Virus record (IMG/VR): IMGVR_UViG_3300009030_000015
Span: 1-26,842 of that record
Source: a virus
Strand: one strand, 5' to 3'
Length of the DNA: 26,842 nt
In this document: one piece after another, positions 1-26,842 of the stretch
Layout of the letters: the number at the start of each line of letters is the position of its first letter
Numbering within the stretch: position 1 is the stretch's first letter
The notes under the pieces: generated by a model
What the model was told of the DNA's origin: nothing
What the model saw: only the letters and a program-made list of their open reading frames with translations
The model's database searches: none
Made by a program: the position numbers and the translations under genes

Positions 1-1
1 A

Positions 2-904
2 GTCTTTGAAGATTTAGCTATAGAGCAAGGTCTTCCTGCGATGCTGCGTAGCCGACTCATGGGAATAAGTGACCCTCAGAAAGCTATGGGGGTACTCAGT
101 AAATTCTTTAAGGATGAGGCCTACGCTCCAATCAAAAAATATGCAATCAATACTAAGCTGAGTAAACTCCCTCTACCTAGTGGCTTCAAAGACTTAAGGG
201 AAGGTGCTAAGAAGGAGTTGAGAGAGTATATAGTGAAGCGTTGGGCGAAGGTCAACACTGTTGAAGACTTAATGAACTTACGTAAGAATGTCCAAGAGCA
301 ATTTCAGGTTAGTATCGCCGGTAAGGTTGACGATATAATTAGTCACAACCTTACCGGGCAGAAGGGATTTGCGAAGGCCGTGACTGAAGGAACAGTTAAG
401 ACAAAGACTAAAGCTGAACAGGTACTTAAGGAGTACTTTGAGCTGAAAGAACCATACGCTGCATTTCAGACTCTAAAGGTCGCGGTAGGTAAGGAAGTGG
501 AAGCTCTGGGAGCTGTCACCCCTTCAATTCTAGCCAAAGCAGGACTATCCCGTTCAGGAAAAGGACCAGCAAGTCAGGGTCTGGCTAGTATGCAGGACAC
601 GGCGAACTTAGGATTAAGGGGCATGGATGCGACAAAACTTAACGCACCTGACCCTACAGCATTCCTTCGTTTAGCTGCGTTGGCTACGGTCGCTGCTCCT
701 GCTGCTGCTCTTGGACCGGCTGCTATTCCTATCTCCTATGCTGGAGCGGCGGGGCTAGTTCGTCCTGGAACTCAAAAGTTTTTGATGGGTCAACTTAAAC
801 CACAGAGAGCGATAGCAAATATATTAGAGAAGTATGCCCCTGAACTCGCTACAGCAGGTAACTTAGGACGCGCCGCTACTACACTCGGCGTTGTTGGAGA
901 ATAG
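2..904 (+). CDS. C-terminal part of a large virion protein, probably an internal/ejection protein (5' end outside window)
   Basis: The frame is open from the left edge to a TAG at 902-904, so 300 residues of the C-terminus are visible and the true start lies upstream; the ATG at 41 is internal. The visible part is a basic, helix-rich stretch of about 200 residues followed by an Ala/Gly/Pro-rich hydrophobic segment (about residues 216-250, containing LAALATVAAPAAALGPAAI) and a short tail with RPGTQKFLMG. Long helical proteins ending in such a hydrophobic patch, placed directly before the tail fibre gene, are typical of podovirus proteins ejected with the DNA. No enzymatic motif is seen in this part. 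The next gene starts 2 bases after its stop, so they are co-translated late genes. The role is inferred from position and composition, not from a recognised domain; another tail-associated structural protein is possible. Confidence 0.6.
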   Translation, partial: VFEDLAIEQGLPAMLRSRLMGISDPQKAMGVLSKFFKDEAYAPIKKYAINTKLSKLPLPSGFKDLREGAKKELREYIVKRWAKVNTVEDLMNLRKNVQEQFQVSIAGKVDDIISHNLTGQKGFAKAVTEGTVKTKTKAEQVLKEYFELKEPYAAFQTLKVAVGKEVEALGAVTPSILAKAGLSRSGKGPASQGLASMQDTANLGLRGMDATKLNAPDPTAFLRLAALATVAAPAAALGPAAIPISYAGAAGLVRPGTQKFLMGQLKPQRAIANILEKYAPELATAGNLGRAATTLGVVGE

Positions 905-906
905 AG

Positions 907-2643
907 ATGGCAAGAGACGCAAACGGAAACTATACGTTGCCGAATTCCCCGGTAGTGACGGGTACTACCATAACGGCAGCCGAATATAACTCCACAATGG
1001 TGGATATAAAAGAAGCTCTAACTGATTCTTTAAGTAGGTCAGGAGATGGAGGCATGACGTCATCTATGGAGTTCGCTGATGGACTTGTAGGTGCTCCTTC
1101 TCTTGCCTTTGCGAATGAATTAACACTTGGCTTCTATAGGGAGGGGGCTGGCGACTTAAGGTTCGTCGTCGCAGGTTCGCCTCATATTCGTTTTGGGTCG
1201 AGCTTTCAGATAGAGGCCTTTAGGGATGCCTCGTGGCGACCCCTTGTAGATGCTAGTAGTACTCAATCATTATCTGCTGATTTTACTTTTACTGGAGACT
1301 TAATCTTTGGAGGACTAAGCTCGATTACAGTCTTAGCTGGTTCAGATGTAGCTTTCCAAGGGGATGTTATATTCGATAACGCTAAAATCATAAAAGGAGA
1401 AGAGGTTGGTGGTACTGCTAGACCTATGATTCAAATGACTGCTAGTGATAAAGTTCAACTTGGTAATACAATCACCTTAACAACCATTCAGTCAGCTGAC
1501 CCATTGGTACTTAACCAAGATACGGATATATATGGTAACGTCGTAATGATAGACGGCCAGCTTCTCCTTGATAATGATAGAGCTATAGCATTCAAGACTG
1601 CTGCGAATAACCCTATCAATATGCTCGAGATAAGCCCTACAGATAAGTTTGATATTGGGACTACGTCTGGTGGCGTAGATACTCATATACGGGCGTCAAC
1701 CTATATCGGTATGATAGATGAGGTACGCTTTTATGATAATGTGCTTGCTCAGAATGAGGGCGGGACGTATGAGAACTTCCTGACTGGAGTTGGTACGGAT
1801 AATTGGGTCATCGGTGACACTGCCCAAGACTTAGCTATAACAGCGAAGTCTATCGGTGTTACCTTCCCTGTCGGTATGCAGCTTCCCAATAATGTTGGCT
1901 TGGATGCTAAAGAGGCCGGAGGTACTAATCGCGCCCTTATTAAGATGAATGCCTCAGACGAGGTTGAAATTGGTAATTCAACTTCGAATGTTACCTTCCC
2001 TGTCGGTATGCAGCTTCCTAATGCTATTGGGTTGGACGGTAAAGAGGTCGGTGGGACTGCACGAGGCCTTATTGAAATGAACTCCTCAGACGAAGTTCAA
2101 GTTGGTAATTCAACTTCGAATGTGGATTTTCCCGGTCCCGCAGTTGAATTTGCCGTGACCCCAACTGTTCTAGGAGTCCCGATTTCAAATACTAACGCAT
2201 GGGGCAGGCTTGAGTTGACTGGTATTATAGGAAGCCGTCCATCAACCCGTACTAAGGGCATACGGATGAATGGGTCTGCCTCTGAACCTAATGGTCTCTT
2301 TACACCCGAGACTCAATCAACAGACGGTGTGGGTATTCATGCTGAAGAGGACCTCATTGTAACAGCTATCTTCCAGATGCCAACCATAACGGCTGGGGAT
2401 GCGGGACAGTATGCGTGGGTTATAAACGGGACAGGTACTATAAATCCTTCAGCACAAACCTCTGCCAATGTAAGGGCGTATGTTGACGCTGTTTCTGGTG
2501 ACTCTGGAGTGATAGTCGCTGTCACCCTATGGCTATTTTCAGGACAGGACTTATGGTTAAATGCGGAGGTGTGGGATAGTTCCCCACACGCTGACAACTC
2601 ATCGTATGCTCGCTGTGCCTTTACAGTACGACCAGCCCCATAA
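907..2643 (+). CDS. Tail fibre protein with beta-structured repeats
   Basis: 578 residues. The N-terminus (MARDANGNYTLPNSPVVTG, then TITAAEYN, ALTDSLSRSGDGGMT and LTLGFYREGAGD) matches the common tail-fibre/spike head seen in many phages. The middle has repeats of the form GGTxRxLIxMNxSDxVxIGN at about residues 164-185, 335-358 and 378-402, the last two as an exact-spacing tandem; such segments form beta-helical or triple-stranded shafts. The C-terminal 150 residues lack the repeats and probably form the receptor-binding tip. No enzymatic (lyase/hydrolase) motif is visible, so I call it a fibre rather than a depolymerase. The ATG is preceded by GGAG at 897-900 and lies 2 bases after the upstream stop. 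Its job would be host recognition at the tail tip. Confidence 0.85.
   Translation: MARDANGNYTLPNSPVVTGTTITAAEYNSTMVDIKEALTDSLSRSGDGGMTSSMEFADGLVGAPSLAFANELTLGFYREGAGDLRFVVAGSPHIRFGSSFQIEAFRDASWRPLVDASSTQSLSADFTFTGDLIFGGLSSITVLAGSDVAFQGDVIFDNAKIIKGEEVGGTARPMIQMTASDKVQLGNTITLTTIQSADPLVLNQDTDIYGNVVMIDGQLLLDNDRAIAFKTAANNPINMLEISPTDKFDIGTTSGGVDTHIRASTYIGMIDEVRFYDNVLAQNEGGTYENFLTGVGTDNWVIGDTAQDLAITAKSIGVTFPVGMQLPNNVGLDAKEAGGTNRALIKMNASDEVEIGNSTSNVTFPVGMQLPNAIGLDGKEVGGTARGLIEMNSSDEVQVGNSTSNVDFPGPAVEFAVTPTVLGVPISNTNAWGRLELTGIIGSRPSTRTKGIRMNGSASEPNGLFTPETQSTDGVGIHAEEDLIVTAIFQMPTITAGDAGQYAWVINGTGTINPSAQTSANVRAYVDAVSGDSGVIVAVTLWLFSGQDLWLNAEVWDSSPHADNSSYARCAFTVRPAP
1857..2123 (+). repeat. 132-base tandem repeat inside the tail fibre gene
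   Basis: Two blocks repeat at an exact spacing of 132 bases (44 codons). The 30 bases at 1857-1886 recur identically at 1989-2018, and the 22 bases at 1970-1991 recur at 2102-2123. Sequence between them is similar but diverged. The period is in frame, so copy-number change would lengthen or shorten the fibre shaft without breaking the protein. Confidence 0.85.
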
Positions 2644-2657
2644 TAAGGAGAATAATA

Positions 2658-2810
2658 ATGACAGATAAAGAACTAGCAACCGCAACTCTTGGTGCGATAC
2701 AGGGCGTCAATGTACCGATTGGACAGGCTGCTCAAGCAGTCGAGATTATTGACTGGTTGACAGCAATAGCCAGCGGGGACAGAGTGTTCACCGCCCCCGC
2801 TGAGGACTAA
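2658..2810 (+). CDS. Small protein of unknown function, 50 aa, after the tail fibre
   Basis: ATG at 2658 with an AAGGAG at 2645-2650 (7-base spacing) and a TAA at 2808-2810. The 50-residue product is mildly acidic, with a likely amphipathic helix (VPIGQAAQAVEIIDWLTAIA) and no Cys or membrane segment. It is the last gene of the + strand late block seen here and overlaps the stop of the convergent gene by 4 bases. Small proteins at this place can be tail-fibre chaperones or assembly factors, but nothing in the sequence proves that. The strong ribosome site makes it likely to be a real gene. Confidence 0.65.
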   Translation: MTDKELATATLGAIQGVNVPIGQAAQAVEIIDWLTAIASGDRVFTAPAED

Positions 2811-3016
2811 GCTGCTCGCCGACTCGTTATAGTCGTTACGCCTTGGATATAATCAAGGCGAGAGTTAAGCCGAACAAGTTGCTTCCGGCGTTTATTGAGT
2901 TGGCCGGGGCTCTTCTGTAGCCAGTAGTATGTCCCTGAGTAACAGGCGTTACAGAGGCCGGCAGATTTAACTTCATCTGCACAGCCGGGTATTTCGCATA
3001 TATTTTTTCTACTCAT
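2807..3016 (-). CDS. Small putative zinc-binding protein
   Basis: 69 residues with the Cys pattern CEIPGC (7-12) and LCNACY (21-26), i.e. C-x4-C-x10-C-x2-C, which could hold one zinc ion; the rest is basic (NKRRKQLVRLNSR). Such small zinc-ribbon or HNH-like fragments are frequent in phage early regions; there is no full HNH catalytic motif here. The ATG at 3016 follows the stop of the upstream gene by one base and has GGAGAGGGTAAG just before it, so the two form a small operon. It ends tail-to-tail with the late block. The function is unknown; nucleic-acid binding is a guess from composition. Confidence 0.7.
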   Translation of the reverse strand: MSRKNICEIPGCADEVKSAGLCNACYSGTYYWLQKSPGQLNKRRKQLVRLNSRLDYIQGVTTITSRRAA

Positions 3017-3017
3017 C

Positions 3018-3167
3018 TTACCCTCTCCTATCTACATTTCGTAGGCGAACAGCACCAAGTTGCATGTCTACTAGGAACCTACGTTCTTTATCTTTTTTGG
3101 TCACTTCGCGGGACGTGTATTTACTATCAACACCTTGCTCCCACACCCTTTTAGGCCACTCCACCAT
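3018..3167 (-). CDS. Small basic protein of unknown function, 49 aa
   Basis: ATG at 3167 is preceded by AAAAGGTGGG at 6-base spacing and the frame ends with TAA at 3018-3020, directly abutting the ATG of the next gene (TAAGATG). The 49-residue product is highly charged and basic (KYTSREVTKKDKERRFLVD), contains no Cys and no membrane segment. It is the first gene after the predicted promoter at 3257-3285. I do not recognise the family; the ribosome site and the tight junction are the main support. Confidence 0.6.
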   Translation of the reverse strand: MVEWPKRVWEQGVDSKYTSREVTKKDKERRFLVDMQLGAVRLRNVDRRG

Positions 3168-3439
3168 AATACCCACCTTTTAACGCTACTTCTACAAATA
3201 TGGCTGCTCAGGTTAGCTCCTGTGCGGTCATCTAGGGCAGCCCTTACCCTTACTATAGGCTATAATACGAGCCCTTAGGATGCAAGTACCTAAAAAAGTC
3301 TTTACAAACAAGGGGTTAGGGGCGAGAGACTAGCAGCCCCCGGTTCACTTTCGTAGTTACCACCTTCTTGTGTGCAGGGCACGGACAGGGGATTGAGCGG
3401 CAAGGCAGTGCTCGGTCTCTTCAAGTAAAAGGAACCAAC
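3168..3439 (-). other. Non-coding stretch: promoter plus structured leader for the 3167-2807 operon
   Basis: I see no gene in these 272 bases on either strand. Reading on the - strand it holds the end of the DUF3310 transcript, then a TTGCAT-type promoter (3257-3285), then a leader of about 80 bases. The leader can fold: bases 3202-3207 pair with 3237-3242 (GGCTGC/GCAGCC), enclosing CAGG 3209-3212 with CCTG 3219-3222. This could affect translation of the first small gene, but no known riboswitch is recognised. Confidence 0.5.
3257..3285 (-). promoter_or_regulatory. Predicted promoter, TTGCAT-N17-TAGCCT
   Basis: On the - strand the -35 TTGCAT (3280-3285) is followed after 17 bases by TAGCCT (3257-3262), which keeps the TA...T positions of a -10 box. 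An alternative -10, TATTAT, lies closer at a poor spacing of 12. The -35 box and spacing match the other promoters of this phage; the -10 is the weakest of the set. Confidence 0.45.
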
Positions 3440-3706
3440 TCAATCCTGATTCACATAGGCGGCAGTTGCGCCGCCTTCTTCATCAACTAACTTAATGTAC
3501 TCATCAAGGGCATGGCGAGCTTTCTTTAAGTCCTCCACCCCGCCCTTCAATTTCCAACGCTCCACCCACTTGGTGATAATATACTGGAAGCAGTCGAACT
3601 GCATACGGTACGCCCTTGTCCAGTGCTGCTCGCCACCATCTTTTCTCTGGTAGTGGCTTCCCCCTACCTGTTCAGTGTGTTGGAGTGGTAATGATTGTTG
3701 GTTCAT
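3440..3706 (-). CDS. DUF3310 family protein (T7 gp1.7-like nucleotide kinase family)
   Basis: 88 residues. The DUF3310 signature is clear: VGGSHYQ at 14-20, then Q-Y-I-I-T-K-W-V-E-R-W around 41-51 and KGGVEDLKKARHALDEYI at 54-71. Members of this family include T7 gene 1.7, reported as a dGMP/dTMP kinase without a normal P-loop. The start ATG at 3706 has GGGGATAAAGG directly before it and overlaps the HD-domain gene by 35 bases, so the two are translationally coupled. As last gene of the base-modification string it would suit phosphorylation of dTMP or a modified dUMP analogue, but that is inference; many DUF3310 proteins have no proven activity. Confidence 0.85.
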   Translation of the reverse strand: MNQQSLPLQHTEQVGGSHYQRKDGGEQHWTRAYRMQFDCFQYIITKWVERWKLKGGVEDLKKARHALDEYIKLVDEEGGATAAYVNQD

Positions 3707-4229
3707 CCTTTATCCCCAGAGTTGCCTTTAATCCACTACATATATCCATTACGTTTCCCGCTACCTTACCCTGTAATGGTAGCTTAGACAGGTAATGAAT
3801 GCCATTGATAAATATGGGCATGAATGTCACATTACCCAAAGTAATCTCCTCTACACACTTAAAACAGAGGTCAAGCATATCAGCGGCCTTAAGAACTAGC
3901 AGGTCATCCCCTACAAGCTCGGGTATCTTATATCCAGTTTGCGTTGCCCAATTTTTTTCTACCTTCTTTATCATGTCGTTAAAATTTGGGTCAATCCACT
4001 TAGCGGGGGCGGGGATATCTCCAGTCCACTGCTCAGGTATATCGTGTTTGAGCGCAGCTATTATGATTTCCTTACTAGCCTCTCCATCTGTAAGTATATC
4101 ACAGATAAGCGCAACGTTCGCTGAATGATGACCTACGGTTTCCTCTACTATAGTTGGAAGAGTATGGAACCGCTTAACTAAGAACCCGACTCTTGGGATG
4201 ATGGTCGCCTTTCTGTCCACTCCTGACAT
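3672..4229 (-). CDS. HD-domain phosphohydrolase, YfbR-like 5'-deoxynucleotidase
   Basis: 185 residues. HD-superfamily metal ligands are visible: GHHS at 33-36, KHDIPE at 61-66 and the YfbR-type TGDIPAPAKW at 69-78, with a late Asp in AADMLDL at 115-121. YfbR proteins cleave dNMPs to deoxynucleosides and phosphate; length (about 190-200 aa) fits. It overlaps the TS-homologue gene by 52 bases and the DUF3310 gene by 35 bases, and starts after GGAGAAAGG. In this setting it could adjust dNMP pools, for example by removing an unwanted pyrimidine nucleotide competing with a modified one. That role is inferred; the family assignment is from motif recognition. Confidence 0.82.
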   Translation of the reverse strand: MSGVDRKATIIPRVGFLVKRFHTLPTIVEETVGHHSANVALICDILTDGEASKEIIIAALKHDIPEQWTGDIPAPAKWIDPNFNDMIKKVEKNWATQTGYKIPELVGDDLLVLKAADMLDLCFKCVEEITLGNVTFMPIFINGIHYLSKLPLQGKVAGNVMDICSGLKATLGIKDEPTIITTPTH

Positions 4230-5134
4230 GCCTTTCTCCAGTCTGTTGCTACAATGTATCCTATTTGTCCTTTACGGATATGCTTATTAAGATATGCGTC
4301 GTGTATAGGGTCAGCTACGTCCACTATCCAGGGGCTAGTGAATGGTAGTCCCATAACAAAGTTTTCTACGTCTTGTAAAAACAGGAGTGCTTCCTCTGCT
4401 GACTTAAACATACGAAGCGGCTTGACTTCACCTGCTGCATAGGGGTCGAAGACAGGGGTGCGCTTTAGTAGTTCGCTATGGAGGTCGGTATATAAGTGCA
4501 GGTTATTCGTCATGACATAGTAGTTACCGAGCCTCTGGTTTGTCATGGCAGCCATCCATTCCTGTAGCATGGTCATGTGAACAGCATTCGCCCCAGTCAT
4601 CCCCCACACGGCGTCATTACTCCTGTTACAGACAGTCATATGCAAGTAACTGTCTACTATCCTCCAATAGATGTGAGTATTGCAGGGTATATCCTTTTTG
4701 TAAAAGAGGTCACACTTGGCGTCCCACATCGCTGTAACTGCTCGGCGAGTATGAGGGTCTTTATTAAGCTGGTTTGCTGTCTGTAGAAGTTGGTCTATAC
4801 TGAAGTGCTTACGCCAGCGATAGCCATAGGCTCCGTAAATAGTGCCGTCATTTTCGGCGTACTCCCTAAGACCTGAGTTAAACTGTTCAATCCACTTAAC
4901 GTCCTTCCGCCCCGCCATCATCCAGCAGAACTCCATTACGTGGAAGAAGGGGTTAGCATCCCGTAGCGGGTCAAACAGCACACGTTCGTCAGGTCGATGT
5001 ACCTTGAATATACAAGGTTCTATCATAGTCACTACATTACCGTTCCTAGAGGTTTGCTTGTCCCCACAAACCCCGAGCAGCCACATGGCTTCCGTGAAAA
5101 AATTAGGGATATTCCTTACGCTTCTATTTTCCAT
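4178..5134 (-). CDS. Thymidylate synthase homologue, predicted dUMP hydroxymethylase-type enzyme
   Basis: 318 residues with the thymidylate synthase fold signatures in order: YGAYGYRWR (100-108), HTRRAVTAMWD (128-138), the catalytic segment IPCNTHIYWR with Cys151, CNRSNDAVWGMTGANAVHM (169-187) and the late NNLHLYTDLH (210-219). The Asn of GAN (183) stands where TS and dUMP-acting enzymes have Asn and dCMP hydroxymethylases have Asp, suggesting dUMP as substrate. The usual TS motif GxPFN is altered to GMTGAN and the His after the catalytic Cys is Asn; these changes are common in phage TS-like hydroxymethylases and make simple dTMP synthesis less certain. It would use methylene-tetrahydrofolate to give dTMP or 5-hydroxymethyl-dUMP. 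Start ATG at 5134 follows AAGAGGAAG. It overlaps genes on both sides within the modification operon. Confidence 0.82.
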   Translation of the reverse strand: MENRSVRNIPNFFTEAMWLLGVCGDKQTSRNGNVVTMIEPCIFKVHRPDERVLFDPLRDANPFFHVMEFCWMMAGRKDVKWIEQFNSGLREYAENDGTIYGAYGYRWRKHFSIDQLLQTANQLNKDPHTRRAVTAMWDAKCDLFYKKDIPCNTHIYWRIVDSYLHMTVCNRSNDAVWGMTGANAVHMTMLQEWMAAMTNQRLGNYYVMTNNLHLYTDLHSELLKRTPVFDPYAAGEVKPLRMFKSAEEALLFLQDVENFVMGLPFTSPWIVDVADPIHDAYLNKHIRKGQIGYIVATDWRKACQEWTERRPSSQESGS

Positions 5135-5984
5135 TGTACTTCCTCTTACTACGGCCAGCTCCAGTGCTGACTCTCATGTACTTATCAAACTCGCACAGGC
5201 AGTTCTGGAAATCTTGCATACACAGTAGCATCACGTGACCCTTAAGCATTTCCCAAGCGAGGGTTATGTAGTGATTAAACCTTTTCGGGGACACCTTACC
5301 AAACTTGTCATCATAGAAAAACCAATTTAACCCTCTTATACTACCCGGTCCGGGAGCAGACCACGAGTACCAATCCTCCGCCCCCTCCAGAGGGTGGTCA
5401 ATAGTGTTCTTTAAGTCGGCGACAACCTGCGCTGCCATGAAGGAAGCGAACCCCTGATACTGCATTATGAGCTTGTGTGCGGCGGCGAGGGTGCTGTTAG
5501 GGGCAACGTGCGGGGGGTTAGCGAAAGCTGCTCCTAGGGCTTGTGAGCAGTACTCACCCTTGTCCATACGCTTACCGCACGTTGTTACCACGTAGGCATT
5601 TCCCCATACCTTCTCTCCGCTTTCCCGTATTGAGTTGATAGTTGATATTAGTCGGCCATAAACAATTTTCTCTTCTAACTTAGTAGAGAAAGCAATAAGA
5701 TCCATAGCTTTTAATGTCGGCGGCCAGTTGAACATACGGGCGACCATCATACGCCACTCGTGCAGCCCATCCTCTTGGTAGGGTATGTTGTTTCTAATCC
5801 ACTGAGTTACCTTGTCATCTTCGCGGTGTACGTTGCAGAAGTAGACGGTTTGTAGGGTGGGGTCCTCAGTCCAAGGCTTGGACATACCCCCTCTTTTTCT
5901 TGTGCGAATATGCTCTCGCTCATTAATCCAGAATACTAACTTTTCCTGCACTGGCGAAAGCTTGCTTCCATTGGACTCTAACAT
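5124..5984 (-). CDS. Helical DNA base hypermodification protein (HMUDK_hel / aGPT-PPlase-like family)
   Basis: 286 residues from ATG 5984 (AAAGGAG at 7-base spacing; a GTG at 6002 is an alternative). It shows the order of motifs of the all-helical family linked to phage 5-hydroxymethyluracil hypermodification: NEREHIR (21-27), PWTEDP (37-42), FCNVHREDDKVTQWI (49-63), WGNAY (127-131), GFASFMAAQVVADLK (178-192) and APGPGSIRGLN (210-220). In known phages the family occurs fused to a P-loop kinase acting on hmU in DNA, or alone as an amino-acid:DNA transferase-like enzyme. No Walker A is present here, so it is the stand-alone helical form; its reaction cannot be told from sequence. It overlaps the glycosyltransferase gene by 62 bases and the TS homologue by 11. 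Family call is from memory of motifs and should be tested by profile search. Confidence 0.72.
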   Translation of the reverse strand: MLESNGSKLSPVQEKLVFWINEREHIRTRKRGGMSKPWTEDPTLQTVYFCNVHREDDKVTQWIRNNIPYQEDGLHEWRMMVARMFNWPPTLKAMDLIAFSTKLEEKIVYGRLISTINSIRESGEKVWGNAYVVTTCGKRMDKGEYCSQALGAAFANPPHVAPNSTLAAAHKLIMQYQGFASFMAAQVVADLKNTIDHPLEGAEDWYSWSAPGPGSIRGLNWFFYDDKFGKVSPKRFNHYITLAWEMLKGHVMLLCMQDFQNCLCEFDKYMRVSTGAGRSKRKYNGK

Positions 5985-6696
5985 CTTTGCGCTCCTTTCC
6001 ACCCCAAGAAGTCTTGGTCTTCTTGGTAACTACGGTAACGAATCCAGGGTGCAGTTCGGCCAAGCCCATCGCTGCCTGCTCCTGGATTTCTGGGGTACGG
6101 TAGGTTGAGCAGCCTCCGCTAACATCACTTCCAGCTTGGTTGTTCACCCATCTATTCAGTAATACGTTTTCATACCCGAGCCGCATAAGCTGGAGGGTGG
6201 CATCAAAGTCCTCCATTACGGGTATTCGGTCAAAGCGTATATTCTCTTCCCGTAGTACGTCAAACCTGAACCCTAGTACGCGCATCATACGAGTACAGTA
6301 TCTGTATGGCTCTATAACCCTGTTCGCCCCTTCCCTCGGGGCTACCCCGACGGCTGCGTATATGTTGAGGAAGGTTACTATTTCCTTCAGCATAGCCTCT
6401 ATGTCACTTGTTGTGGAGGGCACGAACTTGGTAGGTTGGTCTTCACGCCGCGTGGCGAATACAAGGTCGTCATCAAACATAATAACTTTCTTTTCAAATA
6501 TGTGGTCAACTAGCCACTGGCGGGTAGGACCGATTGTTTGGATATTCGGTGGAAGAACGAGAGTTGGGTAAGGACGGTACAGGTCTTTTTCTTTGTCCTG
6601 AACCACAAGAGTTGTTATCTCTTTTATATCTTGTGGCAAGCTGTTCCAGGTCGTCTGCTTATTAGCACGTCCGTACGTGCATATCAGTACCTTCAT
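5923..6696 (-). CDS. GT-A type glycosyltransferase, TET-associated glycosyltransferase (TAGT)-like
   Basis: 257 residues from ATG 6696, where the product begins MKVLICTYGR, as expected for a GT-A first beta strand; an upstream in-frame ATG at 6744 would add 16 residues but has a poor ribosome site. Visible features: QTIGPTRQWLVD (53-64), the metal-binding DDD at 75-77 in VIMFDDDLVFATRR, VMEDFDATLQLMRLGY (160-175), GGCSTYRT (194-201), LHPGFVTVV (215-223) and a C-terminal DVRVQWKQA. This order fits the TAGT family, predicted to transfer a sugar to hydroxymethylated bases in phage DNA. No TET/JBP dioxygenase is found in the window; the hydroxymethyl group would instead come from the TS homologue downstream. 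Donor sugar and base are unknown. First gene of the overlapping modification string. Confidence 0.78.
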   Translation of the reverse strand: MKVLICTYGRANKQTTWNSLPQDIKEITTLVVQDKEKDLYRPYPTLVLPPNIQTIGPTRQWLVDHIFEKKVIMFDDDLVFATRREDQPTKFVPSTTSDIEAMLKEIVTFLNIYAAVGVAPREGANRVIEPYRYCTRMMRVLGFRFDVLREENIRFDRIPVMEDFDATLQLMRLGYENVLLNRWVNNQAGSDVSGGCSTYRTPEIQEQAAMGLAELHPGFVTVVTKKTKTSWGGKERKDVRVQWKQAFASAGKVSILD

Positions 6697-6792
6697 CTCA
6701 CTCTTCCACCCCTTCTTATTATCCAGTAACGCGGCGAGGGGCATGACACCCCCGCCACTTGTCCGTTAATGTGGTGGACCAGACCGTGTTCT

Positions 6793-7080
6793 TTATAAGC
6801 CGACTTTGATAAACTTACGGCCAACGTCGTAAGCAATATCTGCATACGTTACGCCATTCTTGAGAGCTTCTCCAACGGTTTTCGCGCCGGTATAGCCTTC
6901 AAATCGTTCACGTGCTTTGGAGCCCTGTTTCTTAGGGTTCTCCGTCACCAGGAGGGTGATCTTATCGGTTTCAGGGTATGTAGTTGCGAAACGCGAACGG
7001 GTAGTGCTATCTTTCTTTTCATCTTTCTTGTCGTCTTTACCTTTACCGGTACTTTCACCGGGAGCCAGATTTACAGCCAT
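6793..7080 (-). CDS. Conserved phage protein of unknown function, 95 aa
   Basis: The N-terminal 28 residues are a flexible, highly charged linker (GKGKDDKKDEKKD), followed by a compact domain with RFATTYPETDKITLLV, NPKKQGSKARERFEGY and a C-terminal GVTYADIAYDVGRKFIKV. This kind of domain (a short beta strand pair, NPKxxGSKA, then TVxE..xxGxxxADIxxD) is frequent as small proteins in phage replication regions and suggests a small DNA-binding fold, but no function is known to me. It is the first gene after the strong promoter at 7135-7163 and has AAGAGGAGAA upstream of its ATG, so it should be well expressed, and the modification genes follow downstream. Confidence 0.75.
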   Translation of the reverse strand: MAVNLAPGESTGKGKDDKKDEKKDSTTRSRFATTYPETDKITLLVTENPKKQGSKARERFEGYTGAKTVGEALKNGVTYADIAYDVGRKFIKVGL

Positions 7081-7114
7081 TTGAGTTCTCCTCTTTATTT
7101 ATTGGCTAAATATC

Positions 7115-7129
7115 CCTTACCATAAGGGA
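7115..7129 (-). promoter_or_regulatory. Inverted repeat just downstream of the 7135-7163 promoter
   Basis: The 15 bases read CCCTTA-CCA-TAAGGG, a perfect 6-bp inverted repeat placed about 6-20 bases downstream of the -10 box, i.e. at or just after the expected transcription start. It could be an operator or a 5' stem-loop of the mRNA. I see no second copy at other promoters, so this is tentative. Confidence 0.35.
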
Positions 7130-7134
7130 AACGT

Positions 7135-7163
7135 AGTATACCCCTTGACCCAATCTAATGCAA
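7135..7163 (-). promoter_or_regulatory. Predicted promoter, TTGCAT-N17-TATACT
   Basis: On the - strand the -35 TTGCAT (7158-7163) and -10 TATACT (7135-7140) are 17 bases apart. This is one of the two best examples of the phage's recurrent promoter type. The -35 overlaps the last codons of the upstream gene. It should drive 6793-7080 and the modification genes down to 3440. Confidence 0.75.
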
Positions 7164-7433
7164 GGGCGAGGGTAAGATTTTAGCAACTTCACCATTATCA
7201 AGTACCATTCCATATGAGAAGTGCTCGGGGATAAGTCCTAGAAATTCACCCAGCTCTATATCTACCTCGAATATAAAAGTTTCGTGGTTAATGTCTGCAC
7301 CATTGCTCACCATAAAGTCCTTTCCCTCCGCACTTATGGCTTCCACATATACATCTTCTTCGTCTGCCCACATCAATAGGTCTAACCCCTTCTTTTCAAC
7401 TGGCGGAGAAGTTGCTAAAAGTTCATTTATCAC
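7155..7433 (-). CDS. Acidic protein of unknown function, 92 aa
   Basis: Starts with GTG at 7433, chosen because a strong GGAGG lies 6 bases upstream inside the end of the helicase gene (overlap 11 bases). The product is acidic, mainly beta and helix by eye (DLLMWADEEDVYVEAIS, TFIFEVDIELGEFLGLIPEHF), with no Cys, no membrane segment and no motif that I recognise. Its last codons overlap the -35 box of the next promoter. Being coupled to the SNF2 helicase, it may act with it, but nothing more can be said. Confidence 0.7.
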   Translation of the reverse strand: MINELLATSPPVEKKGLDLLMWADEEDVYVEAISAEGKDFMVSNGADINHETFIFEVDIELGEFLGLIPEHFSYGMVLDNGEVAKILPSPLH

Positions 7434-8805
7434 TTAGTGCCTCCAATAATCGCTTTTGACTACGTTCCTTTCCCTGGAGCACTTGTATTACTTTTTCATC
7501 AAGTGTGCCAGCACACACTATATGGTACACCATGACCGTTTCCGCTGCCTGCCCCTGCCGCCAGACTCGCCCGATAAGTTGTTCATAATATTCGAAATTC
7601 CAAGGTATACCAAAGAATATAACAGTAGAGCAAGCAGCTTGGAGGTTCAACCCATGCCCCATGCTGGCGGGATGACCTATTAGCATGTCAACCTCGCCCC
7701 TGTTAAATGCTTCAATGATCTCGCTACCCTTCTTGGCTGATGTACCCCCGCCGATAACACTGGCGTTAGGGAAAACTTCAAGTATACGCTCAACGTCATG
7801 GCGGAATTCGTAGGCCACTATGACCGGTCCTTCTATCTCTTCTATTAAGTCTTTCAAAGCTTCAATCTTAGTGTCATGTATTACTTCGTATTCTCGCTTA
7901 CTACTCTTAGGAACCTCTCCTGTTTCGATATACACCGCGCCGTTCGCAATCTGGCGGCACTTAGTCCCTGCGGCTGCGGCGTTCTGGGCGACAATAACCC
8001 CTTCCTCGACTCTAGCAATAAAATCATCTTCAACCTGTTCATATATCCCCCTAGCATAGTCTGGAAGACTAACTACTGTATTGACCCGTATTAGTTCGGG
8101 CATCTGTAGGTGGTCTTCAGTATTTATTTGAATAACTAATGGGTCTATTCGTTCCACAATATCAGCAAATGCCCAGTCATGGGGTACATATTCATACTGT
8201 TTTCCATACGGGTTTGGTTGATAGAAATACTTATTTCGAAAGTGCGTGATGTATCGTCCCAAGGAGTTACCGTCATCAAGAATGTATATTTGGGAGAACA
8301 AATCCATAATTCCCCGAGGTTGTGGAGAGCCTGTAAGAATCCATCGTCTCTTGAAGTAGGGAATTCGCTTACGGAGTAACTTAAAGCGTTTTGATTGAGA
8401 GTTTTTGAATCTAGTGCTCTCATCAACACAGAGGATATCGTATCGCTCTGGGTCAAAACGCTTAAATTTTGGGTCAAACAACCAAAGAAGTCCCTCTGGG
8501 TTAATGATGTAAATGTCAGCATCATTGGAAAGACCGGTTTCCTTATCTCCGTGGATAATGCTATAAGTGATTCCATGAAATGTACTCCACTTTTCTATTT
8601 CTTGCGGCCAGACATTATACATCGGGCGCAACGGGGCTATCAATAGCATTTTACTGATTAGTCCCTTACTTTTAAGAATCTTAAATGCGGCAAGAACTGT
8701 ACTAGTCTTTCCAAGTCCGGGCTTCATAAACAGGCCGAGGGCAGCCTGTTGCATCATTAAGCTAATCGCCCTTACTTGGTAAGAATGTGGGTTCCATTCT
8801 GCCAT
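7423..8805 (-). CDS. SNF2/SF2-family DNA helicase
   Basis: 460 residues. Helicase motifs in order: SYQVRAI (Q-motif region, 8-14), motif I KPGLGKT (28-34), motif Ia LLIAPLRPMYNVW (54-66), motif II VDES (127-130) in place of the usual DEAH, motif III LTGSPQPRG (157-165), then a C-terminal RecA-like domain with HPASMGHGLNLQ and motif VI QLIGRVWRQGQ (409-419). This is the compact SNF2 form common in phages, which would remodel or unwind DNA during replication or recombination. The ATG at 8805 follows AAAGGTATATAG and the gene overlaps VRR-NUC by 44 bases. The adjacent nucleases suggest a joint role in branched DNA processing. Confidence 0.93.
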   Translation of the reverse strand: MAEWNPHSYQVRAISLMMQQAALGLFMKPGLGKTSTVLAAFKILKSKGLISKMLLIAPLRPMYNVWPQEIEKWSTFHGITYSIIHGDKETGLSNDADIYIINPEGLLWLFDPKFKRFDPERYDILCVDESTRFKNSQSKRFKLLRKRIPYFKRRWILTGSPQPRGIMDLFSQIYILDDGNSLGRYITHFRNKYFYQPNPYGKQYEYVPHDWAFADIVERIDPLVIQINTEDHLQMPELIRVNTVVSLPDYARGIYEQVEDDFIARVEEGVIVAQNAAAAGTKCRQIANGAVYIETGEVPKSSKREYEVIHDTKIEALKDLIEEIEGPVIVAYEFRHDVERILEVFPNASVIGGGTSAKKGSEIIEAFNRGEVDMLIGHPASMGHGLNLQAACSTVIFFGIPWNFEYYEQLIGRVWRQGQAAETVMVYHIVCAGTLDEKVIQVLQGKERSQKRLLEALSDK

Positions 8806-9076
8806 CTATATACCTTTGTCCATCAAACCTATTATCAATTACGAATACCTTATGTCCTACCTTAGCCAACTCTTCACACCTATATACCTGTAGCGGTCTA
8901 AGTGGCTCCCCCTCAGCCTTAAACTCTACATACTCATGTCCTCGTGGGGGCGACCACGCAAAGATGCGGTCAGGCCAGCCTGTGGAGGCTAGGTTACTCA
9001 GCTTATGCTGAATGCACTGTGCTCCATCAACTACCCATCGCTCTAACTTACTCTCTTCCCTTATCCCACGGGACAT
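8762..9076 (-). CDS. VRR-NUC domain nuclease
   Basis: 104 residues forming a minimal stand-alone VRR-NUC domain: an N-terminal helix beginning EESKLERW with an acidic residue, then G-W-P-D-R (33-37), YVEFKAEG (49-56) with the catalytic E51-x-K53 pair, Gln63 in LRPLQVYR, and HKVFVID (75-81). VRR-NUC proteins of phages and FAN1 are structure-specific nucleases; stand-alone phage forms are thought to act as Holliday-junction resolvase-like dimers. It overlaps the SNF2 gene downstream (44 bases) and the PD-(D/E)XK gene upstream (16 bases). Ribosome site AAGGGGGG lies before the ATG. Confidence 0.9.
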   Translation of the reverse strand: MSRGIREESKLERWVVDGAQCIQHKLSNLASTGWPDRIFAWSPPRGHEYVEFKAEGEPLRPLQVYRCEELAKVGHKVFVIDNRFDGQRYIDGRMEPTFLPSKGD

Positions 9077-9846
9077 TGACCCCCCTTGAACCTGCTATGT
9101 GGACACCACCTACAGTGAGCTCCAGGATTCGGTATGTATGTATCGGGGCAATCCATGAATGTAGCCTTATGTCGCCACCCGGCTTTCGCTAACTTGTGGG
9201 CGTCAAAGCTGTCCTTAGACCCACGACCACCAGGATACATCATTGGTACATTCTTTTTCTGGTCAAAGTAAACCGTTGTCACTTGATAGTTATCGTAACC
9301 CGGTTCATCTTCAATAGAGGCTGTGTTGTAGAGCCGTCGCTGCCACTTGTGGTCAGGGTATATGCGCCCAGTCTTCCACTCCTGTATATCTATATCACGG
9401 TCAACTTTCCGTTTAGGAATAAGCTTTAGGTCAAATAGACCGCGCCATGTAGCTGATGGGTCGTTAAAGTCTACTGCTGTCCATGTATCGTTCATGTCTA
9501 TCCTGAATGCCCACTTGTACTCTGGGTAGCAGTCATAGTCTTGTCGCAGCCCCCACATCCACTGCTTATAGTTGACAAGGTCAGGGTGTAGGTGGTCGCT
9601 GCCCTTAAAGAAGTTCTCGATTGAGTCATGTACCTCATTACCTCTTACCAGTGCTGGTCCAGGGTCTTCTGGCTTAACCTCGTGCTTCCACACTTTATTC
9701 GCAGCAAATTGGTATCCACACTTAGAGTGGGATATAAACTGGGAGTATGACTTTGGTCCAGTTGGAACTAAGTTAGTCATATCTATGTGGTAGCTAGACC
9801 TCTTTGCAAGGTGGTCCTGCCACGAGCCTTGTACTATGTCAGTCAT
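9061..9846 (-). CDS. PD-(D/E)XK nuclease with probable Fe-S cluster (RecB/Cas4-like exonuclease)
   Basis: 261 residues. Nuclease core: RGNEVHDSIENFF (68-80) with His73, GLFDLKLI (136-143) with Asp139, IQEWKTGRI (154-162) with Glu156-x-Lys158, and QRRLYN (169-174). Four cysteines are spaced as in Cas4 and AddB: Cys43 near the N-terminus (HSKCGYQF) and Cys245, Cys248 and Cys258 at the C-terminus (CRWC...GGQC), suggesting a 4Fe-4S cluster that pins the ends together. This predicts an exonuclease acting on single-stranded or resected ends in phage recombination or host DNA breakdown. No CRISPR genes are nearby, so a Cas4 role is unlikely. It overlaps the polymerase gene by 8 bases and follows AAAGGAATATAAAG. 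Confidence 0.88.
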   Translation of the reverse strand: MTDIVQGSWQDHLAKRSSYHIDMTNLVPTGPKSYSQFISHSKCGYQFAANKVWKHEVKPEDPGPALVRGNEVHDSIENFFKGSDHLHPDLVNYKQWMWGLRQDYDCYPEYKWAFRIDMNDTWTAVDFNDPSATWRGLFDLKLIPKRKVDRDIDIQEWKTGRIYPDHKWQRRLYNTASIEDEPGYDNYQVTTVYFDQKKNVPMMYPGGRGSKDSFDAHKLAKAGWRHKATFMDCPDTYIPNPGAHCRWCPHSRFKGGQCPVG

Positions 9847-11596
9847 CTTTATATTCCTTTAGGTCGTGCCAGTTATCACCGACCAAGCCCTCGCTTGCCA
9901 TCGGTACGTCAAAAAAGTCTTGGTCCATAGCATTCTTCAACTGCTGCATACCCTCAGGTATATCATCAGCTGGAACGCTTATGTTAATCTCATCGTGTAC
10001 AGTCGCCATAAATATATCTTGGGGACGCTTATATTCGTAGTACCAGTCAGCACAGCATTGTTTCGTTTGGTCGGCTGCGCTACCCTGAATTAGATAGTTA
10101 GTCAGCTTATAGGCTTTATCACGAGATTCAGCATAGTAATGGCGTCCTCCCCATGTAGTGATATGCTTCCCTGCTCTGCCCCGCGCAGATACATTATCCA
10201 TAAGGGTTTTGATTCCGGGCATAGCACCGAGATAATGTGCTTTGAGGGCTGCACCTTCGGGGATACTAAGTCCCAAAGCTCCGGCGATAGCTGGTGCGCC
10301 TCCTCCATATATAATACGGAAGCCGGTAATTTTGACATCCTTCCTTGATAGCTCAACACCATATAGTTCCTTAATCATTTCCTGCGCCCGACCATGTGGG
10401 TCTAACCGGGGGTTGTCTTTATACGCTTGCATCAGGCTACCGTCTTCATAGTGCGCTCCTATGCGGAGTTCCTGACCACTAAAATCCCTCATTGCCCAGA
10501 CATGGCCTTCCTCCGGAAGTAGGTACTTACGAATATAGGGAGGGTCAGGTAGGGCGGCTATATGTGGGACGTCAAACCGAACCATTACGTTTTGAAGATT
10601 AGGGTTGTCGCTAGATAACCGACCAGTCCTAGTACCTTTTCTTCTTTCCGTATCCCTAACCTGATTCCAGTTGGGATGCAGCCGCCCGTCAGCTCTACAT
10701 TTGTCCACCCAAGGACGCATAAAAGTCTGTAGAATAGTAGCGGTGACGCCTTTATACTGAAGCAGGGCAAGAATATATGGGTCTTTGATAACCTTGATAA
10801 TGTTATCTTTAGCAGTTGACCGCTGCCCGGATTTTGGTGTAAGTATCCATTCCTCAGGGTTGACAATTCCTGCGGATTCGAGGGCGTTACATAGAGTCGC
10901 CCCCTTGAGTAAGTCAGGGTCGCCATTGTATTGTAGCACTCCAGCAATTAAGTCATCACATAACTTTTGAGCACCGTTGTAGAGCTCTAAGTCTTGTTCT
11001 AATTCTTCTTGGTCAACCCGAATACCGCGCTCTGTAGCCTCATAAAAGAGGGGCATACACCGACGTTCCCGGTTGTACGCCCCATTCGGCTGCTCTTGTA
11101 TCAGGAGGTCGTAGAGTTCTTTTGTCCGTATAACGTCGCCTTCCGCATATGGTTTAACAAGCTCAAATGGAGCGCGGCAAATATAAGCCCCCCAATCTTT
11201 TGGGGTCGCCTCTGGGACGTTGGCAAGTATCCAAGCGCGTAGATGGTCTTGTTCTGTAGGAGGAAGATCCAAGTACCTTTCGGCAGATGGTTTAAGGCTA
11301 AGAGTCTTAGCATACGGGTCGGCAAGATATACCAGATACTGGGTATCGTGTATACGGCTCCATTCAGGCATTGGCAAATCAAGATACTTTTTCGCCACAG
11401 CAAGGTCAAACGGAGCATTATGAAAGAGAAGTTCGTCACCACTATTCCATATTCGTTCAAGTATGGGTCGGCCAACCTCAATAGGAAAATACTCTGGCTT
11501 AGTGGTCGCGCTGTATATGGCGACGCCAACCGGACGCGGCGGTTTGATAATTGTGTTCCCATCTATTGCCTCAGTTTCAAAGTCAATTGTCCACAC
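9839..11596 (-). CDS. DNA polymerase, family A, with 3'-5' proofreading domain
   Basis: 585 residues. Proofreading motifs: ExoI DFETEA (5-10), ExoII HNAPFDLAV (59-67), ExoIII YAEGDVIRT (150-158). Polymerase motifs: TGRLSSDNPNLQN (324-336), motif A RDFSGQELR (370-378) with Asp371, motif B R418-x3-K422-x3-F426-x3-Y430 and motif C TVHDE (532-536). The motif B Phe426 corresponds to E. coli Phe762, so dideoxynucleotide discrimination should be like Pol I rather than T7. No 5'-3' exonuclease domain. Start is GTG at 11596 with AAGGGG at 6-base spacing. The frame stays open another 46 codons upstream without a normal start codon. This is the replicative polymerase of the phage; it would have to accept modified dUTP if base replacement occurs. 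Confidence 0.96.
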   Translation of the reverse strand: MWTIDFETEAIDGNTIIKPPRPVGVAIYSATTKPEYFPIEVGRPILERIWNSGDELLFHNAPFDLAVAKKYLDLPMPEWSRIHDTQYLVYLADPYAKTLSLKPSAERYLDLPPTEQDHLRAWILANVPEATPKDWGAYICRAPFELVKPYAEGDVIRTKELYDLLIQEQPNGAYNRERRCMPLFYEATERGIRVDQEELEQDLELYNGAQKLCDDLIAGVLQYNGDPDLLKGATLCNALESAGIVNPEEWILTPKSGQRSTAKDNIIKVIKDPYILALLQYKGVTATILQTFMRPWVDKCRADGRLHPNWNQVRDTERRKGTRTGRLSSDNPNLQNVMVRFDVPHIAALPDPPYIRKYLLPEEGHVWAMRDFSGQELRIGAHYEDGSLMQAYKDNPRLDPHGRAQEMIKELYGVELSRKDVKITGFRIIYGGGAPAIAGALGLSIPEGAALKAHYLGAMPGIKTLMDNVSARGRAGKHITTWGGRHYYAESRDKAYKLTNYLIQGSAADQTKQCCADWYYEYKRPQDIFMATVHDEINISVPADDIPEGMQQLKNAMDQDFFDVPMASEGLVGDNWHDLKEYKDD

Positions 11597-11708
11597 ACCA
11601 TTCCCCTTAACTATGCTGACGGCTCCAACCCCGGCCAGCGCGGGAGGGTATTTGCAGGCATCGGTGTCGCGCCTCCGCCTTAACCAGTGAAACTCTGGGT
11701 CGGGATTG

Positions 11709-12422
11709 TTAGTTAGTTCCTTTAACTGACGGTATTGCTTCGTCCTTTATGGTCATATCATACGGCATAGACAACGCAGCCTGAGCAGCATCCACTTTTA
11801 CATAGACCGCGCCCATAACGTCGTCAGGCACAAGCCCTTTGGTTTCGTACTGTACTAAGAACTGCCACTTTGGATGAGGCATAGCTGATACCTCAGTAAT
11901 GACACCCCACGGTGGTCGCTGCTCACGCAGGGATACCTCATTAGCATAGGCTGAAAACTGCTTGCCCGAGCTATACTGTGGGAAACTCATGGTATAAATG
12001 TCATCGGCCAGCGTGTTGTCACTATTCCAGGCCACCACTGCGATACGTCTACGGCTTTGACACTCAGGTTTTTCACGGTTTTTGCCGAACTGGCGTAGCT
12101 GACAAGTATTACAGTCTTCGTTAAGGGGGACAGGTACGTTGTCATCAGGAGCCATTGCCCCTTTCGCTGCCGGTTCTGCATGTAGAGCATAACAGGCCGG
12201 GGGGATTACCTTGTCTGGTGACCAAGCTTCGTTATACTTGACCTGCTCATGGAGTGCGCCAACTATGACACACATCATTTTGTTGCCCTCCAAAGGTTGG
12301 TCGTCAATAGATAAAATCCCATTACGCAACGATATCTTAGTGGTAGTGGGTTGCTCAAGCTTGGCGACGTCTTTAGCATCGTCTGCAAGCCTCTTTTCCC
12401 ATGTTGTTAGCTCTTTACTCAT
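11709..12422 (-). CDS. Replication-region protein with Cys cluster, possibly ssDNA-binding-like
   Basis: 237 residues. The N-terminal third has a coiled start and a beta stretch (TTTKISLRNGILSIDD), then a likely zinc site: Cys77 and the cluster C104-N-T-C107-x13-C121 followed by basic SRRRIAVVAW. The C-terminal half (TMSFPQYSSGKQFSAYANEV, KWQFLVQYETKGLV) looks like an OB- or beta-rich domain. Proteins with this layout are common next to phage DNA polymerases and may bind single-stranded DNA, but I know no proven function. It starts with a TAATG overlap to the upstream gene and AAAGGATAATGAGTA ribosome site, and lies directly before polymerase. Confidence 0.75.
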   Translation of the reverse strand: MSKELTTWEKRLADDAKDVAKLEQPTTTKISLRNGILSIDDQPLEGNKMMCVIVGALHEQVKYNEAWSPDKVIPPACYALHAEPAAKGAMAPDDNVPVPLNEDCNTCQLRQFGKNREKPECQSRRRIAVVAWNSDNTLADDIYTMSFPQYSSGKQFSAYANEVSLREQRPPWGVITEVSAMPHPKWQFLVQYETKGLVPDDVMGAVYVKVDAAQAALSMPYDMTIKDEAIPSVKGTN

Positions 12423-12808
12423 TACTCATTATCCTTTAGCTGATGTACCGATAACTTTTCTACTGGGAACCATGCAATTCCAGGAACTACCACATCGTCC
12501 TCAGCCCTAATTTTGATGGCCTTTGCGTTCAATGCTTTATTCATACAATCCCATGCGTTGTTTTCAACAATGTACGCCCTAACGAGGTCCCAGTCTTCCA
12601 CGGTAGGTTCTTGCTGAATCTTTAATTCAATGGTACAGGTTTGACCCCCTATACCTCGCGACTTGGCTTCCTTCATTTCTGCAATTAGTTGCAGCTTAAG
12701 TAGAGTTTCCTCATCTTGTAATACTTTAGCTTCCCGGTTGAGTTCAAGTCTTGCTTTACGAGTACCATTATACTCGTCGGCCAGTGCAGCCATTTGTTCC
12801 AGGTCCAT
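12422..12808 (-). CDS. Conserved phage protein of unknown function, coiled-coil N-terminus, 128 aa
   Basis: The first 50 residues form a predicted coiled coil (RKARLELNREAKVLQDEETLLKLQ as two shorter pieces around residues 18-41), followed by TVEDWDLVRAYIVENNAWDCMNKA (two helices, about 69-92) and a C-terminal beta motif VVVPGIAWFPVEKLSV. It is the first gene behind the strong promoter at 12832-12860 and starts after AAGGGG. The operon runs on to the polymerase, nucleases and helicase, so a role in replication is likely. I know similar proteins only as hypotheticals beside phage replication genes. Confidence 0.75.
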   Translation of the reverse strand: MDLEQMAALADEYNGTRKARLELNREAKVLQDEETLLKLQLIAEMKEAKSRGIGGQTCTIELKIQQEPTVEDWDLVRAYIVENNAWDCMNKALNAKAIKIRAEDDVVVPGIAWFPVEKLSVHQLKDNE

Positions 12809-12831
12809 TTTTATCCCCTTATTATAGGGCT

Positions 12832-12860
12832 AGTATAGCCCATTCGATAAGTTCATGCAA
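12832..12860 (-). promoter_or_regulatory. Predicted promoter, TTGCAT-N17-TATACT, with palindrome over the -10
   Basis: On the - strand TTGCAT (12855-12860) and TATACT (12832-12837) are 17 bases apart. The -10 lies inside a perfect inverted repeat GGGCTA-TAC-TAGCCC (12827-12841), which could be an operator or chance. It should drive the replication operon from 12808 down to 7155. Confidence 0.75.
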
Positions 12861-12862
12861 GG

Positions 12863-12886
12863 GGCGGGCTGGTGTACCCGCCCGCC
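12863..12886 (-). terminator. Strong GC hairpin between transcription units, possible terminator
   Basis: GGCGGGCTGG-TGTA-CCCGCCCGCC forms a 10-bp stem with one mismatch and a 4-base loop. It lies just after the stop of 12907-13128 and just before the -35 of the replication promoter, where a terminator is expected on the - strand. There is no T run after the stem, so it may be a weak or factor-assisted terminator. Confidence 0.45.
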
Positions 12887-12906
12887 ATGATGTAATGCTC
12901 GACGGG

Positions 12907-13128
12907 CTAATCGGCGGCTTGACCGCTTATTGATGTACGCGCCTTTGCTAATGCCCGCGTCACCATAGCCAGCCGAGCCTCTACGTCGTCAATATAACCA
13001 AGCGCGAATTGCTTAGGGTCGGTGTTCACATCCCTAATAGCAAACGCTAAGTCATCCTTCGCACTTTGCAAATCCCGCGCCGCTTGACGCAGGTGCTTCT
13101 TTCCATTACTCGCTGTTACTCTGCTCAT
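12907..13128 (-). CDS. Small helical protein of unknown function, 73 aa
   Basis: I chose the ATG at 13128 because GGAGAAAGGA lies directly upstream; an in-frame ATG at 13158 overlaps the previous stop but lacks a ribosome site and would add ten residues. The product starts MSRVTASNGKKHLRQAAR and is almost all helix with regular Ala/Leu spacing (SAKDDLAFAIRDV, VEARLAMVTRALAKAR), like a small helical hairpin. It is the last gene of the small-gene run starting at the promoter 13510-13538. No known family is recognised. Confidence 0.65.
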   Translation of the reverse strand: MSRVTASNGKKHLRQAARDLQSAKDDLAFAIRDVNTDPKQFALGYIDDVEARLAMVTRALAKARTSISGQAAD

Positions 13129-13150
13129 TTTCCTTTCTCCAATGCTTGCT

Positions 13151-13477
13151 TTATTCATCTGTCAGGTGCGGTAGGGCGAGCAGGCTTTGTATCTTAGCGT
13201 CCAGCCTTTCTTCGCCAAGTAAAGCGTTATCCTTCAGCTCTACCTTATTCCGTTCCAGTGCGTCCACTTGCCCCTGTACTTCATCGTAATCACTGGGTAG
13301 CCAGATACTTATGGGTACTGAGCCTACAAAGAACGCCCCGTCCGTATAGCTTTTGGCGTCCTTTGCAACTACCTGAAGCTCTACCTTTTCGGGCTTTGCT
13401 TCACTCTGCTCATACGATGGCCGAGGTACAAGCCATATATCTACTTCACATACCTCTACTTGTTCACCTGCTTTCAT
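13151..13477 (-). CDS. Small protein of unknown function with coiled-coil C-terminus, 108 aa
   Basis: ATG at 13477 follows AAGGAG at 7-base spacing. The N-terminal part is beta-rich (QVEVCEVDIWLVPRP, VELQVVAKDAKSYTDGAFFVG) and the C-terminal 40 residues form a likely coiled coil (YDEVQGQVDALERNKVELKD). There is one Cys and no membrane segment. It is the first gene after the promoter at 13510-13538. I do not recognise it; the small size and place among promoter-rich genes suggest an early host-takeover protein, which is inference. Confidence 0.7.
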   Translation of the reverse strand: MKAGEQVEVCEVDIWLVPRPSYEQSEAKPEKVELQVVAKDAKSYTDGAFFVGSVPISIWLPSDYDEVQGQVDALERNKVELKDNALLGEERLDAKIQSLLALPHLTDE

Positions 13478-13509
13478 GTTGCTACTCCTTATATTAACTA
13501 CCAGACACT

Positions 13510-13538
13510 ATTATACCATAGAGCATGGGCTGATGCTA
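13510..13538 (-). promoter_or_regulatory. Predicted promoter, TAGCAT-N17-TATAAT
   Basis: On the - strand TAGCAT (13533-13538) and a consensus TATAAT (13510-13515) are 17 bases apart, with TG just upstream of the -10 (ATGGTATAAT), giving an extended -10. It overlaps the stop codon of the upstream gene and drives 13477-12907. Confidence 0.75.
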
Positions 13539-13730
13539 GTCTAAGCTCCCATACCGGTCCATTTTCCTGCCCGTAGTATCTATCTCATCTAGTGCTTCCA
13601 TACCACGGTCAATCTGTTTTTGCCGCCACTCCTCGTATGCAGCATCCTCATTTTGTTCAGGGGGGTCATTACATCCGGGATAACAACGTGGGCAATCTGT
13701 TGCGCCACATAGACATGGTTCCTTATTCAT
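13536..13730 (-). CDS. Small Cys-rich, probably zinc-binding protein
   Basis: 64 residues. The N-terminus has five cysteines in 15 residues: C6-L-C8-G-A-T-D-C13-P-R-C16-Y-P-G-C20, a zinc-knuckle-like pattern repeatedly seen in small phage proteins. The remainder is an acidic helix (EDAAYEEWRQKQIDRGMEALDEI). ATG at 13730 follows AAAAGGGTGAATTGTA and overlaps the upstream gene by 8 bases. The function is unknown. The 3' end overlaps the -35 of the next promoter by 3 bases. Confidence 0.72.
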   Translation of the reverse strand: MNKEPCLCGATDCPRCYPGCNDPPEQNEDAAYEEWRQKQIDRGMEALDEIDTTGRKMDRYGSLD

Positions 13731-13881
13731 TACAATTCACCCTTTTTGCCCTTACCTCACAGAATATTTGCCAGTGCTTGTAACACAGACCCTGAGTATA
13801 GACCGGGTACTTATAATCGCTCTGCCCATGTAATCTTTCACCGGTACATTCTTTACATCTTGGTATGTGGTCATATATCAT
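13723..13881 (-). CDS. Small zinc-ribbon-like protein, 52 aa
   Basis: ATG at 13881 shares one base with the stop of the upstream gene (TAATG) and has GAGGGCAGAG before it; TAA is at 13723-13725, overlapping the next start by 8 bases. The product carries C9-K-E-C12 and later C33-Y-K-H36-W, a C-x2-C...C-x2-H arrangement that could hold zinc, with a further CEV and CNE near the end. It is basic and too short for easy detection. Tight overlaps on both sides make it a convincing gene in a run of tiny early genes. Function unknown. Confidence 0.7.
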   Translation of the reverse strand: MIYDHIPRCKECTGERLHGQSDYKYPVYTQGLCYKHWQIFCEVRAKRVNCNE

Positions 13882-14084
13882 TACTCTGCCCTCACAAACC
13901 CTTCAAATGGTCCGGACATCAAAACCACACCATCATGGTCTACCTCTCCTTCCCAGTCCTCACCATCAATTTTGACAAGGTAGTGATCGCTGTTTACTTC
14001 CACTACGTCAGCCCATTCTGCGGGAGTGCCTAGGAACTTACTTGCTTTAACAAGTATCTGGTCCCCTACCTTTTTTGTGAACAT
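13881..14084 (-). CDS. Small beta-rich protein of unknown function, 67 aa
   Basis: ATG at 14084 with AAAGGGTAAACTC upstream. The sequence alternates short beta strands (GDQILVKASKFLG, WADVVEVNSDHYLVKIDG, WEGEVDHDGVVLMSG) like an SH3/KOW-type barrel, which in small phage proteins can bind nucleic acids or host proteins. It is the first gene after the promoter at 14113-14141 and is followed by two Cys-rich microproteins with overlapping starts. No family is recognised with certainty. Confidence 0.7.
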   Translation of the reverse strand: MFTKKVGDQILVKASKFLGTPAEWADVVEVNSDHYLVKIDGEDWEGEVDHDGVVLMSGPFEGFVRAE

Positions 14085-14112
14085 GAGTTTACCCTTTACC
14101 TTCTACCCTACA

Positions 14113-14141
14113 ATTATATAATAGAGGGCAAGCGGAAGCAA
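14113..14141 (-). promoter_or_regulatory. Predicted promoter, TTGCTT-N17-TATAAT
   Basis: On the - strand TTGCTT (14136-14141) and TATAAT (14113-14118) are 17 bases apart. It drives the three small genes 14084-13536. The -35 differs by one base from the phage's common TTGCAT. Confidence 0.75.
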
Positions 14142-14188
14142 CCGAGTCATTGCCCCGGCTGGTGGCCTATATACAAGGTGTGATAGTG

Positions 14189-14953
14189 TTACTTAGAGTA
14201 TTGCCAGAGTAGCATTTGATTCCACCACTCAAGGGTATGCCCAGTCCAATCCCAGTAAATTATAGGAACCCGCCAACGGACACAGCTATCAAGAATGAAT
14301 TTGAAAGTGTTATACTCCAGCTCTGGTCCACGTTGTCGTGGTTCACGATATGCAGAACCAGTAGAGTTTGCAGTTATCGTTATATAGGGGTTCTTACCGT
14401 GAATAATCTTAGCCTTAGAAATTTCTGATTCTGTTTGGGTGGTCCACTTAGCTCTGTCCCATTTGCTAATGCTGTCAGGAGCGAAAGGCCAGTACGCACT
14501 GATGGTGATATCAGGCAACCACTTACTGACCGCTAAGTAGTCAACCTCACGCTGCATCACCGGAACTCCCCACTTCTTAGGGTTCCAGTATACAGCACCG
14601 GAGTTCTCCGGCAGCATATAGAACACTTGTCTTATAGAGGGATGCTGGACGTTAATATATCTGGCAGTGTCCCGACGAATAGATACTGCTGTTTCGCTGA
14701 CTTGGCTTGGGTCTGAGGTATCAATGAAGTATTGCAACGGCTCACGACGTGTCCCCATCTCTCCTTCCATGTTGTTCAAGTGTAATGTATCTGGGGGATA
14801 TGTAAGCATTTCTTGACAGTGTTTTTCTAAATGGTCCTCATCATATACTCCGCCACCTTCAGCGAGTATATGACCTTGACTCCAGAACTTTCCTGGCTTC
14901 ATTGTGATTTTATCTTCTGGTTGAACGTAGCTGGAACAATTTACGATTTCCAT
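14189..14953 (-). CDS. Putative TIM-barrel (glycoside-hydrolase-like) protein of unknown function
   Basis: 254 residues from ATG 14953; a TTG at 14977 would add 8 residues. The chain is rich in Trp, Tyr, Asp and Glu and alternates strands and helices: DTLHLNNMEGEM, RQVFYMLPENSGAVYW, DITISAYWPFAPDSIS, PYITITANSTGSAYR and near the end VPIIYWDWTGHTLEWWNQM. Strand ends with acidic and aromatic residues (NNMEGE, YWDW) resemble sugar-cleaving or sugar-binding TIM barrels, but I cannot name a family. There is no signal peptide or membrane segment, so it acts in the cytoplasm or in the particle. It is a single-gene unit with its own promoter (15053-15082) and an intervening terminator hairpin. A link to sugar on the modified DNA or to host polysaccharide is a guess. 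Confidence 0.7.
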   Translation of the reverse strand: MEIVNCSSYVQPEDKITMKPGKFWSQGHILAEGGGVYDEDHLEKHCQEMLTYPPDTLHLNNMEGEMGTRREPLQYFIDTSDPSQVSETAVSIRRDTARYINVQHPSIRQVFYMLPENSGAVYWNPKKWGVPVMQREVDYLAVSKWLPDITISAYWPFAPDSISKWDRAKWTTQTESEISKAKIIHGKNPYITITANSTGSAYREPRQRGPELEYNTFKFILDSCVRWRVPIIYWDWTGHTLEWWNQMLLWQYSK

Positions 14954-14990
14954 TATAAACTCACTTGTGCGATACAATAGTCATGTGGCA

Positions 14991-15032
14991 TAATAAAAAG
15001 CCCCGCAGGGCAGAGGTAAATCCCGGCGGGGC
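14991..15032 (-). terminator. Rho-independent terminator/attenuator in the leader of the TIM-barrel gene
   Basis: Bases 15000-15010 and 15022-15032 form an 11-bp GC-rich stem with one mismatch (GCCCCGC/GCGGGGC core). On the - strand the stem is followed by TTTTTATTA. It sits between the predicted promoter at 15053-15082 and the ATG at 14953, so most transcripts should stop after about 55 bases unless termination is relieved. Confidence 0.75.
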
Positions 15033-15052
15033 GAAGGGTTTTATGAATACGT

Positions 15053-15082
15053 AGTATAACATAGGACAGTACGGGGATGCAA
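15053..15082 (-). promoter_or_regulatory. Predicted promoter, TTGCAT-N18-TATACT
   Basis: On the - strand TTGCAT (15077-15082) and TATACT (15053-15058) are 18 bases apart. The -35 box covers the start codon of the divergent primase-helicase gene, so occupancy here may also affect that gene's start. Transcription would begin near 15046 and meet the hairpin at 15032-15000. Confidence 0.65.
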
Positions 15083-17131
15083 GCCGAACAGATTTATGGA
15101 TATCAACACCCAACTCAATCAATAGAAAGTCAGCCGCAGTCATTTGTAGACGTACAGGCTTATTTAATTGAACGAGGAATTAGTGGACAAGACTTACAAA
15201 AAATAGGAGGGCGGATAATACCGTTCGACTACCTCCTTAATATCTACAAGTTTAGACCAGAAAATCAAAACAGGTATACTGTCTGCTTCCCTCATTGGGA
15301 TTACTCTAATAAGCTTATCGATTGGGTATCCGCCCGAGTTATAGGCGACCTAAAGGGCTTTGCTGCCCAAATGGACACCCGAAAGGGGTGGGGTAAGACG
15401 TTCTGTCCCCCCAAAGTGCCGCTTCACGCATGGTTACATCCTGATTGTGACTGGATTAACGAAAAAGAAATAGAGGTAGACATACATGAGTCAGTTATCA
15501 AGGCGATGCTTAGTTATAAGCTTACCGGACGACATTCCATTGGACTTAATGGAGTCGCTTGTGGTTACACCAAAAAAGGATTGGTCCAAGAGCTTGCCGC
15601 TCTACCTATCGAACGCATTAAAGAAGTCCGCATCATCTTTGACTCTGACGCGGCCACAAACTGGGAAGTCCAGAGAGCTCAAAACGACCTTGCGTCGGCT
15701 CTTATTGACAGGGGATTGCGAGTTACAATACATAATGTCCCGGAAGGAACTGACGGAGCTAAACAAGACCTTAACGAATTCTGGAAGGCTGAAGGTGCAG
15801 ACAATACCCTTGACTGGCTTTTACAAGACGGAATCGAAGCTACGCCTACCGGAAGATTAGCCGAACTGATTAAAATGAATACCGAAGTCGTCCTTGTAAG
15901 AGAGACAAGCGAAATATGTGAGCTAGAAACTGGCTTTACGATGAAATCAGGAGATTTCAAGAACGTAAACTATAGACACAGGCGGATAATTGTAGTCAAT
16001 CAAAAGGGTAATCCAAAGGAAATACGCATACCGGAGGAGTGGTTAGCTTGGAGTGACCGCAGAGTGGTCAAAAGCATGGAATTTGACCCTAGTCGCCCTC
16101 CATTCGTGGAGGGCGAATTCGTTAACCTATTCCGTGACGACACAATAGAGGAGTCTGACGGTGACGTTGAGCCACTACTAAAGCTCATAGCTCACCAGAT
16201 AAATGATGATGGAGTATACGACCAATTTCTTGACACTTTGGCCTGGAACGTTCAACACCCCGGTCGACCTCCAGGCACCTATATCGTGCTTGTGTCTACT
16301 AGAGGGAGAACAGGTAAGACGCTTCTCCTCGAAGGAATCTATAAACCTATCTTTGGAAAATGGGGACGGAAAATACGTCGTGACGACCTCACTGCACGTT
16401 TTAATCCGTGGACACTTGCGACTTATGTTTTCATGGAAGAAGTCTTTACCGCGTCAAGACGCGATCAAATGGTTAAAGAGTCTAACCTCCTTAAAGACAT
16501 AGCAACTGCTGAAACGGTGATGTATGAACAAAAGAATAAGGCTCAGTATGAGGTTAGGAAGTGCTTCCTCATGGCATTCACTTCAAATAACATGGATTGC
16601 CTCGCCATTGGTGAGTACGACCGTAAAGCCTTTGTCATTGGTTACGGGGAAACCAATCCTGCTCCAGCATCTATGGTTGAGCATGTTGCACGCGAATGGC
16701 TTCCCAAGAATGGTCCTGGAGTATTCCTACGTTATTTACGGTCACGTGATCTTACTACATATGACCCACGCGCGGACGCCCCACAAACTAGAGAAAGACA
16801 GCTTATGGTGGAGCTTGCACGTGACTCTATTGAACAGTTTGTTATTGACCTTAAAGACGAGTGGGAGGCTATACTAGACACGGACTGCCCTTATGTCACA
16901 CCGGAGGAGTTGGGGATGTCATATGTAACACGCAGCGGCGAAGAACCATCACGTGGTTTGACGCGTCAAATCGGCCATAAACTGGTCACACATGGAGTAC
17001 CGAACTATGGCTTGGTGAAAATCGAAAACAAACCAGTAAGGATATACGACATCTCCTGCGGAGATAAGGTCACCACAGACGTTATACGGGACGCCCGCAA
17101 AGCCCGCAAAATACCTAAGACCAAATTTTAG
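15077..17131 (+). CDS. Primase-helicase: DUF3854/Toprim-like domain plus SF3-type (DUF5906) helicase
   Basis: 684 residues. The N-terminal part has a Toprim-like core: IHESVIKAML (136-145) with Glu138, SIGLNGVACG (154-163), and RIIFDSDAATN (185-195) with Asp189 and Asp191. The C-terminal half has an SF3/AAA-type ATPase: Walker A STRGRTGKTLL (407-417), acidic Walker B VFMEEVFTA (451-459), polar sensor FTSNN (501-505) and Arg516 in EYDRKAF. This combination is a phage primase-helicase, unwinding the fork and laying primers. Start ATG 15077 has AGGA and GGGG upstream but no ideal ribosome site. It is the only large replication gene on the + strand here and overlaps the convergent gene by 17 bases. 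No zinc-binding primase finger is seen. Confidence 0.87.
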   Translation: MQAEQIYGYQHPTQSIESQPQSFVDVQAYLIERGISGQDLQKIGGRIIPFDYLLNIYKFRPENQNRYTVCFPHWDYSNKLIDWVSARVIGDLKGFAAQMDTRKGWGKTFCPPKVPLHAWLHPDCDWINEKEIEVDIHESVIKAMLSYKLTGRHSIGLNGVACGYTKKGLVQELAALPIERIKEVRIIFDSDAATNWEVQRAQNDLASALIDRGLRVTIHNVPEGTDGAKQDLNEFWKAEGADNTLDWLLQDGIEATPTGRLAELIKMNTEVVLVRETSEICELETGFTMKSGDFKNVNYRHRRIIVVNQKGNPKEIRIPEEWLAWSDRRVVKSMEFDPSRPPFVEGEFVNLFRDDTIEESDGDVEPLLKLIAHQINDDGVYDQFLDTLAWNVQHPGRPPGTYIVLVSTRGRTGKTLLLEGIYKPIFGKWGRKIRRDDLTARFNPWTLATYVFMEEVFTASRRDQMVKESNLLKDIATAETVMYEQKNKAQYEVRKCFLMAFTSNNMDCLAIGEYDRKAFVIGYGETNPAPASMVEHVAREWLPKNGPGVFLRYLRSRDLTTYDPRADAPQTRERQLMVELARDSIEQFVIDLKDEWEAILDTDCPYVTPEELGMSYVTRSGEEPSRGLTRQIGHKLVTHGVPNYGLVKIENKPVRIYDISCGDKVTTDVIRDARKARKIPKTKF

Positions 17132-17387
17132 TGTCGTGCGTTACCCTTATTTCGTAAAACCACTTGGTATCGCCTAGCTGTTCCCACAGCCGCATCAGGT
17201 CCCAAATACTGGTTCCCGGCTTTATGGTGTATTCCACATACGTTCCTAGTCGCTTAACACTGCGCCAATCCAGTATGTCGAGGTCAGTACCCCGTACATC
17301 CATTTCCAAATGGTAATCACCAAAGTCTTGATGGTGGTCCTTATGCTGTTCCGTTTCCCAGTTTTTACATCTTAACACTACGTTCAT
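17115..17387 (-). CDS. Small protein of unknown function, 90 aa
   Basis: ATG at 17387 chosen because AAAGG lies 8 bases upstream and the previous gene's TAA ends two bases before it; an upstream in-frame start at 17450 would lie within the previous gene. The product is an alternating beta/alpha chain (MNVVLRCKNWETEQ, DYHLEMDVRGTDLDILDW, VEYTIKPGTSIWDLMRLWEQL, WFYEIRV) of a size and pattern like a small ferredoxin-like fold. No catalytic motif or known family. Its 3' end overlaps the end of the primase-helicase gene. Confidence 0.65.
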   Translation of the reverse strand: MNVVLRCKNWETEQHKDHHQDFGDYHLEMDVRGTDLDILDWRSVKRLGTYVEYTIKPGTSIWDLMRLWEQLGDTKWFYEIRVTHDTKIWS

Positions 17388-17388
17388 A

Positions 17389-17583
17389 TTAGAACCTTTG
17401 TATGCTGTCGTCGTCGGTAACGTGTCTAACAATGGCATAACGGTCGCCACTGTTGTCCCACCATAACTTGAATATTAACTTGATTACTGACCACATGGTA
17501 GGCAAGACTTCCGCCGCAAAGTGCCAGTCGTCAAGACTATTTGCAGGCCATACATAGACCATCCAATACGCTTTGATTTTCAT
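17389..17583 (-). CDS. Small Trp-rich protein of unknown function, 64 aa
   Basis: ATG at 17583 follows AAAGGACATAGTT. The product has eight Trp/Tyr in the first 30 residues and a hydrophobic stretch MWSVIKLIFKLWW (30-42), which could sit at a membrane surface but is short for a spanning helix; the C-terminus is polar (RHVTDDDSIQRF). First gene after the promoter at 17611-17639. No family recognised. Confidence 0.65.
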   Translation of the reverse strand: MKIKAYWMVYVWPANSLDDWHFAAEVLPTMWSVIKLIFKLWWDNSGDRYAIVRHVTDDDSIQRF

Positions 17584-17610
17584 AACTATGTCCTTTAATT
17601 GCTACAGTTA

Positions 17611-17639
17611 AGTATAGCCCGGACGCACGTCCAGGGCAA
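17611..17639 (-). promoter_or_regulatory. Predicted promoter, TTGCCC-N17-TATACT
   Basis: On the - strand TTGCCC (17634-17639) and TATACT (17611-17616) are 17 bases apart. The -10 shares the longer string GGGCTATACT with the promoter at 12832-12860. The spacer carries a small GGACG/CGTCC inverted repeat. It drives 17583-17115. Confidence 0.7.
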
Positions 17640-17654
17640 GTCCCTGCCCCGCTG

Positions 17655-17683
17655 TTGCATCCGAGGGCTGGCCGTGGCACACT
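17655..17683 (+). promoter_or_regulatory. Predicted promoter, TTGCAT-N17-CACACT
   Basis: TTGCAT (17655-17660) is followed after 17 bases by CACACT (17678-17683). The -10 is poor, but the -35 and spacing fit the set, and it lies 28 bases before the ATG of 17711-17947, back to back with the - strand promoter at 17611-17639. Confidence 0.5.
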
Positions 17684-17710
17684 ACATAGTACCTACATAA
17701 AAGGATAGTC

Positions 17711-17947
17711 ATGAACCAAAAAACACATTTAGACGCGATTAAAGACCGCGTACAACGCGCAACTAAGGGACTGGACGCGGCCATTAAACTTGCCGACGAC
17801 CCGTCCAAGCTTGCGGATTTCGAACTGGCAATTTACGACCTGTCGGTTTACCTACACATAGCGGGCGACCTGACTACGGAATTAACCCGCAATCACCACA
17901 ATGGGGACCCCCTTCCCAACATCGAACCGCTTAAGCAAGTCGCCTAA
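17711..17947 (+). CDS. Small helical protein of unknown function, 78 aa
   Basis: ATG at 17711 with AAAAGGA seven bases upstream and a clear terminator after the stop, so it is a stand-alone unit. The product is nearly all helix (HLDAIKDRVQRATKGLDAAIKLAD, split around residue 18, then ADFELAIYDLSVYLHIAGDL) with a polar C-terminus. No Cys and no membrane segment. I do not recognise a family. A single-gene unit with its own promoter and terminator, opposite to its neighbours, is typical of an accessory (moron-like) or early gene. Confidence 0.72.
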   Translation: MNQKTHLDAIKDRVQRATKGLDAAIKLADDPSKLADFELAIYDLSVYLHIAGDLTTELTRNHHNGDPLPNIEPLKQVA

Positions 17948-17965
17948 GCGGATTGGTGTAGTAAG

Positions 17966-17994
17966 AAAGCCGGGGCGTTCGCCCCGGCTTTTTT
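17966..17994. terminator. Bidirectional rho-independent terminator
   Basis: AAAGCCGGGGCG-TTC-GCCCCGGCTTTTTT: a perfect 11-12 bp stem with a TTC loop, T run on the + strand and an A-rich left side giving TTTCTT on the - strand. It lies between the convergent ends of 17711-17947 and 18008-18247 and should serve both. Confidence 0.92.
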
Positions 17995-18007
17995 GTGCGT
18001 CTTACTT

Positions 18008-18247
18008 TTACTTCTGGACTATGTGGTGTCCACGTAGCATGTACCCCAGGAAGTCGTTATGCTGTGGTCGCAATTCCTGGTTTTCGTCACCTACCACGGC
18101 TTCACCCAACGCGTCCCGTAGGGATTTAGCTATGACTCCACCCTTAGCTTCAAGCAGTGGCTTGATTTTTGCCCATGTAATCACGTTGTGGGCGGCTTTG
18201 GGATTATAGGGCTTATCGCCCAATTTGTACTTTGGTTCTTTAGACAT
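18008..18247 (-). CDS. Small winged-helix-like protein, paralogue of the 19767-20006 product
   Basis: 79 residues from ATG 18247, chosen for AAAAGGA upstream. The sequence KPYNPKAAHNVITWAKIKPLLEA (16-38, in part) followed by a second helix pair and HNDFLGYMLRGHHIVQK at the end matches the layout of the protein at 19767-20006 (RPYNPAKNTAQ, ATWAIVTKAL, HTTFTGYAIRRKWLCK). Such domains with a final helix and beta hairpin look like small DNA-binding winged helices and are frequent in phages without assigned function. It has its own promoter at 18310-18338 and shares the terminator at 17966-17994. Confidence 0.75.
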   Translation of the reverse strand: MSKEPKYKLGDKPYNPKAAHNVITWAKIKPLLEAKGGVIAKSLRDALGEAVVGDENQELRPQHNDFLGYMLRGHHIVQK

Positions 18248-18309
18248 AATATTTCCTTTTAACTTAGAAACCCCGTTAGGGGACGATGGGCTTGCCCCAC
18301 CGTAGATAC

Positions 18310-18338
18310 AGTATGGCATGTGTCCACGGTAGATGCAA
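18310..18338 (-). promoter_or_regulatory. Predicted promoter, TTGCAT-N17-CATACT
   Basis: On the - strand TTGCAT (18333-18338) and CATACT (18310-18315) are 17 bases apart. Near-direct repeats CTACCGTGG and CTACGGTGG flank the -10 region. Drives 18247-18008 with a leader of about 55 bases. Confidence 0.65.
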
Positions 18339-18339
18339 G

Positions 18340-18576
18340 TTACTTACGGCGATTCCCACTGTGGGCTGGTCGTAGGTCTTCGCACAAGGTATGCTTACGA
18401 CTTCCTGCCATGCTAAAGGCAATGCAGATGTTCTTAGCTAAGTCGTTAAACACAACTTCCTTTTGCCAGTGGTACGTCCGCAGGCGGTGAAATATGATTT
18501 GTGCCTTACGACGGTCTGTGTACTTGTGACGTACATCAGTCCCATTTACTTCATCCAATATTTGTATTTCGTACAT
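18340..18576 (-). CDS. Small basic protein of unknown function, 78 aa
   Basis: ATG at 18576 follows AAAAAGGAACTACC. N-terminal beta strand MYEIQILDEVNG, then a basic helix RRKAQIIFHRLRTYHWQKEVVFNDLAKNI (in two pieces), and a basic tail ending SGNRRK. No Cys cluster; one Cys only. First and only gene after the promoter at 18602-18630. Family not recognised. Confidence 0.65.
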   Translation of the reverse strand: MYEIQILDEVNGTDVRHKYTDRRKAQIIFHRLRTYHWQKEVVFNDLAKNICIAFSMAGSRKHTLCEDLRPAHSGNRRK

Positions 18577-18601
18577 GGTAGTTCCTTTTTATACACACCT
18601 A

Positions 18602-18630
18602 ACTGTAACATTGGTCGTTGTCCGATGCAA
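18602..18630 (-). promoter_or_regulatory. Predicted promoter, TTGCAT-N17-TACAGT
   Basis: On the - strand TTGCAT (18625-18630) and TACAGT (18602-18607) are 17 bases apart, 26 bases before the ATG of 18340-18576. It is back to back with the + strand promoter at 18663-18671. Confidence 0.7.
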
Positions 18631-18662
18631 ACAAATAAGATTAGGAGACAAGCCAGGATGTG

Positions 18663-18671
18663 TGGTATAAT
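18663..18671 (+). promoter_or_regulatory. Predicted extended -10 promoter, TGGTATAAT
   Basis: A perfect TATAAT (18666-18671) with the TGn extension; no good -35 box at 16-18 bases upstream. It lies 23 bases before the GTG start of 18695-18970 and would start transcription near 18678. Confidence 0.65.
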
Positions 18672-18694
18672 AAGGTATAGCAAGGAGAATCATA

Positions 18695-18970
18695 GTGTTA
18701 TTAAAGGTTAGACGCAAGGCAGTAGTTGGTGACCTTATGCGTAATTCGGGCAACGGCCAGCACGTCATACAAGTGGCGGAAGTCTTAAATGGCGGTTACA
18801 TCCTACGATGTAACTCCTACGGCAACGTGCGATTTAATGTGTGGTCTTACGCAAAGCGTAAGCGGACGACATGGTTAAGCCGCCAGTCGGGTGACGGCCA
18901 CGCCGCGTATTTTTCGGCCGGTACGAATACGTACTGGCTTTATGACGTAGTAATAAAGGTGGATTCATGA
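18695..18970 (+). CDS. Small basic, beta-rich protein of unknown function, 91 aa
   Basis: GTG at 18695 with a strong AAGGAG (18682-18687) at 7-base spacing. The product is basic and beta-rich (VVGDLMRNSGNGQHVIQVAEVLNGGYILRCN in parts, WSYAKRKRTTWLSR, TYWLYDVVIKV), like a small RNA/DNA-binding barrel. It ends in an ATGA overlap with the next gene, forming a two-gene operon. Family not recognised. Confidence 0.7.
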   Translation: MLLKVRRKAVVGDLMRNSGNGQHVIQVAEVLNGGYILRCNSYGNVRFNVWSYAKRKRTTWLSRQSGDGHAAYFSAGTNTYWLYDVVIKVDS

Positions 18971-19212
18971 ACACATATACAATCGAGTACTACCCACAGG
19001 GCAACGACGCTGAACTCGACGTCGGCTGGTACTGGCGCGAAAATCCCAGTGGTATGGAACCCAACATGGGCGACGAAGGACCATTTGCCACCATTAAGGA
19101 ATGTGCCGCCAATCTAGCAGACTGGCACGAAGCGGGGCGGCAAATGCACCTTGACACTGCTGCTGCGGAAGATTACTTTAAGAAATATGGTGTCCTAAAG
19201 CTGGTTAAATAG
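18967..19212 (+). CDS. Small acidic protein of unknown function, 81 aa
   Basis: ATG at 18967 overlaps the previous stop (ATGA) and follows AAGGTGG. The product has an N-terminal strand TYTIEYYPQG, a loop GWYWRENPSGMEPNMGDEGPF, and a helix ATIKECAANLADWHEAGRQ. Acidic, one Cys, no membrane segment. It lies directly before the repeat-rich non-coding region. Family not recognised. Confidence 0.7.
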   Translation: MNTYTIEYYPQGNDAELDVGWYWRENPSGMEPNMGDEGPFATIKECAANLADWHEAGRQMHLDTAAAEDYFKKYGVLKLVK

Positions 19213-19216
19213 CCCG

Positions 19217-19495
19217 TCAGGTAACAAAGTATTAGTTGACTAAGGGCAGATGTTGGCTTGCGGCAAGCCATTAGTCGAACATCAGGTAACAAAGTAGGGC
19301 TGATTCAGTCTGATGGTAACATGCAGAACCGTACTTTGTTACCTTGGATGTTACCTAGCTCAGACCACTGGTAGCCCCATTCTGAGCAAAAGGTAACAAG
19401 GTAACAAAGTTTTTCCTATTTATTAAATAGGTGTAAATATATATATTTCCTACGTAAAGCAATTTTACCCCCCATAAGAACGTTACCTTGTTACC
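19217..19495. repeat. GGTAACAAAG iterons, direct and inverted
   Basis: TCAGGTAACAAAGTA occurs identically at 19217-19231 and 19282-19296 (65 bases apart). Inverted TACTTTGTTACC is at 19332-19343. A doubled copy GGTAACAAGGTAAC is at 19392-19405 and its exact complement GTTACCTTGTTACC at 19482-19495, one on each side of the AT-rich core. Related GGTAACAT (19315-19322) and ATGTTACC (19348-19355) form another inverted pair. Confidence 0.9.
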
Positions 19496-19501
19496 AGGAA
19501 A

Positions 19502-19647
19502 TCAGATGACCCCTAGTCAGAGGTCTGAGTCGGAAGTCTGATACGCTCTGAATCAGAGCGTACCACAAGCACAGGTAACTGTCGGATGCAAGTCTAACCA
19601 GTCAGAAGTCTGACATCTGAGTCTGAACCTAACCAAGCTAAGTCAGA
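19502..19647. repeat. Cluster of TCAGA/TCTGA words with a 21-base palindrome
   Basis: Eleven copies of TCAGA or its complement TCTGA lie in 146 bases (19502, 19517, 19524, 19537, 19547, 19553, 19602, 19609, 19616, 19622, 19643), with three more upstream (19309, 19360, 19381). They include the perfect palindrome TACGCTCTGA-A-TCAGAGCGTA at 19542-19562 and GTCAGA-AG-TCTGAC at 19601-19614. They look like binding sites for a dimeric protein. Confidence 0.85.
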
Positions 19648-19766
19648 CATCCGACGACGGGCGGGTGTATGTTGCGTTGCAACATAAGGGGGTTGCTATT
19701 GTAACAGTTATGCTTTAAGGTGGGCATTGTAGCGTGTTGCTACATGTAGCTTAAAAGGTAATTGTT

Positions 19767-20006
19767 ATGGCACAACCCCAAGCAGTACAAAAGGCACCGC
19801 TTTATATTGTTAATGTAAAGCGGCCATATAACCCTGCTAAAAACACGGCGCAAGGTAACGCCGCAACGTGGGCTATAGTAACAAAGGCATTACAGGCAAG
19901 CCCCAAGGGCTTAACGGCGGCGCAAATAACCGCGCTGCTTAAACCCCGTAACCATACTACTTTTACGGGGTATGCAATACGGCGCAAGTGGCTGTGCAAA
20001 GCGTAA
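19767..20006 (+). CDS. Small winged-helix-like protein, paralogue of the 18008-18247 product
   Basis: 79 residues; ATG at 19767 follows AAAAGG at 8-base spacing. After a polar N-terminus comes RPYNPAKNTAQGNAATWAIV (19-38), then a helix pair with GLTAAQITALL, and a C-terminal HTTFTGYAIRRKWLCKA. The order PYNP - TW - helix - H..F.GY - R matches the protein encoded at 18008-18247, pointing to duplication and divergence of a small DNA-binding domain. It sits immediately after the candidate origin and ends before a strong terminator, so it could bind origin sequences; this is inference. Confidence 0.75.
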   Translation: MAQPQAVQKAPLYIVNVKRPYNPAKNTAQGNAATWAIVTKALQASPKGLTAAQITALLKPRNHTTFTGYAIRRKWLCKA

Positions 20007-20026
20007 GCATAAAACGCGGTACAATG

Positions 20027-20055
20027 CAAGCCCCGCAACGCGGGGCTTGTTTTTG
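20027..20055 (+). terminator. Rho-independent terminator
   Basis: CAAGCCCCGC-AAC-GCGGGGCTTG is a perfect 10-bp stem followed by TTTTT. It ends the 19767-20006 unit and isolates it from the packaging block. Confidence 0.93.
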
Positions 20056-20186
20056 CGTTGCGTTAGCTGCACTGCAAAAAACAAGTACCCCCCTGACGTT
20101 TTAAATTCACAAACACAAAAACAATCACTCCACCCCTATAGCCACGGTGCGTCGAAAAACATGCCGCAGAGCGGCATGACTCACGC
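20056..20186. other. Non-coding spacer between the early/origin region and the late block
   Basis: No gene is seen. The stretch is C- and A-rich on the + strand. At 20160-20178 a perfect 8-bp hairpin (CATGCCGC/GCGGCATG, loop AGA) has TTTTT after it on the - strand only (20155-20159), so it is a terminator for leftward transcription. Confidence 0.6.
20153..20178 (-). terminator. Leftward rho-independent terminator upstream of the late promoter
   Basis: CATGCCGC-TCT-GCGGCATG followed by TTTTTC on the - strand. No - strand gene lies to the right of it in this window, so it would stop antisense transcription entering the origin from the late block. Confidence 0.6.
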
Positions 20187-20215
20187 TTGCATGAACATAC
20201 TTCGTGTGGTACACT
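20187..20215 (+). promoter_or_regulatory. Predicted promoter of the packaging/late block, TTGCAT-N17-TACACT
   Basis: TTGCAT (20187-20192) and TACACT (20210-20215) are 17 bases apart. The expected start point, about 7 bases after the -10, falls on or next to the ATG at 20222. It is the only good promoter before the long + strand block from 20222 to the right edge. Confidence 0.7.
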
Positions 20216-20221
20216 GCGCAC

Positions 20222-20560
20222 ATGGATGAGTTTAATTTCGATCTCGTAGTTCCTGAGGAATTGAAAGAGATGGGCGACGTGTTGAACAAAGTTCAACACA
20301 TCCCACGCGAGATAAACCGTAAGATGGTAGCGGCTGCGTTCCACGACGCATTTGAGCTTATCGGCGGGACACCCCGTCTAGCTCACTGGGCTCACACTAA
20401 TGAAGGCGAGTTTTACAAGCTTTACTCTAAGCTTATGCCGACTGCCGCGAGCCAGGACTTCAACCTGGGAAATACGAAACAAAAAATCATACATTCAATA
20501 CCACGTACCGTCCTAGATGGTGAAGTTTTAGAAGCTGAGTTTGAGGAGCACGATGCATAA
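20222..20560 (+). CDS. Putative terminase small subunit
   Basis: 112 residues from ATG 20222. The core DAFELIGGTPRLAHWAHTNE (about 44-63) followed by FYKLYSKLMPT (about 66-76) is the pattern seen in many phage small-terminase-like proteins (helix-turn-helix, then W..x..xEFYKLYxKLxP). It would bind the packaging site and load the large subunit encoded at 22310-23644. No ribosome site precedes ATG 20222 and the promoter start point lies there, so the mRNA may be leaderless; an internal ATG at 20270 with GAGGAA upstream would give 96 residues and still contain the core. A GTG at 20204 lies within the promoter and is unlikely. Confidence 0.72.
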   Translation: MDEFNFDLVVPEELKEMGDVLNKVQHIPREINRKMVAAAFHDAFELIGGTPRLAHWAHTNEGEFYKLYSKLMPTAASQDFNLGNTKQKIIHSIPRTVLDGEVLEAEFEEHDA

Positions 20561-20915
20561 GGACGGTGAAAGGGTAGGGAAACTTGGCTCCTTTTTAAAC
20601 GCAGTTAATCAGTTTTCGGGACCTTTTCTCTTAGTGCTAGGCGTGTCACTCTTCGGTGCATGGAACCAGATGCAGCAGTATATGTATGACGATAATGCTG
20701 CCGACGCAGTATTAGAGCAGCGCGTCGCAAGTATTGAAGAGGAGCTATACGTTCCTGTGGAAATATATCAAGGTGAAGTGGTGAACATACATCGCCGTAT
20801 ATCGTCTGTTGAAGTAGCTAGTAAGGAGGGGGATATAAAGCTAGGCAAACGCCTTGACGATATGGGACGGCGACAGTCAACAGCGGAGAGGATAGAACGA
20901 GAGCATCACCAATGA
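20553..20915 (+). CDS. Membrane-anchored coiled-coil protein, possible spanin- or holin-like lysis protein
   Basis: 120 residues from ATG 20553 (GAGGAG just upstream, 8-base overlap with the previous gene). One transmembrane segment, FSGPFLLVLGVSLFGAW (about 21-37), preceded by a basic end, then a long charged coiled coil (VLEQRVASIEEELYV and ISSVEVASKEGDIKLGKRLDDM). This N-in/C-out layout resembles inner-membrane spanins, though no partner lipoprotein with a lipobox is seen. It opens a run of lysis-type genes lying between the two terminase genes. Function is inferred from topology and position. Confidence 0.68.
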   Translation: MHKDGERVGKLGSFLNAVNQFSGPFLLVLGVSLFGAWNQMQQYMYDDNAADAVLEQRVASIEEELYVPVEIYQGEVVNIHRRISSVEVASKEGDIKLGKRLDDMGRRQSTAERIEREHHQ

Positions 20916-21295
20916 GTATTGTCAAGATTGGTGCTGCGGCGGCGGGTGTGACCGCCATTGTGATTGCAATCACAATGTTCTTCCCCGGCTTTTCCGTGGA
21001 AATAGCGACAGTAAATTTCGTCATTGCGGAGGACACTAAGGTTGAAACCGAAATTAGAGAATTCTTTACTGGAAAACTTAATGTCATCGAGACATTCTCT
21101 AGGCAAAATTTCGCCGATGGCAAGTCAATCGTTATCGGGGACCTACTCGTTTCGAAATGCGAGGGTAGAATCACTCTCAAAGGCTTGGACATATTACGAG
21201 ACGCATTCTCGGCTTTCGCGATGGCGAAGAACCGTAAGCATAGCTTCGACGGCCAGCCAGACTCCCTCGTCTGCCCCATTGTCCTCAATGAATAA
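20912..21295 (+). CDS. Protein of unknown function with N-terminal signal anchor, 127 aa
   Basis: ATG at 20912 overlaps the previous stop (ATGA). Residues 6-26 (IGAAAAGVTAIVIAITMFFPG) form a membrane segment or signal peptide; the remaining 100 residues would be periplasmic, with EDTKVETEIREFF, KSIVIGDLLVSKCEG and a helix LDILRDAFSAFAMAK. No lipobox and no catalytic motif. Set between the coiled-coil membrane protein and the endopeptidase, it is probably a lysis accessory, but no family is recognised. Confidence 0.65.
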   Translation: MSIVKIGAAAAGVTAIVIAITMFFPGFSVEIATVNFVIAEDTKVETEIREFFTGKLNVIETFSRQNFADGKSIVIGDLLVSKCEGRITLKGLDILRDAFSAFAMAKNRKHSFDGQPDSLVCPIVLNE

Positions 21296-21746
21296 ATTTG
21301 GTACAAAATCGCAGAACGTACTATCTACGATAGACGTACGTCTTGGTAGAGCTGCGCAATGCGTACTCAAAATCAGAGATTTTGCTGTACTCTCTGGAGC
21401 TCGGTATGCAGAAGAACAAAACGAACTGTTCGTCGAGGGCGTTTCTAAGAAACGCTGGCCTGATTCTAAGCACAATCGCGATAGCGATGGAGTCATACTC
21501 CAGCGAGGGAGTGGCCGCCGCGCCGGTGCGATAGATATAGCCCCGTGGAACACGGAGCAGCGCGTCCAAATTCCGTGGGAAGATCATAAAGCATTTATCC
21601 ACTTAGCGGGAGCATTTGAGATGGCCTGTGATGCCGAAGGCATCAAGGTGCGATGGGGCGGGAATTGGGACATGGACGAAATTATTATGGACGACCAAAC
21701 ATTTCAGGATTTGGGACACTTCGAAATTGTAGGTGAAATACAATGA
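21288..21746 (+). CDS. Endolysin: M15-family L-Ala-D-Glu-type endopeptidase
   Basis: 152 residues from ATG 21288, overlapping the previous stop by 8 bases; the frame is open further upstream but that part reads as a shadow of the previous gene. M15 zinc peptidase features: FAVLSGARYAEEQNELFVEG (32-51), PDSKHN with His62, GAIDIAPW with Asp83, IPWEDHKAFIHLAGAF, and the final DLGHFEI with His144 and Glu146. This order fits VanY/T5-endolysin-like peptidases that cut peptidoglycan stem peptides. There is no signal peptide, so it needs a holin for export; one is encoded at 21922-22317. No ribosome site is visible, so translation is probably coupled. Confidence 0.9.
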   Translation: MNKFGTKSQNVLSTIDVRLGRAAQCVLKIRDFAVLSGARYAEEQNELFVEGVSKKRWPDSKHNRDSDGVILQRGSGRRAGAIDIAPWNTEQRVQIPWEDHKAFIHLAGAFEMACDAEGIKVRWGGNWDMDEIIMDDQTFQDLGHFEIVGEIQ

Positions 21747-21922
21747 GACCAAGAATAGCGATACCTAAGAACCCGCTGAATCCCCCGGCGGTAGTGACGC
21801 TAGCGGATAAAGAGGATTCGAAGGAGGTAGCGAAGGAAGTCCGGGTAGAAAGGACAGCGGTCCGGCAAGTGAGGGCAGCAGCCCTGAATAGGAAGAAACA
21901 TCCACGCAGAGGTAGACCCTGA
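21743..21922 (+). CDS. Small basic Pro/Arg-rich protein, 59 aa
   Basis: ATG at 21743 overlaps the endolysin stop (ATGA) and TGA at 21920-21922 overlaps the holin ATG (TGATG), so the frame exactly fills the gap. The product starts MRPRIAIPKNPLNPPAVV, has a charged helix (KEDSKEVAKEVRVERTAVRQ) and ends very basic (NRKKHPRRGRP). No membrane segment. Interlocking start and stop codons on both sides are good support for a real gene. It may be a lysis regulator or a packaged DNA-binding protein; unknown. Confidence 0.7.
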   Translation: MRPRIAIPKNPLNPPAVVTLADKEDSKEVAKEVRVERTAVRQVRAAALNRKKHPRRGRP

Positions 21923-22317
21923 TGTTTAGTTTATTGAAAGGAATATTTGGTAAAGGCGATAATGGTGAGAAACTTCTTGATGCCGGGATTAAAGGTATAG
22001 ATGCTTTATTTTTTACTAGCGAAGAGAAGTCCCAAGCTAGTCAGAAGCTTCTTACCACTTTTATTGACTTCCAGAAGGCTACCCAATCGCAGAATATCGC
22101 TAGGCGATACTTAGCCTTCGGCGTTACCTTTATATGGCTGATTTTAGTCATCGCCATAGCGGCTTTCGCTGTAATAGCTTCCTTCGCTGGAAGCGAAGGC
22201 GCGACCGCAGCGAAAGACGCCCTTATGACGCTTATGGGGAACTATGTGTTCTACCCATTTTCAGGAATCATGGCTTTTTACTTCTTAACTCACGCATTAC
22301 GAGCCAAGAATGGCTGA
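21922..22317 (+). CDS. Holin, 3TM gene-transfer-agent type
   Basis: 131 residues. The N-terminal part KLLDAGIKGIDALFFTSEEK (17-36), then LLTTFIDFQKATQSQNIARRYLAF (in two pieces, 43-66), followed by membrane segments GVTFIWLILVIAIAAFAVIA (67-86) and YVFYPFSGIMAFYFLTHAL (108-126), is the pattern of the GTA_holin_3TM family. It would open the inner membrane for the M15 endolysin. Start overlaps the basic small gene by one base, end overlaps terminase by 8 bases. Confidence 0.85.
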   Translation: MFSLLKGIFGKGDNGEKLLDAGIKGIDALFFTSEEKSQASQKLLTTFIDFQKATQSQNIARRYLAFGVTFIWLILVIAIAAFAVIASFAGSEGATAAKDALMTLMGNYVFYPFSGIMAFYFLTHALRAKNG

Positions 22318-23644
22318 CATAGTATTTCATTATGACCCAAGAACGCAATTTATCCCGTTTCATCAAAGGCACCACAGATTTGCTTGTGGAGTGGCGCACC
22401 GCCGCGCAGGAAAGACTGTCGCGTGCGTTAACGAACTCTTGGAAAGAGCTTCTTACACTGAGAAGAAAAACCCTAGATATGGCTATATCGCACCCTACTA
22501 TCGTCAAGCTAAGGAAATCGCTTGGCAATATGTCAAAGAATATGGCGAACAAGCTATCGTCCAAGCTAAAGAGTCTGAGCTCTCTGTTCGACTTTTCAAT
22601 GGAGCTAAAATTACCCTCTATGGTGCGGACAATCCAGATGCTTTGCGTGGTATTTATCTTGACGGTGTTGTGCTTGATGAGTTTGGCGATTGTAGGCCGA
22701 GCCTTTGGGGTCAAGTGGTTTTGCCTACCCTCGCAGACCGAGACGGTTGGGCAGTCTTTATCGGCACCCCCAAAGGACGAAATCACTTCTATAAGATTTA
22801 TCAGCGGAGTTTAGTTGAAGATAATTGGTTTAACTTCACGCTAAAAGCGTCGGAGACTGGGATACTAAGTGACGAAGTGCTTGCAGAGCTTCGGTCACAA
22901 ATGACAGAAGAGGAATATGACCAAGAATTTGAATGTAGCTTTGACGCAGCGGTACTTGGGACGTACTATGCCGCAACTATCAACCTTCTTGAGTCAACGG
23001 GTCAAATCTCTGCGACTACGCTATATGATGACCAATTTAAGGTCCACGCGGCTTGTGATCTCGGCTTTACCGATTCCACTGCGTTCTGGTTTTGGCAGGA
23101 GCGGCCAGACGGAATTGCTATCATCGATTATTACGAGAATCACAGCCAACCACTTGACCATTATTTCAACCATCTATCCTTTACAGGGTACAAATTCGAA
23201 AAGATTTGGCTACCTCACGATGCCAAGGCAAAAACTCTTCAAACAGGACGCAGCACAGTTGAGCAGTTTAGAGATGCCGGCTTCCCAATTGATATCACGC
23301 CCAACCTCAAAGTACAGCATGGAATTGATGCAGCAAGACTTGTACTCAACTCATGCTGGTTTGATTCAACCAAGTGCTCTGATGGTATAGAGACACTTAG
23401 AGCATATCGTCGCCAGTATGATCCGGACACTAAAGCGTTTAGTGATAAGCCATTACATGATTGGAGTTCTCATGGAGCTGATGCTTTTAGATACCTTGCA
23501 TTAGTAGCCAAGGAGCGTATAATACGGGCTGACCCGAATAGAATAAATATACCGACTACAATGGGTCCGGAAGCAAACTGGAAGCTGGAAGACCTCTTTA
23601 AGGAACGAGAACGTAGGATAAATTATGGCTCACGAAGAATCTGA
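22310..23644 (+). CDS. Terminase large subunit
   Basis: 444 residues. ATPase: Walker A AHRRAGKT (29-36), Walker B GVVLDEF (119-125) with Glu124, and the coupling motif IGTPKGRNHFY (151-161). RNase H-like nuclease: CDLGFTDSTAF with Asp250, IIDYYE with Asp273, and HGADAFRY with Asp391. This is the packaging motor that pumps and cuts phage DNA at the portal. It overlaps the holin gene by 8 bases and portal by 20 bases. No intein or frameshift is seen. The separation from the small subunit by five lysis-type genes is unusual. Confidence 0.95.
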   Translation: MADIVFHYDPRTQFIPFHQRHHRFACGVAHRRAGKTVACVNELLERASYTEKKNPRYGYIAPYYRQAKEIAWQYVKEYGEQAIVQAKESELSVRLFNGAKITLYGADNPDALRGIYLDGVVLDEFGDCRPSLWGQVVLPTLADRDGWAVFIGTPKGRNHFYKIYQRSLVEDNWFNFTLKASETGILSDEVLAELRSQMTEEEYDQEFECSFDAAVLGTYYAATINLLESTGQISATTLYDDQFKVHAACDLGFTDSTAFWFWQERPDGIAIIDYYENHSQPLDHYFNHLSFTGYKFEKIWLPHDAKAKTLQTGRSTVEQFRDAGFPIDITPNLKVQHGIDAARLVLNSCWFDSTKCSDGIETLRAYRRQYDPDTKAFSDKPLHDWSSHGADAFRYLALVAKERIIRADPNRINIPTTMGPEANWKLEDLFKERERRINYGSRRI

Positions 23645-25727
23645 GGACGTCACCGAACGGGAAACTCCAGCCGACCGGTGGTCAAGGGAGATCGAAGCTG
23701 CTCAGAAAATGGTGCGAAGGTTCCATAAGCAGGGGGATCAAGTTAACGATCGTTACTTGGATAATCGTAAAACGCAGGGGGAGACTGATGGCGACTACGA
23801 AGTAGCCAAGCTAAATCTCTTCCACGCTAATATCACTATAGTAAGCTCCATGCTGTTCGGCAAACTGCCGAAAGTAGACGTTACCCGAAAACATGCCGAC
23901 TCAGATGACGACCAAGCCCGCGTCGCCAGCCTTATGCTCGGCCGTATGCTGAATAACTCCATTGAGGACCCTGGAGAAAATATCCCCGATGTTTTACGTC
24001 AAGCACTTCAAGATCGGTTAATACCAGGACTCGGCACTGCTCGGGTTCGATATGAGTATGAAGCTGAAATGATGGAAGTGGAGGGCGAAGACGGGGAAGT
24101 AACTGAGGTTGAGGGGCAACTTCTGTGGGAAAATGCCTCCATAGATTATATTCACTGGCGGGATTACCTGTGGTCATGGACTCGCACATGGGGGGAACGT
24201 CGGTGGGAAGCCTTTAAGAGCTATATGGATAAGGAGGCTATGGAGGCTAGGTTCGGTGAGGACGCAGCTAATCAAGCGGAGTATAGCAAGCGAAAGGTTT
24301 ACTCTGAGGAATCATATGAAAGCACAGATTCTGATTTTACCTCGCTTACAGAAGAAGCTGAAGTTTGGGAAATTTGGCACGAAGGTGATAATAAGGTCTA
24401 TTGGTGGACAAAGGGCTGTGACCAGCTATTGGATGAAAAGGATGACCCCCTAGAGTTACATGGGTTCTATCCTACTCCTACGCCAATGGTTGCAAATGTG
24501 ACGACCAGTTTGTTCATGCCGAAACCAGATTTTTGTATGGCGCAAGACTTATATAATGAAATTGACCGGCTTGAGACGCGCATAGCGAACATCACGCGGG
24601 CTATTAAGGTCGTAGGTGTATATGACAAGCAATGTGGCGAACTCCAACGTATTCTTAAGGAGGGGCTGGAGAATGAGCTCATACCTGTAGATAGTTGGGC
24701 AGTTCTGGCTGAGAAGGGTGGGTTGAAGGGAGTAATGGATTGGTATCCTGTTGGTGAGGTAGCAGGTGTTCTTAACCAGCTCCGCGAGTTACGTGATGAA
24801 AACATTGCGCTGCTCCACCAGATTACAGGCCTCGCTGATATCATGCGGGGGTCTAGCGACCAGTACACGGCTGCTGCGAGTGACAAGCTGAAGGCTAAGT
24901 TCGGTAGTATCCGTATCCAGGCACTTCAGGATGAGTTCGCCAATTTCGCCACTGGTTTGATGCTGCTAAAGGCCGAGGTTATATCTAAGCACTTCCAACC
25001 TGAGACTATAGCCAAACAGTCTAATATACAGTATACGAATGATGCGGAGATGGCAGAGCCGGCCATCCAGCTTATTAAGTCCTCCGATTTTGGGCTATGG
25101 CGAGTTGAAGTTAAAGCTGAGTCGGTGGCTATGGTTGACTATGCTCAGCTACGCAGTGAGCGGACAGAGTACCTCACCGCCCTGAGTACGTTCCTCCAAG
25201 CCGGGTCAGGCTTAGTCAAGGAAGCCCCCGAAGCAGGACCTGTCCTCGTACAGTTACTGAAATGGGGACTTGCTGGATTCAAGGGTAGCCAGGAAATTGA
25301 GGGCGTGATAGATAAAGCCCTTGACGAAATGTTTAAAGCCCCGCCGAAGCAGGAGCCAGAAGACCCGAAAATTGCAGCAGAGAAGGCGAAATCTGAGGCT
25401 AATATGCAGGCAGAGCAGCAGAAGCACCAGAATAAGATGGAGGCTGAGCAGGCGAAGCATCAAAGTAAGATGGAAGAGCTGCAAACTAAGTTCGGCGGAG
25501 ATATGGAGAAAATGCTGGCTGACTTTGAACAGGATATGAAGAAGATATTTGTTACAGGTGAGCTAAATGTGCTGGAAGAAACTGTTCAGGCAGATGAGGG
25601 AATACGGCAGTCGCAGGCTGAGGGCATGATAGATACTATTGTAGACGAGGCTAAGGGTTCAGTAGCCACTTATGTTGAAGAAGTTAAGGCTGATTTGGCA
25701 AGGAAGAAGGAAAGAGATGCGGACTAG
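23625..25727 (+). CDS. Portal protein
   Basis: 700 residues, starting after AGGATAAATT. The N-terminal 130 residues contain the basic helix RWSREIEAAQKMVRRFHKQG (18-37), NLFHANITIVSSMLFGKLPK (about 64-83) and a region up to GLGTARVRYEYE, a layout typical of podovirus-type portals of about 700 residues. The stem-like part includes DLYNEIDRLETRIANITRAIKV and the crown region has IALLHQITGLADIMRG. The last 120 residues are a long charged coiled coil with Gln/Lys/Glu repeats (AEQQKHQNKMEAEQAKHQSK). It would form the dodecameric DNA gate. Its position directly after terminase supports the call. Confidence 0.9.
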   Translation: MAHEESEDVTERETPADRWSREIEAAQKMVRRFHKQGDQVNDRYLDNRKTQGETDGDYEVAKLNLFHANITIVSSMLFGKLPKVDVTRKHADSDDDQARVASLMLGRMLNNSIEDPGENIPDVLRQALQDRLIPGLGTARVRYEYEAEMMEVEGEDGEVTEVEGQLLWENASIDYIHWRDYLWSWTRTWGERRWEAFKSYMDKEAMEARFGEDAANQAEYSKRKVYSEESYESTDSDFTSLTEEAEVWEIWHEGDNKVYWWTKGCDQLLDEKDDPLELHGFYPTPTPMVANVTTSLFMPKPDFCMAQDLYNEIDRLETRIANITRAIKVVGVYDKQCGELQRILKEGLENELIPVDSWAVLAEKGGLKGVMDWYPVGEVAGVLNQLRELRDENIALLHQITGLADIMRGSSDQYTAAASDKLKAKFGSIRIQALQDEFANFATGLMLLKAEVISKHFQPETIAKQSNIQYTNDAEMAEPAIQLIKSSDFGLWRVEVKAESVAMVDYAQLRSERTEYLTALSTFLQAGSGLVKEAPEAGPVLVQLLKWGLAGFKGSQEIEGVIDKALDEMFKAPPKQEPEDPKIAAEKAKSEANMQAEQQKHQNKMEAEQAKHQSKMEELQTKFGGDMEKMLADFEQDMKKIFVTGELNVLEETVQADEGIRQSQAEGMIDTIVDEAKGSVATYVEEVKADLARKKERDAD

Positions 25728-26046
25728 GTGGATACAGAGTAAGGTCGATTTTAAGCTCAGGTCTTCTGAAGAGCACGCTGTTCATATGGACGAGGTAGCT
25801 CCTAACAAGGCTCCAAGAGTCTTGAATGATATTGAGCCGTTTGTTTCAAGCGTGAGTGGTAAGGTCGTCGGTTCACGTAGCGCACTTCGTCGGCATAATC
25901 ACCGTCATAATGTGGTCAGTTTTGAGGACTGGGGTAATCAGGGGGATATTAACCGTAAAGAACATGAAAAGGTATTCTTGGCTGGTAAAGATGGCCGCGT
26001 AGAGGATATAAGAAAAGCTATACATGATAATGGTGGAGATTACTAA
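25717..26046 (+). CDS. Conserved phage protein between portal and scaffold, 109 aa
   Basis: ATG at 25717 has AGGAAGAAGG upstream and overlaps the portal stop by 11 bases; an ATG at 25672 inside portal is less likely. Features: EVAPNKAPRVLNDIEPFVSS, then SGKVVGSRSALRRHNHRHNV (about 46-65) and VVSFEDWGNQG. The string D-I-x-P-F-x-S...S-R-S-x-x-R-x-H is conserved in small phage proteins encoded next to portal genes; their function is not known to me. It could be a head-assembly or DNA-associated protein because of the Arg/His-rich stretch. Confidence 0.78.
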   Translation: MRTRWIQSKVDFKLRSSEEHAVHMDEVAPNKAPRVLNDIEPFVSSVSGKVVGSRSALRRHNHRHNVVSFEDWGNQGDINRKEHEKVFLAGKDGRVEDIRKAIHDNGGDY

Positions 26047-26842
26047 TGCCAGAAGAAGAAGAAGTAACCCGCGCAGACGAGTTATCAGCAGCCTTTGATG
26101 AAATCGAAGGTACAGAGGATAATAATGAACCAGCACCAAAAGAGCCTAAGGAGCCTTCAGGATCAGAAGAACTTGAAGGTGACGTTGGCGATCCGCCAGT
26201 GGAAGATAAGCTCTCGGCAGATGAAGGGGATGAAACCCCCCCGGAGGAACCGACTGGAGAGGATGTTAAGGACGAGGAAGGAGGCGAAAAGAAAGGGGAG
26301 AAGGACGACGAAGGTCGTGCGCCTGTTTCCTGGAAACCTAATGCCAGAGAAGCATGGGGAAAAATCCCTGCTGAAGCTAAAGCTGAAATTGAACGTAGAG
26401 AGACTGAGATAACTCAGGCTCTTCAGGTAACATCTGGAGCTCGTCACTTCACAGACACGTTTAGCCGGATGGTTCAGCCTTACATGCCGTTCATTGCTGC
26501 CGAGGGTAGTAACCCGATGGCGGCAGCTAGTTTTCTTTTCCAAACGGCTGCTGGTCTTAAGGTAGGTTCTCCTCAGCAAAAAGCTGGTATCATGCTTGAG
26601 TTGATACGAGACTATGGCGTTGATGTAAATATGCTTGACCGTATGCTCACTGGTGAGGACGCTGGTGAAGCACAACCCCAAGATATTCAGGCTATGGTGG
26701 ACGAGCGTATACGCATGGCTCAGGGTGTCGGTGGGGCGCAGGAGCAGGCACCTCAGGAAGATCAACAAAATGTCTACGCAGCTAACCAGAAGATTGAAAC
26801 GTTCATGGCTGACCCCAAGAACGAATTTTTTCATGATGTTAA
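26046..26842 (+). CDS. Scaffolding protein (3' end outside window)
   Basis: ATG at 26046 shares one base with the previous stop (TAATG); the frame is open to the right edge, giving 265 residues. The first 95 residues are very acidic and disordered (runs of Glu/Asp/Pro/Gly), followed by APVSWKPNAREAWGKIPAEA (about 97-116), KAEIERRETEITQAL, and then helices with GARHFTDTFSRMVQPYMPFI. Acidic start, the SWKPxxREAWxxIPxE motif and the place after portal are typical of podovirus scaffolding proteins, which shape the procapsid and leave it before packaging. The major capsid gene is expected just beyond the edge. Confidence 0.85.
   Translation, partial: MPEEEEVTRADELSAAFDEIEGTEDNNEPAPKEPKEPSGSEELEGDVGDPPVEDKLSADEGDETPPEEPTGEDVKDEEGGEKKGEKDDEGRAPVSWKPNAREAWGKIPAEAKAEIERRETEITQALQVTSGARHFTDTFSRMVQPYMPFIAAEGSNPMAAASFLFQTAAGLKVGSPQQKAGIMLELIRDYGVDVNMLDRMLTGEDAGEAQPQDIQAMVDERIRMAQGVGGAQEQAPQEDQQNVYAANQKIETFMADPKNEFFHDV

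Follow-up and report, generated by a model that had tools for sequence, protein, structure and literature searches.

The hydroxyl groups of base J in kinetoplastids arise by TET/JBP oxidation of T in DNA. Phage T6 and hundreds of its T-even relatives carry a TAGT-family glycosyltransferase (PMC13216743, PMC13390438), contrary to a first, sequence-only reading of the present locus, which had placed TAGTs mainly beside TET dioxygenases. The T6 TAGT works beside an alpha-GT and without HMUDK_hel, adding a second glucose to glucosyl-hmC; a 2026 study found 288 of 753 phage genomes with a TAGT but without alpha-GT or beta-GT and left its function there open (PMC13216743). HTVC023P-type pelagiphages carry a thymidylate synthase (TS), aG/PT-PPlase1 (HMUDK_hel), 5'-deoxynucleotidase and TAGT in one region near PolA. 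The accessible part of the 2022 paper describing them lists these genes, proposes a broadened function and calls the TAGT 'beta-glucosyl-HMC-alpha-glucosyltransferase', which is the phrog_842 name (PMC9599517). The same four genes form the cassette analysed here, and the combination is therefore not new, contrary to what had been supposed. The cassette is also borne by a cultured phage, Brevibacterium phage LuckyBarnes (TS gp41, two TAGTs gp39 and gp40, HMUDK_hel gp38), whose authors predicted a dCMP hydroxymethylase (PMC6588365).

The window, i.e. the whole stretch of DNA analysed, is an entire IMG/VR record of 26,842 bp (GC 47%) and probably a fragment of a genome of roughly 40 kb. Absences within the window alone carry little weight in a record that is probably fragmentary and were therefore checked in complete-looking relatives. 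Profile searches located the ORFs of the TS homologue, HMUDK_hel and TAGT on the minus strand at the positions of the sequence-only reading and bore out its three family assignments (Table 1). HMUDK_hel scored 130 bits against PF18723 (cut-off 25), covering profile positions 3-276 of 281, and the TAGT 76 bits against PF20691 (cut-off 27.5), which places both within their families. The preferred TAGT start is better than the ORF edge; it coincides with the boundary drawn earlier, and relatives start there too. The preferred HMUDK_hel start is preceded by a GGAAAGGAG site, and with these two starts the TAGT and HMUDK_hel genes overlap by about 62 nt. The HD gene overlaps the TS gene by 52 nt, so that the cassette extends past the span first proposed; its position is matched in M6 (gp059) and in MW202897.

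Table 1. Cassette genes and conserved context in the window
Feature	Position	Strand	Profile matches and remarks
TAGT-family GT-A glycosyltransferase, DDD motif	5923..6696	-	PF20691 E 4.7e-21, phrog_842 E 2.3e-51; ORF open from 6744, preferred start ATG 6696
HMUDK_hel (aGPT-PPlase1-type), all-helical	5124..5984	-	PF18723 E 1.1e-37, phrog_2396 E 4e-46; ORF open from GTG 6002, preferred start ATG 5984
TS homologue, predicted dUMP hydroxymethylase (Cys151, Asn152, Asn183)	4178..5134	-	PF00303 E 1.2e-19, phrog_5131 E 7.4e-82
HD-domain YfbR-like 5'-deoxynucleotidase	3672..4229	-	PF12917 E 7.7e-17; phrog_7076 dATP triphosphohydrolase E 5e-15
Family-A DNA polymerase, context	9839..11596	-	PF00476 E 4e-45
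PD-(D/E)XK nuclease, context, synteny conserved	9061..9846	-	PF12705 E 7e-7
SNF2-type helicase, context, synteny conserved	7423..8805	-	PF00176 E 7e-16, phrog_62 E 3e-132

Clusters from two separate IMG/VR scans revealed mutual exclusion of TAGT and kinase. The TAGT-only scan (46 clusters) contained HMUDK_hel in 45/46 and TS in 45/46 clusters, with the P-loop 5-hmdU DNA kinase and the amino acid:DNA transferase (ADDT) each in 0/46. The kinase-only scan (59 clusters) contained HMUDK_hel in 50/59, ADDT in 20/59 and TAGT in 0/59; the difference in ADDT between the TAGT and kinase clusters was significant (Fisher p 2e-6). Neither the window nor 46 of 47 near-genome contigs carried the P-loop kinase PF18748, and the single contig that did had no TAGT. 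Terminal repeats, indicating contigs that look complete, were present in 12 of the 47, 11 of them among the 46 that lack the kinase, and the kinase model had no match in four complete-looking TAGT genomes. ADDT (PF18724) was likewise absent from the window. A glycosyltransferase merely added onto the M6 pathway was rejected, as kinase and ADDT are both absent.

In syntenic genomes the kinase occupies exactly the slot of the TAGT, giving the orders helicase-[TAGT]-HMUDK_hel-TS-HD and helicase-[kinase]-HMUDK_hel-TS-HD. The HMUDK_hel tree showed at least 11 partner changes among kinase, GT-A and other slot proteins, a count that pools GT-B-like and unassigned slot proteins as one "other" state. 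M6/Sonora are nested within the TAGT-type sequences (support 100), and the kinase-type L052 is sister to the TAGT-type L094 (support 96). HMUDK_hel, despite a name derived from the kinase, is not restricted to it as a partner. That the glycosyltransferase sits, in many relatives, where better-known viruses keep the kinase suggests that one DNA-handling partner protein may serve several exchangeable enzymes. The correlation of HMUDK_hel and TAGT distances beyond linked genes was modest (partial r 0.205, p 0.005; HMUDK_hel and TS: partial r 0.05, p 0.30); that of HMUDK_hel and helicase was equal in strength, so linkage may account for it. The GT-B-like slot proteins were recognised by sub-cut-off Pfam matches (L011, L065, L070) or by similarity to those (L088, L066), and searching solved structures by profile with them gave nothing; the predicted structure of the unassigned slot protein of L104, L109 and L113 was poor (pLDDT 50). 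The locus with FkbM methyltransferase (L070) has its GT-B-like protein in place of TAGT, and the TAGT loci L147 and L158 encode an additional radical SAM/SPASM protein and a second GT-like protein.

The best explanation, to which we assign a probability of roughly 0.58, is that the product of the cassette is glycosylated 5-hydroxymethyluracil in the DNA of the phage, with HMUDK_hel as a substrate-handling partner. Probably, a virus of bacteria here replaces thymine by hydroxymethyluracil, and the sugar is then attached in DNA. We infer the following chemistry and order of steps. The TS homologue would hydroxymethylate dUMP, and the HD nucleotidase would deplete thymidine nucleotides and thereby lead the phage polymerase to incorporate hmdU. 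After replication, HMUDK_hel would engage hmdU in DNA while the TAGT would move a sugar from a nucleotide-sugar onto the hydroxyl. The predicted modified base, for which both sugar and linkage are likewise predictions, would be a base J-like glycosyloxymethyluracil that would block host nucleases. In phages of the kinase class (M6, ViI, SP10-like), the P-loop 5-hmdU DNA kinase takes the place of the TAGT beside HMUDK_hel and would phosphorylate the same hydroxyl, which would lead to amino-acid coupling by ADDT.

The partner role rests in part on the properties of HMUDK_hel itself. In phage SBSphiC, representing the SP10-like 5-hmdU DNA kinase, HMUDK_hel is naturally fused to the P-loop kinase in a single 636-aa protein. 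A TAGT-HMUDK_hel fusion was not seen, which counts against the partner model. M6 and ViI, too, encode HMUDK_hel as a protein of its own, so the earlier view of its stand-alone state as unusual is not supported. An alignment of 13 sequences including M6 and ViI showed 24 invariant columns, and the motifs quoted in the sequence-only reading lie in conserved columns (R29, P43-W44, G218-P219-G220, G224). Many charged residues are invariant in all partner classes (R60, E61, D63, K148, D210, E271, K274) and would also suit a stand-alone enzyme. No sequence homologue of HMUDK_hel was found in the PDB; structure prediction, proposed earlier as a check, gave an AF2 model with pLDDT 91. Foldseek searches with this model pointed weakly to proteins acting on bases in DNA, namely HhH DNA glycosylases, hOGG1 among them, and the 5-PmdU glycinyltransferase PUGT (8z2n) (best E 0.15, TM 0.40). 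Since a profile comparison of HMUDK_hel with ADDT gave an hhalign probability of 1%, it is this weak fold similarity that relates the two.

HMUDK_hel could instead be an independent enzyme acting on hmdU-DNA before or after the TAGT, yielding a doubly decorated product, e.g. one that bears a sugar together with a linker or activated group. The invariant charged residues, the likeness to PUGT and the extra enzymes at L147, L158 and L070 agree with this, but we consider it unlikely: pairing with or fusion to the kinase in the kinase class argues for joint function, and HMUDK_hel stays while its partner swaps in the tree. Of the decoration proposed in the sequence-only reading, the likely sugar stands; two successive decorations by HMUDK_hel and the glycosyltransferase are not favoured, because the glycosyltransferase replaces the kinase as partner of HMUDK_hel and none of the 46 TAGT clusters has ADDT.

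The TAGT is the sole glycosyltransferase recognised in the cassette, adjoining HMUDK_hel and the dUMP-type synthase. Its DDD motif (D91-D93) is invariant among TAGT relatives, in an alignment that begins at residue 17. As noted earlier for this locus, TET/JBP dioxygenases are missing: PF12851 had no match in the window, in 12 further IMG/VR records or in two named phages, and a TET-dependent route was rejected for the window and its complete-looking relatives. Improbably, the TAGT might be sufficient, with HMUDK_hel regulating or shielding hmdU DNA (e.g. from host or self glycosylases) and taking no part in transfer. The complete phage MW202897 (HD-TS-TAGT) and contig L169 have a TAGT without HMUDK_hel, which counts against the partner model, and the T6 enzyme works without it; however, HMUDK_hel is kept close to the TAGT in 45/46 clusters, the two genes overlap, and elsewhere a fusion joins HMUDK_hel to the kinase.

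The substrate assignment rests on the TS homologue. Cys151 and Asn183, the catalytic cysteine and dUMP-type residue singled out at first sight, are invariant in 96/96 homologues, M6 and ViI included, as is Asn152, the altered neighbour, where E. coli TS has His147. The residue at the 177 position is thus the uracil-type Asn in 96/96, and the dCMP-type Asp of T-even hmC glucosylation (residue rule in PMC8670742) is absent. These residues predict an M6/ViI-type dUMP hydroxymethylase making hm-dUMP rather than dTMP and support the nucleotide-level route to hmdU suggested earlier; the HD 5'-deoxynucleotidase is predicted to remove thymidine nucleotides. The glycosyltransferase might have another target (hmC, protein, cell surface) beside an ordinary thymidylate synthase, given that its link to DNA is here one of family membership and that a dCMP hydroxymethylase was predicted for LuckyBarnes, but this is very improbable: the hmC route was rejected on the Asn at the 177 position, an ordinary synthase was rejected too, and the Cys-Asn/Asn signature common to M6 and ViI (Cys-His in E. 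coli), scores far under the NCBIfam thymidylate synthase cut-offs and the strict clustering with HMUDK_hel speak against this reading.

For the TAGTs of this cassette, the pattern points to a concrete substrate, namely hmdU in DNA, and shows a near-constant neighbour. If glycosylated hydroxymethyluracil is indeed the product, a family of sugar-modified thymines is to be expected in DNA; modification-dependent restriction would gain new targets, and the enzyme pair could serve to write sugar marks on hmU. More tentatively, and at somewhat less than even odds, HMUDK_hel may be a general module for engaging hmdU in DNA rather than a kinase domain, with the P-loop kinase, GT-A TAGTs and GT-B-like proteins as interchangeable transferases attached to it. 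Environmental phages with diverse glycosylated hydroxymethyluracils would then form a large class, and these bases, derived from nucleotide-level hmdU, would be the counterpart of base J in bacterial viruses.

Compared with known systems, the four-gene combination is that of the pelagiphages, and the pattern of exclusion and exchange is new here. Kinase/GT exclusion, partner exchange and an hmdU-glycoside are not mentioned in the accessible part of PMC9599517; a portion of the pattern may already be contained in Iyer 2013, Lee 2018, Lee 2022 or Wen 2024. M6 and ViI share with the cassette HMUDK_hel and the dUMP-type TS homologue with its Cys-Asn/Asn signature, and M6 also has HD and PolA close by; both encode the P-loop kinase and ADDT, whereas the window and its complete-looking relatives have a TAGT instead. 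The SP10-like kinase of SBSphiC likewise comes with HMUDK_hel, but fused to it. The T6-type TAGT belongs to the same GT-A family (PF20691/phrog_842), but acts on glucosyl-hmC beside an alpha-GT (PMC13216743), whereas the TAGT of the cassette has HMUDK_hel and a dUMP-type synthase as its neighbours. Base J differs in the TET/JBP origin of its hydroxyl, for which the cassette has no matching enzyme, and resembles the predicted product of the cassette in bearing a sugar on hydroxymethyluracil in DNA.

A search of the window (the complete 26,842-bp IMG/VR record) with profile models confirmed the three cassette families that a sequence-only reading had assigned (thymidylate synthase (TS) homologue, HMUDK_hel and the GT-A glycosyltransferase TAGT), each with matches far over the curated cut-offs. 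Primase, terminase and portal genes on the plus strand identify the window as a tailed phage. The minus strand carries, in transcription order from about 11.6 to 3.7 kb, a family-A DNA polymerase, a PD-(D/E)XK nuclease, an SNF2-type helicase, two small ORFs, TAGT, HMUDK_hel, the TS homologue and an HD 5'-nucleotidase. TAGT and HMUDK_hel overlap by about 62 nt with the preferred start (80 nt with the longest ORF), HMUDK_hel and TS by 11 nt, and TS and HD by 52 nt. The cassette and polymerase proteins of a 30.6-kb contig (L002, IMGVR_UViG_3300020235_000165) are 99.7-100% identical to those of the window and probably belong to the same virus. Two ORFs at the start of the window showed no Pfam match; the second has local matches (39-45% identity) in several cassette-bearing contigs. 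The best NCBIfam model for the polymerase is the aminoadenine-incorporating DpoZ, with a score well under the cut-off, and the HD protein also matches a dATP triphosphohydrolase PHROG, a pairing that recalls Z-genome phages.

Positions of features in the window and in related cassette loci
Sequence	Feature	Position	Strand
Window	two ORFs	41-2643	plus
Window	HD 5'-nucleotidase	3672-4229	minus
Window	TS homologue	4178-5134	minus
Window	HMUDK_hel	5124-5984	minus
Window	TAGT	5923-6696	minus
Window	family-A DNA polymerase	9839-11596	minus
L021 (MW202897)	HD, TS, TAGT	396-2694	
L070	FkbM-type locus	5635-7983	
L104	~303-aa slot protein	7097-8020	
L109	~303-aa slot protein	7100-8011	
L113	~303-aa slot protein	4594-5502	
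L147	TAGT locus	7177-9781	
L158	TAGT locus	7195-9792	
L356	HMUDK_hel, TAGT, TS	6971-14275	
L357	HMUDK_hel, TS	6953-12390	

The TS homologue contains the proposed catalytic Cys151, then Asn152 and the dUMP-type Asn183. These three positions hold C, N and N in 96/96 homologues, including those of M6, ViI, LuckyBarnes and MW202897. Asn at the third position is the uracil-type residue, and the second is His in E. coli TS (PMC8670742). By these residues the protein resembles the dUMP hydroxymethylases known from hmdU phages more closely than it does TS or a dCMP hydroxymethylase.

Two independent IMG/VR scans used alignments of TAGT and of the P-loop 5-hmdU DNA kinase (PF18748) as queries, and the best 80 loci from each were clustered at 80% identity of the query protein. 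Among the TAGT clusters, HMUDK_hel and TS were each found in 45/46, kinase and amino acid:DNA transferase (ADDT) in 0/46; among the kinase clusters, HMUDK_hel was found in 50/59, ADDT in 20/59 and TAGT in 0/59, the positive counts being lower bounds because contig ends cut some loci. The ADDT contrast is significant (Fisher p 2e-6). Pooling with a third scan, with HMUDK_hel as query, gave 93 clusters, in which the partner was TAGT (58), a divergent phrog_842-type GT-A (23), a GT-B-like protein (5), kinase (4) or a protein without assignment (3); these proportions are no census, since what each scan brings up is the set of loci most closely related to its query.

The absence of kinase from TAGT genomes is not a fragment effect. 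PF18748 matched one of 47 near-genome contigs (G030), in which no TAGT was found. Exact direct repeats of 50-127 bp at the ends of 12 contigs indicate that these are complete: five are TAGT-type, five have divergent GT-A, one has an unassigned protein and G030 has the kinase. In four complete-looking TAGT genomes, the proteins with a Walker A motif proved to be the primase or the terminase; the motif also had single matches in ORFs that fitted no model. None of these proteins matched the kinase model. "Absent" here means no recognisable kinase, as divergent kinases can be missed by PF18748: the model found no match in Montesquieu, a phage with HMUDK_hel and an aGPT-PPlase2 (ADDT) annotation.

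Where synteny is kept, TAGT and kinase exchange position for position in one slot. The window shares the order helicase-TAGT-HMUDK_hel-TS-HD with many contigs; in L006/L007, L080/L081, L279 and L280 the order is helicase-kinase-HMUDK_hel-TS-HD. A quick HMUDK_hel tree, without bootstraps and with ViI on a long branch, required at least 16 partner-class changes with five labels, or at least 11 with kinase, GT-A and a pooled GT-B-like and unassigned class. In it, TAGT-type L094 is sister to kinase-type L052 (SH-aLRT 96); the M6 and Sonora proteins are nested in a group, with support 100, that also contains TAGT-type proteins.

The AlphaFold2 model of HMUDK_hel (pLDDT 91) is essentially all helical. 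Its PDB matches, led by the 5-PmdU glycinyltransferase PUGT (8z2n) and followed by human OGG1 and endonuclease III, are all weak (E 0.15 or worse, TM about 0.3-0.4); a viral structure library returned PhiW-14, RSL1 and SP10 proteins. Depending on the phage, HMUDK_hel is fused to the kinase (one polypeptide in SBSphiC), lies beside a separate kinase or lies beside unrelated transferases, so the simplest reading is that it would serve them all as a common partner, recognising or presenting hmdU in DNA. Its invariant charged residues would also suit an enzyme in its own right. In the complete circular phage MW202897, a natural deletion control, HD, TS and TAGT keep their order and HMUDK_hel was not found, so a TAGT cassette can dispense with it. 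Distance correlation between HMUDK_hel and TAGT (partial r 0.205, p 0.005; HMUDK_hel-TS 0.05) may reflect linkage, since the HMUDK_hel-helicase value is higher (0.265).

In the proposed mechanism the TS homologue would, from its residues, convert dUMP to hm-dUMP, the HD protein may purge thymidine nucleotides as DatZ-like enzymes suggest, and the polymerase would incorporate hmdU. TAGT with HMUDK_hel would then glycosylate the hydroxyl of hmdU in DNA, which we infer from the exchange of TAGT with kinase.

Several loci vary this arrangement. In the TAGT loci L147 and L158, another GT-like protein is encoded upstream, and a radical SAM/SPASM protein separates TAGT from HMUDK_hel (radical SAM and SPASM matches confirmed for L147); an extended modification is possible. 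At L070, which has no TAGT, the slot before HMUDK_hel holds an FkbM-type methyltransferase, which may act on a sugar, a GT-B-like protein and an HNH-like ORF. The protein of about 303 aa in the TAGT/kinase slot of L104, L109 and L113 gave a poor AF2 model, and neither Pfam nor PHROG models matched the L109 copy. In L294, L295, L309, L318 and L352, HMUDK_hel has two P-loop kinase genes in tandem beside it, with ADDT in three of the five; such kinases could account for the pyrophosphorylated hmU intermediate reportedly formed in phiW-14. L356 and L357, binned as Patescibacteria and as an archaeon, are probably phage contigs in MAG bins.

The cultured Brevibacterium phage LuckyBarnes encodes on one strand DNA polymerase (gp45), TS (gp41), two TAGTs (gp40, gp39) and HMUDK_hel (gp38), with no recognisable kinase. 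Its announcement predicted a dCMP hydroxymethylase (PMC6588365); the Asn at the key position favours dUMP rather than dCMP as substrate. Neither the gene set nor a stand-alone HMUDK_hel is new, because a gene list in the pelagiphage paper (PMC9599517) has the same set, and both M6 (gp055) and ViI (Vi01_130c) encode HMUDK_hel separately. Nor is TAGT primarily a TET partner, as had been supposed, since the T6 enzyme belongs to TAGT/PF20691 (PMC13390438, PMC13216743). New here is the pattern of TAGT and kinase partnership with HMUDK_hel seen in the IMG/VR scans.
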